Source of the DNA: Caulobacter sp.
GTDB lineage: Bacteria > Pseudomonadota > Alphaproteobacteria > Caulobacterales > Caulobacteraceae
Direction: 5' to 3'
Assembly: GCA_016125585.1 (NCBI GenBank)
Contig: WGLL01000001.1
Span: forward strand, 186,001 to 250,000
DNA length: 64,000 bases
The translations under genes were made by a program, and so were the position numbers. Under the pieces are notes generated by a model. The model ran no database searches, had not been told where the DNA came from, and worked only from the letters and a program-made list of their open reading frames with translations. Shown here in pieces: positions 1-64,000 of the stretch. Each line of letters starts with the position of its first letter. The stretch's first letter is position 1.

Positions 1-761
1 GCGCTGACGGCCTGTCGGCCCATATCCAGATCGACGCCGCCGAGCTGATCCGGCTGATCGACAAGACCCGCTTCGCCATCTCCACCGAGGAGACCCGCTA
101 TTACCTGAACGGGCTCTACGTCCATACGGTGATGGACGGCGGCGAGGCCAAGCTGCGCGCCGTGGCCACCGACGGCCACCGTCTGGCCCTGGCCGAGATG
201 CCGGCCCCCGAGGGCGCCGCCGGCCAGCCGGGGGTGATCATCCCCCGCAAGACCATCAACGAGGCCCGCCGCCTGCTGGAGGACGCCGGAGAATCGGTCG
301 GCTTCCAGGTCAGCGCCCAGAAGGTGCGGTTCGAGTTCGCCGGCGCCTCGGCCCTGACCAGCAAGGTCATCGACGGCTCCTTCCCCGACTATCTGCGGGT
401 CATCCCGCGCGACAACCAGCGGATCATGACCGTCGACGCCGACCTGTTCGCCAAGGCCGTCGACCGCGTCGCCACCATCTCGGCCGAGAAGAGCCGCTCG
501 GTGAAGCTGGCCATCGAGACCGGCCGCATGACCCTGACGGTGCGCAACATGGAAGCCGGCCAGGGCGTCGAGGAGCTGGAGATCGACTACGACGGCGAGC
601 CCTTCGAGATCGGCTTCAACGCCCGCTACCTGCTCGACGTCGCCGGCCAGATCAACGGCGAGATCGCCGAGTTCCGATTCGCCGACCCGGCCAGCCCGAC
701 CCTGGTGCTGGACCCGACCGACGCCGGCGTGAAGTACGTGCTGATGCCGCTGCGGGTGTGA
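1..761 (+). CDS. dnaN: DNA polymerase III beta subunit (sliding clamp), 3' part
   Basis: This is the ring-shaped processivity clamp that holds the replicative polymerase and repair enzymes on DNA. Only the last 252 or so codons are present; the reading frame is open from base 3 and the 5' third lies outside the window. Visible landmarks are RYYLNGLYVH and the DGHRLALAEMP stretch of the second clamp domain, the third-domain segment GSFPDYLRVIP, and the conserved C-terminus KYVLMPLRV that helps form the peptide-binding pocket. The stop at 759-761 overlaps the beginning of the next small gene. The downstream order recF-gyrB is the usual one for the dnaN operon, here interrupted by two small genes and a repeat. 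Confidence 0.97.
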   Translation, partial: ADGLSAHIQIDAAELIRLIDKTRFAISTEETRYYLNGLYVHTVMDGGEAKLRAVATDGHRLALAEMPAPEGAAGQPGVIIPRKTINEARRLLEDAGESVGFQVSAQKVRFEFAGASALTSKVIDGSFPDYLRVIPRDNQRIMTVDADLFAKAVDRVATISAEKSRSVKLAIETGRMTLTVRNMEAGQGVEELEIDYDGEPFEIGFNARYLLDVAGQINGEIAEFRFADPASPTLVLDPTDAGVKYVLMPLRV

Positions 762-766
762 TATCG

Positions 767-1084
767 ATGTGGCCGTTTCGCCGAAAAAGCGAACTGCCAA
801 TTGGTCCGCGGCTAACCTCCCTCTTTGGCGAACCGCCTCCGGTGGATCCGCTTTGGAAAGCCGCGAGGGAAATTCTGAACGCCGACTGGGACCCGCTTCC
901 TGGAACCCCTGAGGACGAATACGACGATGTTGTTCGAGAAATTCTTCCCTTAATCAGATCGCAAGCTAGCGCGATTGCTATCATAAGGGTCCTTCGGGAT
1001 TTCGAAGAGGGCCTGGGTTTGCGACCGGTTGACCCTGACGTGCTGCAAAACATCGCAGATAACCTGATCCGGCTGCGGTCCTGA
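767..1084 (+). CDS. hypothetical small protein of atypical base composition
   Basis: A 105-residue protein of unknown function, read from ATG 767 (a GTG at 758 overlapping the dnaN stop would add three residues). It is acidic, has no signal peptide or membrane segment, and its C-terminal half (from about residue 50) is predicted helical. A hand count over bases 781-1020 gives about 55% G+C, well below the flanking dnaN and recF, and codons such as TTA, ATA and AAA appear that the neighbours avoid. This suggests recent acquisition. The general look (small, acidic, helical, inserted behind a core gene) resembles orphan immunity-type proteins, but nothing here proves that. Confidence 0.6.
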   Translation: MWPFRRKSELPIGPRLTSLFGEPPPVDPLWKAAREILNADWDPLPGTPEDEYDDVVREILPLIRSQASAIAIIRVLRDFEEGLGLRPVDPDVLQNIADNLIRLRS

Positions 1085-1141
1085 TTGACTTGCCAACGTC
1101 ACCTTCTGCTCCAGTTTGCAGTCAGCCGCCGGGAGCTGCCG

Positions 1142-1501
1142 ATGATCGCCCTTGTCTTCGCCCTCGCCTTGACCGCTGAATCGACCCTGGCCGGCGTCTG
1201 GACGGTCGATCTCTCCGCCAGGCCGGACGAGCCCTACACCAGGCCCATGACCTTGACCCTCAACCCCGACGGCACGGTGACGGGAAGCTTCTACGAGAGT
1301 GATATCGAGGCCGGCCGCTGGAAGACCGCGCGGGGCCGCACCTGCGCCAGCTTCCGCACCACCGACGGCGTCGGCTTCTATCACACCAGTGTCTGCCTAA
1401 TCGGCGATCAGGCCGTCGGCCAGACCTGGGCGGAACAGCGCAACTTCCTGTTCAACTGGGACGCCATGCGAACAACCACCCCTGAAATTCCCTCTCCCTG
1501 A
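1142..1501 (+). CDS. hypothetical secreted protein whose 3' end lies in a repeat
   Basis: A 119-residue protein read from ATG 1142, chosen because GGGAG at 1131-1135 gives a Shine-Dalgarno at good spacing and the N-terminus MIALVFALALTAESTLAG is a typical signal peptide. The mature part (VWTVDL, TLTLNPDGTVTGSFYESDIEAGRW) looks like a small beta-rich periplasmic domain, with two cysteines (in GRTCASF and SVCLIG) able to form a disulphide. The last codons, encoding PEIPSP and the stop, fall inside the palindromic repeat starting at 1490, so the original C-terminus may have been replaced. Function unknown. Confidence 0.6.
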   Translation: MIALVFALALTAESTLAGVWTVDLSARPDEPYTRPMTLTLNPDGTVTGSFYESDIEAGRWKTARGRTCASFRTTDGVGFYHTSVCLIGDQAVGQTWAEQRNFLFNWDAMRTTTPEIPSP

Positions 1502-1653
1502 GGGAGGGCGCGGGGCTCGCGCCAAAGGCGTGGGAGGGTGACGGTTACGGCGCCGGGCGCTCCCGGCGCTGTTCTTTTTTGTGGTTCCGGCTGAACCACC
1601 GTAAACCCTCACCCGGTCCCGCAGAGCGGGACCGGCCTCTCCCTCAGGGGAGG
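1490..1653. repeat. nested palindromic (MITE-like) repeat
   Basis: A 164-bp element between the small genes and recF. Its ends are CCCTCTCCCTGAGGGAGGG (1490-1508) and CCTCTCCCTCAGGGGAGG (1636-1653), inverted with respect to each other and each partly self-complementary. Inside, GGGTGACGGTTACGG (1536-1550) pairs with CCGTAAACCCTCACCC (1599-1614). The loop holds GTTCTTTTTTGTGG. The same plan, with the same TAAACCCTCACC core, recurs after metK at 22912-23045. Nothing protein-coding is seen inside. Confidence 0.75.
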
Positions 1654-1675
1654 TTTCCTCAGACCTCCGAACCGC

Positions 1676-2824
1676 TTGACCACGTCCGCCATCACCTCCC
1701 TGACCCTGACCGATTTCCGGTCCTACGCCGTCGGCCGGCTTGAGCCGCACGGCCGCAGCGCCTGGCTGGCCGGGCCAAACGGGGCGGGAAAGACCAATCT
1801 GCTGGAAGCCATCTCCCTGCTCTCGCCGGGGCGGGGCCTGCGCGGCGCCAGCCTGGCCGAGGTCGGTCGTCGGCAGCCGGGCGAGACCACCGGCCGCGCC
1901 TGGGCGGTCGCGGCGCGGATCACCGACGGCGAGGACGAGGTCCAGCTTGGCACCGGGACAGACACCCCCGGCTCCGCCCGCCGCCTGACCCGCATCGAGG
2001 GGACCAGCGTCCCGCCCGGGCGGCTGACAGACCACATCCGCCCCGTCTGGCTGACCCCGGCGCAGGATCGATTGTTTCTCGAGGCGGCGGGCGATCGTCG
2101 GCGGTTCTTCGACCGCTTGGTGTTCGCCGCCTTGCCCCTGCATGCCGCCCATGCCTCGGCCTACGAGAAGGCTCACCGCGAACGCGTGCGATTGCTGACC
2201 GATGAGGCCGGCAGCCCCGACCCCGCCTGGCTGAGCGCGCTGGAAGGGCGAATGGCCGAGCACGGCGCCGCCCTCAGCGTCGCCCGGGCCGAAACCCTGA
2301 CCGACCTGCAGACCGAGATCGACAGTCGCCAGGACCGCCCCTTTCCGAGGGCAAGGCTGTCGCTGACCGGCGATTGGGAGCGGATGGCCGGCGAGGGGCT
2401 GGACGAGGCGGCGATCGCGGCGCGGCTGGCCGAGGCCCTGGCCGCCTCAAGGCCGCGCGACGCGTCTGCCGGACGGGGTCTGACCGGTCCGCACCGGGGC
2501 GATCTGGCCGTGGTTCACGCCGAAAAGGACCGTCAGGCGGCGGAATGTTCCACCGGAGAGCAGAAAGCCTTGATTCTGAACCTGGTTTTGGCCCAGGCGG
2601 CGCGACTTTCGCGTGCCTTTTCCGCGCCGAATCCTGTATTGTTGCTGGACGAAGTCGCCGCCCACCTGGACCCGTTTCGACGGGCCGCCCTGGCGGACGA
2701 AATCGCGGCGCTGGGTCTGCAGGTGTTTCTCACCGGCACGGACGCTTCGCTGTTCGACCCCTTCAAGGGTCGGGCCCTGGGTCTCCGCGTGGAACCGACC
2801 GGCCTGACCGTTCTGGACGACTGA
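1676..2824 (+). CDS. recF: DNA replication and repair protein RecF
   Basis: RecF is an SMC/ABC-like ATPase that loads RecA at single-strand gaps with RecO and RecR. The 382-residue product has Walker A GPNGAGKT at residues 33-40, the ABC signature STGEQKA near 290 and Walker [12 protein letters not shown] near 322, all in the order and spacing of the family; the length is normal. The start is a TTG at 1676, just after the repeat; the next in-frame Met would remove the beta strand that precedes Walker A. The stop at 2822-2824 is followed directly by the gyrB ATG, so the two are probably translationally linked. Confidence 0.96.
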
Positions 2825-5296
<2,472 letters not shown>

Positions 5297-5304
5297 CCAG
5301 ACTC

Positions 5305-5342
5305 TGGACGATGGCCATCAAGATAGCTATCTTGATGGCCAT
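5305..5342 (+). promoter_or_regulatory. vapB promoter and 32-bp palindromic operator
   Basis: Bases 5311-5342 form a perfect palindrome whose half-site is ATGGCCATCAAGATAG. It overlaps the antitoxin start codon. Overlaid on it is a promoter-like pair TGGACG (5305-5310) and TATCTT (5328-5333) with a 17-base spacer, which would place the transcription start at about 5340-5341, at the antitoxin ATG. Antitoxins of the Phd/YefM type normally repress their own operon by binding such palindromes, so autoregulation is the likely role. Confidence 0.65.
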
Positions 5343-5583
5343 GACTACCTACTCAGTCGCGGAAGCCAAGAACAACCTGCCGAAACTTCTCGACCTTGCG
5401 CTCAAGGGCGAGGAGGTTGTGATCACGCGGCGGGGCGAGCCGATCGTTGATCTGACGGCTCACCGGCCAAAGACGGGCCGGCTCGATGCCGGATTGGTGC
5501 GCGGGACCATGATCAAACCCCGGTCAGACGCCCCGTTCAGCGCCGCTGACCTGATCCGCCAGATGCGCGACGACGGCTATTGA
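5341..5583 (+). CDS. Phd/YefM-type antitoxin (VapB role)
   Basis: An 80-residue antitoxin: MTTYSVAEAKNNLPKLLDLA is the classic N-terminal DNA-binding segment of the Phd/YefM fold, followed by GEEVVITRRGEPIVDL. The C-terminal part (PFSAADLIRQMRDDGY) would wrap the toxin. The start is set at ATG 5341: an upstream in-frame ATG at 5311 lies inside the operator palindrome and has no ribosome site. No Shine-Dalgarno precedes 5341 either, which fits a leaderless message. The stop overlaps the toxin start by 4 nt (TTGA, 5580-5583), the usual coupling in such pairs. Confidence 0.88.
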   Translation: MTTYSVAEAKNNLPKLLDLALKGEEVVITRRGEPIVDLTAHRPKTGRLDAGLVRGTMIKPRSDAPFSAADLIRQMRDDGY

Positions 5584-5999
5584 GCGACTATCTCGACACC
5601 AGCCTGCTGGTTTCCCTGATCGTCGAGGATGATCACAGCAGCGCGGCGCTGGCCTATCTGGAGTTGCAACCCGAGGTGATGACCAGCGGCTGGGCCGCCG
5701 CCGAGTTTTCCTCGGCGCTCGGCATCCAGCAGCGCATGGGAAGAATCACCGCCGATGACCGGGCCGTGGCCGAGACGCGGCTGGATCAATGGCTTTCCGG
5801 AACCCTCCCGGCCGCTGTCCTCGCGGCGGACGACGCGACGCAGGCGCGGTCCCTTCTGCGGACCATCGGCACGCCGCTCAGGGCGCCCGACGCGCTTCAT
5901 CTGGTCATTTGCCGGCGGCTGGGGGCGACTCTGGCGTCGTTCGACCTGCGAATGGTCGAGGCCGCGCGGGAACTTGGCCTGCCTGTCCGCGAGCTTTAG
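5580..5999 (+). CDS. vapC: PIN-domain ribonuclease toxin (VapC family)
   Basis: A 139-residue PIN nuclease; relatives cleave tRNA or rRNA when the antitoxin is lost. The four acidic metal ligands are visible: D6 in YLDTSLLV, E42 in WAAAEFSSAL, D104 in RAPDALHL and D122 in SFDLRM. Start is a TTG inside the antitoxin stop (5580). The 3' end overlaps the 3' end of recQ on the other strand by four bases (5996-5999). The pair sits between gyrB and recQ, a junction that carries no toxin in most related chromosomes, so it is probably a recent arrival. Confidence 0.9.
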   Translation: MSDYLDTSLLVSLIVEDDHSSAALAYLELQPEVMTSGWAAAEFSSALGIQQRMGRITADDRAVAETRLDQWLSGTLPAAVLAADDATQARSLLRTIGTPLRAPDALHLVICRRLGATLASFDLRMVEAARELGLPVREL

Positions 6000-7825
6000 T
6001 TGGCCCTGACCACCGTCAGCACCGCCTCGCCGTAGCGCTCCAGCTTGCCTTCGCCCACCCCGCTCACCGCAGCCAGGGCCGGCAGGCTTTCGGGACGGCG
6101 GGTGGCGATCTCGGCCAGGGTGGCGTCATGGAAGATGACGTAGGGCGGCACATGCTGGCGATGAGCCTCGTCGCGCCGCCAGCCGCGCAGGGCCTCGAAC
6201 AGATGGGCGCTTTCCGGCGGCAGGCTGGCCAGGGCCTCGCGGGTCCGCTTGCGCGGCCGGCCAGAGCGGGTTGAGGCGTCCAGCTTCTCCGGCTGCTTGC
6301 GCAGGGCCACCCGTCGCTCGCCGCGATACACCGCCTTGACCGCCTCCGCCGCGCCCAGCCCCAGCAAGGGTCGGCCGTCGTTGGGGTCTTCCTTCAGCAA
6401 CCCTTCGAACAGCAGCTGGTCGATCAGATCCTTCCAGCCATTGGGGCTGTATTCCTTGCCGATACCCCAAGTCGACAGGCCGGACTCGAAGTCCGAGACG
6501 TCCTTGGTCTTGCCCAGCAGGTGATCGACCAGCCGCCCCCGGCCGTAGCGCCCGCCCAGGCGGTGGGTGGCGGCAAGCGCCTTCTGCGCCGCCTCGGTGG
6601 CGTCGATCGATTCCGGCGGATCAAGGCACAGGTCGCACTGGCCGCAGGGCTCGGCCCCGTCCTCGCCGAAGTAGCGCCGCACCGCCGCCGCCCGGCAGGC
6701 CATGCCGTCGAGCATGCCGTAGAGCTGGCGGATCTTTCGGGCCTGGACCTGTTTCACCTCCGGGGCCATGTCGCGACTGTCGAGCCGGCGGAAGGCCCAG
6801 GCCATGTCGGAGGCGCTGTAGAGGGTGATGCCGTCGGCCGGCATGCCATCACGCCCGGCCCGGCCGATCTCCTGCCAGTAGGCCTCGATGGAGGCGGGCG
6901 GATCGGCATGGATGACGAAGCGGACGTCGGGCTTGTCGACCCCCATGCCGAAGGCGATGGTCGCCACCATCACCGCCGCGTCGGCCTCGAGAAACTCTTC
7001 CAGCCGCCGGCTGCGCAGGTCCTTCTCAAGCCCGGCATGATAGGCCAAAGCCGGAACCCCGGCCTCGCGCAGCTTCTCGGCCAGGGTCTCCACCCCGTCG
7101 CGCGAGCCGGCGTAGATCACCCCCGACTTGCCTGGCCGCTCGGCGACCAGCTGCAGCACCCGTCTGTGGGCCGGACCGCTCTTGCGCTCGGCGGCCAGGG
7201 CCAGTTCCGGCCGGGCAAAGCTGTCGACGAATTCGGCCGCGTCCTCCAGCATCAGCTGGGTGCGGATGTCCTCGCGGGTGCGGGCGTCGGCGGTGGCGGT
7301 GACAGCCAGGCGGGGCACACCGGGGAAATGGTGCGCCAGACGCCCCAGCAGCCGGTAGTCGGGCCTGAAGTCATGGCCCCACTGGCTGACGCAGTGGGCC
7401 TCGTCGATGGCGATCACCGACAGCTTCAGTTCGGTCAGCCGCTCCATCAGATTGCCGGCCGACAGCCCCTCGGGCGAGACATAGAGCAGGTCCAGGGTCC
7501 CCGCCTCGATCGAGCGCCAGACCTCGGCCCGTTCGTGGGGCGGGATGTTGGAATCGAGGCGGGCCGCGGACACGCCCGCCTGCCTCAGAGAGGCCACCTG
7601 ATCGCTCATCAGGGCGATGAGCGGCGAGACCACAAGGCCCAGGCCCGGTCGCAGCATGGCCGGGATCTGGTAGCAGACGCTCTTGCCGCCGCCGGTCGGC
7701 AGCACGGCCACCGCGTTGCGGCCGGCGAGAATCTCGGTGATCACCTGGTCCTGCAGCCCCCGGAAATCGGCGTGGCCGAAAACGCGGCGCAGGATGTCGC
7801 GGGCTTGATCGAGAGAATCAGTCAC
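5996..7825 (-). CDS. recQ: ATP-dependent DNA helicase RecQ
   Basis: A 609-residue 3'-5' helicase acting in recombination and fork repair. The start is placed at GTG 7825 (MTDSLDQARDILRRVFGH), matching the family N-terminus; a longer reading from 7942 would add an arginine-rich stretch and reach into the next gene. Motifs: Walker A LPTGGGKS (about 42-49), DEAH at 141-144 in IAIDEAHCVSQWGHDFRPDY, motif VI YWQEIGRAGRDG, zinc-binding cysteines in CRAAAVRRYFG and CGQCDLC, and a C-terminal HRDC domain (ATRRPESLPALAAVSGVGEGKL). Normal length. It is transcribed away from the DUF2244 gene across a 115-bp divergent region. Confidence 0.96.
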   Translation of the reverse strand: MTDSLDQARDILRRVFGHADFRGLQDQVITEILAGRNAVAVLPTGGGKSVCYQIPAMLRPGLGLVVSPLIALMSDQVASLRQAGVSAARLDSNIPPHERAEVWRSIEAGTLDLLYVSPEGLSAGNLMERLTELKLSVIAIDEAHCVSQWGHDFRPDYRLLGRLAHHFPGVPRLAVTATADARTREDIRTQLMLEDAAEFVDSFARPELALAAERKSGPAHRRVLQLVAERPGKSGVIYAGSRDGVETLAEKLREAGVPALAYHAGLEKDLRSRRLEEFLEADAAVMVATIAFGMGVDKPDVRFVIHADPPASIEAYWQEIGRAGRDGMPADGITLYSASDMAWAFRRLDSRDMAPEVKQVQARKIRQLYGMLDGMACRAAAVRRYFGEDGAEPCGQCDLCLDPPESIDATEAAQKALAATHRLGGRYGRGRLVDHLLGKTKDVSDFESGLSTWGIGKEYSPNGWKDLIDQLLFEGLLKEDPNDGRPLLGLGAAEAVKAVYRGERRVALRKQPEKLDASTRSGRPRKRTREALASLPPESAHLFEALRGWRRDEAHRQHVPPYVIFHDATLAEIATRRPESLPALAAVSGVGEGKLERYGEAVLTVVRAN

Positions 7826-7927
7826 CCGCGCCTTATGCCACGCGCCGCCGGGCAGCGGGGCGGCAAGGCGGCGGCTTTTTCCATCCCGGCGCGCTTCTGT
7901 CGCGCTCGCCAGCGCCGACGGGCGATC

Positions 7928-7933
7928 TATACT
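7928..7933 (+). promoter_or_regulatory. possible -10 element for the DUF2244 gene
   Basis: TATACT lies seven bases before the ATG at 7941, so transcription would begin at or next to the start codon. No good -35 hexamer is seen (CTCGCC at 7905-7910 with 17-bp spacing). There is no Shine-Dalgarno before the ATG, which is consistent with a leaderless message. Confidence 0.4.
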
Positions 7934-7940
7934 CCGCCGC

Positions 7941-8420
7941 ATGACCGCCGCCCTCTACATGGACGCCGTGATCGCCCCCAACCGGTCGATGAATTCGCTC
8001 GGGCTGAAGGTCGTGGTCGGCATGCTGGGCGGCGCCGCGGCGATGGTCAGCATCGTCTTCTTCGCCATCGGGGCCTGGCCCGCCCCGATGTTTCTCGGGC
8101 TGGATGTCCTGCTGGTCTATCTGGCGCTGCGGGCCAGCTTCCGGGCCGCCGAGCGCCGGGAGCGGCTGCGGGTCAGCGCCGAGCGGGTCGAGGTGATCGA
8201 GGAAGACCCGAAGGCCAGTCGCCTGGTCTGGACCTCGCCGACCGCCTTCACCCACGTCGACCTGGAAGAGCTGGGCGAGCATCAGATGCGGGTGCGTCTG
8301 CGCATCTCCGGAAAGCGCCGCAGCGTCGGCAAGGCCCTCAGCCCGCCGGAGCGCGAGGCCCTCGGCGCGGCGCTGCGGGAGGCCATCGCCCGGGCCCGCA
8401 CCGAGCGATACGGCGCCTGA
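7941..8420 (+). CDS. DUF2244 integral membrane protein
   Basis: A 159-residue inner-membrane protein of the DUF2244 family, function unknown, common in alphaproteobacteria. Two hydrophobic segments (about 22-44, GLKVVVGMLGGAAAMVSIVF, and 48-66) form a hairpin, followed by a cytosolic beta-rich domain with the pattern RVSAERVEVIEEDP and a helical end. The N-terminal phrase APNRSMNSLG is typical of the family. It reads divergently from recQ and is followed by the BLUF gene on the same strand after 81 bp. Confidence 0.8.
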   Translation: MTAALYMDAVIAPNRSMNSLGLKVVVGMLGGAAAMVSIVFFAIGAWPAPMFLGLDVLLVYLALRASFRAAERRERLRVSAERVEVIEEDPKASRLVWTSPTAFTHVDLEELGEHQMRVRLRISGKRRSVGKALSPPEREALGAALREAIARARTERYGA

Positions 8421-8469
8421 CCTGGCGCAAGGCCCTGTTTCCAGACGGTTTATTTACCCGCCCTGGTCC

Positions 8470-8490
8470 ATTCTGCGCCTTCGCCAGAAT
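8470..8490. promoter_or_regulatory. inverted repeat ahead of the BLUF gene
   Basis: ATTCTGCG and CGC(C)AGAAT form an eight-pair stem with one bulged C and a CCTT loop, centred 22 bases upstream of ATG 8502. It could be an operator or a hairpin in the leader; no U-tract follows, so it is not an intrinsic terminator. Confidence 0.35.
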
Positions 8491-8501
8491 GCGGAGTTTC
8501 A

Positions 8502-8969
8502 ATGTCCAGCGTCAGCCCCAGCAGCCGGTCCCTGCACCGACTGGTCTATTTCAGCCGCAGCCTGCTCCGGCCGGAGGACCTGGAAACCGGCGTGGAGGCC
8601 ATCATCCGCCGGTCGATAGACAACAATCGCATCGACAACATCACCGGCCTGCTGTTCTGCCACGACGGCTGGTTCCTGCAGGCGCTCGAGGGGCCCGCGC
8701 TGGCCGTGCAGACCGCCTTCGGCCGCATTGGACGCGACCCGCGTCACGAGGGGGTCAAGGTGCTGGGCGCCGGCCCGGCCGAGCAGCGGCTGTTCCGGGA
8801 ATGGGACATGTGCGCCCGCACCCTCAGCATGGTCGACCAGGAGGTTTCGCGCACCCTGGCCAGGCGCGGCGCCTTCGATCCCGCCAGACTGTCGGCCGAG
8901 GCGGCGACCCGCCTGCTGACCACCCTGCGCACGGTGCGGGCCGACGCCGCCAGACGGTTCGTCGCCTGA
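8502..8969 (+). CDS. stand-alone BLUF-domain blue-light sensor
   Basis: A 155-residue flavin photoreceptor. The BLUF fold fills residues 12-103, with every residue of the FAD/hydrogen-bond switch in place: Y16 (RLVYFSR), N42 (IDNNRIDNITGLLF), Q60 (WFLQALEGP), W101 and M103 (FREWDM). The DPRH motif at 79-82 is also typical. The remaining 50 residues are a helical cap (MVDQEVSRTLARRGAF onward) and no enzymatic output domain is attached, so it must signal through a partner protein. GGAG at 8492-8495 precedes the ATG. The neighbouring genes do not reveal the partner. Confidence 0.87.
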   Translation: MSSVSPSSRSLHRLVYFSRSLLRPEDLETGVEAIIRRSIDNNRIDNITGLLFCHDGWFLQALEGPALAVQTAFGRIGRDPRHEGVKVLGAGPAEQRLFREWDMCARTLSMVDQEVSRTLARRGAFDPARLSAEAATRLLTTLRTVRADAARRFVA

Positions 8970-8984
8970 AGACCGCACCCTGCT

Positions 8985-10289
8985 CTAGAGAATGAACCGG
9001 CTCAGGTCGGTATCGGCCGCCAGGGCGCCGACCTTGTCCTTCACATAGGCGCCGTCGATGGTGAAGGCCGCCTCGCTGCTGTCGCCGGCGGTAAAGCTGA
9101 TCTCCTCGACCACCTTCTCCAGCACCGTCTGCAGGCGCCGGGCCCCGATGTTCTCGACGCTGCCGTTGACCGCCACGGCGGCGTCGGCCAGGGCGTCGAT
9201 GGCCTCGTCGGTGAAGGTCAGCTCGACCCCCTCGGTCTTGATCAGCGCCTGCTGCTGGACGATCAGATTTGCCTCCGGCTCGGTCAGGATCCGGCGCATG
9301 TCATCCCGGCTCAGAGCCTTCAGCTCGACCCGGATCGGCAGTCGCCCCTGCAGCTCGGGCAGCAGGTCCGACGGCTTGGCGACATGGAACGCGCCCGAGG
9401 CGATGAACAGGATGTGGTCGGTCTTCACCGGCCCGTATTTGGTGGCCACCGTCGTGCCCTCGATCAGCGGCAGCAGGTCGCGCTGCACCCCCTCGCGGGA
9501 GACGTCGGCGCCGGACCGATCGGACCGGCTGGCCACCTTGTCGATCTCGTCGAGGAAGACGATGCCGCTGTTCTCGGCCAGCTCCAGCGCCTCCTGGGTC
9601 AGGGCTTCCTGGTCGAGCAGCTTGTCGCTTTCCTCGGCCAGCAACGGCGCATAGGCCCCGGCGACGGTGGTCTTGTGGGTGCGGGTGCGGCCGCCGAAGG
9701 CCTTGCCCATCATCTCCGACAGATTGAGCATGCCCACCGAGCCGCCCGGCATGCCGGGAATGTCCATGCCCTGGAACGGACTGGCGTTGTCGGCCAGCTG
9801 CAATTCGACCTCCCGGTCGTTCAGTTCGCCGTTGCGCAGCTTGGCGCGGAAGCTTTCCCGGGCCGCCGTGCTGCCCGGCCCGGTCAGGGCGTCGAGGATG
9901 CGCTCCTCGGCGGCGGCCTCGGCACGGGCCTTGACCGCGGCCCGGCGCTTGTCGCGCACCATGCCGATGGCGCCTTCCACCAGATCGCGGACGATCTGGT
10001 CGACGTCGCGGCCGACATAGCCGACCTCGGTGAACTTGGTCGCCTCGACCTTGAGGAACGGGGCCTGGGCCAGCCTGGCCAGACGCCGGGCGATCTCGGT
10101 CTTGCCCACGCCCGTGGGCCCGATCATCAGGATGTTCTTCGGGGTGATCTCGTCGCGCAGGGCCTCCGGCGCATGGCGGCGGCGCCAGCGATTGCGCAGG
10201 GCGATGGCCACGGCCCGCTTGGCCTCGGCGTGGCCGACAACGAAGCGGTCGAGTTCGGAAACGATCTCACGGGGCGAAAAGTCAGTCAC
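8985..10289 (-). CDS. hslU: HslU (ClpY) AAA+ unfoldase
   Basis: The ATPase ring that unfolds substrates and feeds them into the HslV peptidase. The 434-residue protein has Walker A GPTGVGKT at 57-64, the pore loop GYVGRD at 90-95, the inserted I-domain from about 110 to 240, Walker [10 protein letters not shown] at 243-251 and the C-terminal tail SRFIL that docks into HslV. Family-normal length. It is the last gene of the set hslV - secreted protein - hslU, all on the minus strand, and probably shares the heat-shock promoter ahead of hslV. Confidence 0.97.
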
Positions 10290-10385
10290 TTGGGCGTCGG
10301 CTCCGGTTGGCGGTCTTCAGGCGGCGGCCGGGGGAAACCCGGGCGCGCCGCCGAAGCAGGCACATAGGCACGCCCTGGCCCGCCG

Positions 10386-11381
10386 TCACCCCTCCGGATC
10401 GGGCTGGGGCGCAGACTCCGCTTCCGGTTCGCTCGTCGCGTCCGGCGACTCCACCGCCGGCGCGGCGGCCGGATCAGCGTCCGGTTCGGCCGCCGGCTCG
10501 GGCGCGGGGGGAGCCGGCTTTTTCGGCGGAGCGGGGATGATCTGGTCGAACACCAGCTTCCAGCCGTCGGCCCGGCGTTGCCAGACCCGCACATAATGCC
10601 CGCGAAGGGCCCGGGCGTTCTCGGTCCAGTCGGCCTCGCCCCAGGTCCAGCCCAGGTCGCCGGCGTTGGAGACCGCCCCGCCGCCGGGCGCGAAGGTGAT
10701 CTGTTGAGCCCGGGTGGCGAGTTCGCCGCGGAAGCTGGCGCAGCCCTGCGACGGCGCGTTGAGCGAGCCCTGGATGCGGCCCTCGCAGACCAGGGCGGCG
10801 AGGTAGGCGGCCGTCACGTCGCTGGCCGCCGCCTGGTTCAGGTCATCTTCCCGGGCGCGCATGGCGTCCCAGGCGGCCTTGGGGTCCATCGGCGCCTGAT
10901 CGGACAGGGTCAGATAGGCGGTCGGGCGGTCGGGTCCGGGCGCCTGGAGGGCGCTGCTGCCGGTCCCGCCGTCATAGGCCCACTTCCAGCCGCCATCAGC
11001 CTGGCGTTCCCAGATGGTGAAGTAGTGGCCCCGGCGGACACCGTCGACGGCGTAGGGCCCGGTGGTGAATCCCAGATCGCCGCTGCTGGCGATGCCGGCC
11101 CAGGTCGGCCACCATTCCAGTTTCGGTCCCGGGGCGTCGGACTGTTTGCTGATCGCCTCGCGGGCGTTGATCGGTTCGGGCTGAAAGACGATGGCGTCGT
11201 CGGCCATGTGCTTCAGGAAACTCTGCTTGACGCCCATGGCCAGGCCGTCGGCGGCGAAGGCCTTTTCCGCCGCGACGATTGGCGCCGGCGTCACGGGCGG
11301 CGGCGGGGCGGGCTTTTTCGCCGCGAGGGCGGGAAAGGCCATGGCCAGGCTCAGGGAGACGGCGAGCAGAGGACGGATCAT
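10386..11381 (-). CDS. secreted protein with two NTF2-like (DUF4440/SnoaL-type) domains
   Basis: A 331-residue exported protein lying between hslV and hslU. The start is taken at ATG 11381 (MIRPLLAVSLSLAMAFPALA, a signal peptide); 11387 and 11408 are other options. Two related domains follow: one with AEKAFAADGLAMGVKQSFLKHMADDAIVF and GHYFTIWERQADGGWKWAYD (about 35-150), the other with GHYVRVWQRRADGWKLVFDQ (about 170-285). The paired pattern 'GHY..W.R..DGWK' marks the NTF2-like fold. The C-terminus is a low-complexity Pro/Ala/Glu tail. Substrate and role are unknown; a tie to proteostasis is suggested only by position. Confidence 0.75.
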   Translation of the reverse strand: MIRPLLAVSLSLAMAFPALAAKKPAPPPPVTPAPIVAAEKAFAADGLAMGVKQSFLKHMADDAIVFQPEPINAREAISKQSDAPGPKLEWWPTWAGIASSGDLGFTTGPYAVDGVRRGHYFTIWERQADGGWKWAYDGGTGSSALQAPGPDRPTAYLTLSDQAPMDPKAAWDAMRAREDDLNQAAASDVTAAYLAALVCEGRIQGSLNAPSQGCASFRGELATRAQQITFAPGGGAVSNAGDLGWTWGEADWTENARALRGHYVRVWQRRADGWKLVFDQIIPAPPKKPAPPAPEPAAEPDADPAAAPAVESPDATSEPEAESAPQPDPEG

Positions 11382-11467
11382 GGACATCTCTGGAAACGGT
11401 CGCGCCAAGGGTAGCGCCGGGTGGCCGGGACCGTCCCGTGAATTCGCGGTAAAACTGAGGCCGCGGC

Positions 11468-12016
11468 TCAGACGGTCTCCACGGTCAGGGAACCGTTGGT
11501 GTAGACGCAGATGTCGGCGGCGATGCCCATGGCCTTGCGGGCGAGGGCCTCGGCGTCCAGATCGCCATCCAGCAGAGCCCGGGCCGCGGCCAGCGCATAG
11601 GACCCGCCCGAGCCGATGGCCGCCACCCCCAGATCTGGCTCCAGCACGTCGCCGACGCCGGTGACGGTGTAGATACTGTCCTTGTCGGCGACCAGCAGCA
11701 TGGCCTCAAGTCGGCGCAGGTAGCGGTCGGTCCGCCAGTCCTTGGCCAGGTCGACACAGGCCCGGGCCAGCTGGTCGGGATACTGCTCCAGCTTGGCTTC
11801 CAGCCGCTCCAGCAGGGTGAAGGCGTCGGCGGTGGCCCCGGCGAACCCGGCGATGACCTTGCCGCCCGCCAGCCGGCGAACCTTTTTCGCCGAGCCCTTG
11901 ACCACGGTGGCGCCCATCGACACCTGTCCGTCGCCGGCGATCACGGTCTTGCCGTCCTTGCGCACCGCGAGGATGGTGGTGCCGTGCCAGTTGGGAAAGC
12001 TGTTGCTGTTTTGCAT
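11468..12016 (-). CDS. hslV: HslV (ClpQ) threonine peptidase
   Basis: The proteasome-like peptidase that degrades substrates unfolded by HslU. The 182-residue product starts at ATG 12016; the chain [11 protein letters not shown] shows the catalytic threonine of the mature N-terminus after a 12-residue propeptide, a feature of this lineage. Other landmarks are [12 protein letters not shown], the [12 protein letters not shown] loop and [17 protein letters not shown] near the C-terminus. The next gene downstream is the NTF2-like secreted protein (gap about 86 bp), then hslU. Confidence 0.97.
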
Positions 12017-12023
12017 GGCTCCG

Positions 12024-12052
12024 ATGTGGCCATCTGCGGAAGTGAGGTCAAG
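12024..12052 (-). promoter_or_regulatory. putative RpoH (heat-shock) promoter of hslV
   Basis: Read on the minus strand: CTTGAC (12052-12047), 17 bases, CCACAT (12029-12024). CTTGA and CC.CAT are hallmarks of sigma-32 promoters, and hslVU is a classic member of that regulon. Transcription would begin about 12017, at the hslV start codon (12016). A near copy of this arrangement, CTTGCG-17-CCACCT, precedes hsp20 at 60267-60295. Confidence 0.55.
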
Positions 12053-12793
12053 GTGGCGTTCAGCGAGGAGGAGGTCGACCGCTACGCCCGGCATCTGGTG
12101 TTGCGCGAGATCGGCGGGCCGGGCCAGCAGAAGCTGAAGGCGGCCAGGGTGCTGATCGTCGGCGCCGGCGGCCTGGGCACCCCGGCCGCCCTTTATCTGG
12201 CCGCCGCCGGGGTGGGCCGGCTGACCCTCAGCGACAGCGATACCGTCAGCCTGTCCAACCTGCAGCGGCAGGTGCTGTTCTCCACCGGCGATGTCGGCGC
12301 GGCCAAGACCGCCGCCGCCCGCGCCAGGCTTGGGGCCCTCAACCCCCACGTCGAGATCTTCGCCGCTCCGGCGGCGACGGCGGAAACCCTGGCAGCCCTG
12401 ATCGGCGGCCAGGACCTGGTGCTCGACGGGACCGACAATTTCGAGACCCGTCTGGCCGTCAGCGACGCCTGCCTGACCGCCGGCGTTCCCCTGGTCAGCG
12501 GCGCCATTGGCCGCTGGAGCGGCCAGGTCGCGGTGTTTAGGGGGCGTCCCTGCTACCGCTGCCTGGTGCCCGAGGTCCCGCCGGACGCCGAAACCTGTGT
12601 CGCCGTCGGGGTGGTCGGCGCCCTGGCAGGGGTCATCGGCTCGATGATGGCCCTGGAGGCGATCAAGCTGATCACCGGCGCCGGCGCGGCCCTGACCGGT
12701 CGCCTTCTGATCTACGATGGCCTGGCGGCCGAGACCCGCACGGTGCGCGTCGCCGCCGATCCCGGCTGCCCCGCCTGCGGCGACCGCCGATAG
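12053..12793 (+). CDS. moeB: MoeB/ThiF-type E1 adenylyltransferase
   Basis: A 246-residue enzyme that adenylates the C-terminal glycine of a ubiquitin-like sulphur carrier (MoaD or ThiS). ATP-binding motif [19 protein letters not shown] near 39-57, then [16 protein letters not shown], the catalytic-Asp segment [10 protein letters not shown], and the zinc pairs CYRC and CPAC (last residues). No rhodanese domain is attached. The GTG at 12053 is chosen because it gives the usual N-terminus [13 protein letters not shown] and has GTGAGG just upstream; a longer reading would overlap hslV. Whether it serves molybdopterin or thiamine synthesis cannot be told, since no carrier gene is nearby. Confidence 0.85.
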
Positions 12794-12882
12794 GGCAAGC
12801 TATCGCGACGGTTCTGGTCTAGGATCGCCCGTCGGCGGGTTGTGACGCGATGCGCGTCTATCCCCCGGCCCGAAAGGACGTC

Positions 12883-13014
12883 ATGTCCAGACCCACCCAG
12901 ACCCCGCTCCGCCATGTCCTGACCGATCCGCGCTCGACCGGCGCCGTGACCCGGCCGCGCCCCGCCACCGCCAACGGCCTCAATGATCCCCGTTCCACCG
13001 GCCCGCGCCGGTGA
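12883..13014 (+). CDS. 43-residue repeat-containing small protein (micro-operon gene 1)
   Basis: A very short gene preceded by a good ribosome site (AAAGGA, 12872-12877). The product begins MSRPTQTPLRHVL and is rich in Pro, Thr and Arg. It contains the motif DPRSTG twice, about 20 residues apart (LTDPRSTGAVTRPR and LNDPRSTGPRR), so it looks like an internal duplication of a basic, probably disordered peptide. Its stop overlaps the GTG of the next gene (GTGA, 13011-13014). No family is recognised. The coupled overlap through the whole set is the main argument that it is translated. Confidence 0.5.
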   Translation: MSRPTQTPLRHVLTDPRSTGAVTRPRPATANGLNDPRSTGPRR

Positions 13015-13217
13015 GTCTGCTTGGTGGGATCCTGGGCTCGCTTGGCGGCGGCGTGCCGGCGGCGGAAATCCGCGCCGAGGCCTGGGCGCTGGGCGGACGG
13101 CATCAGGGCGATGTGCTCCTTGGCGCCCGGACCGAACTTCGCCAGCAAGGCATCAGCCCCCGCCGGGCCTCGCTGCTTCGGGCGGTGATCAGAAGCCGGC
13201 CGGAAGCAGCCCGATGA
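13011..13217 (+). CDS. 68-residue small protein (micro-operon gene 2)
   Basis: Begins with GTG 13011 inside the stop of the preceding small gene and ends in an ATGA overlap with the next. The N-terminus MSLLGGILGSLGGGVPAAE is glycine-rich and hydrophobic, followed by two likely amphipathic helices (IRAEAWALGGRHQGDVLLGARTEL and PRRASLLRAVIRSR). Basic overall. No family recognised; too short for a confident fold. It could be membrane-associated through the N-terminal stretch. Confidence 0.6.
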   Translation: MSLLGGILGSLGGGVPAAEIRAEAWALGGRHQGDVLLGARTELRQQGISPRRASLLRAVIRSRPEAAR

Positions 13218-13402
13218 CACCGGAAGAGATCGACCGGCTGACCCGCGAAAACGCCTATCTGAAATCCCGCGTCAGCCAGCTCGAGGGCGATGTGACCGAT
13301 CTGTCGGCCGAGGTCACCCGGCTGCAGCAGACGCTGGAAGCGGCCCACGCCCGCCGCGCCGCCGCCACCCGGCCCAATCCCCTTTCCGGCGGCCAGTCAT
13401 GA
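13214..13402 (+). CDS. 62-residue coiled-coil protein (micro-operon gene 3)
   Basis: Starts at ATG 13214 in an ATGA overlap. Residues 4-45 form clear leucine-zipper-like heptads (IDRLTRENAYLKSRVSQLEG, then VTDLSAEVTRLQQTLEAAH), so the protein should dimerise or bind a coiled-coil partner. The short tail ARRAAATRPNPLSGGQS is basic and probably unstructured. The pattern resembles SlyX or FtsB-like short coiled coils but no specific family match is claimed. It overlaps the next gene by ATGA at 13399-13402. Confidence 0.65.
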   Translation: MTPEEIDRLTRENAYLKSRVSQLEGDVTDLSAEVTRLQQTLEAAHARRAAATRPNPLSGGQS

Positions 13403-13593
13403 CCCTCACGGAAGGCCAGCTCATCGCCCTGGAAAATCTGGCCCTGAAGCAGGCCGGCAAGCCGGTGGACTGGATCAATATCAGCGACGCCCGGTCCCTC
13501 ACGGATCTGGGTCTGGCCGAGCGCGGCCGGGAGGGCTGGACCATCACCGCCCTTGGCCTTGAGGCCCTGCAGATCGCCAAGCCGCAAAAATAG
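13399..13593 (+). CDS. 64-residue small protein (micro-operon gene 4)
   Basis: Starts at ATG 13399, overlapping the coiled-coil gene. The chain MTLTEGQLIALENLALKQAG, then VDWINISDARSLTDLGLAER and EGWTITALGLEAL reads like a minimal winged-helix: helix, helix, then a wing-like strand pair ('GLAER.REGWTIT..G..AL' is common at the end of MarR-like domains). A DNA-binding or scaffold role is possible but unproven. It ends the run of four overlapping genes. Confidence 0.65.
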   Translation: MTLTEGQLIALENLALKQAGKPVDWINISDARSLTDLGLAERGREGWTITALGLEALQIAKPQK

Positions 13594-13653
13594 ACGGTGG
13601 CGAAGCCGCATTCGGCGGTTCTACCGGATCGCGGGGGGCGCTAGGTTGCTCCC

Positions 13654-14277
13654 ATGAAGACGCCCCTCATCGCCGCTGCCTTGGTCCTGCTGCTCGCCGC
13701 CTGCGGCAAGCCGGCCGACAAGCCGGTCCAGGCGCCGGTCGCCCCGGCCACCGAAGCCACCCTGCCGGCCGACGCCCCGATGGCCCGGCTGGCCTGGTCG
13801 GCCTCGGCCGCCGGCATCGGCCCCCTGACGCCCTCCACCAGCTTTGACCGCGAGGCCGTCGCCGCCCTGTTTCCCGGGGCCGACGTCCGCAACGCCTATC
13901 TCAGCGAGGAAGGCGTCCAGGTTCCGGTCATCACCGTCAACGGCCCCGAGGACCTGGTTCTCGAGATCAAGCAGGCCGGCTCCACCGGCCGCGTCGGCGA
14001 CACCCTGGTCCAGGGCGGGCCGGTGGTGGGCCCCCGGGGAGAGACCCTGATGGCCCCCTGGTCCAGCCTCGGCTTCAAGGCCGCCGACTGCGTCATCGGC
14101 GCCGACCGCTATTCCGGCGCCGCCCTCTGTCGCCGGGTTGATACGCCAGCCCTGGCCTATGTCATCGGCGCCCGGGGCGAGCTGGCCGGCCGTCCCGGCG
14201 AGACCCCCGACGCGGACGTCCTGGCCGACAAGGGATTCCTGCGCGAATTCCTCTGGCAGTCGCCGTCTCCCCGGTGA
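13654..14277 (+). CDS. lipoprotein, DUF1131-like
   Basis: A 207-residue outer-membrane or periplasmic lipoprotein with a signal peptide and lipobox LAAC, the lipidated cysteine being C17. After a Pro/Ala linker, the domain SAAGIGPLTPSTSFDREAVA and ALFPGADVRNAYLSEEGVQV, with a conserved GDTLVQGGPVVGPRGETLMA, resembles DUF1131 (the YfeY/RpoE-regulated lipoprotein family), though this is from memory of the pattern. Two cysteines near 148 and 159 could bond. TAGGTT at 13642-13647 may be a -10 element, again placing the start of transcription at the ATG. The stop overlaps tsaB (GTGA). Confidence 0.75.
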   Translation: MKTPLIAAALVLLLAACGKPADKPVQAPVAPATEATLPADAPMARLAWSASAAGIGPLTPSTSFDREAVAALFPGADVRNAYLSEEGVQVPVITVNGPEDLVLEIKQAGSTGRVGDTLVQGGPVVGPRGETLMAPWSSLGFKAADCVIGADRYSGAALCRRVDTPALAYVIGARGELAGRPGETPDADVLADKGFLREFLWQSPSPR

Positions 14278-14927
14278 TCCTCCTCGCCGTCGACACCTGC
14301 CTGGACGCCTGCTCCGTCGCCCTGATGGACGGTGAGACGGTGCTGGCCGCCCGCTCCGAGCCGATGCACCGGGGCCACCAGGAGCGGCTGGCGCCGATGG
14401 TCGCCGCGCTGATGAGTGAGGCAGGCGTCGGTTTCGAGCGGCTGCAGCGGGTCGCCGCCACCGTCGGGCCCGGCTCCTTCACCGGCCTGCGGGTCGGCCT
14501 GGCCTTCGCCAAGGGGATCAGCCAGGCCCTGTCCATTCCCCTTATCGGCTTGGGATCGCTGCCGGCCCTGGCGGCGGGACGGCCGGGGTTTGTCTGCGCG
14601 GCCATCGATGCGCGGCGAGGACAGATCTATCTGCAGGCCTTCCGCGACGGGGCCGCCCTCATGGCGCCCGACGCCCTGGCCGCCGAGACCGCCGCGGCCC
14701 GTCTGGCGGAACTGGCCGACGGCGGCGCCGCGACGCTGGTGGGATCGGGAGCCCCGTTGCTGGCGCCCCTGCTGCCCGGGGCGGCGGTCGAGACGCCTGA
14801 GGGCCCCGACCCGGTCGCCGTGGGCCGCCTGGCCCTGGCGGTGCGCGATCCGGCCCCGCCGGCCCGGCCCCTGTATCTTCGCACCCCCGACGCCAAGCTG
14901 CCGGGCGGCGTCGACCCCTTCGCATGA
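14274..14927 (+). CDS. tsaB: tRNA t6A37 biosynthesis protein TsaB
   Basis: TsaB partners TsaD and TsaE to add threonylcarbamoyl to A37 of ANN-decoding tRNAs. The 217-residue protein has the ASKHA-type N-terminus MILLAVDTCLDACSVAL, the helix motif HRGHQERLAPMV and the conserved VGPGSFTGLRVGLAFAKGIS. GTG start at 14274 lies within the lipoprotein stop. It is followed by rimI through an ATGA overlap, the usual pairing (tsaB-rimI) in proteobacteria. Confidence 0.94.
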   Translation: MILLAVDTCLDACSVALMDGETVLAARSEPMHRGHQERLAPMVAALMSEAGVGFERLQRVAATVGPGSFTGLRVGLAFAKGISQALSIPLIGLGSLPALAAGRPGFVCAAIDARRGQIYLQAFRDGAALMAPDALAAETAAARLAELADGGAATLVGSGAPLLAPLLPGAAVETPEGPDPVAVGRLALAVRDPAPPARPLYLRTPDAKLPGGVDPFA

Positions 14928-15367
14928 CCGCCAACCCGACCCCGGCGACCCCGGCCGAGGCGGGCGCCCTGGCCGCCCTGCATGCGGCCGCCTTCGACGC
15001 GCCCTGGAGCGCGACCGACATCGCGAATCTGCTGGACAGTCCCGGCGCCTTCGCCCTGGCCCTGCCGGAGGGCTTCATCCTGGCCCGCGCCCTTGTGGGC
15101 GAGGCCGAGATCATCACCCTGGCGGTCACGCCGGCGGCGCGCCGTCAGGGACTGGCGCGGCGCCTGCTGGAGGCGGCGGTGGTTCAGGCCATGGCCCTGG
15201 GGGCCGAGACGATGTTTCTCGAGGTCGCCGAGGACAACGCTCCGGCGCTGGCCCTCTATGCCCGGTCGGGGTTCGCCCAGGTCGGAAGGCGACGGGGATA
15301 TTACGCCCGGCCGGGGGGCGCGGTCCCGGTCGACGCCCTGGTGATGCGGCTTACCCTTAACAGGTGA
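14924..15367 (+). CDS. rimI: ribosomal protein S18 alanine N-acetyltransferase (GNAT)
   Basis: A 147-residue GNAT acetyltransferase. Acetyl-CoA loop RRQGLARRLLEAAV and the family hallmark EVAEDNAPALALYARSGFAQVGRRRGYY are present. RimI acetylates the N-terminal alanine of S18 and some other proteins. Overlaps the tsaB stop by four bases; fur follows from its own promoter that begins inside the last codons of this gene. Confidence 0.9.
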   Translation: MTANPTPATPAEAGALAALHAAAFDAPWSATDIANLLDSPGAFALALPEGFILARALVGEAEIITLAVTPAARRQGLARRLLEAAVVQAMALGAETMFLEVAEDNAPALALYARSGFAQVGRRRGYYARPGGAVPVDALVMRLTLNR

Positions 15368-15385
15368 GCCCGCCTTCCCTATCTT
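15357..15385 (+). promoter_or_regulatory. fur promoter
   Basis: TTAACA (15357-15362) and TATCTT (15380-15385), spacer 17 bases, give a sigma-70-type promoter that starts within the rimI 3' end. The expected transcript start near 15392 leaves a leader of about 17 bases containing GGAG (15400-15403) before ATG 15409. Confidence 0.55.
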
Positions 15386-15408
15386 GCCCCCGACTCGCCG
15401 GAGGCCCC

Positions 15409-15828
15409 ATGGAACGTCTAGAAAAGCTTTGCGTCGAAAAAGGCATGCGGATGACGGACCAGCGCCGGGTCATCGCGCGCGTCCTTTCGGTCGCGACCGA
15501 CCATCCCGACGTCGAGGAACTGTACCGCCGGGCGCATGACGTCGATCCACACATCTCGATCGCCACCGTCTATCGCACCGTCCGGCTGTTCGAAGAGGCC
15601 GGCATCATCGAGCGCCATGACTTCCGCGACGGGCGTTCCCGCTATGAAGAAGCCCCCGACACCCATCACGACCACCTCATCGACATGAAGACCGGTCAGG
15701 TGGTGGAGTTCGTCGACGAGGAGATCGAGCGGCTGCAACAGGCCATCGCCCGCAAGCTCGGCTACCGGCTGGTCGATCACCGGCTTGAACTCTACGGCGT
15801 GCCGATCGAGGACAGCGAGCGGGCCTAG
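15409..15828 (+). CDS. fur: ferric uptake regulator Fur
   Basis: Iron-responsive repressor, 139 residues, from ATG 15409 with GGAG upstream. Winged-helix DNA-binding part [14 protein letters not shown] and [20 protein letters not shown], then the metal-binding dimer domain [23 protein letters not shown]. The regulatory-site histidines and acids are present (H86-H89 region). The CxxC pair that in enteric Fur follows HHDHL is absent (IDMKTG here), as in other Caulobacter-type Fur proteins, so no structural Cys4 zinc site is formed. Followed by miaB after 49 bp. Confidence 0.94.
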
Positions 15829-15877
15829 CGACAGGCGGATGCTTGCGAGTCCGCCCCCGGACCCCCATAACGCCCGC

Positions 15878-17226
<1,349 letters not shown>

Positions 17227-17230
<4 letters not shown>

Positions 17231-18171
17231 GTCGACCCCCCGAGTTTCTGACCCTGTCCGACGCCGCCGCCCGCGCGGTCGCCGGCCCCGGCAGCCGCCA
17301 TACGGCCCTGATCGAGGACGCCTTCAAGGTTCTGGTGGAGACCCCCGGCGGCGGCGTGTCGCTCAGCGGGGACACCCGCGCCCGGTCCCTGGCCAAGCGG
17401 GCCATCGCCACCCTGGCCGCCCAGGCCGACGCCGGCGGCGAGGTTTCGGAGGCTGACGTGCGCGTGGCCATCGGCCAGTCCCGCTCCGGCGAGACCGGCC
17501 CCGTAGCCCCCGGCTCGCCCCGCCGCGGCGCGGTCTCTCCCAAGACGGCGACCCAGGCCCAGTACATGGAGATGCTGGGTCGCCACGACCTGGTCTTCGG
17601 CCTGGGACCGGCCGGCACCGGCAAGACCTTCCTGGCCGTAGCCCACGGCGCCGGCATGTTGATGCGCGGCGAGATTGACCGGCTGATCGTCACCCGCCCG
17701 GCGGTCGAGGCCGGCGAGAAGCTCGGCTTCCTGCCCGGCGACCTGACCGAGAAGGTCGACCCCTACATGGCCCCGGTCTGGGAAAGCCTGATCCAGATCA
17801 TGGGCGGCGAGCAGCTGCGCAAGCGCCGGGAGAAGGGCGAGATCGAGGTCGCCCCGATCGCCTTCATGCGCGGCCGCACCCTGGCGCACGCCTTCATCAT
17901 CGTCGACGAGGCCCAGAACACCAGCCGGCTGCAGATGAAGATGGTTCTGACCCGCATGGGCGAGGGCAGCCGCATGGCGGTGACCGGCGACCCCAGCCAG
18001 ATCGACCTGGTCAACGCCGCCGACTCCGGCCTGGCCCACGCCGTGGCCATCCTGGAAGGCGTGGAGGGCGTCGCCGTCACCCGCTTCACGGCCGCCGACG
18101 TGGTGCGCCACCCGATGGTCGCCCGCATCGTCAAGGCCTACGACGAAGACGCGGCCAAGCGCGGCCGATGA
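17227..18171 (+). CDS. PhoH-like ATPase (YbeZ type)
   Basis: A 314-residue P-loop ATPase: Walker A GPAGTGKT at 127-134, Walker [13 protein letters not shown] near 222 and the sensor GDPSQIDL. YbeZ-type proteins act with YbeY in rRNA processing and, here too, the genes are adjacent and overlap (ATGA, 18168-18171). GTG start at 17227 overlaps the miaB stop. The first 115 residues are a variable helical domain. Confidence 0.92.
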
Positions 18172-18644
18172 GCGACCCCGAGATAGAGGTCGAGGTCGAG
18201 GACCCCGCCTGGAACGCCGTGCCGGATGTCGAATCCGTTGTCACAATGGCCGCGACGGCGACGCTGCAAATCCTCCTCCGGGGCGAAGCCGCGGGGGAGG
18301 ATCCTGGATCCGTGACGATCCTGCTCACCTCGGATGACGTCGTCGCCGATCTCAACGAGCGCTTTCGCCACAAGCCCGGCCCGACCAACGTGCTGTCCTT
18401 CCCCGCCCCGGCCAACCCCGAGAATCTGCTCGGCGACATCGCCCTCGCCCACGGCGTCTGCGCCCGGGAAGCAGCGGAACAGGGCAAGACCCTGGCCGAC
18501 CACCTCGCCCATCTGACGGTGCATGGCGTGCTGCATCTTGCGGGATACGATCACCAGACCGATGATGAGGCGCAAGTGATGGAGGCTCTGGAGCGGCGCG
18601 TGCTGGCCGGCCTGGGCGTTTCCGATCCCTACGCCGCCGATTGA
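18168..18644 (+). CDS. ybeY: endoribonuclease YbeY
   Basis: A metal-dependent RNase needed for 16S rRNA 3' maturation and ribosome quality control. The 158-residue product carries the zinc motif HGVLHLAGYDH at 119-129 and the preceding NVLSFPAP strand. A 40-residue N-terminal stretch is typical of alphaproteobacteria. Coupled to phoH upstream and followed by corC ten bases after its stop. Confidence 0.95.
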   Translation: MSDPEIEVEVEDPAWNAVPDVESVVTMAATATLQILLRGEAAGEDPGSVTILLTSDDVVADLNERFRHKPGPTNVLSFPAPANPENLLGDIALAHGVCAREAAEQGKTLADHLAHLTVHGVLHLAGYDHQTDDEAQVMEALERRVLAGLGVSDPYAAD

Positions 18645-18654
18645 CCAAGGGGCC

Positions 18655-19521
18655 ATGGCAAACACTGACGATACCGAATCCCCCGCCGAACCCCCTTCGC
18701 GAAGTCGCGGAGGGCTGGGCGGTCTGCTGCGCCAGGTCCTCCGCGTGCTCAACGAGGGCGCCGATCCCGACGCCCCGGTCGCCGAGACCGACGAGATGGC
18801 CCGTCAGGCCCATGAATTCGCCGGCCTCGACGTCGGCGACATCATGACTCACCGGGCCGACATCCAGGCCATCGAGGTCAACACCCCCTTCGACGACGTC
18901 GTCGCCCGCTTCCTGGAGACCGAACACAGCCGGCTGCCGGTGTTCCGCGAGACCCTCGACGACCCGGTCGGGGTCATCCACATCAAGGACATGTTCCGGG
19001 TCCTGGCCTCGGGCGAGCGGCCGAAGACCGGCACGGTGCTGCGCAACCACAAGCGCGAGGCCCTCTACGTTCCCGAATCGATGCCGGCCACCGCCCTGCT
19101 GGAAAAGATGCAGACCAGCCGGGTGCATCTGGCGCTGGTCATCGACGAGCACGGCGGGGTCAGCGGCCTGGCCACGCTCGAGGATCTGCTGGAGGCGCTG
19201 GTCGGGGAGATCGACGACGAGCATGACGAGGCCCAGGTCAGCGGCGTCGTCGCCCGGCCCGGCGGCGTCTACGACATCGACGCCCGCACCGACCTCGACA
19301 AGCTGGAGGCGGTGCTGGAGGTCGAGCGGCTGACCCCCGAGGAGATGGGCGAGGACTTCGACACCGTCGCCGGCCTGGTCACCGGCCTGGCCGGCCGGGT
19401 GCCGGAAGTGGGCGAAATCATTGAACATCCCGATGGCTGGCTGTTCGAGGTGGTCGACGCCGACCCCCGCCGTGTCAAGCAGGTCCGCCTTCGCCGCGCG
19501 ACGATGCAGGACGCCGGGTGA
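18655..19521 (+). CDS. corC: CBS-domain protein of the CorC/HlyC family
   Basis: 288 residues without membrane segments: an N-terminal linker, two CBS domains (about 62-125, VGDIMTHRADIQAIEVNTP, and 135-190, ending HGGVSGLATLEDLLEALVGE) and a C-terminal CorC_HlyC FAD-fold domain (about 205-285, with DLDKLEAVLEVERL). It lacks the DUF21 membrane domain of full transporters, as in CorC. Role in magnesium or ion homeostasis is inferred from the family. The stop overlaps the GTG of lnt. Confidence 0.88.
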   Translation: MANTDDTESPAEPPSRSRGGLGGLLRQVLRVLNEGADPDAPVAETDEMARQAHEFAGLDVGDIMTHRADIQAIEVNTPFDDVVARFLETEHSRLPVFRETLDDPVGVIHIKDMFRVLASGERPKTGTVLRNHKREALYVPESMPATALLEKMQTSRVHLALVIDEHGGVSGLATLEDLLEALVGEIDDEHDEAQVSGVVARPGGVYDIDARTDLDKLEAVLEVERLTPEEMGEDFDTVAGLVTGLAGRVPEVGEIIEHPDGWLFEVVDADPRRVKQVRLRRATMQDAG

Positions 19522-21113
19522 CCCTGCCGGGCCCCGTCTGGCGGGCGCGGCTGCTGGCGCTGGGCGCCGGCGTCGCGGCGGCTCTGGCCCATCCGCCCTT
19601 CGGCCTGCTGCCCGGTCTGCTGGGCTATGGCCTGTTGATGCATCTGGTCGATGAGGCCGATGGACAGCGGCCGCTGCGCTCGGCCTTCCTGCGCGGCTGG
19701 CTGGCCGGGACGGCCTATTTCGCCATCGGCACCTGGTGGGTGGCCGAGGCCTTTCTCGTCGACATCGCCGCCCACGGCTGGATGGCCCCGTTCGCTGTGA
19801 CCTTCATGGCCGGCGGAATCGGGCTGTTCTGGGGCGCGGCGATGGTTCTCTACCGCTGGGCGAGGGTCGCCGGACCATGGCGGGTCGTGGTGTTCGCCGG
19901 CGCTTTCACAGCGCTGGAGTGGGTGCGGGGCCATGTGCTGACGGGGTTTCCGTGGAATCTGCCGGGGGAGACCTGGCGGGCGGGGTCGGCGGCGTCGCAG
20001 TCGGCGGCCATCTTCGGAGCCTATGGCCTGACCTTCGTGACCCTGGCGATCGCCGCGACGCCGGCGCTGCTGCTGCGCGAGCGGGGACGGGGCGCGCGGA
20101 TCGCCCAGGGGATCGCGGCGGCGACGCTGACGGCGATGATCATTTTCGGGGCCGTGCGGCTGAGCCGGGCGCCGGCGCCGGCGGCCGCCGCGCCGCTGAT
20201 CCGCATCGTCCAGGCGAACGTGCCGCAGGAGGCCAAGTACGATCCCAAGATATTCACCAAGATATTCTCCGGATACCTTGCCCTGACCCGTCAGGAGGGG
20301 GAGGCGACGCCGGACATCATCATCTGGCCCGAAGGCGCCGTCCCGGCCCTAATCGACGACTACCTGGCGCCGGGAACCTGGACCCGCTCGGCCATCACCC
20401 GGGCGCTCAAGCCGGGCCAGACGCTGCTGGTCGGCGCCGCCCGCTACGAGGGCTTGCCGGAGGCGCCGCGCTACTTCAACAGCCTGGTGGCGGTGCGCCG
20501 GGAGGGCGACGACCTGGCGGTGCTGGGGGTCTATGACAAGCACCGGCTGGTGCCGTTCGGCGAGTATCTGCCGCTCGACAGCCTGCTGTCGCCGCTGGGG
20601 GTGAAGAACCTGGTCAAGATCGGCGACGGATTCGCCGCCGGACCCGCGCCGCGGCCGCTGGCCCTGCCGGGACTGCCGGTGATGCAGCCGCTGATCTGCT
20701 ACGAGAGTCTCTATCCGGGGTTCACCCGGGCGGGGGCGCGGGCGTCGGGAGAGGCGCCGGCGTTGATCGTCAATGTCTCCAACGATGCCTGGTTCGGCGC
20801 CACCAGCGGGCCGTGGCAGCACCTCAACCTCGCCAGCTACCGGGCCATCGAGGAGGGCGTGCCGATGGCCCGGGCGACCCCCACCGGGGTGTCGGCGATG
20901 GTCGACGCCTACGGCCGGGTGATTCCCTCGGCGCGGCTGGGGCAGAACGCAGCGGGTGTGATCGATGTGGTCCTGCCACCCAAGGTCGACAAAACCCCCT
21001 ACCGCAGGTTGGGAGACCTCTGGCTGATCCTATTCATGATTGCAGCCTGCGCCGTAACGGCGGTCTTTCGCTGGCAAGGCCACAAAAAAGGCACCAGAAT
21101 GCCGCGCCAGTAG
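19518..21113 (+). CDS. lnt: apolipoprotein N-acyltransferase Lnt
   Basis: Adds the third acyl chain to the N-terminal cysteine of lipoproteins in the inner membrane. 531 residues: six to seven membrane segments in the first 215 residues (WNLPGETWR is a family marker), then a periplasmic nitrilase domain with the catalytic triad E272 (WPEG), K341 (YDKHRLVPFGEYLP) and C394 (CYESLYP), and a last membrane helix near 510. GTG 19518 overlaps the corC stop. Confidence 0.95.
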   Translation: MTLPGPVWRARLLALGAGVAAALAHPPFGLLPGLLGYGLLMHLVDEADGQRPLRSAFLRGWLAGTAYFAIGTWWVAEAFLVDIAAHGWMAPFAVTFMAGGIGLFWGAAMVLYRWARVAGPWRVVVFAGAFTALEWVRGHVLTGFPWNLPGETWRAGSAASQSAAIFGAYGLTFVTLAIAATPALLLRERGRGARIAQGIAAATLTAMIIFGAVRLSRAPAPAAAAPLIRIVQANVPQEAKYDPKIFTKIFSGYLALTRQEGEATPDIIIWPEGAVPALIDDYLAPGTWTRSAITRALKPGQTLLVGAARYEGLPEAPRYFNSLVAVRREGDDLAVLGVYDKHRLVPFGEYLPLDSLLSPLGVKNLVKIGDGFAAGPAPRPLALPGLPVMQPLICYESLYPGFTRAGARASGEAPALIVNVSNDAWFGATSGPWQHLNLASYRAIEEGVPMARATPTGVSAMVDAYGRVIPSARLGQNAAGVIDVVLPPKVDKTPYRRLGDLWLILFMIAACAVTAVFRWQGHKKGTRMPRQ

Positions 21114-21149
21114 AACTGAAACAGCGGTTTCCGCCATACCGGATCTTAT

Positions 21150-21569
21150 ATGACTGACGACGCGCTCCGTTCGCCCAATCCCATCGACATCCACGTCGGC
21201 CGCCGTGTTCGACAACGGCGCAAGGCGATGGGGGTGACGCAGGAGCGGCTGGCCCACGACCTGGGCCTGACCTTCCAGCAGGTGCAGAAGTACGAGCGGG
21301 GCGCCAACCGGGTCTCGGCCTCCAAGCTGTATGAGATCGCCGTCGCCCTGCAGACCAGCACCGCCTACTTCTTCGAGGGCCTGGCCGACCCGGCCCAGGT
21401 CAAGGAAGGCGGCGCCGGCGACCCGGCCTCGGAAAAGTTCATCAACGCCTTCCTGATGAGCCCGGAAGGCCTGGAACTGGCCGAGATGTTCTCGCGGCTG
21501 CAGAACGCCCGGCTGCGCAAGCGCATCGTCGATCTGGTCCGCAGCATGGTCGAGGACGAGGAAAGCTGA
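21150..21569 (+). CDS. XRE-family transcriptional regulator, PraR/PhrR type
   Basis: A 139-residue helix-turn-helix protein. NPIDIHVGRRVRQRRKAMG leads into the HTH MGVTQERLAHDLGLTFQQVQ, then KYERGANRVSASKLYEIAVA and the phrase TSTAYFFEGL. This matches the rhizobial PraR/PhrR family, which also lies between lnt and metK. In rhizobia these regulate quorum-sensing and attachment genes; the target here is unknown. The ATG at 21150 follows a short A+T-rich stretch (TCTTATATG) that may contain its promoter. The last 40 residues (ASEKFINAFLMSPEGLELAE) are helical and may act in dimerisation. Confidence 0.85.
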   Translation: MTDDALRSPNPIDIHVGRRVRQRRKAMGVTQERLAHDLGLTFQQVQKYERGANRVSASKLYEIAVALQTSTAYFFEGLADPAQVKEGGAGDPASEKFINAFLMSPEGLELAEMFSRLQNARLRKRIVDLVRSMVEDEES

Positions 21570-21622
21570 GGCGCTCCGTCTCCCCGCGCCGCACTGCGGC
21601 GTCACGGCGCGCGAAGCCGGAC

Positions 21623-21651
21623 TTGCGGGTATAAAGATATCTTTATATGGT
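21623..21651 (+). promoter_or_regulatory. metK promoter with an 18-bp palindromic operator
   Basis: TATAAAGATATCTTTATA at 21630-21647 is a perfect palindrome in otherwise GC-rich DNA. It lies exactly between a possible -35 TTGCGG (21623-21628) and -10 TATGGT (21646-21651), so a protein bound there would block transcription of metK (start 21680). The sequence recalls operators assigned to ArsR-family SAH-responsive (SahR-type) repressors of methionine-cycle genes; that assignment is an inference. Confidence 0.65.
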
Positions 21652-21679
21652 CCCCCGGCCTCGAGCCTGGGAGCCCCGC

Positions 21680-22900
<1,221 letters not shown>

Positions 22901-22911
22901 GCGATTTCTTA

Positions 22912-23045
22912 CCTTCTCCCTGAGGGAGAAGGTGGCCCGACAGGGCCGGATGAGGGTTTACGGAGCCGGAGGCCCCTGACACCGTAAACCCTCACCTTCC
23001 CGCGCGCGTCGCGCGCGGGCCCCTTCCTCTCCCTCAGGGAGAGGA
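22912..23045. repeat. nested palindromic (MITE-like) repeat
   Basis: A 134-bp element between metK and trmB. Ends: ACCTTCTCCCTGAGGGAGAA (start at 22912) and CCTCTCCCTCAGGGAGAGG (23027-23045), inverted relative to each other. Inner arms GATGAGGGTTTACGG (22950-22964) and CCGTAAACCCTCACC (22983-22997) form a long stem; a second hairpin CCGCGCGCG/CGCGCGCGG follows. Same plan as 1490-1653, 26809-26957 and 48883-49027. It may also act as a transcript-processing or termination structure after metK. Confidence 0.75.
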
Positions 23046-23060
23046 CTATCAGCGCTTTCC

Positions 23061-23744
23061 ATGCCCAATCCCCAGCAACCCCACGGTCCCCTGCGCAGTT
23101 TCGGGCGCATCAAGTCGCGGCCGATCAAGGCGCGGCAGGCGGCGCTGTTTGACAGCCTGCTGCCGTCCATTGCCGTGCCTGAGACGCCGTTCGATCCGCT
23201 GAGCCTGAAACCCCACGCGAAAGCGGTGTGGGTGGAGATCGGTTTTGGCGGCGGCGAGCATCTGGCCGGACAGGCGGCGCAGAATCCCGATGTGCTGATC
23301 CTCGGCGCCGAGCCGTTCCAGAACGGCGTGGCCAGCGCCCTGCGGCATCTGGAAGAGGCCGGGGCCGGCAACGCCCGCATTCATCCCGGCGACGGCCGCG
23401 AGGTGCTGGCCAACCTGCCGGACGCCAGCGTCGACCGCCTGTTCGTGCTGTTTCCCGATCCCTGGCAGAAGGCGCGGCACAACAAGCGCCGGCTGGTCAA
23501 CGCCGACTTCCTGGCTGAGGCGCACCGGGTGCTGAAGCCGGGCGGGGCCTTCCGCTTCGCCACCGACTGGGCCGACTATGCCGACTGGACCTTGGAGCGG
23601 GTGCTGGCCAGCGGCCTGTTCGACTGGCAGGCCGGCCGGGCCGACGACTGGCGCACCCCGCCCGCCGATCACCTGACCACCCGCTACGAGGAAAAGAAGC
23701 TGGGGGATATCGCGCCGGTGTGGCTGGATTTCCTGCGTCTCTAG
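23061..23744 (+). CDS. trmB: tRNA (guanine-N7)-methyltransferase TrmB
   Basis: A 227-residue SAM-dependent methyltransferase that makes m7G46 in tRNA. SAM-binding motif VEIGFGGGEHL near 57-67, the family-specific LFVLFPDPWQKARHNKRRLV and the C-terminal TRYEEKKLGDIAPVW are present. It follows metK, as in other alphaproteobacteria, where the next gene is normally rimP; here an 8-kb accessory block intervenes. Confidence 0.95.
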   Translation: MPNPQQPHGPLRSFGRIKSRPIKARQAALFDSLLPSIAVPETPFDPLSLKPHAKAVWVEIGFGGGEHLAGQAAQNPDVLILGAEPFQNGVASALRHLEEAGAGNARIHPGDGREVLANLPDASVDRLFVLFPDPWQKARHNKRRLVNADFLAEAHRVLKPGGAFRFATDWADYADWTLERVLASGLFDWQAGRADDWRTPPADHLTTRYEEKKLGDIAPVWLDFLRL

Positions 23745-23839
23745 CGTCGGGCGGCGATTTTCTGCCTATTCTCCCGACAGGCGTTTTCGGATGGCGCGCC
23801 GCCCTTTCCGGGTATGTTGAGGAAAACGGGGAATAAAAA

Positions 23840-24385
23840 ATGGTTCGTTTCTTCAGGATAGGGCTGGGCTGGATCGTCGGGGGGATCGTCTGGGCGCTGG
23901 TCTCGGCGGAACTGGCGCAGTTCGTCGAGCATCGCGCCGATCTGGACGCAGGCAAGATTCTGCCTCTGCTGATCAATGGCGCCGTGGCGTCTCCGGCCGG
24001 CGTTCCGGGCGCCCTGATTTTCCTCGGCCTCGCGCTTCTGCTTTACGGGATGCTCAAGCGTCCCGGCTCGGCCGCCCAGGCCGGCTTCACCGCCGGCCTG
24101 CTGTTCCTGCTGGCCACGGTGATCGTCTGGTTGCTGAAGCTGCAGGCGCAGATTCCGGCGCCGGTGTTCGGGCTGTTCCCGGTGACAGCGCTGTGGGACG
24201 AGGTGCGGGCCCTGTGGATCGAGCAGGCCAACGGCTTCCAGCTGGTCGGCGCCCAGACCCTGATGATCCCGGTCACCCTGGCCGCCTCGACCATCGCCGG
24301 CGCCGTCTATGGGGGCGTCTCCGGCGAGGTGCGGGCCGCGCGGCGCCGGGCCAACTATCGTCCGGCGGTCAATTTCGGCGACTGA
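23840..24385 (+). CDS. hypothetical four-helix membrane protein
   Basis: 181 residues with four hydrophobic segments: about 5-22 (IGLGWIVGGIVWALVSA), 55-72 (PGALIFLGLALLLYGML), 82-103 (GFTAGLLFLLATVIVWLL) and 145-160 (MIPVTLAASTIAGAVYGG). The ends (TRANYRPAVNFGD-like basic tail) would be cytosolic. No family recognised. The gene is transcribed toward the alcohol dehydrogenase gene, whose stop lies 21 bp away on the other strand. Confidence 0.7.
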   Translation: MVRFFRIGLGWIVGGIVWALVSAELAQFVEHRADLDAGKILPLLINGAVASPAGVPGALIFLGLALLLYGMLKRPGSAAQAGFTAGLLFLLATVIVWLLKLQAQIPAPVFGLFPVTALWDEVRALWIEQANGFQLVGAQTLMIPVTLAASTIAGAVYGGVSGEVRAARRRANYRPAVNFGD

Positions 24386-24406
24386 CCGGGGGTCGGGTCG
24401 GCGCCG

Positions 24407-25444
24407 TCAGGGCGTCAGCACCATCTTCAGAGCCCCGTCCTGACGGGCGTCGAACATCTCATAGGCCCTGGCCCCGTCGCTGAGCGGCAGGCGGTGGCTG
24501 ATGACGTGTTGCGGCTTCAGGCGGCCGCTCTGCAGCAGGGGGATCAACTCCGGCCAGGTTTCCTGGACGCTGCAGGTGCCGATCCGGAACGTCAGGCCCA
24601 TGGCGAAGGCCCGGGCCATGGGGAAGTCGAACCTTCGGTCCTGATTGACCCCGATCACCGACACCGTGGCGCGGCGGCCGGCCAGCCGCAGGGCGAGATC
24701 GATGGTCTTCTGGTGGCCGACCGCCTCGACGATGCTGTCGGCCATCCGCCCTTTGGTCGCTTCGGCCAGCTGTTGTGGGGCCTCGTCCGGATGCAGGGCG
24801 ACGGCGCCCAGGCCCTCGGCGATGGCGCGGCGTTCCGGCACCGGATCGACGGCGAAGACCCGGGCGGCGCCCAGCACAAAGGCCTGTTCGACGGCCATCA
24901 GGCCGATGGGGCCAAGGCCGACGACGGCGACGGTCTTGCCTGAGCTGATGTCGGCGTTGCGGGCCCCGTACCAGGCGGTGGCCATGCCGTCGGTCATCAG
25001 CAGGGCCTGATCCTCGGTGACGCCCTCGGGGATCAGGGCGGCGTTGAAGTCACCGGCGGGGACCCGGACCGCCTCGGCCTGGGATCCCTGCAGCCGGGAG
25101 GAGAGGCCGTAGCAGCTTCCCGATCCGGTCTCGCAGCGGACGATGTCGCCGCGCAGGCAGGAGGGGCAGGCGCCGCAGCCGACGGCGGCGGAGATCATCA
25201 CCCTGTCGCCGCTCTTGAGCCGCCGCACGCCGCGGCCGATCTCGACCACCTCGCCGACCGCCTCATGGCCGACGCAGAAGCCGAGATCCTCGGAAAAGCC
25301 CTCGCCATGATAGATGTGCAGGTCGCTGCCGCAGATGGCGCAGCCGGTGACCCTGACCAGGACGTCGCGGTCATCCTGCAGGTCCGGATCGTCCATCGTC
25401 TCGTAGCGGACGTCGCGGGGGCCGAAATAGCGGAGGGCTTTCAT
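24407..25444 (-). CDS. zinc-dependent medium-chain alcohol dehydrogenase
   Basis: A 345-residue MDR oxidoreductase. Catalytic zinc ligands C38, H60 and E61 (AICGSDLHIYHGEG, GFCVGHEAVGEV), structural zinc cysteines C90, C93, C96 and C104 in GCGACPSCLRGDIVRC, and the Rossmann motif GLGPIG at 176-181. The pattern is close to glutathione-independent formaldehyde or threonine dehydrogenase-like enzymes; the substrate is not evident. Starts 13 bp after the stop of the phosphotransferase gene, so the two probably form one operon. Confidence 0.88.
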   Translation of the reverse strand: MKALRYFGPRDVRYETMDDPDLQDDRDVLVRVTGCAICGSDLHIYHGEGFSEDLGFCVGHEAVGEVVEIGRGVRRLKSGDRVMISAAVGCGACPSCLRGDIVRCETGSGSCYGLSSRLQGSQAEAVRVPAGDFNAALIPEGVTEDQALLMTDGMATAWYGARNADISSGKTVAVVGLGPIGLMAVEQAFVLGAARVFAVDPVPERRAIAEGLGAVALHPDEAPQQLAEATKGRMADSIVEAVGHQKTIDLALRLAGRRATVSVIGVNQDRRFDFPMARAFAMGLTFRIGTCSVQETWPELIPLLQSGRLKPQHVISHRLPLSDGARAYEMFDARQDGALKMVLTP

Positions 25445-25457
25445 CGCGGAAGGTCTC

Positions 25458-26489
25458 TCAGGCGATCCAGCGCAGGGCGCGCTGGAAGAGGTGAAGGGTC
25501 GAGGCGTGGAGGCGGTCGCCGATGGCCCTGGGGGCCAGGCCGGCGCCGGCGCGGGCGTGGCTGCCCTCCAGGATGATGCCCAGCTTGTAGCAGGCCAGGA
25601 CGCCGTACCAGGTCAGGTGGGAGAGGTCGCGTCCGCTGCGCTCGCCATAGCGGGCGATGACCTCCTCGATGGTCGGAAAACCCGCCCAGGGGGTGACCGG
25701 GGTGGTTTCCGCGCCGGGGTCGGGCCACATGGCCATCAGCCAGCCGAGATCGAGCAGGGGGTCGCCGAGGCTGGCCAGCTCCCAGTCGACGATGGCGGCC
25801 AGCTCGCCGCTGTCATGGCGATACATGACATTGGCCAGGTGATAGTCGCCGTGGATCAGGCCGGGCCGGAAACTGTGGGGGCGATGGGCGTCCAGCCAGG
25901 CGCCGACCGCATCGACGCCGGGGATCTCGTTGGTCCAGCCGGGAAACGCCGCATAGCTGTCGAACTGGGCCTTCCAGCGCGGGGCCTGGCGTTCGAGCCA
26001 GCCTTCGGTCTTGCCGAGGGTTTCGAGGCCGACGGCGGCGATGTCGATCCGGCTGAGCGCCACGATGCCGTCGACCAGGGCGAACCCCATGCGACGACGC
26101 ACCGCCGGATCGCCGGCGTGCAGGGCGGGCAGGCCGACGGTCGGATTGAAGCCGTCGATCGGCTCCATCAGATAGAAAGCGGCCCCGTCCATGGTCTCTT
26201 CCGGGCAGGCGGCGATCAGGCCGGGATGGGGGACGTCCGATCCGGCGAGGGCGGCCAGAACCCGGGCCTCGCGGCGCATGGTCTCATTGCTGTTGGCCCG
26301 CAGCTTCGGCGGCGGGCGGCGCAGGACGAAGGCGCGGCCCGAACGGGTGAATCTGAGCAGGATGTTCTGGGTGCCGCCGGTGAGGACGGTGAGGTTCTCA
26401 AGGGGGCCGGCGCCGAGGCCGTTGGCGTCCATGAAGGCGGTCAGGACGGCGAGGTCGACGCCTTCGGGGACAGGGCTCGCTGTGGTCAT
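25458..26489 (-). CDS. phosphotransferase family protein (APH fold, ACAD10/11-like)
   Basis: A 343-residue kinase-like protein from ATG 26489. Brenner-type catalytic motif LIHGDYHLANVMYRHDSG and the metal-binding IVDWELASLGDPLLDLGW are intact; the N-terminal lobe has VLTGGTQNILLRF and AFVLRRPPP. This subgroup is typically found beside acyl-CoA dehydrogenases and may phosphorylate hydroxy-acyl substrates; here its neighbour is a zinc alcohol dehydrogenase instead. Not an evident antibiotic-resistance gene. Confidence 0.85.
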   Translation of the reverse strand: MTTASPVPEGVDLAVLTAFMDANGLGAGPLENLTVLTGGTQNILLRFTRSGRAFVLRRPPPKLRANSNETMRREARVLAALAGSDVPHPGLIAACPEETMDGAAFYLMEPIDGFNPTVGLPALHAGDPAVRRRMGFALVDGIVALSRIDIAAVGLETLGKTEGWLERQAPRWKAQFDSYAAFPGWTNEIPGVDAVGAWLDAHRPHSFRPGLIHGDYHLANVMYRHDSGELAAIVDWELASLGDPLLDLGWLMAMWPDPGAETTPVTPWAGFPTIEEVIARYGERSGRDLSHLTWYGVLACYKLGIILEGSHARAGAGLAPRAIGDRLHASTLHLFQRALRWIA

Positions 26490-26656
26490 GATCGCTCCCG
26501 TGGCCGACGTGATGCGACCTTGGCGGCGACGGTAGGCCGTTGTCGTGGCGGCAGGCAAACACGGCCTGCGGGTCCGGGACGCAGCTCGGGGTCCAGTGAA
26601 AGGTTGCGGTCTGCCTTCGCCATTCCCTGAACGCCGACGCGCCACCTCATCCGCCT

Positions 26657-26762
26657 CCCCGACGCAAGTCGGGGCCCAGAGGTCGCCGGCTTTGGAGAGA
26701 GCGGCTCTGATCAGCGCCGGCCCGTCAACAGATTGCCCGCTGGGCCCCGACTTGCGTCGGGG
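26657..26762. repeat. 106-bp element with perfect 23-bp terminal inverted repeats
   Basis: Left end 26657-26679 begins CCCCGACGCAAGTCGGGG and continues CCCAG; right end 26740-26762 is its exact reverse complement. Each arm is itself a hairpin (CCCCGAC/GTCGGGG). The right-arm hairpin recurs at 26996-27013 and 28694-28711 within the direct repeats. Confidence 0.75.
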
Positions 26763-26818
26763 AAGCGGGGTTGGGGAGGCTCGAAGGGCGAGACTGGCCT
26801 CAGGGCTCCCTTCTCCCC
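26691..26818. repeat. direct repeat, copy 1 of 3
   Basis: This segment (TTTGGAGAGAGCGGCTCTGA, CAGATTGCCCGCTGG, GACTTGCGTCGGGGAAGCGG, ACTGGCCTCAGGGCTCCCTT) recurs with few differences at 26965-27085 and, shortened, at 28640-28760, on both sides of the POT transporter gene. Confidence 0.75.
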
Positions 26819-26957
26819 TTGCGGGAGAAGGTGGCGCGGAGCGCCGGATGAGGGGGGATGGCGGACGCCTGCTCGCGGTCGGCCTTCGTCAGTCCCTGAA
26901 CGTCGCGCGGCCCCTCATCCGCCCCTTCGGGGCACCTTCTCCCGCGAGGGGAGAAGG
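26809..26957. repeat. MITE-like palindromic element with 25-bp inverted ends
   Basis: 149 bp. The left end 26809-26833 (CCTTCTCCCCTTGCGGGAGA...) and right end 26933-26957 are inverted copies differing at one base in 25. Inner arms CGGATGAGGGG and CCCCTCATCCG are perfectly complementary. It is the clearest member of the window's repeat family and lies between two copies of another direct repeat. Confidence 0.8.
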
Positions 26958-26964
26958 AAACGCT

Positions 26965-27085
26965 GGCGCCGGCCCTTCGGCAGATTGCCAGCTGGCCCCC
27001 GACTTGCGTCGGGGAAGCGGGGATGGGGAGGCTCGGACGGCGAGACTGGCCTCAGGGCTCCCTTCCCCCCCTCGCGGGAGAAGGA
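26965..27085. repeat. direct repeat, copy 2 of 3
   Basis: Near-copy of 26691-26818, ending CTTCCCCCCTCGCGGGAGAA like copy 3 at 28640-28760. It ends about 15 bp before the stop codon of the POT transporter gene. Confidence 0.75.
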
Positions 27086-27099
27086 AACTCGGGGCGTCC

Positions 27100-28545
27100 T
27101 CAGACTTCTGCGGGCCCGGCCTTGCCGGCCGCCTCGCGTTCTGCGGCGCCCAGGACGTGCAGGATCGGGCGGGAGAAGACCAGGAGAAGCACCGCGGTCA
27201 CGGCCGGCATGGCGGCTGTGAGCAGGAAGTAGCGAGAGGGGCCAAGGGGTTCGTAGAAGCGGCCCAGATACCCCAGCAGGAAGAAGCCGAAGGCCCCGAA
27301 CAGCGAGGAGAAGGCGAACATCATGCCGCTGACGGACGGGGGCGAGTAGCGGCCAATGATGGCCTTGCTGGGCGGATCCATCCAGGCATAGGAGAAATCC
27401 AGCACCAGATAGAAGGCGAGCCAGCCGATGATCGGCGTCTGCGGCAGGGCGGCCAGCAGACCGACGATGACGAAGGCCGTGGCGATCGAGGCCCCGCCGA
27501 GGCCGATCTTGACCACGTCATTGGGCTCACGCCCGCGTTTCGCCTGTCGGTCCCAGAGACGGTTGGCCAACAGCACGCCGATGATGGTGAGGATGCCGTC
27601 GGCGGTGAGAATCCAGGTCACCGGCATTTCGAACCCGCCGATCTTGCGGTTCACCGCGGTGTCGGCCCAGATGACCATGATGCCGTAGGCCTGTTGCGCG
27701 GCGCCGAACAGCAGGACCCGGGGCACCAGGGTGGCGATGACGGCGGCGACGCTGATCCACTGGGCGCGGGTCAGCTTGGGCGGCTTCTGGCCACGGGCGA
27801 TCATGTCCGGCGGCATGTGGCGGCGGCCCAGCAGATAGGTGCCGAGCCCGATCAGCATGCCGACCCCGGCGGCCCCGAAGCCCCAGTGGAAGCCCAGCTT
27901 CTCGCCCATTGTGCCGGCCACCAGCGGGGCCATGAAGGCGCCGACGTTGAGGGCCATCAGATAGATGCCGAAGGCGCGGGTGCGGCGAGTGTCCTCTGCC
28001 GCATAGAGGCCGCCGATCTGGGCCGCGAGGTTGCCGATGAAACAGCCGCCGCCGAGGATCAGCAGCAGCAGGGCCAACAGGAAGGCCTGCTCGCTGGCCA
28101 TGGTCAGGTGTCCGGCGCTCATCAACAGGGCGCCGATGGTGATGGTCTTCACCCGGCCGAGCACCCGGTCGCCAAGCCAGGCGCCGATCAGGGGGGTGAC
28201 GAGGATCAGGCCGGAATAGAGGCCGAAGGTCTGGGCCGCGAGGGCCAGGTCGGTCATCGGCCCGAACAGGCCCTCCAGCAGGCTGCGATAGGTCGCCAGG
28301 CCGACGACCTGTCCGGCGTTGGCCGGCAGCAGCAGCTGCTTGGTCATGTAGAGCATCAGCAGCGACTGCATGGCGTAGAAGCTGAAGCGCTCCCACAGCT
28401 CGGTGCCGGCGAGGAACCCAAGGCCGCGCGGATGACCGAAGAAGGCCTTGTCCAGATGAAGGCCCGCGTTCAGGGCCGCAGCGGGATCGGCCGGATCGGC
28501 AATGGTCTCATCAGCCAGGCCGTCGCCTGTTCCGGTCGTCGCCAT
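27100..28545 (-). CDS. POT (PTR2) family proton-coupled peptide transporter
   Basis: A 481-residue inner-membrane transporter with about twelve to fourteen hydrophobic segments. The family signature near the first helix, GTELWERFSFYAMQSLLMLY, corresponds to ExxERFxYY (with F in place of the first Y), which couples proton and peptide movement. FGIYLMALNVGAFMAPLVAG is the second POT signature. Likely imports di- and tripeptides. The gene is bracketed by copies of a direct repeat (26965-27085 and 28640-28760). Confidence 0.88.
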   Translation of the reverse strand: MATTGTGDGLADETIADPADPAAALNAGLHLDKAFFGHPRGLGFLAGTELWERFSFYAMQSLLMLYMTKQLLLPANAGQVVGLATYRSLLEGLFGPMTDLALAAQTFGLYSGLILVTPLIGAWLGDRVLGRVKTITIGALLMSAGHLTMASEQAFLLALLLLILGGGCFIGNLAAQIGGLYAAEDTRRTRAFGIYLMALNVGAFMAPLVAGTMGEKLGFHWGFGAAGVGMLIGLGTYLLGRRHMPPDMIARGQKPPKLTRAQWISVAAVIATLVPRVLLFGAAQQAYGIMVIWADTAVNRKIGGFEMPVTWILTADGILTIIGVLLANRLWDRQAKRGREPNDVVKIGLGGASIATAFVIVGLLAALPQTPIIGWLAFYLVLDFSYAWMDPPSKAIIGRYSPPSVSGMMFAFSSLFGAFGFFLLGYLGRFYEPLGPSRYFLLTAAMPAVTAVLLLVFSRPILHVLGAAEREAAGKAGPAEV

Positions 28546-28639
28546 CGGTCCAGTCCCCCGGGGCGGCGCTGTGCTCGCGCCAATGGCGCAAGCCTATAGG
28601 AGCGGGGCCGGGTCACAAGGGGGGCGCGGTGACGGCGGG

Positions 28640-28760
28640 GTTGGAGAGGACAGCTCTGGTCGGCGCCGGCCCTTCAACAGATTGCCAGTTCGGCCCCGAC
28701 TTGCGTCGGGGAGGCGGGGATGGGGGTCTGCCTTCCCCCCCTCGCGGGAGAAGGAAACGC
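28640..28760. repeat. direct repeat, copy 3 of 3
   Basis: TTGGAGAGGACAGCTCTGGT, GGCGCCGGCCCTTCAACAGA, GACTTGCGTCGGGGAGGCGG and CTCGCGGGAGAAGGAAACGC align with copies 1 and 2; about 30 bases (the GGCTCGGACGGCGAGACTGG part) are missing. It lies just downstream of a small membrane-protein gene and upstream of the POT gene. Confidence 0.7.
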
Positions 28761-28772
28761 GGGCGGCGGCTG

Positions 28773-29069
28773 TCAGCCCTCGACCAGGCGGATGGGTCTG
28801 CGCTTCTGGTAGAGCCAGACTCCCAGGGCGGTCAGGCCGCCCAGCAGGATCGCCTCGGCGGCCAGGATGATGGGCGTCAGGACGATCCGTCCGACCATGA
28901 CCAGCAGATCGTAGCCCTGCCAAACCTCGCCGAGGACAACCAGGGACAGCAGGGTCATCAGGAGGACGATCGGCAGGACGAGCAGGCCGGCGCCGATGAA
29001 GAACCCGACGGCGACCAGCTTGAAGACGCCGCCCGGGCTCAGGGTTCCGTTCCGGGTCTTCAGGTCCAT
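28773..29069 (-). CDS. hypothetical small membrane protein
   Basis: 98 residues with two long hydrophobic helices (about 15-45, GGVFKLVAVGFFIGAGLLVL onward, and 58-88, VGRIVLTPIILAAEAILLGG), separated by a short polar turn EVWQGYDLL. Both ends are charged (KTRNGT; YQKRRPIRLVEG). No family recognised. Its neighbours on either side are repeats and metabolic genes, giving no functional clue. Confidence 0.65.
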   Translation of the reverse strand: MDLKTRNGTLSPGGVFKLVAVGFFIGAGLLVLPIVLLMTLLSLVVLGEVWQGYDLLVMVGRIVLTPIILAAEAILLGGLTALGVWLYQKRRPIRLVEG

Positions 29070-29230
29070 GACGCGCCGCGCTCCGCAATCCTGACGTTAG
29101 CCGGTCAAGGATACAGGGTTGTGTGGAGTTTGACCATCGGCCGATACAGCGGGTCCGCGCGGGAAAACTCTCCTGTGGCCCGACGTTGCGGCAGGGGGGC
29201 AGAATGGGGGGTCAGCAGAGGAGACCCCCC

Positions 29231-31027
29231 ATGAGCAAGACCATCAGAATCGGCGGCGCCGGCGGGTTTCTCGGCGACTCCTCGGTGGCGGCGCCGCAAC
29301 TGCTGAAGGGGGGAAACCTCGACTACATGATCCTCGACTATCTGGCCGAGGCGACCATGTCGGTGCTGGGCCAGCTGAAGGCGCAGAAGCCGGACGAGGG
29401 GTTCGCCCGCGACTTCACCGAATGGGTCTGGAAGGACAATCTGCGGGCGCTGAAGGCCCAGGGGGTGAAGATCGTCACCAATGCTGGGGGCCTCAATCCC
29501 CACGCCTGCCGGGCGCGGATGGAACAGCTGGCGGCGGAGGCGGGGCTGAGCTTCAGGATCGCGGTGATCGAAGGCGATGATCTGTCGGACCGGCTGGAGA
29601 TGATCGCGGGACAGAGCGAGCTCTATACCGGCGCCGCCTTCCCGCCGAAGGACGCCATCTTTTCGGCCAACGCCTATTTCGGCGGCGGGCCGATCGCCCG
29701 GGCCCTGGCCGAGGGGGCGGAGATGGTGATCACCGGGCGGGTTGTCGACAGCGCCCTGGCGCTGGGGCCGCTGATGCATGAGTTCGGCTGGGGCGCGGAT
29801 GACCACGACCTGCTGTCGGCCGGCTCGCTGGCCGGCCATGTCATCGAATGCGGGGCCCAGGCGACCGGCGGGCTGTTCACCGACTGGCGGGACGTCCCCG
29901 ACTGGGGCCACATCGGCTATCCGGTGATCGAATGCGCCGCCGACGGCAGCTTCGTGGTCACCAAGCCGCCGGGCACAGGAGGGCTGGTCTCGCCCGCCGC
30001 CGTGGCCGAGCAGATCCTCTATGAGGTCGGCGATCCGCAGGGCTACATGCTGCCGGACGTGGTCTGTGATTTCACGGACGTGACGGTCGAACAGGTCGGC
30101 GAGCACCGGGTCAGGGTGGCCGGCGCCAAAGGTTATCCGCCGACGGGTCAGTACAAGGTCTGCGTCACCTGGGGGGACGGCTGGCGGTTCATAGGAGCCA
30201 TGCCGGTGGTCGGCCGCGAGGCCGCCGCCAAGGCCCGGCGCCAGGGCGAGGCGGTGCTGGAGCGGGTGGGCGAGATGCTGCGCGACCGCAACCTGCCGCC
30301 GCTGCGCGAGACCCGCATCGAGGTTCTGGGGGCCGAGTCCAGCTATGGCGCCAATGCGCGGCCCGAGGCGATGGCCGCGCGGGAGGTGGTCTATCGGCTG
30401 GGGGCCGAGCATGAGGACGAGCGGGCGCTGCGGCTGCTGACGCGGGAGTTCCAGTCGCCGACCACCTCGATGAGCGTTGGCACCACGGGATGGTTCGGCG
30501 GCGCGCCGACGGTCAGCCCGGTGTCGCGGGTGTTTTCGGTGCTGGTCCCGCGCGAACAGGTCCCGGCGACGGTCGACCTGGCGGGACAGCGGACCGTGGT
30601 CGAGGCCCCGGCGCCGGCGACGCCCTTCGCGGAGAGCATGGTGACGCGGCCCAGGGGGCCGCTCGCGCCCGAGGCGGACGGCGAGATGGAAGAGATTCCG
30701 CTGATCAACCTGGCCTGGGCCCGGTCCGGCGACAAGGGCGACGCCTTCAATGTCGGGGTCATCGCGCGGCGGCCCGACTATCTGCCCTGGATCCGGGCGG
30801 CGCTGACCGAGGCGGCGGTGAAGACCTGGTTCGCCCATGAGTTCGAGGGGGCGACCGCGCCGCAGGTCATCCGCTATGACCTGCCGGGAATGGACGCGAT
30901 CAACCTGCACTGCATCCAGGCGCTGGGCGGCGGTCAGTTCGCCAGCCTGAGGCTGGACCCCCTCGCCAAGGGCAAGGCGCAGCAACTGCTGGACATGCCG
31001 GTGAGGGTTCCGGCGGGGCTGGTTTAG
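29231..31027 (+). CDS. acyclic terpene utilisation AtuA-like protein (DUF1446)
   Basis: 598 residues from ATG 29231 with GAGGAG at 29218-29223. The N-terminal part (IRIGGAGGFLGDSSVAAPQL, YLAEATMSVLGQLKAQKPDE, VKIVTNAGGLNPHACRARME, ITGRVVDSALALGPL) is the AtuA/DUF1446 domain; the last 110 residues (LINLAWARSGDKGDAFNVGV to VIRYDLPGMDAINLHCIQAL) are the fused C-terminal domain common in this family. AtuA is required for citronellol/geraniol catabolism in Pseudomonas, but relatives are widespread and the substrate here is unknown; no other atu genes are near. Confidence 0.85.
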   Translation: MSKTIRIGGAGGFLGDSSVAAPQLLKGGNLDYMILDYLAEATMSVLGQLKAQKPDEGFARDFTEWVWKDNLRALKAQGVKIVTNAGGLNPHACRARMEQLAAEAGLSFRIAVIEGDDLSDRLEMIAGQSELYTGAAFPPKDAIFSANAYFGGGPIARALAEGAEMVITGRVVDSALALGPLMHEFGWGADDHDLLSAGSLAGHVIECGAQATGGLFTDWRDVPDWGHIGYPVIECAADGSFVVTKPPGTGGLVSPAAVAEQILYEVGDPQGYMLPDVVCDFTDVTVEQVGEHRVRVAGAKGYPPTGQYKVCVTWGDGWRFIGAMPVVGREAAAKARRQGEAVLERVGEMLRDRNLPPLRETRIEVLGAESSYGANARPEAMAAREVVYRLGAEHEDERALRLLTREFQSPTTSMSVGTTGWFGGAPTVSPVSRVFSVLVPREQVPATVDLAGQRTVVEAPAPATPFAESMVTRPRGPLAPEADGEMEEIPLINLAWARSGDKGDAFNVGVIARRPDYLPWIRAALTEAAVKTWFAHEFEGATAPQVIRYDLPGMDAINLHCIQALGGGQFASLRLDPLAKGKAQQLLDMPVRVPAGLV

Positions 31028-31030
31028 GCC

Positions 31031-31183
31031 CCCTTCCCCCTCGATGGGGGAAGGGTTGGGGATGAGGGTGTTCGCGCGGTGGCGTCGGGTCGATCAGAAG
31101 AGGGCGCCGATGCCTTTTGCGCCCTTCCGGACACACTGCGTGTACACCCCCACCCAACCCTCCCCCATCCGCCAACGGGAGGG
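31031..31183. repeat. MITE-like palindromic element
   Basis: Left end CCCTTCCCCCTCGATGGGGG (31031-) and right end CCCTCCCCCATCCGCC (31158-) are imperfect inverted copies; inner arms GGATGAGGGTGT and ACACCCCCACCC pair. The element occupies most of the space between the two convergent genes AtuA-like and NADAR. Confidence 0.6.
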
Positions 31184-31196
31184 CTCTGTAGAGTGG

Positions 31197-31724
31197 TCAG
31201 TCGCCAAGCTGATCGCGCACCGCCGTCAGCACCCGCCCCAGGAGGTTGGTCCCCTTCCACTGGCCGGGATCGTGGATAGCTGGATCGTCAAGCTGCAGCC
31301 CGACGCCCCAGATCCAGTCGCGAGGGTTGGCTTCGACCAGCATGGCGGGCGCGGTCGCCCTCAGCTGCCGGGCGGCGCCGGCGTTCTGCGAGAACTTGGC
31401 GAGATTTCCCCGGTGGACAATGTCGACCTTCCATTGATTCCAGCGGTCCTGCTCAAAGCCAGAGACGGTTTGTCCAAGCCGCTTCTGGCTTGCCGGATCA
31501 GGCGTCTGAAGGATGGCGCGGGCGACGTTTTCATCCTCGAACAGTCGGGCCTTGGCGAACATCATCCATTGTTCGGCAGTAGCAAAGGTCTCGTCCTCCA
31601 GAGTGAAAGCGGTGGGATGCCACTGGCTGAACACGCCCTTGATGAAGGGGTGGAAGGTTTCGAAGGCCGCCGGGTCGGGCAGGTCTGCTTCGGTCCATCG
31701 GGGCGAGGCGGTCGCGATAGGCAT
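31197..31724 (-). CDS. NADAR family protein (YbiA-like)
   Basis: 175 residues filling the NADAR fold: FHPFIKGVFSQWHPTAFTLE, FATAEQWMMFAKARLFEDEN, IVHRGNLAKFSQNAGAARQL, LVEANPRDWIWGVGLQLDDP and QWKGTNLLGRVLTAVRDQL are all family blocks. Members hydrolyse N-glycosidic bonds: YbiA-type proteins act on riboflavin intermediates, others remove ADP-ribose from nucleic acid bases. No DNA ADP-ribosyltransferase gene is next to it, so a housekeeping detoxification role is the simpler reading. Confidence 0.88.
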   Translation of the reverse strand: MPIATASPRWTEADLPDPAAFETFHPFIKGVFSQWHPTAFTLEDETFATAEQWMMFAKARLFEDENVARAILQTPDPASQKRLGQTVSGFEQDRWNQWKVDIVHRGNLAKFSQNAGAARQLRATAPAMLVEANPRDWIWGVGLQLDDPAIHDPGQWKGTNLLGRVLTAVRDQLGD

Positions 31725-31786
31725 CGAGCTTTCCGGTTGAACGGATCGGATGGGCGCGGCGGTTTCGGGCCCGCTTCACGAGGGGG

Positions 31787-31815
31787 CTGACAACCGCCCC
31801 CTCACCCGCTATATA
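31787..31815 (+). promoter_or_regulatory. promoter of the rimP-nusA-ylxR-infB operon
   Basis: CTGACA (31787-31792), 17-base spacer, TATATA (31810-31815) in the context CCGCTATATAGG. The GCTATATA part also fits the Caulobacter housekeeping consensus GCTANAWC. Predicted start near 31822, giving a leader of about 80 nt that contains two hairpins. Confidence 0.65.
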
Positions 31816-31831
31816 GGCCGCAACATCGTTT

Positions 31832-31886
31832 GAAAGCGCTGGATAGCGCATTCGAGCGGCGGTCTTCGGGCCGCCGCTTTTGTTTT
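31832..31886 (+). terminator. leader hairpin plus intrinsic terminator (possible attenuator) before rimP
   Basis: Two consecutive structures. First a stem of about eleven pairs around AGCGCT-GGAT-AGCGC (31832-31853, one A/A mismatch). Then AGCGGCGGTC (31855-31864), UUCG loop, GGCCGCCGCT (31869-31878) followed by TTTGTTTT (31879-31886), a textbook intrinsic terminator. It ends only 17 bases before the rimP start, with the ribosome site GGAGAGG (31891-31897) directly after the U-tract. A terminator inside the leader implies attenuation. Confidence 0.7.
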
Positions 31887-31903
31887 GACCGGAGAGGCGC
31901 ACG

Positions 31904-32467
31904 TTGCGCGGACGCACCACCGAAGACCGCGGCCTGCTGGAGCTGCTCGATCCCGTCGCGGAAAGCGCCGGTTACGAGATCGTGCGCCTGCGGCTGATGG
32001 GCGGTCAGACGCGGCGGTTGCAGATCATGGCCGAGCGGCCGGACGGCGAGATGGTGGTCGAGGACTGCGCGCGGCTGTCGCGCGCCATTTCCGAGGTCAT
32101 GGACGCCGCCGATCCGATCAGCGGCGAATACACCCTGGAAGTCTCCAGCCCCGGCATCGACCGGCCGCTGACCCGCCTGAAGGACTTCGAGACCTGGGAA
32201 GGCTATGAGGCCCGGATCGAACTGGACCGCGTGGCCGAGGGCCGCAAGCGGTTCAAGGGCGAGCTGGCCGGTATCGAACAGGGCGAGGGCGGCGTCTGGC
32301 AGGTTGGCGTCAACCTGGAAGGCGACGCCGAGACCACACTTTTCATCCCCTTCGACTGGGTTCTGGAAGCCAAGCTCGTCCTCAACGACGCGCTGATGAA
32401 GCTGGGGGCCGAACAACGGGCCGCCCGGCTGGCCTCCGAGGGCGCAGACCCGCAGGACCCCGAATAA
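31904..32467 (+). CDS. rimP: ribosome maturation factor RimP
   Basis: Needed for 30S subunit assembly. 187 residues, TTG start at 31904 with GGAGAGG six bases upstream. Landmarks: [18 protein letters not shown], the [20 protein letters not shown] helix, the signature [14 protein letters not shown], and the C-terminal SH3-like domain. First gene of the operon. Confidence 0.95.
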
Positions 32468-32510
32468 CCAACCCATCCAAGTCAGTCTTACGAACCCAAG
32501 GACTTAGACC

Positions 32511-34244
32511 ATGGCCACCGGCATTTCCGCCAATCGCCTCGAACTGCTCCAGATCGCCGACGCGGTCGCCCGTGAAAAGGGGATCGACAAGGAGATCGTC
32601 ATCGCCTCCATCGAGGAAGCGATCCAGAAGGCCGCCCGCAGCCGCTACGGCGCCGAGCACGACATCCGCGTCTCGATCGATCCCAAGACCGGCGAGACCT
32701 CGATCAAGCGCTATGTCACGGTGGTCGAGGACGACGCCGAGATCGGCGAGGAGGACCTGGGCATGATGCGGCTGGCCGACGCCGCGGCCCTCTATCCCGA
32801 CGCCGAGGTCGGCAAGGTCTATGACGAGGAGCTGCCGCCCTTCGAGTTCGGCCGGGTGCAGACCCAGATGGCCCGCCAGGTGGTGTTCGGCAAGGTCCGC
32901 GAGGCCGAGCGCGAGCGCCAGTTCGAGGAATACAAGGATCGCGTCGGCGAGATCGTCAACGGCGTGGTCAAGCGCGTCGAATACGGCAACGTCATCGTCG
33001 ATCTCGGCCGGGGCGAGGGCGTGATGCGCCGCGACCAGTCGATCCCGCGCGAGAACTTCAACATCGGCGACCGCATCCGCTGCTACATCTACGACGTGCG
33101 CAGCGAGACCAAGGGTCCGCAGATCATGCTCTCCCGCGCCCACGGCGGCTTCATGGCCAAGCTGTTCGCCCAGGAAGTGCCGGAAGTCTACGACGGCGTC
33201 ATCGAGATCCGCGCCGTGGCCCGCGACCCGGGCAGCCGCGCCAAGATGGGCGTCATCTCCAACGACGGTTCGATCGACCCCGTCGGCGCCTGCGTCGGCA
33301 TGCGCGGCAGCCGGGTTCAGGCGGTCGTCGCCGAACTGCAGGGCGAGAAGATCGACATCATCCAGTGGAGCCCGGACGAGGCGACCTTCATCGTCAACGC
33401 GCTTGCGCCGGCGGAAGTCTCCAAGGTGGTGATGGACGAGGATGACGAGCGGGTCGAGGTCGTGGTGCCCGACGAGCAGCTGTCGCTGGCCATCGGCCGT
33501 CGCGGCCAGAACGTGCGTCTGGCCAGCCAGCTGACCGGCTGGCAGATCGACATCCTGACCGAAACCCAGGAGTCCGAGCGTCGCCAGAAGCAGTTCGCCG
33601 AGACCACCCAGCTGTTCCAGGACGCCCTGGACGTCGATGAGGTCATCGCCCAGCTGCTGGCCACCGAGGGCTTCGTCTCGGTCGAGGACGTGGCCTTTGT
33701 CGAGCCGCACGAAATCTCCGAGATCGAGGGCTTCGACGAGGACACCGCCGACGAGCTGCAGACCCGCGCCCGCGAATTCCTCGAGAAGGAAGCCGCCGAG
33801 CTGGACGCCAAGCGGCGTGAGCTGGGCGTCGAGGACGGCGTGCTCGAGGTCGAGGGCGTCACCCTGGCCATGGCCGTCGCCCTGGGCGAGGCCGATGTGA
33901 AGACGGTGGAAGACCTGGCCGGCCTGGTGCCCGACGACCTGCGCGGCTGGTACGAGACCAAGGACGGCGAACGCGTCCGCGAGGCCGGGGCCCTGGAAAG
34001 CTTCAACCTGACGCCGGAAGACGCCGAGACCCTGATCATGCGCGCCCGGGTGGCGATGGGCTGGGTCGAGGCCCCGCCGGAGCCGGAATACGCCGAGGAA
34101 GACTACGTCGACGGCGAGGGCGAGTATGAGGGCGAAGGCGGCGAGTATGACGCCGACGCCGGCGAGGCCGTCCAGGGCGAACAGCCCGAAGACGCCGAGG
34201 CGCTCGATCTGGCCGAGGCCGAGGGCGAGGCTCGGGACGCGTGA
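32511..34244 (+). CDS. nusA: transcription termination/antitermination factor NusA
   Basis: 577 residues. N-terminal RNA-polymerase-binding domain ([20 protein letters not shown]), S1 domain ([20 protein letters not shown] near 145-165), two KH domains ([39 protein letters not shown]), two helix-hairpin-helix-type acidic repeats and a strongly acidic C-terminal tail ([20 protein letters not shown]). NusA modulates pausing and termination and, in other bacteria, feeds back on its own operon, which is relevant to the terminator in the leader here. Confidence 0.97.
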
Positions 34245-34338
34245 GCGTCCCCGGCCGCCCCTTCGCGATCTCGCCCCAACAACTGACCTGACCGGCCCGC
34301 CTCTGGCGCCGGTCCCGAAAAGGATTTGACCCGGCGCC

Positions 34339-34998
34339 ATGCAGGCCACCGCCGACCCGCCTTCGGACCCCAGGGTCCACCGCACCCTGGCGCAGGCCGC
34401 CCGGGAACGGCGCGACATCGTCTCGGGCGAGACCATGGCGGAGGCGCGGCTGGTGCGCTTCGTTCCCGGCCCGGACGGCGTGGTGACGCCGGATCTGGCG
34501 CGCAAGCTGCCCGGCCGCGGCGTCTGGGTCGCCGCCGATCGCGCCAGCCTGGCGACGGCGGTGAAGAAGAACCTGTTCTCGCGCTCGGCCAAACAGAAGC
34601 TGAGCGTGCCCGCCGACCTGGTCGATCTGGTGGAATCCCTGCTGGTGAAGCGGGTTCTGGACGGTCTTGGCCTTGCAAGACGCTCCGGAGACCTTACCTC
34701 TGGATTCGAGAAGGTCATGGCCGCCGTGCGAGCCGGCAAGGCCGCCTGGCTGATCGAGGCCAGCGACGGCGCCGAGGACGGCCGGGGCAAGATCCTGAAC
34801 CTTGCGCGCCATATCAAGCCGCCGCCGCGGATTGCCGGTCTTTTCACCAAGGCCGAATTGGGTTTGGCCTTGGGCGCTGAGAATGTGATACACACCGCCT
34901 TCCTTGCGGGGCGGTCAGCCGGAAGTTGGACCCAGGAGGTCGAACGACTGGCGGGATTTCGCCCGCTTCTCCCTGAGAGCTGGCGCGAGGAGCGGTGA
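34339..34998 (+). CDS. ylxR: YlxR-like RNA-binding protein (DUF448 plus L7Ae-like domain)
   Basis: 219 residues, between nusA and infB as usual. The N-terminal DUF448 part (RRDIVSGETMAEARLVRFVP, GRGVWVAADRASLATAVKKN) lacks the CxxC seen in some homologues. The second half (RRSGDLTSGFEKVMAAVRAG, AAWLIEASDGAEDGRGKILN) is an L7Ae-like RNA-binding fold. YlxR proteins have been linked to RNase P and to ribosome-related regulation. Start at ATG 34339. Confidence 0.88.
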   Translation: MQATADPPSDPRVHRTLAQAARERRDIVSGETMAEARLVRFVPGPDGVVTPDLARKLPGRGVWVAADRASLATAVKKNLFSRSAKQKLSVPADLVDLVESLLVKRVLDGLGLARRSGDLTSGFEKVMAAVRAGKAAWLIEASDGAEDGRGKILNLARHIKPPPRIAGLFTKAELGLALGAENVIHTAFLAGRSAGSWTQEVERLAGFRPLLPESWREER

Positions 34999-35002
34999 CC
35001 AG

Positions 35003-35033
35003 AGGGCCGCGCGGGAAACCGCGCCCGGGCCCT
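35003..35033 (+). terminator. hairpin between ylxR and infB
   Basis: AGGGCCGCGCGG, GAAA loop, CCGCGC-(CCG)-GGCCCT: twelve pairs with a three-base bulge, followed by TTGTGAGTTT. The U-tract is interrupted, so it is a weak terminator or a processing/stability hairpin rather than a full stop, since infB belongs to the same operon. Confidence 0.4.
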
Positions 35034-35098
35034 TTGTGAGTTTGGATTGATGGGATTGCGGGGACCGGCTGTCGGGACCCGCGAGTTAAGCGAGACGC

Positions 35099-38095
35099 AT
35101 GAGCGACGAGAACGACAACCGCCCGGGCCGCCCGCCCATGACGCTGAAACCCCGCGCGGGGTCTGTCAGCGCCGGGGTGGTCAAGCAGAGCTTCAGCCAC
35201 GGGCGGACCAAGACGGTGGTGGTGGAAACCAAGCGCCAGCGCAGCCATGCGCCGGCGTCGTCCGGCAATCTGGCCGGGCCATCGGCGGCTGAGCGGAACC
35301 GTCCGCCGGCCGGCGCCCCGTCGCGTCCCGCGCCTCCCTCCGGCGCCGGCGGCCTGTCGGCCGACGAGATGCGCGCCCGTCAGGAAGCCATCGCCCTGGC
35401 CCAGCGCCAGGCCGCCGCCAAGGCCGAGGAGGAGCGCCGTCAGGCCGCCGCCGCCGCCGAGGCCGCCAAGGCCAAGGCCGCCCCGGCCCCCGAGGCGCCG
35501 GCTCCCGCCGCGCCCGCCAAGACCGAAGCGCCCAAGGCGGAGGCTCCGGCCGCCGCCCCGGCGCCCAAGGTCGAGGCCGAGCCGGTGAAGGCTGAAGCCC
35601 CCGCGGAAGCCCCGGCCGCCCCCACGGCGACCGCCCCGACCCTGCCGCCGCCGATCGCCCGCGCGCCGGCGCCGCGCCCGGCCGCCCCGGCCGCGCCGAA
35701 CCAGACCCGCACCTACGAGCCCTCGCGCGACCGTCGCGACGATCGCTCCAGCACCACCACCTACCGCCCCGAGCGGCCGGCCGGCGGGTCAAGTTACAAC
35801 CAGCGCACCCCGCGCATGGACACCACCAGCTTCAACCAGCGGGCCCCGCGCCCCGACGCCGAGCGGTCTCCGCGTGACGATGCGCCCCGCGAGCGTGACA
35901 GCGGCGGACGCGGCGACACCCGCGCGCCCCGCGCCGGCGAGACCGTCCGCTACTCGGCCCTGGCGCCGCGTCCGGCGCCGGCCCGCCCCGGCGCGCCGCG
36001 CGGCCCGCGTCCCGGCGCCGGCATGCCCAATGCGCCGCCGGCCACGCCGGAAGTGCAACGCGCCACCCGCTCGGCCCCCCGCCCCGGCGGCGCGGTCACC
36101 GACCGTCGCCCCGACGAGGAGGACGATCGTCGCAAGGGCGCCGGTCCCGGCAAGGCCATCTCCCGCACCCGCGGCGAGCCCAAGCGCCGCGAAGGCCGCC
36201 TGACCATCCAGGCCGTGGCCGGTGATGACGAGGGCGCCGTCGAGCGCATGCGCTCGCTGGCCTCGGTCCGCCGGGCCCGCGAACGCGAGAAGGAGAAGCG
36301 CCGTGGCGGCGCCACCGAACAGGCCCGCGCGGCCCGTGAAGTGATCATTCCCGACGTCATCACCGTGCAGGAGCTGTCCAACCGGATGGCCGTGCGCGGC
36401 GTCGACATCATCAAGTTCCTGATGCGCGAAGGCGTGATGCTGAAGATCAATGATGTGATCGACAGCGACACCGCCGAGCTGGTGGCCACCGAATTCGGCA
36501 ACACCGTGCGCCGCGTCTCGGAATCGGACGTCGAAAGCGGCTTCCTGGCCGAGGACGATCACGACGATCATCAGCTGCCGCGTCCGCCGGTGGTGACCAT
36601 CATGGGTCACGTCGACCACGGCAAGACCAGCCTGCTGGACGCCCTGCGCACCACCGACGTCGCCTCGGGCGAGGCCGGCGGCATCACCCAGCACATCGGC
36701 GCCTATCAGGTTCGCCTGGAAAGCGGCGACCGCGTCACCTTCCTCGACACCCCCGGCCACGCGGCGTTCAGCGCCATGCGGTCGCGCGGCGCGACCATCA
36801 CCGACATCGTGGTGCTGGTGGTGGCCGCTGACGACGGGGTCAAGCCGCAAACCATCGAGGCCATCCAGCACGCCAAGGCGGCCGGGGTTCCGATCATCGT
36901 GGCCATCAACAAGATGGACAAGGACGGGGCCGATCCGACCCGGGTTGTCAACGAGCTGCTGCAGCACGAGATCGTCGTCGAAAGCCTCGGCGGTGAAACC
37001 CAGGTGGTCGAGGTTTCGGCCAAGACCCGCGCCGGTCTCGACAACCTGATCGACAACATCCTGATCCAGGCCGAACTGCTCGACCTGAAGGCCAAGCCCG
37101 ACCGCACCGCCGAAGGTGTGGTCATCGAGGCCAAGCTGGACAAGGGTCGCGGCGCGGTCTCCACCGTTCTGGTCAAGCGCGGCACCCTCAAGCGCGGCGA
37201 CATCGTCGTCGCCGGCTCCAACTACGGCCGGGTGCGCGCCCTGCTCAACGAGCGTCAGGAACAGCTGGACGAAGCCGGTCCCTCGACCCCGGTCGAGATT
37301 CTCGGCCTCGACGGCGCCGCCATTCCCGGCGACGCCTTCGCGGTGGTCGAGAGCGAGGCCCGGGCCCGTGAGCTGACCGAATACCGCGCCCGTCTGAAGC
37401 GCGAGAAGTCCTCGGTCGGCGCCGCCGCCGCCGGCTCGTCCCTGGCCGACATGATGGCCAAGCTGTCGTCCAAGAAGGTCAGCGAACTGCCGCTGGTCAT
37501 CAAGGGCGACGTGCAGGGTTCGGTCGAGGCCATTGTCGGCTCGCTCGACAAGCTGGGCACCGAGGAGGTGCGCGCCCGCATCATCCTGCAAGGGGCCGGT
37601 GCGATCAGCGAAAGCGACGTCACCCTGGCCAAGGGCGCCGGCGCCCCGATCATCGGCTTCAATGTCCGCGCCTCGAAACAGGCCCGCGACCTGGCCGAGC
37701 GTGAAGGCGTCGAGATCCGCTACTATTCGATCATCTACGACCTGATCGACGACATCAAAGGCGTCATGTCGGGGATGCTCTCGCCGATCCAGCGGGAAAC
37801 CTTCCTGGGCTACGCCAAGGTGCTGCAGGTGTTCGACATCTCCAAGGTCGGCCGCATTGCCGGCTGTCGCGTCACCGAGGGCGTGGTTCGCCGCGGCGCC
37901 AAGGTCCGGATCGTCCGCGAAAACGTGGTCGTGCTGGAACTGGGCACGCTGCAGACCCTCAAGCGCTTCAAGGACGAGGTGGCGGAAGTCACCAACGGCA
38001 TGGAGTGCGGCATGCACTTCCAGGGCTTCCAGGACATCCGCGAAGGCGACGAGATCGAGTGCTTCACCGTCGAGGAGGTCAAGCGTTCGCTGTAG
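35099..38095 (+). CDS. infB: translation initiation factor IF-2
   Basis: 998 residues. The first 400 are alphaproteobacterium-specific: a conserved start ([20 protein letters not shown]), then a long Ala/Pro/Lys-rich and Arg-rich disordered stretch. The core follows: IF2_N-like segment ([20 protein letters not shown]), GTPase with G1 GHVDHGKT at 503-510, G3 DTPGH and G4 NKMD, then domains II-IV. IF-2 delivers initiator tRNA to the 30S subunit. A strong terminator lies 28 bp after the stop. Confidence 0.98.
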
Positions 38096-38123
38096 CGGGC
38101 GGCTTGAGCCTCTGACGCAGTCG

Positions 38124-38160
38124 AAAGGCGCGGACCGCAGGGTTCGCGCCTTTTGTCTTT
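38124..38160 (+). terminator. intrinsic terminator after infB
   Basis: AAAGGCGCGGACC (38124-38136), GCAG loop, GGTTCGCGCCTTT (38141-38153): thirteen pairs with one G-U, followed by TTGTCTTT. It closes the rimP-infB operon and separates it from the accessory islet. Confidence 0.85.
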
Positions 38161-38169
38161 GGGGGCTTC

Positions 38170-38787
38170 ATGCAGGTTACCGGCGACCTTCGCCTCGGAG
38201 AGGCCGACAGCGCTTCAACGGCCATCTACATCAGGATGGCGGGGTTCGCCGGCCGCGTGATGCTGGCCGCCTCGTGTACCGGCCCCGGCATCGTCGGGCT
38301 GGGCGGACTTCTGTTGCTCTCCAGGATGGGTAAGGCGGGCGAAAGCCTGATCCTTCCCTGGGTGGGGTTCACCCTGATCATCGCCTATCTGCCCCTCTTC
38401 GTTCAGTTTCTAGCCCGGCGCGCGACCCGGTCGGCGCAACTGGCCCGCGGCGCGCAGCAAACCACCCTTTGCCGCTTCAACCTCGATGACGCGGGCATGC
38501 GGATGGACTGGGACGGCGCCGAGCACTGGTGCGCCTGGGGGAAGGTCAGCGAAGTCTTCCTCTGCCGGAACATGTGGGTGGTGGTTTCGGGGCTCGGTTA
38601 TTGCGTGCCGCGCAGGCTCTTTCCGGATCAGGAAGCCGAGGCCGCGTTTCTCGAGTTCGTGCTGTCCCGGCTGACGCCCGAAGCGCTGGAGCGCAGCTGG
38701 GACGCGACCCTTGTCCGCAATGGCGATGCCAAGCCGTGGACCGGCTACGGCAAGACCCTGGCGGCTCCCTCGTCCCCGGGCCTGTGA
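38170..38787 (+). CDS. membrane protein with YcxB-like C-terminal domain
   Basis: 205 residues. Two hydrophobic helices (about 24-50 and 61-82, LILPWVGFTLIIAYLPLFVQ) and a C-terminal domain whose pattern FNLDDAGMRMDWDGAEHWCA, WGKVSEVFLCRNMWVVV, CVPRRLFPDQEAEAAFLEFV is that of YcxB-like proteins. Function unknown. ATG 38170 lies ten bases after the infB terminator, so its promoter must overlap the terminator region or it depends on readthrough. Confidence 0.72.
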   Translation: MQVTGDLRLGEADSASTAIYIRMAGFAGRVMLAASCTGPGIVGLGGLLLLSRMGKAGESLILPWVGFTLIIAYLPLFVQFLARRATRSAQLARGAQQTTLCRFNLDDAGMRMDWDGAEHWCAWGKVSEVFLCRNMWVVVSGLGYCVPRRLFPDQEAEAAFLEFVLSRLTPEALERSWDATLVRNGDAKPWTGYGKTLAAPSSPGL

Positions 38788-38927
38788 GAAGGCGCCGTCG
38801 GACGCGACAGGGCTGGATGCCTGGAGCATGGCGCGATCTGATGGACCTAAACCGCGCCGCTCCAGGTTTGTCTTTGTCGCGTGTCTGGCCCGATCGCCGG
38901 TTCCCAACAGTTGGTACACGCTCTATC

Positions 38928-39005
38928 GCGCCGTCGCGGAAAGGCCTTATCGTGGCGCCACACTGGCGGCTGTAGCGCTCACCCCCCATGCGTCTATCTC
39001 GATCC
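38928..39005 (+). repeat. duplicated promoter/start module, copy 1
   Basis: Seventy-eight bases running from upstream DNA through the ATG (38988) and six codons (MRLSRS) of the next gene. Copy 2 is at 39537-39614, exactly 609 bases downstream; seven mismatches and no gap by my count. The shared segment includes CCTTATCGTGGCGCC. Confidence 0.8.
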
Positions 39006-39491
39006 CCTCAGCTGACTGTCCGGAGCCGCGCAGCCCAAGCCATCCCCCTGATGGTGGCGACGATACTGTCCAGCAGCTGCAGCAGGACCATCTACGTGCT
39101 CAACGACTGCATCGCGACCGACCCTCCCGACACCGGCGTCTGGATCTGGGTCGACGGGGTCGAGCAAGTCGCCAACAATGCGCCCCTCGCCCGCTTTTAT
39201 CCGGACCGCGCCCGGCGCCGGAACCTGAACGGCGAAGTCTGGCTCCAGTGTGACGGTGACGGCTGCACAGCAGTAGATCAGGCTGTGGCTTCAGCCGAAT
39301 GCCAGGGTCCGAACTGCCTGCAGCGTGACAGTTGGGTTCCTGAGTACCAGTTCGCGGCCTCGGCCCAGCGTGCGGCGCGGGAGGTCGGGCTGCTTCCCAC
39401 CTCAAAGCCGGCCACAATCAGGGTCGCCTTTCGCATCACCGGACCCGGTCGGGGTCGCCAGTGGCCGTGCGGCGAGACCCCGCCGCCATAA
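38988..39491 (+). CDS. hypothetical secreted protein, possibly TonB_C-like
   Basis: 167 residues from ATG 38988. The N-terminus MRLSRSPQLTVRSRAAQAIP is copied from the next gene's start; a hydrophobic stretch and SSSC (lipobox-like, C31) follow, so export is likely though the signal is poor. The remainder (FYPDRARRRNLNGEVWLQCD, then AREVGLLPTSKPATIRVAFR) resembles the small beta-alpha-beta domain found at the end of TonB proteins. Six cysteines are present, several in pairs. G+C is lower than in the neighbours. It may be a decaying or recently captured gene. Confidence 0.55.
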   Translation: MRLSRSPQLTVRSRAAQAIPLMVATILSSSCSRTIYVLNDCIATDPPDTGVWIWVDGVEQVANNAPLARFYPDRARRRNLNGEVWLQCDGDGCTAVDQAVASAECQGPNCLQRDSWVPEYQFAASAQRAAREVGLLPTSKPATIRVAFRITGPGRGRQWPCGETPPP

Positions 39492-39536
39492 CGGGGCCAG
39501 GCTTGTACGAAGCGGTCGGCGAAGGTTGCACGTCTG

Positions 39537-39614
39537 GCGCCGTCGCGGAAAAGCCTTATCGTGGCGCCATACTGGCGGCTGGAGCGTTCACCCCGCATGC
39601 GTCTGTCTCGATCT
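39537..39614 (+). repeat. duplicated promoter/start module, copy 2
   Basis: Matches 38928-39005 base for base except for seven positions. Contains the start codon (39597) and first codons of the following lipoprotein gene. Probably the original copy, since the encoded signal peptide is intact only here. Confidence 0.8.
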
Positions 39615-40115
39615 CTTCTGCTGATTGGCCTGACCGCCGCCCTGGCGTCCTGCGCCACCGCCACGCGGCTGGACGCGGCCGGGGACGTGCATGCGCTGCT
39701 GATCGCCATCCGCGACAACGACAAGGCCGCCTTCAACGCCCATGTCGACCGCCCGGCCCTGAAGCGCTCCATCGAGGCGCGGCTGATGGCCGAGGCCGAC
39801 AAGGCGACCAGCGATCCGGGCCTCAAGGCCCTGGGCGCCCTGGCCGCCCCCTATCTGGCCGACGCCGCCGACCGGGCGCTGATCCAGCCCCAGACCTTCC
39901 GCAGCATCGCCTACAGCTACGGCTATCGCCCCGACCAGCCGATCCCCGGCCAGGTCAGCATCGCCGGGGCCCTGAAGGCCCTGCCCGACGGCCGGGTCTG
40001 CGCCACCAAGAAGAAGGACGGGCCCTGCGTGCTGATCTTCACCCGCGAGGACGGGGCCTGGCGGCTTTCCGGGTTCGAGGGCGATATCGCCGATTTGCGC
40101 GACCGCCGCCGCTGA
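39597..40115 (+). CDS. DUF2939-like lipoprotein
   Basis: 172 residues from ATG 39597. Signal peptide MRLSRSLLLIGLTAALASCA with lipobox LASC (C19). The mature part begins LDAAGDVHALLIAIRDNDKA AFNAHVDRP in pattern (residues about 25-53), then RSIEARLMAEADKATSDPG and AAPYLADAADRALIQPQTFR; this resembles DUF2939 proteins, tentatively. Ends with a positively charged tail. Likely anchored to a membrane, role unknown. Confidence 0.68.
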   Translation: MRLSRSLLLIGLTAALASCATATRLDAAGDVHALLIAIRDNDKAAFNAHVDRPALKRSIEARLMAEADKATSDPGLKALGALAAPYLADAADRALIQPQTFRSIAYSYGYRPDQPIPGQVSIAGALKALPDGRVCATKKKDGPCVLIFTREDGAWRLSGFEGDIADLRDRRR

Positions 40116-40188
40116 CGTCGCGCCCGGGCGTCGCGGATGAAGCGGCGCCGACCCAAGTTTTGCCGCAAGATCGATCCAGAGACGCCGC

Positions 40189-40767
40189 ATGATCGCCCGC
40201 ACCGCCACAACCACGACCGCCACCGCCCTCGCCGCCCTTGCCCTGCTGGGCCTCGCCGCCGCGCCGGCCCAGGCGGCGGACAAGCGGATGGTGACCTATG
40301 ACTCCGCCTCGCCGGACGCCCGGCGTCTGACCGGGGCCGGGCTGACCTTTGTCTTCACCCGCCAGTTCTTCCAGACCCGCATCCTGGCGGTGCGCGCCAC
40401 CGCCGTGCCGGTGGGGGTGATCCCGCGTCCCTCGCGCGATCCGGAGGCCAACCGCCAGATGGACGCCCTGATGGGCGAGGACCGGGGCAAGGGAACCCTC
40501 TATGAGATCGACCCGGAGAAGGCCGAGGGCAAGGTGATGATCCAGGCCTTCTGTCCCGGCTCGGTGAAGGGCTGGCTGGCCATCGGCGCAGTCAACGCCC
40601 GCAAGCCCTTGCGGGTCTACGCCTTCGGCGACGACGGCTCGGGCGGGGTGCGCAAATGCGCGGCCATGGACTTCACCTGGCGCGGCGACTGGCAGATGCC
40701 CCGGCCCAAGGGTGGCGACACCCGCAAGGCGGTGTTCCGGCCCGACTACGGCCGCCCGGGGAGCTAG
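40189..40767 (+). CDS. hypothetical periplasmic protein
   Basis: 192 residues with a clear Sec signal peptide (ALAALALLGLAAAPAQA, cleavage near residue 30). The mature chain (DKRMVTYDSASPDARRLTGA, GLTFVFTRQFFQTRILAVRA, AFCPGSVKGWLAIGAVNARK) is beta-rich with two cysteines (in AFCPG and VRKCAAM) that may be bonded. No family recognised. It follows the lipoprotein gene by 73 bp and may be co-transcribed. Confidence 0.65.
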   Translation: MIARTATTTTATALAALALLGLAAAPAQAADKRMVTYDSASPDARRLTGAGLTFVFTRQFFQTRILAVRATAVPVGVIPRPSRDPEANRQMDALMGEDRGKGTLYEIDPEKAEGKVMIQAFCPGSVKGWLAIGAVNARKPLRVYAFGDDGSGGVRKCAAMDFTWRGDWQMPRPKGGDTRKAVFRPDYGRPGS

Positions 40768-40809
40768 GGGCGGCGAGCATTCGGGGGCGACGACGTCCCT
40801 CCATACAGC

Positions 40810-40920
40810 CGTCACCCCGGACTTGTTCCGGGGTCCATTGTCGCGACAGGCGGCTGACGGCAAGGATGGTCCTGACGGTCCCGCGCGTATGGGCCCCCCG
40901 GGACGAGCCCGGGGGTGACG
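40810..40920. repeat. inverted-repeat element
   Basis: Left arm CGTCACCCCGGACTTGTTCC (from 40810) and right arm ATGGGCCCCCCGGGACGAGC (to 40920, ending GGGGGTGACG) are imperfect inverted copies about 30 bases long around a 50-bp centre. A type of dispersed repeat common in alphaproteobacterial intergenic DNA. Confidence 0.65.
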
Positions 40921-41022
40921 GGTGATAAAGGTCAGCGCCGGCTTATGATCCGCGCCAGAACGGGCTTTTCCTGACGCGCCCGCGCGGCCCCCTCCACCCC
41001 GCGCGTATTCGCGCGCGGTCCC

Positions 41023-41056
41023 CCTCCCCCAGCCTCGCTTCGCTCATTGGGGGAGG
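41023..41056. repeat. hairpin, half of a MITE-like element
   Basis: CCTCCCCCA (41023-41031) and TGGGGGAGG (41048-41056) form a nine-pair stem; just upstream CGCGCGTATTCGCGCGCG forms another. The arrangement resembles one end of the repeats at 31031 and 48883, so it may be a truncated copy. Confidence 0.5.
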
Positions 41057-41117
41057 AATGTTGTGGCGTTCTGCGCCCGGCTTCGCCTAACCTTGTTTGG
41101 CGAACGGGGAGAGGATG

Positions 41118-41903
41118 ATGGCTGACGCGGACGTGCTGGCGAGCTGGACGAGGTTCGCGTTCAGCGATGGGCCGTGGACCCGGCCGGTCTATCGCAAGGG
41201 CTCCGGCCCGGCGGTGATCATCATGCATGAGATTCCCGGCCTGCATCCGCTGGTCGTGGCCTATGGCGAGACGGTGGCGGCGGCGGGGTTCACTGTCTTC
41301 ATGCCCAGCCTGTTCGGCACCCCGGGCAAGGAGATCAGCCTGGGCTACGGGGTGCAGCAGATGTTCCTCAACGTCTGTATCCGCCGCGAATTCAACGCCT
41401 GGGCCAATGACCGCTCCAGTCCCATCGTCGACAGGCTGCGCGCCCTGGCCCGCAAGGTCCATGTCGAGTGCGGCGGCAAGGGGGTCGGGGCGCTGGGCAT
41501 GTGTTTCACCGGCGGCTTCGCCCTGGCGATGATGACCGAGCCGTCGGTGGTGGCCCCGGTGCTGTCGCAGCCCTCCCTGCCGCTGGGCAAGAAGGGCAAG
41601 GCCAGGATCGACGCCTCTCCGGCGGAGATCTCCTGCGCCAGGGCGCGGCTGGAGGCCGAGGACCTGTCGATGATCGGCCTGGCCTTCAACGGCGACGGAT
41701 TTGTCCCGGCCGAGCGCATGGACATGCTGGAAGAAACCTTCGGCAAGCGCTTCGAGTCCCATCGCATCGATCCCAGGGAGGCCCGGCCGACGCCGGGCCG
41801 CGAGCCCCATTCGGTGCTGACCGTGCATCTCAACACCGCCGGCCCGACGAAAGAGGCCGAGCAGCGCACCATCGACTTCTTCCACCAGCGGCTGGACGGC
41901 TAG
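41118..41903 (+). CDS. dienelactone hydrolase family protein
   Basis: 261 residues from ATG 41118 (41115 is an alternative; GGGGAGAGG precedes both). An alpha/beta hydrolase with the cysteine nucleophile C129 in GALGMCFTGGFALAMM, as in DLH proteins, a candidate acid in AFNGDGFVPAERM and a late histidine (HSVLTVHLN). The N-terminal IIMHEIPGLHPLVVAYGETV is the usual start of the fold. Substrate unknown; no aromatic-degradation genes are nearby. Confidence 0.82.
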   Translation: MADADVLASWTRFAFSDGPWTRPVYRKGSGPAVIIMHEIPGLHPLVVAYGETVAAAGFTVFMPSLFGTPGKEISLGYGVQQMFLNVCIRREFNAWANDRSSPIVDRLRALARKVHVECGGKGVGALGMCFTGGFALAMMTEPSVVAPVLSQPSLPLGKKGKARIDASPAEISCARARLEAEDLSMIGLAFNGDGFVPAERMDMLEETFGKRFESHRIDPREARPTPGREPHSVLTVHLNTAGPTKEAEQRTIDFFHQRLDG

Positions 41904-41968
41904 CAGCGGTCGCGCGGTTGAGGGATGCGGGTGGGAAGGCGGCCGCCGGCGAGGAGGCCGAGGTCGGC

Positions 41969-42568
41969 CTAGACCTCCAGACCAAACTCCCGCACCAGCC
42001 AGTCATACCAGTCCGGCATCGCCGCCTGCAGCGCCGCGCGGGTTGCGGGAGGCCTGGCGGCGCGGCCCCAGAGGGCGACCGAGGCGGTCATGGCGAAGAA
42101 CTCGCCGGGGTTGGTCAGCATATAGGCGCGGTCGGGCCAGTGGCCGGAGTCGCGGGCGGCCGTCCAGGCGGCGATCACCTCGGGATTGGCGCGGCCGCCC
42201 TCCAGCCGGTCGAAGTGATAGCCGTGCAGCATTTCATGCAGCAGCACCGGATTGTCCGCCGGGGAGACGGCCGCCGCCATTTCCAGGCGTCGGCGGCCAT
42301 AGCGGCCGGGCTGGCGGAGCTGCGGGTTGACGATGATCTCGATGTCGCGAAACCAGGCCTTGATCCCGGGCCTGATCGCCAGGCTTTCGACGATGTCGAT
42401 CTGGCGGTGAAGCGAGGCCAGCACCGGCGCGCGCCGGTCCGGGTCCAGCGCCGAAAGTTCGATGCGGAAGCCGCGCCAGACGTCGTCGTCCGCCGCCAGG
42501 GCGGCTCCGGAAAGCGCCATCACCGGGGCGCCAAGGATCAGGGTCATCACCCGTCGCCGGCTCAGCAT
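41969..42568 (-). CDS. secreted protein with HExxH zinc-peptidase motif
   Basis: 199 residues. The N-terminus MLSRRRVMTLILGAPVMALS looks like a Tat or Sec signal. The mature protein contains HEMLH at 111-115 (in PVLLHEMLHGYHFDR) and, 40 residues later, NPGEFFAMTASV with E156, the arrangement of gluzincin metallopeptidases (third ligand Glu). No prodomain or other domain. Family not recognised by name; peptidase activity is inferred from the motif. It lies between the hydrolase gene and rbfA, on the opposite strand. Confidence 0.72.
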   Translation of the reverse strand: MLSRRRVMTLILGAPVMALSGAALAADDDVWRGFRIELSALDPDRRAPVLASLHRQIDIVESLAIRPGIKAWFRDIEIIVNPQLRQPGRYGRRRLEMAAAVSPADNPVLLHEMLHGYHFDRLEGGRANPEVIAAWTAARDSGHWPDRAYMLTNPGEFFAMTASVALWGRAARPPATRAALQAAMPDWYDWLVREFGLEV

Positions 42569-42704
42569 GGGGGTCTCCGTCGGTTGCCCGCAGCCGGTTA
42601 AACGGGCGACGGGCCGGCGTCCAGCGCTGGACAGCGACGGCCTCGCGGACTAGAAGCCGCCCTCCCCGCCGGAGCCGAGGTTCGAGCCCTCGCCGGACGC
42701 CTGG

Positions 42705-43151
42705 ATGGATGACATGAGCCGCAATGCCAAGACCAGGGGCCAACTGACCGGCCCCAGCCAGCGCCAGCTTCGCGCCGGCGAACTGATCCGCCACGCCCTG
42801 GTCGAGGTGCTGCGCGAGGAAGAGATCGCCGACCCCGCCCTGGCCGGAACCTCCCTGACCATCACCGAGGTGCGGATGAGCCCGGACCTGAAACACGCCA
42901 TCTGTTTCGTCGAGGTGCTGGGCGCCGGCGTCACCGGCGCCCGGACCGGCGATGTGATCGACGCGCTGAACCACGCCACCAAATTCGTGCGCGGCCGGCT
43001 GGCCCGCAACATCGACATGAAATTCACCCCGGACCTGAAGTTCATTCACGACGAGAGCTTCAACAGCGCCGCCCGGATGGACCGGCTGTTCAGCGACCCG
43101 AAGGTCCAGGCCGACCTGCGGCAGGACGACGACCGGGGCGACGAGGCCTAG
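42705..43151 (+). CDS. rbfA: ribosome-binding factor A
   Basis: A KH-fold protein that acts late in 30S maturation. 148 residues; ATG 42705 or the ATG nine bases later (42714) could start it. Family blocks: [58 protein letters not shown] and [20 protein letters not shown]. Its stop shares a base with the truB GTG, so the two are coupled. Confidence 0.95.
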
Positions 43152-44083
43152 TGGCCCGCCGCAAGAAGGGCGATCCGGTCAGCGGCTGGGTCAATCTCGA
43201 CAAGCCCTATGACTTCGGATCGACCCAGGCCGTGGGCAAGGTGCGCTGGCTGTTCAACGCCCAGAAGGCCGGGCATGCCGGCACCCTCGACCCCCTGGCC
43301 ACCGGCATCCTGCCCATTGCGCTCGGCGAGGCGACCAAGACGGTGTCGTTCATGACCGAGGCCGACAAGACCTATCGCTTCACCCTGGAATGGGGCCGGG
43401 CCACGACCACCCTGGACCGCGAGGGCGAGACCACCGCCACCAGCGACGCGAGGCCGGACCGGGCGGCGATCGAGGCGGCCCTGCCGGCCTTCATCGGCGA
43501 GGTCACCCAGGTTCCGCCCCATTTCTCGGCGGTCAGGGTCGACGGCGAGCGGGCCTATGACCTGGCGCGGGACGGGGTGGATTTCGAGCTGGCCGGGCGG
43601 ACCGTGCGGATCGACGATCTGCGGCTGATCGATATGCCCGACGCCGATCACGCCACCCTGGAAATGGACTGCGGCAAGGGGACCTATGTCCGCGCCGTGG
43701 CCCGCGATCTGGCCGCCGCCCTGGGAACCTGCGCCCATGTCAGCGCCCTGCGCCGGACCCGGGTTGGGCCATTCGGGGAAGAAACAGCGATAACACTGGA
43801 AAAGCTGGAAGATTTGGGCCATAAGGCCGCCCTTCCGGAGGCATTGCTTCCGGTCGCGACCGCACTGGACGACATCCCGGTGCTGGCCGTGACCGCTGAA
43901 GAGGCTTTCCGGTTGGCTCAGGGTCGATCGATCGTACTCGTTCCCCGACAGGTTGAAGCCCTGCGCGCCCGCCTTACCGGCGGTTCCCGCGTTGTTTCAG
44001 CCATGGAGGGGGATCGGTTGGTGGCCCTGGCCGAGATGCGCGCGGGATCGCTCAATCCGGTGCGGGTCTTTCAACTCACCTGA
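43151..44083 (+). CDS. truB: tRNA pseudouridine-55 synthase
   Basis: 310 residues, GTG start. Catalytic aspartate D47 in [12 protein letters not shown]; other blocks are [39 protein letters not shown] and [20 protein letters not shown]. Makes Psi55 in nearly all tRNAs. Fourteen bases separate it from rpsO. Confidence 0.96.
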
Positions 44084-44097
44084 GCGGAGACCATCCG

Positions 44098-44373
44098 ATG
44101 TCGATTACGCCCGAGCGCAAGAGCGCCCTTATCGCCGAACATGCCCGCACCCCGGGCGACACCGGAAGCGCCGAAGTCCAGGTCGCGATCCTGTCCGAAC
44201 GGATCGCCAACCTGACCGAGCACTTCAAGGGTCACAAGAAGGACAACCACAGCCGTCGTGGCCTTCTGCAAATGGTTTCGCAGCGTCGTTCGCTGCTGGG
44301 CCACCTGAAGAAATCCGACGCCGACCGCTACGAGGCGATCATCGCCAAGCTCGGCCTGCGCCGCCAGCACTAG
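44098..44373 (+). CDS. rpsO: 30S ribosomal protein S15
   Basis: 91 residues with the whole S15 pattern ([60 protein letters not shown]). Binds the central domain of 16S rRNA. Weak ribosome site GAGCGGAG upstream. A stable hairpin follows before pnp, the same place where RNase III and PNPase act in the rpsO-pnp transcript of other bacteria. Confidence 0.97.
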
Positions 44374-44386
44374 TCACTACATCAGG

Positions 44387-44411
44387 GGCGGGATCCTTCG
44401 CGGGTCCCGCC
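44387..44411 (+). terminator. hairpin between rpsO and pnp
   Basis: GGCGGGATCC (44387-44396), loop TTCGC, GGGTCCCGCC (44402-44411): ten pairs including one T-G. It is followed by TCTCCTGTT, a poor U-tract, so partial termination or an RNase processing site is likely. The rest of the 246-base gap to pnp holds G+C-rich leader sequence without a clear promoter. Confidence 0.6.
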
Positions 44412-44619
44412 TCTCCTGTTACCCGCCCATCCCTCTCAGGTCCTGGGGGTCGGCGGCGGGGGGTCTTCCCCCACACATCCGCAGAGGGTTCAAAGCGATC
44501 CTCACCGGACCTGACACTGGAGAGGATCCCCGGAAACGCCCGCACAAAGATTGCGCGCACCGTCCCTGTCCGCCCCCGCGAGGAATACGCCCGCGGGAGA
44601 TGAGAAAAGAAAGACTCAC

Positions 44620-46758
44620 ATGTTTGAAATTCGTCGCAAGACCATCGAATGGGGCGGCAAGACGCTGACCCTCGAAACCGGCCGCATCGCCCGTCAGGCC
44701 GACGGCGCCGTTCTGGCCACCATGGGCGAGACCGTCGTCCTGGCCACCGCCGTCTTCGCCAAGCAGCAGAAGCCGGGCCAGGACTTCTTCCCCCTGACCG
44801 TCAACTATCAGGAAAAGACCTTCGCGGCCGGCAAGATCCCCGGCGGCTTCTTCAAGCGCGAAGGCCGTCCGTCGGAAAAGGAAACCCTGGTTTCCCGCCT
44901 GATCGACCGTCCGATCCGCCCCCTGTTCGTCAAGGGCTTCAAGAACGAGGTCCAGGTCGTCTGCACCGTGCTGCAGCATGACCTCGAGAACGATCCCGAC
45001 ATCATCGCCATGGTCGCGGCCTCCGCCGCCCTGACGATCTCGGGCGCCCCCTTCATGGGCCCCATCGGCGCCGCCCGCGTCGGCTACGTCGATGGCGAAT
45101 ACATCCTCAACCCGACCGCCGACCAGATGGCCGACACCAAGATGGACCTGGTCGTCGCCGGCACCGCCGACGCGGTGATGATGGTGGAATCCGAGATCCA
45201 GGAACTGGACGAGGAAACCGTGCTGGGCGGCATCAAGTTCGCCCATGACGGCATCCAGGTGGTGATCGACGCGATCATCGAACTGGCCGAGCACGCCGCC
45301 AAGGAGCCCTTCGACTTCGAGCCGGAAGACACCGACGCGATCAAGGCCCAGATGAAGCCGCTGGTCGGCGAGGACATCATCGCCGGCTACAAGATCCAGA
45401 AGAAGCAGGACCGCTACGAGGCGATCGGCGCCGCCAAGAAGAAGGCCATCGCGGCCCTCGGCAAGAGCGAAACCAATCCCGACGGCTTTGACCCGCTGAA
45501 GCTGGGCGGCGTGTTCAAGGAACTGGAAGCCGACGTCGTCCGTCGCGCCATCCTCGACACCGGCGTCCGCATCGACGGCCGCGACGTGAAGACCGTTCGC
45601 CCGATCCTGGGTGAAGTCGGCGTCCTGCCGCGGACCCACGGTTCGGCCCTGTTCACCCGCGGCGAGACCCAGGCCCTGGTCGTGGCCACGCTGGGCACCG
45701 GCGACGACGAGCAGTTCATCGACGCCCTGGAAGGCACCTACAAGGAATCCTTCCTGCTGCACTACAACTTCCCTCCCTACTCGGTCGGCGAGACCGGTCG
45801 GATGGGCAGCCCCGGCCGCCGCGAAATCGGCCACGGCAAGCTGGCCTGGCGCGCCCTGCGCCCGATGCTGCCGAGCAAGGAAGACTTCCCCTACACCATC
45901 CGCCTGGTCTCGGAGATCACCGAGTCCAACGGGTCGTCCTCGATGGCCACCGTCTGCGGCTCCTCGCTGGCGATGATGGACGCGGGCGTTCCGCTGATCC
46001 GTCCGGTCAGCGGCATCGCGATGGGCCTGATCCTGGAAGACGACGGTTTCGCCGTTCTCTCCGACATCCTCGGCGACGAGGATCACCTCGGCGACATGGA
46101 CTTCAAGGTGGCCGGCACCAGCGACGGCATCACCTCGCTGCAGATGGACATCAAGATCAGCGGCATCACCATCGAGATCATGAAGCAGGCCCTCGCCCAG
46201 GCGAAGGAAGGCCGTGATCACATCCTCGGTGAGATGAACAAGGCCATGGACGCGCCCCGCGAGGAGCTGGGCGAGTACGCGCCGAAGATCGAGACCATCA
46301 AGGTCGCGGTCGACAAGATCCGTGAAGTGATCGGCACCGGCGGCAAGGTGATCCGCGAGATCGTCGCCACCACCGGCGCCAAAGTCGACATCGGCGATGA
46401 CGGCACCATCAAGATCGCCGCCTCGGAACAGTCGAAGATCGACGCCGCCAAGGAGTGGATCAAGTCGATCGCCTCCGAGCCGGAAGTCGGCGCCATCTAC
46501 AACGGCAAGGTCGTCAAGGTCGTCGATTTCGGCGCCTTCGTAAACTTCTTCGGCGCCAAGGACGGCCTGGTCCACGTCAGCCAGATCAGCAACGAACGCG
46601 TGGCCCGCCCCGCCGACGTGCTGAGCGAGGGCCAGATGGTCAAGGTCAAGCTCATCGGCTTCGACGATCGCGGCAAGACCAAGCTGTCGATGAAGGTCGT
46701 CGACCAGGAGACCGGCGAAGACCTGTCCAAGAAGGAAGACGCCGCCGCCGACGCGTAA
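44620..46758 (+). CDS. pnp: polyribonucleotide nucleotidyltransferase (PNPase)
   Basis: 3'-5' phosphorolytic exonuclease of the RNA degradosome. 712 residues from ATG 44620 ([20 protein letters not shown], the usual N-terminus; a reading from 44551 adds a non-conserved leader). Two RNase PH domains, the catalytic one with [19 protein letters not shown] and the [19 protein letters not shown] metal site, then KH ([20 protein letters not shown]) and S1 domains ([20 protein letters not shown]). Followed by a strong terminator. Confidence 0.97.
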
Positions 46759-46780
46759 GCGACGGTTCAGGCTGAAGATC

Positions 46781-46815
46781 AGGGGCGGCTCCGCGAGGGG
46801 CCGCCCTTTTTCTTT
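46781..46815 (+). terminator. intrinsic terminator after pnp
   Basis: GGGCGGCTCC (46783-46792), GCGA tetraloop, GGGGCCGCCC (46797-46806), extended by an A-T and a G-T pair, followed by TTTTTCTTT. Ends the rbfA-truB-rpsO-pnp unit. Confidence 0.85.
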
Positions 46816-46884
46816 GGGCGGGCGGCGGGGACCCTCGGCCGTCAGCGCTTGTCATCACAAACCGACTGCCTGTATCCCGGACCC

Positions 46885-47496
46885 ATGACAGAGCGCCGAC
46901 CCAACGCCGAGCGCAGCCGTGAGACCCGCGGCCGGATTCTGTGGGCGGCCCGCCAGCTGTTTGCCGAGAAGGGCTATGCCGGCGCCTCGACCCCGGCCAT
47001 CGTCGCCGCCGCCAAGGTGACCCGGGGCGCGCTCTATCACCACTTCGCCGACAAGGCCGCCGTGTTCGCCGGCGTGGTCGCGGCCGAGCAGGCCGACGTC
47101 GGGGCGCGGATGGAAAAGGCCGCCCAGGCCAACAGCGACCCGATCGAGCAGTTGATCCTGGGCGGCGAGGCCTATGTCGTGGCCATGGCCGAGGTCGGCC
47201 GGCGGCGCATCCTGCTGGTCGAGGGCCCCGTGGTGCTGGGCTCCGAGCGCATCGAGCGGATCCGGGCCGTTCACCTGAGGTCGCGCATCGATGCGGGCGT
47301 GAAACAGATCATGGCCTCGGGCCTGGTCGCCCAGGTTCCGGTGGAACCGCTGGTCGATCTGCTGGTGGCCCTGTTCGACCGGGTGGCCCTGGTCGCCGAC
47401 CGCGAGAACTTTCCGGCCTACCGCCACGCCCTGCGGGCCCTGGTGCAGGGCCTGAAGGTGGCGCCGCCGTCGGACGGGGACTTTGTCCTGGTGTGA
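46885..47496 (+). CDS. TetR family transcriptional regulator
   Basis: 203 residues from ATG 46885. HTH region RGRILWAARQLFAEKGYAGA STPAIVAAAKVTRGALYHHF ADKAAVFAGV spans residues 15-64 (shown in blocks). The effector half (ILGGEAYVVAMAEVGRRRIL, VEGPVVLGSERIERIRAVH) resembles AcrR-like repressors of this lineage. It stands alone between pnp and the convergent folC, so its target is either itself or a distant gene. Confidence 0.85.
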   Translation: MTERRPNAERSRETRGRILWAARQLFAEKGYAGASTPAIVAAAKVTRGALYHHFADKAAVFAGVVAAEQADVGARMEKAAQANSDPIEQLILGGEAYVVAMAEVGRRRILLVEGPVVLGSERIERIRAVHLRSRIDAGVKQIMASGLVAQVPVEPLVDLLVALFDRVALVADRENFPAYRHALRALVQGLKVAPPSDGDFVLV

Positions 47497-47550
47497 GGGA
47501 CGACACCCTTGCCTGAAGGGCCGTAGACCCTCACCCGGGAAGAGCCCGAT

Positions 47551-48870
47551 CTAGCTTGGCCAGGTCTCGGGGCTGAGGGCCAGGACCTCGCCGGCCAGGT
47601 AGAGAGAGCCGCAGATGATCAGGCGGGGCGGCGGGCCGTCGCCGGCAAGGGCCAGGGTGATCGCCGCGTCCAGGCCCTCGGCGGCGCGGGCCTCAAGACC
47701 GGCCGCCCGCGCCGCCGAGACCAGCCGCTCGGGCGGGCTGGCGGCGTCGGCGGCGAAGGGGATGGCGATGACGTCCCCGGCCACGCCCCGCAGCGCGTCG
47801 AAGAAGCCCTCCGCGTCCTTGTTGCCGAGCAGGCCGCAGATCAGCGTCGCCGGCCGGCCGTCGCGGGCCCGCAGCGCGGCCAGGGCGTCGGCCAGGGCGC
47901 GGGCGGCATGGACGTTGTGGCCGCCGTCGAGCCACAGGTCGGTCCCGGCCGCCCGGGCCCGCTGCGCCAGCGGCCCGGCGGTCAGCCGCTGCATCCGCGC
48001 CGGCCAGACAACGGCCTCGACGCCGCGGGCGATGTCCGCCTCGGTCAGCCGCGGATGGTCCAGGGCCAGGGCGGCCATGGCGGCGACGCCGGCGTTGGCG
48101 ATCTGATGCGCGCCGGCCAGGGCGGGGAGGGGCAGGTCCAGCAGCCGGTCGTCGGCCTGCAACACCATGCGGCCGCCCTGGGCAAAGGCGTCGAAGTCTC
48201 GGCCCATGGCCGCCAGAGGCGCGCCCAGGGCCCGCGCCCGGGCCTCAATGACGGCAAAGGCCTCCTCCCCCTGCCAACCGCTGACCACCGGCCGGCCGCG
48301 CTTGATGATCCCGGCCTTTTCGCCGGCGATGGAGGCGATGTCGTCGCCGAGGAATTCGCGATGGTCGTGGTCGACCGGGCAGATGACGCTGACCGCCGGG
48401 TGCTCGATGACATTGGTGGCGTCGAGTGAGCCGCCCAGGCCGACTTCCAGCAGGCAGAGGTCGGCGGGAACCTCGCTGAAGGCCTGGAAGGCGGCGGCGG
48501 TGGTGATCTCGAAGAAGGTGATGGCCTGGCCGGCGTTGGCGGTCTCGACCCGCTGCAGCACCGCGGCGAGGTGATCCTCGGTGATCAGGGTCCCGGCCAG
48601 GCGGATGCGCTCGGCGAACCGGACCAGGTGCGGCGAGGTGAAGACATGCACCTTCAGGCCCGCCGCCTCTGCCATGGCCCGCAGGAAGGCGACGGTGGAG
48701 CCCTTGCCGTTGGTCCCGGCGACATGGATGACCGGCGGCAGACGCCGCTGCGGATCGCCCAGATCGGCGCAGAGGCGGCGCATGCGGCCCAGCGACAGGT
48801 CGATCAGCTTGGGATGGAGGAGACGGAGACGCTCGAGGGCGGCGTCATGGGGCAGGAGGCGGTCGGTCAT
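47551..48870 (-). CDS. folC: folylpolyglutamate/dihydrofolate synthase
   Basis: 439 residues, a Mur-ligase-fold enzyme adding glutamate to dihydropteroate and folates. P-loop VAGTNGKGSTVAFLRAM near 50-66, the LEVGLGGSLDATNVIEHPAV block near 142, and the C-terminal TLICGLLGNKDAEGFFDALR. Last gene of the minus-strand series trpF-trpB-trpA-accD-folC; separated from accD by a palindromic repeat. Confidence 0.94.
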   Translation of the reverse strand: MTDRLLPHDAALERLRLLHPKLIDLSLGRMRRLCADLGDPQRRLPPVIHVAGTNGKGSTVAFLRAMAEAAGLKVHVFTSPHLVRFAERIRLAGTLITEDHLAAVLQRVETANAGQAITFFEITTAAAFQAFSEVPADLCLLEVGLGGSLDATNVIEHPAVSVICPVDHDHREFLGDDIASIAGEKAGIIKRGRPVVSGWQGEEAFAVIEARARALGAPLAAMGRDFDAFAQGGRMVLQADDRLLDLPLPALAGAHQIANAGVAAMAALALDHPRLTEADIARGVEAVVWPARMQRLTAGPLAQRARAAGTDLWLDGGHNVHAARALADALAALRARDGRPATLICGLLGNKDAEGFFDALRGVAGDVIAIPFAADAASPPERLVSAARAAGLEARAAEGLDAAITLALAGDGPPPRLIICGSLYLAGEVLALSPETWPS

Positions 48871-48882
48871 GGTCTTCCTTCG

Positions 48883-49027
48883 CCCCTTGGGGGAGAAGGT
48901 GTCGGCGAAGCCGACGGAAGAGGGGTCGCGCCGGCTAGCGGTGGGGGGCGAGGGTCAGCCGCCATGGCAGCTTTTTCTTTCATTGACCCCTCATCCGGGG
49001 CTCCGCGCCACCTTCTCCCCCAAGGGG
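48883..49027. repeat. MITE-like element with perfect 19-bp terminal inverted repeats
   Basis: 145 bp between folC and accD. Left end CCCCTTGGGGGAGAAGGTG (48883-48901); right end 49009-49027 is its exact reverse complement. Inside, GAGGGGTC and GACCCCTC pair. The centre includes GCAGCTTTTTCTTTC. Structurally the same family as 26809-26957. Confidence 0.8.
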
Positions 49028-49048
49028 AGAAGGAAAGACGACAAGGCG

Positions 49049-49978
49049 CTATGCCGCCTTCGAACGGCTGCGTCCCATCATCAGGGTGCCGAGCACCGAG
49101 CCGAGGATGGTCGGCAGGTCCTCACGGCGGACGACGCGGTCGACCATGCCCTTTTCGACCAGATATTCCGACCGCTGGAAGCCCGGCGGCAGGGTCTCGC
49201 GGATGGTCTGTTCGATGACCCGGGGCCCGGCGAAGCCGATCAGGGCGCCAGGCTCGGCCAGGTGGATATCGCCCAGCATGGCGTAGCTGGCCGTCACCCC
49301 GCCGGTGGTCGGATCGGTGAGGACCACGACGTAGGGCAGCTTCGCCGCCTTGAGTTCCTGGATGGCCAGGGTGGTGCGGGCCATCTGCATCAGCGACAGG
49401 GTGCCTTCCTGCATCCGGGCGCCGCCGGCGGCGGTGTAGATGACCAGCGGGGCCTCGCGCTCGACCGCGGCGCGGGCGGCGGCGATGAAGGCCTCGCCCG
49501 CGGCCATGCCGAGGGAGCCGCCCATGAAGGCGAAGTCCTGCACCAGCACCACGGCGGGGACATTGCGGATCTTGCCGAAGGCCAGGGCCATGGTGTCCGG
49601 CTCGCCGGTGGCCTTGCGGGCCTTGGCCAGGCGATCCTTGTAGGGGCTGCCGTCGGAGAAGGTCAGCGGATCCTCGGGCACCTCGGGCGTCGGCAGGACC
49701 TCATGGACGCCGTCGTCGAAGGTGAAGGCGAAGCGCTGCTTGGGCCCGATGCGCATATGCCGGCCGGCCGGGGTGACCCACAGGGCCGCCTCCAGGTCGG
49801 GTCGATAGATCATCTCGCCGGTGTCGGGACATTTGACCCACAGGTTTTCCGGAGTCTCGCGCTTGGTGAAGGCCCCGCGAACGCCGGGGGCGATGCGCGA
49901 CAGCCAGCCGCCGCTGCGCTCCTTGCCGGAGACGGGGGGACGGGTGGGCTTGTCGCCCTTGGAGTCTGCCATAGCCAT
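49049..49978 (-). CDS. accD: acetyl-CoA carboxylase, carboxyltransferase beta subunit
   Basis: 309 residues. The crotonase-fold carboxyltransferase is intact (VVLVQDFAFMGGSLGMAAGE, IYTAAGGARMQEGTLSLMQM, TDPTTGGVTASYAMLGDIHL, AEPGALIGFAGPRVIEQTI). The N-terminal zinc ribbon, Cys4 in E. coli, is reduced to a single cysteine (C50 in WVKCPDTGEMIYRP, then WVTPAGRHMRI), so it cannot bind zinc in the usual way. First committed step of fatty-acid synthesis with AccA, AccB and AccC encoded elsewhere. Fourteen bases downstream of trpA. Confidence 0.95.
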   Translation of the reverse strand: MAMADSKGDKPTRPPVSGKERSGGWLSRIAPGVRGAFTKRETPENLWVKCPDTGEMIYRPDLEAALWVTPAGRHMRIGPKQRFAFTFDDGVHEVLPTPEVPEDPLTFSDGSPYKDRLAKARKATGEPDTMALAFGKIRNVPAVVLVQDFAFMGGSLGMAAGEAFIAAARAAVEREAPLVIYTAAGGARMQEGTLSLMQMARTTLAIQELKAAKLPYVVVLTDPTTGGVTASYAMLGDIHLAEPGALIGFAGPRVIEQTIRETLPPGFQRSEYLVEKGMVDRVVRREDLPTILGSVLGTLMMGRSRSKAA

Positions 49979-49991
49979 CGTCTTTAAAGCC

Positions 49992-50834
49992 TCAAGCCTT
50001 ACCGACTCTTGCCGAGCGCACAGCTTTCGCCAATGCGGCGGCTTTGGAAAGAACGCGCGCGGTCACGTTTTCGTTCGAATTTTCCCCGCCGGCTTCCAGA
50101 GCCGCCTGGACTTCATCGACGAAGGCGGAGCCGACGACAACCCCATCGGCCACTTTCGCCACGGCGGCGGCCTGTTCCGGGGTGCGGATGCCGAAGCCGA
50201 CGGCGACCGGAAGGCCGGAGGCGGCCTTTACCCGCGCCACGGCGGGGGCGACGGCCGAGGCGTCGGCCGATTTGACCCCGGTCACCCCGGCGACGGAGAC
50301 GTAATAGACAAAGCCGGAGGTCCGCTTGACCACGGTCGGCAGACGCTTGTCGTCGGTGGTCGGGGCGGTCAGGCGGATCAGGCTGACGCCCACCGCCTCC
50401 AGGGCGTCGGTCAGCTCGTCGGCCTCTTCGGGCGGACAGTCGACGCAGATCAGGCCATCAACCCCGGCGTCGGCGGCGCGGGCGGCGAAAGCTTCATAGC
50501 CGGCGCTGAACAGCGGGTTGAGATAGCCCATCAGCACGATGGGGGTGTCGGCGTCGCTCTTGCGGAAATCGGCGACCAGCTGAAGCGTCCGGTTCAGGGT
50601 CATGCCGGCCTTGAGGGCGCGCAGGGCGGCGCGCTGGATCGGCGGGCCCTCGGCCATGGGGTCGGAGAAGGCGTAGCCCAGCTCGATGATGTCCACCCCG
50701 GCCCCCGGCAGGCCCTGAACGGTCTTCAGCGAGGTGTCGTAATCCGGGTCGCCGCCCATGACATAGGCGACGAAGGCGGCGCGGCCTTCCGCGGCGAGGG
50801 CCGCGAAGCGCTTGTCGATACGGTTGTGGCTCAA
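49992..50834 (-). CDS. trpA: tryptophan synthase alpha chain
   Basis: 280 residues. Cleaves indole-3-glycerol phosphate; indole passes to Trp[21 protein letters not shown] contains the catalytic Glu, [14 protein letters not shown] the second acidic residue's strand, and [14 protein letters not shown] the phosphate loop. The start is TTG 50834, inside the trpB stop (TTGA overlap); the resulting N-terminus [20 protein letters not shown] is the family's. Confidence 0.95.
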
Positions 50835-52063
50835 ATGGTCCGTCCCAGGGCTTCGGCGACGGTGAAGATGTCCTTGTCGCCGCGGCCGCACATGTTCATC
50901 ACGATGATCCCGTCCTTGCCGAGTTCCCTGGCGAGGTCGCCAACCCGGGCCAGGGCGTGGGCCGGTTCGAGGGCCGGGATGATGCCCTCCTGTTCGGCGC
51001 AGAGCTGGAAGGCGGCCAGGGCCTCCTTGTCGGTGGCGCTGACGTATTCGGCGCGGCCGGTCTCGTGCAGGAAGCTGTGTTCCGGTCCGATGCCCGGATA
51101 GTCGAGACCGGCGCTGATCGAATGGGCGTCGATGATCTGGCCGTCGTCGTCCTGCAGCAGATAGGTCTTGTTGCCGTGCAGGACGCCCGGGCGACCGCCG
51201 GTCAGGCTGGCGGCGTGCTCGCCGGTCTCGATGCCGTGGCCGGCCGCCTCGACGCCGATCAGACGCACGCCCTCGTCGGCGAGGAAGGGATGGAACAGGC
51301 CGATGGCGTTGGAGCCGCCGCCGATGCAGGCGACCACCGCGTCGGGCAGGCGGCCCTCGAGGCCGAGAATCTGCTCGCGGGCCTCATGGCCGATGATTGA
51401 CTGGAAGTCGCGGACCATGGCCGGATAAGGGTGCGGCCCGGCGGCGGTGCCGATCAGATAGTAGGTGTCCTCGACGTTCGTGACCCAATCCCGCATCGCC
51501 TCGTTCATGGCGTCCTTGAGCGTGCCCGTGCCGGAGGTGACGGGACGCACCTCGGCGCCCAGCAGGTTCATGCGGAAAACGTTGGGCTTTTGCCGCTCGA
51601 CGTCGGTGGCGCCCATATAGACCACGCAGGGCAGGCCGAAGCGGGCGCAGACGGTGGCGGTGGCGACGCCATGCTGACCGGCGCCGGTCTCGGCGATGAT
51701 CCGGGTCTTGCCCATGCGGCGGGCCAGCAGGATCTGGCCAAGCGCATTGTTGATCTTGTGGCTGCCGGTGTGATTGAGCTCGTCGCGCTTGAAGTAGATT
51801 TTCGCCCCGCCGTAATAGGCGGTCAGGCGCTCGGCGAAATACATCGGGCTCGGACGGCCGGTGTAGTGGCGATGGAAGCTGGCCAGCTCGGCCTGGTAGT
51901 CGGGGTCAGCCTTGGCGGCGGCATAGGCCTCGCCCAGCTCCAGCACCAGCGGCATCAGGGTCTCGGCGACATAGAGACCGCCGAACTGGCCGAACTTGCC
52001 GCGGGCGTCAGGCAGGGAATTCCAGTCGTTGGGACGTTCGGAAGGCTTTACGGGGGCGTTCAA
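50831..52063 (-). CDS. trpB: tryptophan synthase beta chain
   Basis: 410 residues. PLP lysine K103 in [16 protein letters not shown], with [24 protein letters not shown] and the serine-binding [17 protein letters not shown]. Condenses indole and serine to tryptophan. Follows trpF after seven bases and overlaps trpA by four. No leader peptide or attenuator rich in Trp codons is seen ahead of trpF. Confidence 0.97.
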
Positions 52064-52070
52064 GGCGGGC

Positions 52071-52724
52071 TCACACGCTGCGCACGGCGTCCAGAAAGGC
52101 CGTGATCAAGGGGGCGTCCTTTAGCCCCGGACCCCGCTCCACGCCAGAGGAAACGTCGGCAACGGGCGCGCCGGAGACCTTCAACGCCTCGGCGACGTTC
52201 CAGGGATCCAGCCCGCCGGCCAGCAGATAGGGCCGGGCGTAGCGGCGGCCGGCCAGCAGCGTCCAGTCGAAGCGGGCGCCCATGCCGCCGGGCAGGGCCG
52301 AGCCGGCCGGGGGACGGGCGTCGAACATCAGATGGTCGACCAGGCCGTCGAAGGCGTCGGCGGCGGCGATGTCCTCGGCCCCCGAGACCGACAGCACCTT
52401 GATGATTCCGGCGCCGGTGCGGGCCTGGACCTGCCTGGCCCGGGCGGGGGTTTCATGACCGTGCAGCTGGATCAGGTCAGGCTCAAGACCGGCCATCAGC
52501 TGATCCAGCAGGGCGTCGTCGGGATCGACGGTGACGGCGACGATCTTCGGCGGCCGGCGCGGCCCGTCGCGGCGCACCGGCGCGGCCAGCCGGGCGGCGG
52601 CGTCCGGGGTGACATAGCGGGGGCTGGCGGGAAAGAAGTTGAAGCCGATGAAGGCCGCGCCGCCGTCAACGGAGGCCTGAACGGTTTCGGCCGTCGACAG
52701 GCCGCAGATCTTGGCGGTGGGCAT
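52071..52724 (-). CDS. trpF: phosphoribosylanthranilate isomerase
   Basis: 217 residues, TIM barrel. [20 protein letters not shown] contains the catalytic Cys (C7), [14 protein letters not shown] and the catalytic Asp strand [20 protein letters not shown] are typical, with [16 protein letters not shown] and [14 protein letters not shown] forming the phosphate site. Its start codon abuts the stop of the preceding periplasmic-protein gene. Confidence 0.95.
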
Positions 52725-53609
52725 CTAGTTGCAGCCGGGCGGCGCGTTCAGGCGGGTCATGGTGACGGTTTCTTTGAAGCGATAGTCGCCCGGAGCGGAT
52801 TTTGTCTGCGTCTGAGTCAATTTGACCGGCATCGCGTCACTGGCCAGGGACGCCTGGGTCTGCAGATGTTCCTCGTAGCCCTTGCTGGCGACGGTGAACT
52901 GCGACTCGCGGCTGTAGGTGACCTGGCATAGCGCCGCATCGACGCTGTCGATCCTGAGGCTGCCGCCGCGAACCATGACGGACCCGTCGGGAAGCGTGGT
53001 CTCGGTGGTCGGCAGGGTCAGGGGTTTTTTCGGGATGAAGGGCTGGAACATGCCGCCGAGCGTGTTCACGTCCGCCGCCACCCAGTTGGACACCCCGTCC
53101 GGCTGCGCTTCCAGTTGACCGAACAGCCCCTCGAGCGCCGCCCTCGCCGGCGCGTCGGCGGGGGACGTCCCGAGGTTGGCGAAAACCTGCCGGCGAACCG
53201 CCGGACCGTTCAGCGTATCGACGGGGTGGATGCCGTTGACCGTGTTGAAGTCGACCGGCACGCCGACAAAGGCGCTCATGATGTTCTGAATACCGGGTTG
53301 GCGCGGATCGACGATGGCGATCTCCCGCAGCGTGAACCGCATGACCGGCTGCTGCGACGCCGCGTCGAGTCCAATCACCTCAAGGTCAAAAACCGCCTTG
53401 TTGGTCTGGCTCCCGGCCGCGTCGCCGGTCTCTGTCGACTGCGTTTCGGACCGATAGGTGAAGACATCGCCGATCTTGAAGGGGCGCGACTGAGCCGCGA
53501 ACAGATCCTCCCGCTTCGCCGGAACCCGCACCGCCGGCGGCGCGGCGGACGCCGGGACGACGAGCCCGAGGCAAAGCGCCGCCGCCAGAAACGCGCGGAG
53601 GACCGCCAT
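52725..53609 (-). CDS. hypothetical periplasmic protein between mscL and trpF
   Basis: 294 residues from ATG 53609 (which overlaps the mscL stop as TGATG). Sec signal [20 protein letters not shown] followed by a beta-rich mature protein: IGDVFTYRSETQSTETGD, AVFDLEVIGLDAASQQPVM, FTLREIAIVDPRQPGIQN, AYSRESQF-like strands and a terminal GCN after KETVTMTRLNAPP. Two cysteines (in ALCQV and at the end) could bond. No family recognised. It is locked into the mscL-trpFBA transcription unit by zero-gap junctions on both sides. Confidence 0.72.
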   Translation of the reverse strand: MAVLRAFLAAALCLGLVVPASAAPPAVRVPAKREDLFAAQSRPFKIGDVFTYRSETQSTETGDAAGSQTNKAVFDLEVIGLDAASQQPVMRFTLREIAIVDPRQPGIQNIMSAFVGVPVDFNTVNGIHPVDTLNGPAVRRQVFANLGTSPADAPARAALEGLFGQLEAQPDGVSNWVAADVNTLGGMFQPFIPKKPLTLPTTETTLPDGSVMVRGGSLRIDSVDAALCQVTYSRESQFTVASKGYEEHLQTQASLASDAMPVKLTQTQTKSAPGDYRFKETVTMTRLNAPPGCN

Positions 53610-54139
53610 CACGTCTTTTTCGGTGCGGCGGGCTTCTTCGCGGCCGGTTTGCGGGCGACCGCCTTGGTCGCGGCGGGCGCCTTGGCCGGAACCACCCTGG
53701 CGGCGGGCGGCGCGGCGGCGGCGGCCTTCTGGGCGGCCAGCAGGTCGCGGATTTCGATCAGCAAGGCTTCGCTGGGGGTCGGCGGCGGCGGCTTGGCCGG
53801 CTCCGGGGCCGCCGCTTCCTTGCGGCGGGCAGAGTTGACCAGCTTGACCAGCATGAACACCGCGAAGGCGACGATCAGGAACTGGATGATGGTGTTGACG
53901 AACAGGCCGTAACCGATGGCGACCTCGGCCTTCTCGGTGACCGGGTCGGCCTGGACCAGGACATATTTGAGCTTGGAGAAATCGACCTCTCCCAGCAGCA
54001 CGCCGATCGGCGGCATGATGATCTGGTCGACCAGGGCGGTGACGATCTTGCCGAAGGAGGCGCCGATGATCACGCCGACGGCGAGGTCGACGACATTGCC
54101 CCGCGAGATGAACTGACGAAATTCGGCGACGATGCCCAT
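53609..54139 (-). CDS. mscL: large-conductance mechanosensitive channel with extended tail
   Basis: 176 residues, about 35-40 longer than typical MscL. The channel part is standard: [20 protein letters not shown] (TM1, pore), [20 protein letters not shown], the periplasmic loop and TM2 [20 protein letters not shown]. The cytoplasmic helix [14 protein letters not shown] is followed by a Lys/Ala/Pro-rich tail ([18 protein letters not shown]) resembling histone H1-like tails. Opens under hypo-osmotic shock. First gene upstream of the trp genes. Confidence 0.93.
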
Positions 54140-54201
54140 GGCTGGTGTCTCCTGATGGTGTTCCGGTCCCGCTGCGACGCCGATGCCGCCCTGGCGACCG
54201 G

Positions 54202-54483
54202 TCAGTCGGCGTTGAGCCTGGCGCGCAGCTCCTTGCCGCTCTTGAAGAAGGGCACATGCTTGGCCCGCACATCAACCGTCTCGCCGGTGCGGGGGTTGCG
54301 GCCCGAGCGCGCCGGACGCGACCGCACGGAAAAGGCGCCAAAGCCGCGCAGCTCGACCCGGCCGCCCTGTTCGAGGGCGTGGATCATCTTCTCGAGGATC
54401 ACGCCCACCACCCGCTCGATATCCTTCTGGGTGAGGTGAGGGTTCTCCGCCGCCAGACTGGCGATCAACTCGGACTTGATCAT
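54202..54483 (-). CDS. ihfB: integration host factor beta subunit
   Basis: 93 residues from ATG 54483. HU/IHF fold: [40 protein letters not shown] and the DNA-intercalating proline segment [11 protein letters not shown] (P64). Binds and sharply bends DNA with IhfA. It lies downstream of the rpsA region in opposite orientation to the unknown gene starting at 54558, 74 bp away. Confidence 0.94.
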
Positions 54484-54557
54484 TCTTGTATCCCCGGACC
54501 CCGCCGCTAAGGCCGGGCGACCTTTGCCCAACTCACCCTGAGTCTTCAAGGGGTTGC

Positions 54558-55475
54558 ATGAAATTTGCGGCCGTTAAAACGGTCGCAACGCTGGGTGACT
54601 ATGCTCAGGGCGAGTATGGGCGCGTAAACATGCAACAAACCACAGAGGCCGCGACCCGGCCTGATCCTCCCGCCGGTCTGGAGGCCATGCGGGGGCCAAG
54701 GGTCCGGGTCCGGCTGGCCGCATCGGTCGGCGGCGACCTGCTGATCGACGGGCGACTGCGGCCGGCGATCGGTCTGAAGGAGGGCGGCCTGCGCGGCCGG
54801 GCCCTGGTCTATCGACTGAGCGAGGTCGAGGGCGAGCATCGCCGACTCGACCCGGCCAGCCTGAACAGCGTCGACGCCGAACGGGTCGATATGGCGGCCA
54901 TGGAGGCGGCCTTCAGCGCGCTGGAGCCGCAGGTTCCCGGCGAGCGCCCGCCGTTGCTGATCCTGCCGGTCAACTGGACCACCCTGAGATCAGCGAAATC
55001 CCGCCGGCGGCTGTTGCGCCGGGTGGCGGTCGGCCAGATCGAGCATGGCGTCCTGGCCCTGTGCGAGGTCATCGGCCTGGACCCGGGCGCGCCCCGGACG
55101 GTGCTGCATGAGGTGACCGGCGGTCTGAAGCCGATCTTTCGCGGCGTCCTGGCGCGGACCCGTCCCGACCCGGCGATGGTGCGCCATCTGGCCGGCTGCG
55201 GCTTCACAGGCGCCACCATCCTGGCCGACCGCCTGGAAACCGCCGAGAACGACAAGGAAATGCTGCGGCGGGTGCTGATGCTGCAGTCCATCGGCCCCGG
55301 CATCCTGATCCACGGCGTCGGCTCGGTGCTGGCCCTGGGCGCGGCCCGGACGGCGGGCGCCAGCTGGGCCAGCCTGGACATTACCCCGGGAGGCCGCGAG
55401 GCCAGCAAACTGCTGGCGGAAACAAAAGCGGCGGCCGGGGGGACCCGACCGCCGCATATCGTCGACCCGGCCTGA
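54558..55475 (+). CDS. hypothetical protein, possibly a degenerate EAL-type domain
   Basis: 305 residues from ATG 54558, chosen for AAGGGG at 54547-54552; ATG 54630 is an alternative. After a short linker, [17 protein letters not shown] and [20 protein letters not shown] recall the first part of EAL phosphodiesterases, and [20 protein letters not shown] with [20 protein letters not shown] recalls the 'VEN.ET..........G' end. The EAL and other metal-binding residues are not visible, so it would be catalytically dead if related. No membrane segment. The resemblance is weak; treat function as unknown. Confidence 0.6.
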
Positions 55476-55495
55476 GCGACCGGGCCCAGAGAGCC

Positions 55496-55523
55496 GCGCG
55501 GGCGCCGCAAGCGACGCCCGCGC
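55496..55523. terminator. hairpin between convergent genes
   Basis: GCGCGGGCG (55496-55504) and CGCCCGCGC (55515-55523) form nine G/C pairs around a ten-base centre. It sits between the stop of the unknown gene and the rpsA stop and could slow transcription from both sides, though no T-run is present on either strand. Confidence 0.4.
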
Positions 55524-55532
55524 CAGCGGTCC

Positions 55533-57245
55533 CTAGTCCTTCGAGGCCTTCTCGCGCAGGGCGGCGCCGAGGATGTCGCCCAGCGAAGCGCCGGAATCCG
55601 AGGAGCCGTACTGTTCGATGGCCGTCTTCTCGTCGGTCATCTCCAGGGCCTTGATCGAGACCGACACCTTGCGGGCGGCCTTGTCGATGGCGGTGACCTG
55701 GGCGTCGACGCGGTCGCCGACGGCGAAGCGCTCGGGGCGCTGCTCCTGACGGTCGCGCGACAGGTCCGACTTGCGGATGAAGGCGGTCATCGGGGCTTCT
55801 TCGTCACCGAATTTCACTTCGATGCCGCCGGTGGTCACTTCGGTCACGGTGCAGGTGACGGTCTGGCCACGACGGAAGCTGTCGCCGGCCATCGGATCGC
55901 CGGCCAGCTGCTTGACGCCCAGGCTGATGCGTTCCTTCTCGACGTCGACGTCGAGAACGCGCGCCTTGACCATGTCGCCCTTCTTGTACTTGGCCAGGGC
56001 TTCTTCGCCCGAGACGGCCCAGTCCAGATCGGACAGGTGGACCATGCCGTCGATTTCCCCGTCCAGGCCGATGAACAGGCCGAACTCGGTGGCGTTCTTG
56101 ACTTCGCCCTCGACGGTCGAACCGATCGGGTGATCGGCCAGGAACTTCTCCCACGGATTGGCTGCGGCCTGCTTGAGGCCCAGGCTGACCCGGCGCTTGG
56201 AGCTGTCGACGTCCAGCACGATGACGTCCACTTCCTGCGAGGTGGAGACGATCTTGCCGGGGTGGACGTTCTTCTTGGTCCAGGACATTTCCGAGACGTG
56301 CACCAGGCCTTCAACGCCGGCTTCCAGCTCAACAAAGGCGCCGTAGTCGGTGATGTTGGTGATGCGGCCGGTGAACTTGGCGCCGACCGGGTACTTGGCT
56401 TCGACGCCGTCCCACGGGTCCGACTGCAGCTGCTTCATGCCGAGGCTGATGCGCTGGGTGTCGGGGTTGATCTTGACGATCTGGACCTTGACGGTGTCGC
56501 CCACGGCCAGGACCTGGCTGGGGTGATTGACGCGCTTCCAGCTCATGTCGGTGACGTGCAGCAGGCCGTCGATGCCGCCCAGGTCCACGAAGGCGCCATA
56601 GTCAGTGATGTTCTTGACCACGCCTTCGCGGACTTCGCCCTCTTGCAGCTGGCTGACCAGCTCGGTGCGCTGTTCGGCGCGGGCTTCTTCCAGGATGGCG
56701 CGGCGCGAGACGACGATGTTGCCGCGCGGACGGTCCATTTTCAGGATCGCGAAGGGCTGTTCCTTGCCCATCAGCGGACCGACGTCGCGCACCGGGCGGA
56801 TATCGACCTGCGAACCGGGCAGGAAGGCCGAGGCGCCGCCGAGGTCGACGGTGAAGCCGCCCTTGACGCGGCCGACGATGGCGCCGGTGACCGGCTCATT
56901 GCGGGCGAAGACTTCTTCCAGACGGGTCCAGGCTTCCTCGCGCTTGGCCTTCTCGCGGCTGATGACCGCTTCGCCGAGGGCGTTCTCGACGCGCTCGAGG
57001 AAGACTTCCACGGTGTCGCCGACCTTTATGGTGGCCTTGCCGGTCTCGTCGACGCCGAATTCCTTGACGCTGATCCGGCCCTCGGTCTTCAGACCGATGT
57101 CGATGATGGCGACGTCTTTCTCGATCCCGACGACCTTGCCCTTGACGACGGTGCCTTCAGCGAAATCGCTGGCGCCGCCGAGGCTTTCATCGAGAAGAGC
57201 GGCGAAATCGTCGCGGCTCGGGTTCAGGCTCATATCATCAGCCAT
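55533..57245 (-). CDS. rpsA: 30S ribosomal protein S1
   Basis: 570 residues with six S1 repeats, recognisable by VEGTVVKGKVVGIEKDVAII-like, ITNITDYGAFVELEAGVEGL VHVSEMSW, and VKNATEFGLFIGLDGEIDGM blocks. The last repeat ends DKAARKVSVSIKALEM. S1 helps mRNA binding by the 30S subunit. Cmk lies upstream (118 bp gap), the classic cmk-rpsA pairing. The leader between them is A-rich near the start (GCAAGAGACAAAAGCC on the coding strand). Confidence 0.97.
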   Translation of the reverse strand: MADDMSLNPSRDDFAALLDESLGGASDFAEGTVVKGKVVGIEKDVAIIDIGLKTEGRISVKEFGVDETGKATIKVGDTVEVFLERVENALGEAVISREKAKREEAWTRLEEVFARNEPVTGAIVGRVKGGFTVDLGGASAFLPGSQVDIRPVRDVGPLMGKEQPFAILKMDRPRGNIVVSRRAILEEARAEQRTELVSQLQEGEVREGVVKNITDYGAFVDLGGIDGLLHVTDMSWKRVNHPSQVLAVGDTVKVQIVKINPDTQRISLGMKQLQSDPWDGVEAKYPVGAKFTGRITNITDYGAFVELEAGVEGLVHVSEMSWTKKNVHPGKIVSTSQEVDVIVLDVDSSKRRVSLGLKQAAANPWEKFLADHPIGSTVEGEVKNATEFGLFIGLDGEIDGMVHLSDLDWAVSGEEALAKYKKGDMVKARVLDVDVEKERISLGVKQLAGDPMAGDSFRRGQTVTCTVTEVTTGGIEVKFGDEEAPMTAFIRKSDLSRDRQEQRPERFAVGDRVDAQVTAIDKAARKVSVSIKALEMTDEKTAIEQYGSSDSGASLGDILGAALREKASKD

Positions 57246-57363
57246 GTGGCTTTTGTCTCTTGCTGTGGAACGGCGGCGGGCGCTGTGGCCGGGAGTCCGG
57301 GCGTTCGGTTTCTATCGGAAGATCGTTGGCGCCCGCGGCTGGTCCAGAGAGCGGAGCGTTGGA

Positions 57364-58017
57364 TTAGCCCTCGGGATGGTCCCTGCGGGCGCGCGCCGTC
57401 TCGACAATGCGGCGGGCCGCATCGAAGGCGCGGTCTATATCCATTTGTGTGGTGTCTAGCAAGGCTGCGTCCGGGGCGATGACCATCGGCGAGTCGGATC
57501 GGCCGGAGTCGCGTTCGTCGCGCACGCGGATGTCGGCGAGGATATCGTCGTAGCTTACCGCCTCGCCCTGGGCGGTCAGCTGCTTCCAGCGGCGGTCGGC
57601 GCGGACTTCCGGCGTGGCGGTGACATAGAGCTTGGCCGGGGCGTCGGGGGCGATGACGGTGCCGATGTCGCGGCCGTCGATCACCGCGCCCGGCTCGCGG
57701 GCGGCGAAGGCCCGCTGAAAGTCGCGCAGGGCCTGGCGCACCGGGCTGTAGGCGGCGACCCGGCTGGCGGCCTCGCCGGCCTGGCGGGTGCGGACCTCGG
57801 GGTTTTCCAGGGTGGCCGGATCCAGCGACCGGGCGACGCGGGTGGCGGCCTCGACATCGCCAAGGTCCCCGCCCTCGGCCAGCAGCCGCACGCCCACCGC
57901 CCGATAGAGCAGGCCGGAGTCGAGCACCGGATAGCCGTAGAGGGCGCCCAGGCGGGTGGCGATGGTGCCCTTCCCGGAGGCGGCGGGTCCGTCGACGGCG
58001 ATGACGAAGCCCATCAT
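57364..58017 (-). CDS. cmk: cytidylate kinase
   Basis: 217 residues. P-loop [13 protein letters not shown] at 9-21, CMP-binding [20 protein letters not shown] and the C-terminal [20 protein letters not shown]. Phosphorylates CMP and dCMP. Its ATG overlaps the aroA stop by four bases, so aroA-cmk are translationally coupled. A single transcript aroA-cmk-rpsA is likely. Confidence 0.95.
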
Positions 58018-59336
58018 CCCAACTCCGCGCCGAGACCCGTCATCAGCTCGACAAAGCCGGGAAAACTGGTAGCGATCATACTTGGCTCATCGACCGTCAC
58101 CGCGCCCTCGGCGGCCAGGCCCAGCACCAGATGGCTCATGGCGATGCGGTGATCGCCGTGGGTGGTCACCGTGGCCCGGCCGCGCACCGGGTGATTGCCG
58201 CCCGCCGTGCCGACGACGGTAAAGCCCTCGGCCTCTTCCTCGACGCCGACGCCGCAGGCGGCCAGGCCCGCCGCCATCAAGGCGATGCGATCGCTTTCCT
58301 TGACCCGCATCTCGCCGACGCCCCGCATCACGGTCGGCCCTTCGGCGAAGGCGGCGGCTACGGCCAGGATGGGATATTCGTCGATCATCGACGGGGCCCG
58401 CCCCGGCGGCACGACGACGCCCTTGAGCGCCGAATGGCGGGCGGTGATGTCGCCCACCTCTTCGCCGCCGGCGTCGCGGCGGCCGGTGATGGTCAGGTCG
58501 GCGCCCATCTCGACCAGGGTGTCGATGAGGCCCGTGCGCAGGCTGTTGAGCATCACGCCTTCGACGGTGACCTGCGAGCCGGGGGTGATCAGGGCCGCCA
58601 CCAGCGGGAAGGCCGCCGATGACGGATCGCCGGGCACGTCGACGTGGCAGCCGGTCAGGGTCTGGCCGCCGGCGAGACGGATCAGCCGGCCTTCCGGTTC
58701 GTCGCTGACCTCGACCTGGGCGCCGAAGGCCCGCAGCATGCGTTCGGTGTGGTCGCGGGTGGCTTCCGGCTCCAGCACCAGGGTCTCGCCGGCGGCGTTG
58801 AGCCCGGCCAGCAGGATCGCCGACTTCACCTGGGCCGAGGCCATCGGCAGGACATAGCGGATGCCGGTCAGCCGGCCGCCGCTGAGGGTCAGGGGCAGGC
58901 GGTCGCCCTCGCGGGACAGCCAACTGGCGCCCAGCAGCCCCAGCGGCCCCAGAACCCGCCCCATCGGCCGCTTTCTCAGCGAGGCGTCGCCGGTGAAGGT
59001 GGCGCGCAGGTCGAAGCCGGCCGCCGCCCCCATGATCAGCCGCACCCCGGTGCCGGCGTTGCCGCAATCAATAATGTCGTCCGGCTCGGCCAGCCCGGCT
59101 TGGCCCTCGACCGTCCAGTCGCCCTCGCCGGTCCGGGTGACCTGGGCGCCGAAGGCCCGCATGGCCTTGGCCGTGGCCAGCACGTCCTCGCCCTCAAGCA
59201 GGCCGGAGATGGTGGTGGTCCCGCCAGCCAGGGCCCCCAGGATCAGCGCCCGATGGGAAATCGACTTGTCGCCGGGGACGCGGAGCGTTCCGCGCAGGGC
59301 CGCTCCGGGGCGGGCCGAGAGGACGGCAAGGGTCAT
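58014..59336 (-). CDS. aroA: 3-phosphoshikimate 1-carboxyvinyltransferase (EPSP synthase)
   Basis: 440 residues from ATG 59336; a reading from further upstream would extend into the opposite gene. Shikimate pathway step six. [20 protein letters not shown], the PEP loop [18 protein letters not shown] (glycine followed by G-A-A, the substitution seen in class II, less glyphosate-sensitive forms), [19 protein letters not shown] and [19 protein letters not shown] are all present. Confidence 0.96.
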
Positions 59337-59457
59337 GATCTGGCGCGCTGGGCCTGTCGAACAGGGGGGTGGCGAGGGGAAAGCCTTTTGACAGCGCCCC
59401 TTGCGCGTGGCAAGGGAGCCGCCGCTTTTCCACACCCAATTTAGAGAGGCCGCCGCC

Positions 59458-59973
59458 TTGGCCAGTCCCGAACTCGGCGTCAAGCAGCTCTGCCCCACCT
59501 GCTCGGCGAAATTCTACGATCTCAACCGCCGCCCGGCCACGTGCCCCAAGTGCGGCGAGTCCTTCGACCCTGAAGAAGCGGTCCGCAACCGCCGCACCCG
59601 CGCCCGCGCCGCCCCCGCCGACTACGAGAACGACGGCGACGACGAAAAGGACGAGGACGACAAGCCCAAGGCCGTCAAGACCGACGAGGATGCGGACGGC
59701 TTCGAGGATGAGCCGGACGACACCCCGGAAATCGACGCCGAGGCCGCCGTCAAGGTTCCCGACGGCGACGACGATGACGACACCGACGACACCCCCAAGC
59801 CGGCCAAGCCGGCCAAGGCCGGGGGCGACCTGGGCGTCGATTTCGCCGATGACGACGACTCCGACGATGATGACGACGCCGACGGCGTGCCCTTCATCGA
59901 GGACGATGACGACGACTTCCCGGACGACGACGATGACGACGTCATCCCCGGCGAGGACGACGACGACGACTGA
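59458..59973 (+). CDS. TIGR02300-type acidic zinc-ribbon protein
   Basis: 171 residues from TTG 59458 (AGAGAGG at 59443-59449 upstream; starts [14 protein letters not shown] as in homologues). A zinc ribbon CPTC...CPKC (residues 12-34) with [20 protein letters not shown] is followed by 110 residues dominated by Asp and Glu, ending in runs of Asp. Alphaproteobacterial families of this type sit beside aroA and tRNA-Ala as here. Function unknown; the acidic tail could bind basic proteins or metals. Confidence 0.85.
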
Positions 59974-60117
59974 GTTTTTGAGGCCCCCGAACCGCCGCCG
60001 CGGCGGTCGGCGTCGGGGGCCGTCAAAAAACTGTCAGGGGAGGCTTGATCGGCGAGAGCCGACAGCCTATTACCCCGCCCTCGCCGCCCGGCCCGCCGGA
60101 CGACGATCCCGAGACCC

Positions 60118-60193
60118 GGGGCTATAGCTCAGCTGGTAGAGCGCTTGAATGGCATTCAAGAGGTCAGCGGTTCGACTCCGCTTAGCTCCACCA
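60118..60193 (+). tRNA. tRNA-Ala (anticodon GGC)
   Basis: 76 nt including encoded CCA. Acceptor arms GGGGCTA (60118-60124) and TAGCTCC (60183-60189) pair with one G-T; D-arm AGCTCAGCTGGTAGAGC; anticodon stem CTTGA/TCAAG with loop ATGGCAT (anticodon GGC, reads GCC and GCU); T-arm GCGGTTCGACTCCGC. Discriminator A at 60190. It is followed at once by a terminator that starts right after the CCA. Confidence 0.97.
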
Positions 60194-60229
60194 AAAAGGC
60201 CGCGTCCCTAAAGGGCGCGGCCTTTTCCA
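60194..60229 (+). terminator. intrinsic terminator after tRNA-Ala
   Basis: AAAAGGCCGCG (60194-60204) and CGCGGCCTTTT (60216-60226), with CCC/GGG pairing inside across a TAAA loop and one bulged T. Fourteen pairs plus the T-run. Confidence 0.88.
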
Positions 60230-60266
60230 TATCCGGCGCCGGGGACCGTCCCCCGCGCGGCCTGAT

Positions 60267-60295
60267 CTTGCGAACCGTTCCGACAATCGCCACCT
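60267..60295 (+). promoter_or_regulatory. putative RpoH promoter of hsp20
   Basis: CTTGCG (60267-60272), 17 bases, CCACCT (60290-60295). Spacing and sequence match the proposed hslV promoter (CTTGAC-17-CCACAT). Predicted start near 60302. An inverted repeat ACAAT...ATTGT overlaps the -10 region. Confidence 0.45.
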
Positions 60296-60311
60296 ATTGT
60301 TCAAGCCGCAA

Positions 60312-60368
60312 GCGCCGACGCCTCTCCAGGGTCGTCGCTGGCGGGAGTCGCTTGACGATAAGGACTCT
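60312..60368 (+). promoter_or_regulatory. ROSE-like RNA thermometer in the hsp20 leader
   Basis: Two hairpins in the roughly 75-nt leader. The first (about 60312-60343) pairs CGCC-GACG with CGTC-GCT-GGCG. The second pairs GGAGTC-(G)-CTT (60344-60353) with AAG-GACTCT (60360-60368) across a GACGAT loop: nine pairs with a single bulged G. The ribosome site AAGGA (60360-60364) is completely inside the stem. A short, bulged-G stem hiding AAGGA is the hallmark of ROSE thermometers, which control small heat-shock genes in alphaproteobacteria. Confidence 0.6.
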
Positions 60369-60376
60369 GCAGACTG

Positions 60377-60802
60377 ATGACGACGCGCACCCTGCTGTTC
60401 GACAGCCCGTTTCTCCTGGGCTTCGACCATACCCGCGGCCTGATCGAACGGGCCCAGCGGGCGGCCACCGAAGGCTATCCCCCCTACAATGTCGAGGCCC
60501 GCGATGAAGGCGGACTTCGCATCACCCTGGCCGTCGCCGGCTTTTCGCCGGACCAGCTGGAGGTGCAGGTGGAGGGCGAGATGCTGACGGTGTCGGGCAA
60601 GCGGGGCGAGGGCCCGGACGGGCCGGATCGCGCCTTCCTGCACCGCGGCATCGCGGCCAGGGGGTTCATCCGGACCTTCATCCTGGCCGACGGCATGGAG
60701 GTCGAGGGCGCTGTCCTCGAACATGGCCTGTTGCACGTCGATCTGGCGCGGCCCAAGGCCGAACGCCTGGTCCAGCGGATCCCGATCCGAACCGGCGGCT
60801 GA
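60377..60802 (+). CDS. small heat-shock protein (Hsp20/IbpA family)
   Basis: 141 residues. N-terminal LFDSPFLLGFDHTRGLIERA (IbpA-like), then the alpha-crystallin domain (YNVEARDEGGLRITLAVAGF, LEVQVEGEMLTVSGKRGEG, FLHRGIAARGFIRTFILADG, VEGAVLEHGLLHVDLARP). An ATP-independent holdase that keeps unfolding proteins soluble. The C-terminal IPI motif (QRIPIRTGG), used for oligomerisation, is present. Downstream DUF1150 gene is 47 bp away, a conserved pairing. Confidence 0.93.
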   Translation: MTTRTLLFDSPFLLGFDHTRGLIERAQRAATEGYPPYNVEARDEGGLRITLAVAGFSPDQLEVQVEGEMLTVSGKRGEGPDGPDRAFLHRGIAARGFIRTFILADGMEVEGAVLEHGLLHVDLARPKAERLVQRIPIRTGG

Positions 60803-60849
60803 ACCGCAAGCGCCCTGCGGCGTTGTACCGTGTGAAGGAGGTGGTCGTA

Positions 60850-61107
60850 ATGACACCCGTGAAACTGACCAATGAAGCCTTCGCCGCCCTCGGCGGCCCC
60901 AGCCTCGTCTACGTCCGCCCGGTGACCGGCGCGGAGATCATCGCCTCGACCCCGGTCGCCGCGCTGCATCATGTCGAGCTGGAACCCGATCAGACCCTCT
61001 ATGCGGTGCACCGCGCCGACGGCGAGCGTCTGGCCGTGATGAGCGACCGCGACGCCGCCATGGCCGCCGCCCTGGCCCATGAACTGGCCCCCGTGTCGGT
61101 CCACTAG
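60850..61107 (+). CDS. DUF1150 family protein
   Basis: 85 residues from ATG 60850, set by the perfect ribosome site AAGGAGGT (60835-60842). FAALGGPSLVYVRPVTGAEI, LEPDQTLYAVHRADGERLAV and MSDRDAAMAAALAHEL make up the family. Regularly found next to hsp20 in alphaproteobacteria and probably co-induced with it; biochemical role unknown. Confidence 0.88.
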   Translation: MTPVKLTNEAFAALGGPSLVYVRPVTGAEIIASTPVAALHHVELEPDQTLYAVHRADGERLAVMSDRDAAMAAALAHELAPVSVH

Positions 61108-61112
61108 ACCCG

Positions 61113-61144
61113 TGATCCGGCAGGCGGCGTTCGCCTGCCGGATC
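61113..61144 (+). terminator. hairpin after the DUF1150 gene
   Basis: GATCCGGCAGGCG and CGCCTGCCGGATC are exact reverse complements around GCGTT[C]-type loop bases: thirteen pairs. No clear T-run follows (CCCTGCCGC), so it may be a Rho-linked or stability hairpin at the end of the hsp20-DUF1150 unit. Confidence 0.6.
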
Positions 61145-61365
61145 CCCTGCCGCAAGCTGAATTGCCTGGCCGGGCGCCGCCTGAACGCCCCGGCCAAGGT
61201 TGCCATGCCCTGCCCAACCCCGTAAGAGCCGCCCTCATCTTGCCAGATTGAGCGGGCATCTGCCCGCGCTGTCACGATCAGAACAGGCGGACGATCGCCG
61301 CGCCCGGTCCTTCAAGGCTCCTCCCCGAGCCGCGACCCGGCCCGTTACGAGGTTGGTTTTCACCA

Positions 61366-62358
61366 GTGCAGAAGAGCCCCATCGCTCAGAAGAGCCCCTT
61401 TGCGGCCGTCATTCCCGTCGTGCTCGGCGTGGTCGGCGGCGCCTTCGCCATGAGCGCGGCTTTCGCCACATCCTCGGCCATCCGGCCCGACCGGCCGATG
61501 CAGGCCCCCCGCCCGGCTGCGGTCGCCACGGACGCCGCCGCCCTGGCCCACATGGCCCCCGCCTCGCGCGACCCGCAGATCCGCATCCTGGCCTTCAACG
61601 CGCCCCTGGCCGGCTATGAGATCAATTCGCCCTTCGGCATGCGCCGCATGCCCTGGGAAGAGGGCGGCCGCCTGCATGAGGGGGTCGACATCGCCGCCCC
61701 CAACGGCTCGCCCGTCGCCGCCACCCTGCCCGGCACGGTGACCCGCACCGGCGTCAGCGCCTCCTACGGCCGCTTCATCGAGGTGCGGCACGCCGATGGC
61801 CTGACCTCCTTCTACGCCCATCTGTCGCGCACCGGCGAAGGCCTGAAGGCCGGATCGGCGATCACCGCCGGCCAGACCATCGGCTACGTCGGCGGCACCG
61901 GCCGCTCCACCGGCGCGCACCTGCACTTCGAGATCCGCCGCAACGGCAAGCCGCTGAACCCGGCCCTGTTCATCGGCCGCAGCTTCGCCTCGGCCGATCA
62001 GCTGCCGCTGAAGGACGCCGCCCGGGTCGGCCGCACCCGGGTCGCCGTGGTTTCCCGCTGGCCGGCCTCGGTCCGGGCCGCCGCCGCCAACGCCGCCCCC
62101 GTCAATAGCGCCGCGCCGACGCCGACCCGCATGGCCTCCAACGACGACGGCCGCGTCCGGGGCGTGATCGCCTCCTCCGGTCCGATGGAAATCGTCGCCC
62201 GCGACCCGAGGAAGGCCGCCGAAGCCCGGGCGCGTCTGCGCGCCATGGAGGCCGCCGCCGCCGACCCGGACGCCGCCCCGGTGGCCACCGCCAGGCCGCT
62301 GCCGGCCTCGCCCGTGGTCGCCGCGCCCGCCCTCGGCAAGCTCAAGGCCCAACCCTAG
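61366..62358 (+). CDS. M23-family (LytM) metallopeptidase
   Basis: 330 residues from GTG 61366. One N-terminal membrane segment (FAAVIPVVLGVVGGAFAMSA), a linker, then the M23 domain at about 85-205 with zinc ligands H104 and D108 (RLHEGVDIAAP), H152 (YAHLSR) and the HLH at 185-187 (GAHLHFEIR), all intact, so it should cleave peptidoglycan cross-links. The last 120 residues are Ala/Pro-rich and low complexity. The 258 bases upstream contain no gene; an inverted repeat GATCCGGCAGGCG/CGCCTGCCGGATC (61113-61144) follows the DUF1150 stop. Confidence 0.9.
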   Translation: MQKSPIAQKSPFAAVIPVVLGVVGGAFAMSAAFATSSAIRPDRPMQAPRPAAVATDAAALAHMAPASRDPQIRILAFNAPLAGYEINSPFGMRRMPWEEGGRLHEGVDIAAPNGSPVAATLPGTVTRTGVSASYGRFIEVRHADGLTSFYAHLSRTGEGLKAGSAITAGQTIGYVGGTGRSTGAHLHFEIRRNGKPLNPALFIGRSFASADQLPLKDAARVGRTRVAVVSRWPASVRAAAANAAPVNSAAPTPTRMASNDDGRVRGVIASSGPMEIVARDPRKAAEARARLRAMEAAAADPDAAPVATARPLPASPVVAAPALGKLKAQP

Positions 62359-62404
62359 ACCGCAGCCCGATTGATCGGCCCCGCCGCTGGTCTAGATTGC
62401 AGCC

Positions 62405-63385
62405 ATGTTCAGGACCATCGCCCTGTGGCTTGGTCGCGGTCTCGCCGCGACGCTGCTCGCCCTGCTTGTCGCCATCGCCCTGGGAGGGCTCATGAACGCC
62501 GCCGCCGCCCCCTCCTCGCCTGGCCGCATGGTCGACATCGGCGGCCGCCGCCTCAATCTGGTCTGCGCCGGCCCCGAGGGCGACACGGGTCCCCTGGTGA
62601 TGATGGAGGCCGGGGCCTTTGGCCTGTCGGCCGATTTCGGGGCCATTCAACAGGGCCTGGCCGCGCGGGGCGTACGCAGCTGCGCCTATGACCGCGCCGG
62701 TCTGGGCCGCTCCGACCCCGGCCCCTCGCCCCGCGACAGCCAGGCCATCGTCTCCGATCTGGAAGCGCTGCTGGCCGCCAGCGGCGAGACCGGACCCCTG
62801 ATCCTGGTGGGCCATTCGATGGCCGGCCTGCACCTGCGCCTGTTCACCAGCCGCAACCGCGAGCGGGTCGCCGGCCTGGTGCTGCTCGACGCCGCCCCGC
62901 CCGAAGCGGCCAGCCTGCCGGTGGCCAAGACCTGGATCGGCCGCTTCGCCGCCGCCTCCCGCCTGGCCGGCGGCGCGGCCAGCCTTGGCCTGCTGGCGCC
63001 GCTCAGCCCCTTCATGGGCGACAGCATCGGCCTGCCGCCGGTCGCCGCCGCCGAGAAGCGCCGCGCCTTCGCCTCCGGCCGGCACAATCGCTGGGCCGCG
63101 CGGGAGGTCGGGCAATGGATGGCCGGATCGGCCCAGGGCGCGGCCACCCCGCCCTATGACCCCGACCTGCCCGTCGGGGTGGTCACCGCCGGCCCGCCGC
63201 GGCAAGGCGCGCTGTCCGACTGGAAGCGCATCCAGTCGCAGCCGGCCCGGGTCAGCCGCCAGGGATTCCATGTCAACATTGACGCGGCCAGCCACGCGGG
63301 CATGCTGGGTCTGGATCATCGCGATGTGGTGGTGGAGGCCATCCTGCGGGTCCGCGCCTCGGCCGCGAAGCCGACCGGCGGTTGA
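62405..63385 (+). CDS. alpha/beta hydrolase, membrane-anchored or exported
   Basis: 326 residues. An N-terminal hydrophobic segment (ALWLGRGLAATLLALLVAIA) precedes an alpha/beta hydrolase fold: YDRAGLGRSDPGPSPRD, the nucleophile S138 in LVGHSMAGLHLRLF, an acid-strand VLLDAAPPEAASL and H near 297 (ASHAGML). Substrate unknown. It follows the M23 gene by 46 bp and precedes an ABC transporter gene by 51 bp. Confidence 0.82.
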   Translation: MFRTIALWLGRGLAATLLALLVAIALGGLMNAAAAPSSPGRMVDIGGRRLNLVCAGPEGDTGPLVMMEAGAFGLSADFGAIQQGLAARGVRSCAYDRAGLGRSDPGPSPRDSQAIVSDLEALLAASGETGPLILVGHSMAGLHLRLFTSRNRERVAGLVLLDAAPPEAASLPVAKTWIGRFAAASRLAGGAASLGLLAPLSPFMGDSIGLPPVAAAEKRRAFASGRHNRWAAREVGQWMAGSAQGAATPPYDPDLPVGVVTAGPPRQGALSDWKRIQSQPARVSRQGFHVNIDAASHAGMLGLDHRDVVVEAILRVRASAAKPTGG

Positions 63386-63436
63386 CCGCCTCTCCAGCCC
63401 TCGCCGCCACCCTGACCACCGCCTGAGGGAGCCTGA

Positions 63437-64000
63437 ATGTACGCCGCGCTGGAACTGGACCGGGTGACCAAGCGCTACGGCGCGGTCACCGCCGTCGACG
63501 ACCTGAGCTTCACCGCCCGCAAGGGACGGATCCTGGGGTTCCTGGGCCCCAACGGCGCCGGCAAGACCTCGACCCTGCGCATGGTGCTGGGACTCAGCGC
63601 CGTCAGCGCCGGCCGCATCGACGTGCTGGGCGCCCCCGACGGCCGCAGCGTGCGCGACCGCATCGGCTTTCTGCCCGAAGAGCGGGGGCTCTATCGCCGG
63701 ATGACGCCGGTCGAGGCCATCGTGTTTCTGGCCGGTCTCAAGGGCGTGCCGGCCGGCGAGGCCCGCCGCCGCGCCCGGACCATGCTGGAGGACCAGGGGC
63801 TGGGCGAGGCCCAGAACCGCCAGATCCGCCAGCTGTCCAAGGGCATGGCCCAGAAGGTGCAGCTGATCGCCGCCATCGTTCACAGGCCCGAACTGGTCAT
63901 TCTCGACGAGCCGTTCAGCGGCCTTGATCCCGTCAACCAGCAGACCCTGGAGACCGTGATCCGCGACCTGGCCGAGGGCGGGGCGACGGTGGTCTTCTCC
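63437..64000 (+). CDS. ABC transporter ATP-binding protein (NatA-like), 5' part
   Basis: The first 188 codons are inside the window; the frame is still open at 64000. Walker A GPNGAGKT at 37-44, Q-loop region FLPEERGLYRRMTP, signature LSKGMAQKVQ (K and M instead of the usual LSGGQ, as in NatA-like exporters) and Walker B LVILDEPFSGLD. NatA/NatB systems export sodium or drugs with an ABC-2 type permease, expected just downstream. Confidence 0.9.
   Translation, partial: MYAALELDRVTKRYGAVTAVDDLSFTARKGRILGFLGPNGAGKTSTLRMVLGLSAVSAGRIDVLGAPDGRSVRDRIGFLPEERGLYRRMTPVEAIVFLAGLKGVPAGEARRRARTMLEDQGLGEAQNRQIRQLSKGMAQKVQLIAAIVHRPELVILDEPFSGLDPVNQQTLETVIRDLAEGGATVVFS

Follow-up and report, generated by a model that had tools for sequence, protein, structure and literature searches.

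The four tiny reading frames O1 to O4, which lie in an overlapping row in a 64,000-nucleotide stretch of Caulobacter sp. DNA (the window), are, judged from their sequences and those of their relatives, genuine and co-conserved genes under purifying selection, and the same families recur at several chromosomal sites, in subsets. Homologues, purifying selection and an identical order in seven genomes bear out the view of a preliminary description that these are four real genes, and the coordinates, codon lengths (43, 68, 62 and 64) and GTGA, ATGA and ATGA overlaps given there were exact on recheck. The frames and the elements upstream of them are as follows.

12883–13014, + strand: O1, a 43-residue basic peptide with two DPRSTG motifs
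13011–13217, + strand: O2, a 68-residue protein modelled as three helices, with a GTG start and a GTGA overlap with O1
13214–13402, + strand: O3, a 62-residue leucine-zipper protein with a conserved PNPLSGGQ tail and an ATGA overlap with O2
13399–13593, + strand: O4, a 64-residue protein modelled as a minimal winged helix, with an ATGA overlap with O3
12872–12878, + strand: Shine-Dalgarno sequence GAAAGGA of O1, identical in 7 of 7 same-site genomes (window included)
12795–12825, + strand: conserved stretch gcaagct ... ctaggat in the alignment of 7 same-site genomes, a candidate promoter

The upstream neighbour is a ThiF-family gene that stops at 12793 (PF00899, E 1.4e-71); downstream comes a lipoprotein-like gene at 13654 and then what we take, naming them from sequence, to be tsaB-, rimI- and fur-like genes. 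The conserved stretch, roughly 58–88 nt upstream of O1, falls within the 89 nt that separate the stop of thiF from O1 and suggests that the operon may have a promoter of its own; scans for sigma-70 promoters and intrinsic terminators at the cassette returned no match. The motif GGAAC-N15-19-CGTT, presumably that of the EcfG/SigT general-stress regulon, was found upstream of 0 of 59 O4 loci (three of which had only 69–357 nt of upstream sequence), and membership of that regulon was rejected on this count. Comparison with RNA families gave two sub-threshold microRNA matches, inside the thiF gene, and no second full copy of the cassette stretch was found in the 3.96-Mb genome to which the window (on contig C16) belongs. 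A longer O1 could begin at an in-frame ATG at 12850; the start at 12883 is favoured because GAAAGGA lies just before it and is identical at all seven sites. As previously noted, a clear ribosome site precedes the first frame only, with O2–O4 having at most weak ones by eye.

The preliminary description had argued that such a run of overlaps was unlikely to arise by chance. This argument falls, because Markov-generated versions of this GC-rich window often contain chains of this kind, counted wherever four or more frames, each 40 codons or longer, follow one another with exact 4-nt overlaps: 30 order-3 versions held 447, or around 15 per 64 kb, against 6 in the real window. Three of the window's five other chains begin in one operon-like region (17230–18847) that presumably corresponds to a miaB-phoH-ybeY-corC operon; as only some of the frames in those chains can be real genes, overlap geometry says little. 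Gene status rests instead on homologues, substitution pattern and gene order. Neither the dN/dS near 1 nor the frameshifts that had been named as signs against the frames were seen. All 29 pairwise comparisons, non-independent since they have sequences in common, gave dN/dS of 0.07–0.60 (O1, 0.14–0.38 in 5 comparisons; O2, 0.16–0.48 in 8; O3, 0.11–0.60 in 8; O4, 0.07–0.49 in 8). The third codon position was the most variable in 12 of 12 comparisons between near relatives, with p<0.05 in 8 of them.

The four products differ in kind. O1, in which the duplicated DPRSTG reported earlier is present, is probably disordered. O2 is likewise basic, and its three-helix model has a mean pLDDT of 78, rising to approximately 90 over residues 21–60. 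The leucine heptads claimed for O3 were found, with a/d positions L16, V20, L23, V27, L30, V34, L37 and L41 in the window sequence, consistent with a zipper coiled coil, and N13 is invariant in 30 of 30 sequences. O4, whose family is mostly acidic, had been described as winged-helix-like and was indeed modelled as a small winged helix (pLDDT 85), the 64-residue chain amounting to the core only; its structural neighbours are MarR-like at middling Z, with other proteins that carry a winged helix, such as Rio2 kinases, scoring alike.

The earlier statement that none of the four belongs to a known family holds for O1, O2 and O4, and has to be amended for O3. No Pfam, NCBIfam or PADLOC model covered O1, O2 or O4, with no match at E<=1 for O2 and O4 in Pfam or for O4 in NCBIfam, and these three reached PHROGs at E 0.1–0.27 only. 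O3, by contrast, matched PHROG 1399 (E 7e-6), a phage family with no annotated function, and many coiled-coil models below their cut-offs, the best being ZapB in Pfam (E 9e-5) and one in NCBIfam at E 8e-5. Sequence searches of solved structures gave nothing below E 0.28 for O2 and O4 and only coiled-coil chains for O3, and E. coli records held no useful match to the cassette proteins. Within the searches made, the O1–O4 families and their shuffling are undescribed, although small-protein operons as such are known; neither a description of the operon nor the letters of its motifs were found in the literature searched (Caulobacter small proteins, general stress response). For C. crescentus, an excerpt of one study reports 94 CDSs under 50 amino acids (PMC4117421).

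The modelled winged-helix core of O4 would be shared with MarR regulators, but its 64 residues include no dimerization helices of their own, and assignment to the MarR family was dropped as no sequence model matched (Pfam, NCBIfam, E<=1). O3 shares heptads with bZIP proteins, its profile reaching GCN4-based chains at E 0.002–0.005; unlike them, it has no basic DNA-binding region and ends in the conserved PNPLSGGQ tail; the likeness is one of sequence pattern and does not point to homology. Sso10a, a Foldseek match to O4 (E 0.24), also joins a winged helix to a coiled coil, but does so in a single chain with an antiparallel coil (according to the entry title), whereas the cassette uses two genes.

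Relatives of O4 were found in 48 of 149 Caulobacteraceae genomes and 11 of 22 genera, a count that includes five genomes with only diverged paralogues, at E 1e-5 or weaker. O3 was present in 28 of the 149 (21 with E<1e-10), O2 in 25 and O1 in 40 at E<=0.01, the weakest O1 matches being doubtful. Co-presence exceeded expectation for both O4 with O2 (20 genomes against 8.1) and O4 with O3 (17 against 6.8). Across 385 genomes of the class, O4 was found in 2 (the genome of the window and one with a weak match of 24 residues), O2 in 2 (the window's genome and one weak match) and O3 in 7 (the window's genome and six weak matches within longer frames); these scans bound the spread only roughly, because scoring was confined to the 15 or 16 top candidates of each genome and the sample included few Caulobacteraceae. 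The 39 named loci are labelled Caulobacter, Phenylobacterium, Brevundimonas (one metagenome-assembled genome), Caulobacteraceae, Caulobacterales or Alphaproteobacteria.

The complete row O1-O2-O3-O4 lies between thiF and the lipoprotein gene in seven genomes (the window's, G035, L106, L107, L108, L110 and L113). We collected 66 O4 loci of distinct DNA, among them near-identical strains, diverged paralogues and some with short flanks; O1, O2 or O3 lay within 1.5 kb in 41, another recurrent small gene in 12 more, and none of the partner families in 13. O1 was present in 21 of the 66, O2 in 24 and O3 in 24, alongside families that we call S (10), E (9), P (5), T (4), D (4), C, which is CspA-like (4), and K (3). 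Only 9 of the 66 held all four of O1–O4, which counts against one form of the small multi-protein complex that the preliminary description had suggested as a possibility, namely a fixed assembly of four subunits. Other loci paired O4 with O1, O2 or O3 or had it without a tiny partner, and in some the place of O1 and O2 was taken by other small genes.

Where O4 meets one or more of O1–O3, 38 of 41 loci have the order O1>O2>O3>O4 on one strand. In two of the remaining three, which are paralogous loci (L074 and L187), O4 comes before O3; in the third (L192), O1 and O2 lie on the opposite strand. Loci without O4, found via O3 and O2, have the orders O3-O1-O2 and O3-O2 (L069 and L070), and O1 and O3 also occur elsewhere without the other cassette genes. 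Junctions are tight: taking the start nearest the previous stop, a biased choice, we counted a 4-nt overlap in 9 of 14 distinct O1/O2 junctions and 13 of 16 distinct O2/O3 junctions, a spacing of −4 to +3 nt in 20 of 20 distinct O3/O4 junctions and 0 nt in 4 of 4 T/O4 junctions. No single frame holding two of the small families was found. In 16 long loci, chosen partly because partners had already been seen there, O1 lay near O4 in 6, O2 in 9 and O3 in 9, whereas none of the ten families appeared in 27 intervals 4–7 kb from O4 in the same loci.

The lipoprotein gene also served as an anchor in other genomes. Families S, P, E, T, D, C and K appeared at 0 of 28 such loci, these being the 30 fetched by the lipoprotein minus two that hold the cassette. 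O1–O4 were absent as well, a zero that is circular because the two cassette loci had been left out (2 of 30 with them). What we take to be a nitroreductase-like or NfuA-like gene precedes the lipoprotein gene in 8 of 9 inspected cassette-free loci. Inside the window's genus, the cassette families occupy at least six different chromosomal sites, which we take to be the thiF–lipoprotein site, a kdpDE-like pair, folE/cysS-like genes, a csp-like/D/E cluster, a T gene site and one with an alpha/beta-hydrolase neighbour (L017); relocation and differential loss of copies fit these differing sites alike. A link to the molybdenum cofactor, raised by thiF here and by a presumably fdhD-like gene beside O1–O4 in L043, was dropped because other sites do not share such neighbours.

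Several of the accompanying families can be described in their own right. Family S (73–101 residues, with a core like LRRYAVRLQPDVNAAGLLVHRAFAAAF) precedes P-O3-O4, O1-O2 or O4; members lie at L040 10833–11138, L045 9104–9400, L168 1193–1414, L183 2615–2851 and L185 3051–3305. By eye it resembles sigma factor region 2, and two members had no Pfam match at E<=0.1. Family P (around 86 residues) follows S in L040 and L045. A diverged second O4 lineage of the window's genus (L182–L187) has its own cluster, mostly S-O4-(O3)-E, in which gene E (68–72 residues) is conserved downstream. Family K, a lysine-rich peptide with MAKGQKKSNKE.RKPK, lies beside O1 or O2 and also elsewhere in Caulobacteraceae (for example L164 1323–1439, L133 2012–2206 and L046 11595–11705). 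O1-type genes that stand alone (MKTYPGTRP..GLNDPRSTG..DPDALRGTKT) show conservation at other sites (L172–L177 and L180), in several genomes of the window's genus that carry O4 elsewhere too.

The reading we develop, which we hold only tentatively, is that of a translationally coupled operon whose four small proteins act together in a regulatory complex built on an O3 dimer and O4. Ribosomes would enter at the O1 site and resume translation at every overlap, and the four proteins would thereby be made in roughly similar amounts. O3 would form a short parallel zipper dimer that presents two copies of the winged helix O4, such that two coupled chains might do the work of one dimeric winged-helix regulator, which in MarR- or PadR-type proteins is made from one chain. 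The basic O1 and O2 could serve as exchangeable partners, determining the target or making contact with nucleic acid, and the complex would most likely tune transcription or signalling under stress or adaptation. Acting together is supported by the same-site cassette in seven genomes, co-occurrence, order, tight junctions, the zipper and the winged-helix model, and a second O4–O3 pair is present in the diverged paralogous cluster. A broader version, which we consider doubtful, is that O1–O4 together with S, P, E, T and K form a Caulobacteraceae kit shuffled into micro-operons, with the zipper O3 and winged helix O4 as a split dimeric regulator.

The strongest rival, likewise possible though short of probable, is that the four small, lineage-specific proteins do separate jobs, probably as helpers under stress or in stationary phase, and are kept together only through a shared promoter and translational coupling, that is, for co-expression. 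The free swapping of partners (S, P, E, T, K, D and C) and the occurrence of O1 and O3 without the others would fit this, as would the cold-shock-like genes and the K and D families near some loci. Mere convenience accounts less readily for an order kept in 38 of 41 loci with at least two of O1–O4 including O4, though the sites differ, for junctions that stay near zero despite those differences, and for the absence of the families 4–7 kb away (0 of 27).

Less likely, we think, is that the proteins are small connectors on a histidine kinase or phosphorelay, by analogy with E. coli ycgZ-ymgABC on the Rcs system. A HisKA_2 kinase gene (2949–4198) shares a 4-nt overlap with O4 in L129, from the same genome as L026, and in Caulobacter ginsengisoli (L133) another (2469–4183) stands just ahead of O1-O2-O4, but L134, from a genus mate of the L129 genome, has O4 without such a gene. 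The E. coli genes are likewise four adjacent small-protein genes, and the excerpt consulted (PMC3509220) describes no zipper/winged-helix pair of the O3 and O4 kind. In VIA-align, the O2 three-helix model has YmgB as its top row; however, the YmgB/AriR family PF10798 had 0 matches at E<=10 in the window's genome while the E. coli control matched, and sequence comparison did not place O2 in that family, O2 having no Pfam match at E<=1.

We regard as improbable a mobile accessory cassette, such as a defence or toxin–antitoxin module, hopping between sites. The six or more sites within the genus and the patchy presence (O4 in 48 of 149 genomes) are what it would predict, and in L034 around 0.45 kb separates an O1-O2-O4 cassette from a tmRNA gene (8932–9273), a kind of gene known to serve as an integration site. 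Yet no tRNA gene lies closer than 50 kb to the window's cassette, 13 of 16 long loci lack both tRNA and tmRNA genes, inspection in passing revealed no transposase or integrase next to the cassette, and no product looks toxin-like by eye. PADLOC models gave nothing for O1 and O2 and only partial matches to long models for O3 and O4 (E>=0.014; O4, 0.016), so membership of an anti-phage defence system was rejected. A phage or plasmid module was rejected too, as O2, O3 and O4 gave partial matches at E 0.06–0.3 only: O4 matched no phage record at E<=1 and reached plasmid records at E 0.2–0.3 only, O2 had matches of neither kind at E<=0.1, and O3 had one phage match (E 0.06) and none in plasmids. 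That the frames are spurious is scarcely conceivable, for although 4-nt chains are frequent by chance in this composition, conservation, in the form of homologues, dN/dS, codon-position bias and a conserved start site, refutes it.

Small-protein operons are hard to call from a single genome, and in this case four unnamed families gain credibility from their conservation, order and partner swapping. For relatives of a model bacterium, the zipper and winged helix offer a testable pair. Should the split-regulator idea prove right, it would represent an unusual modular way to build transcription regulators, and if the wider kit exists, regulators in this family would be assembled from exchangeable co-translated pieces.
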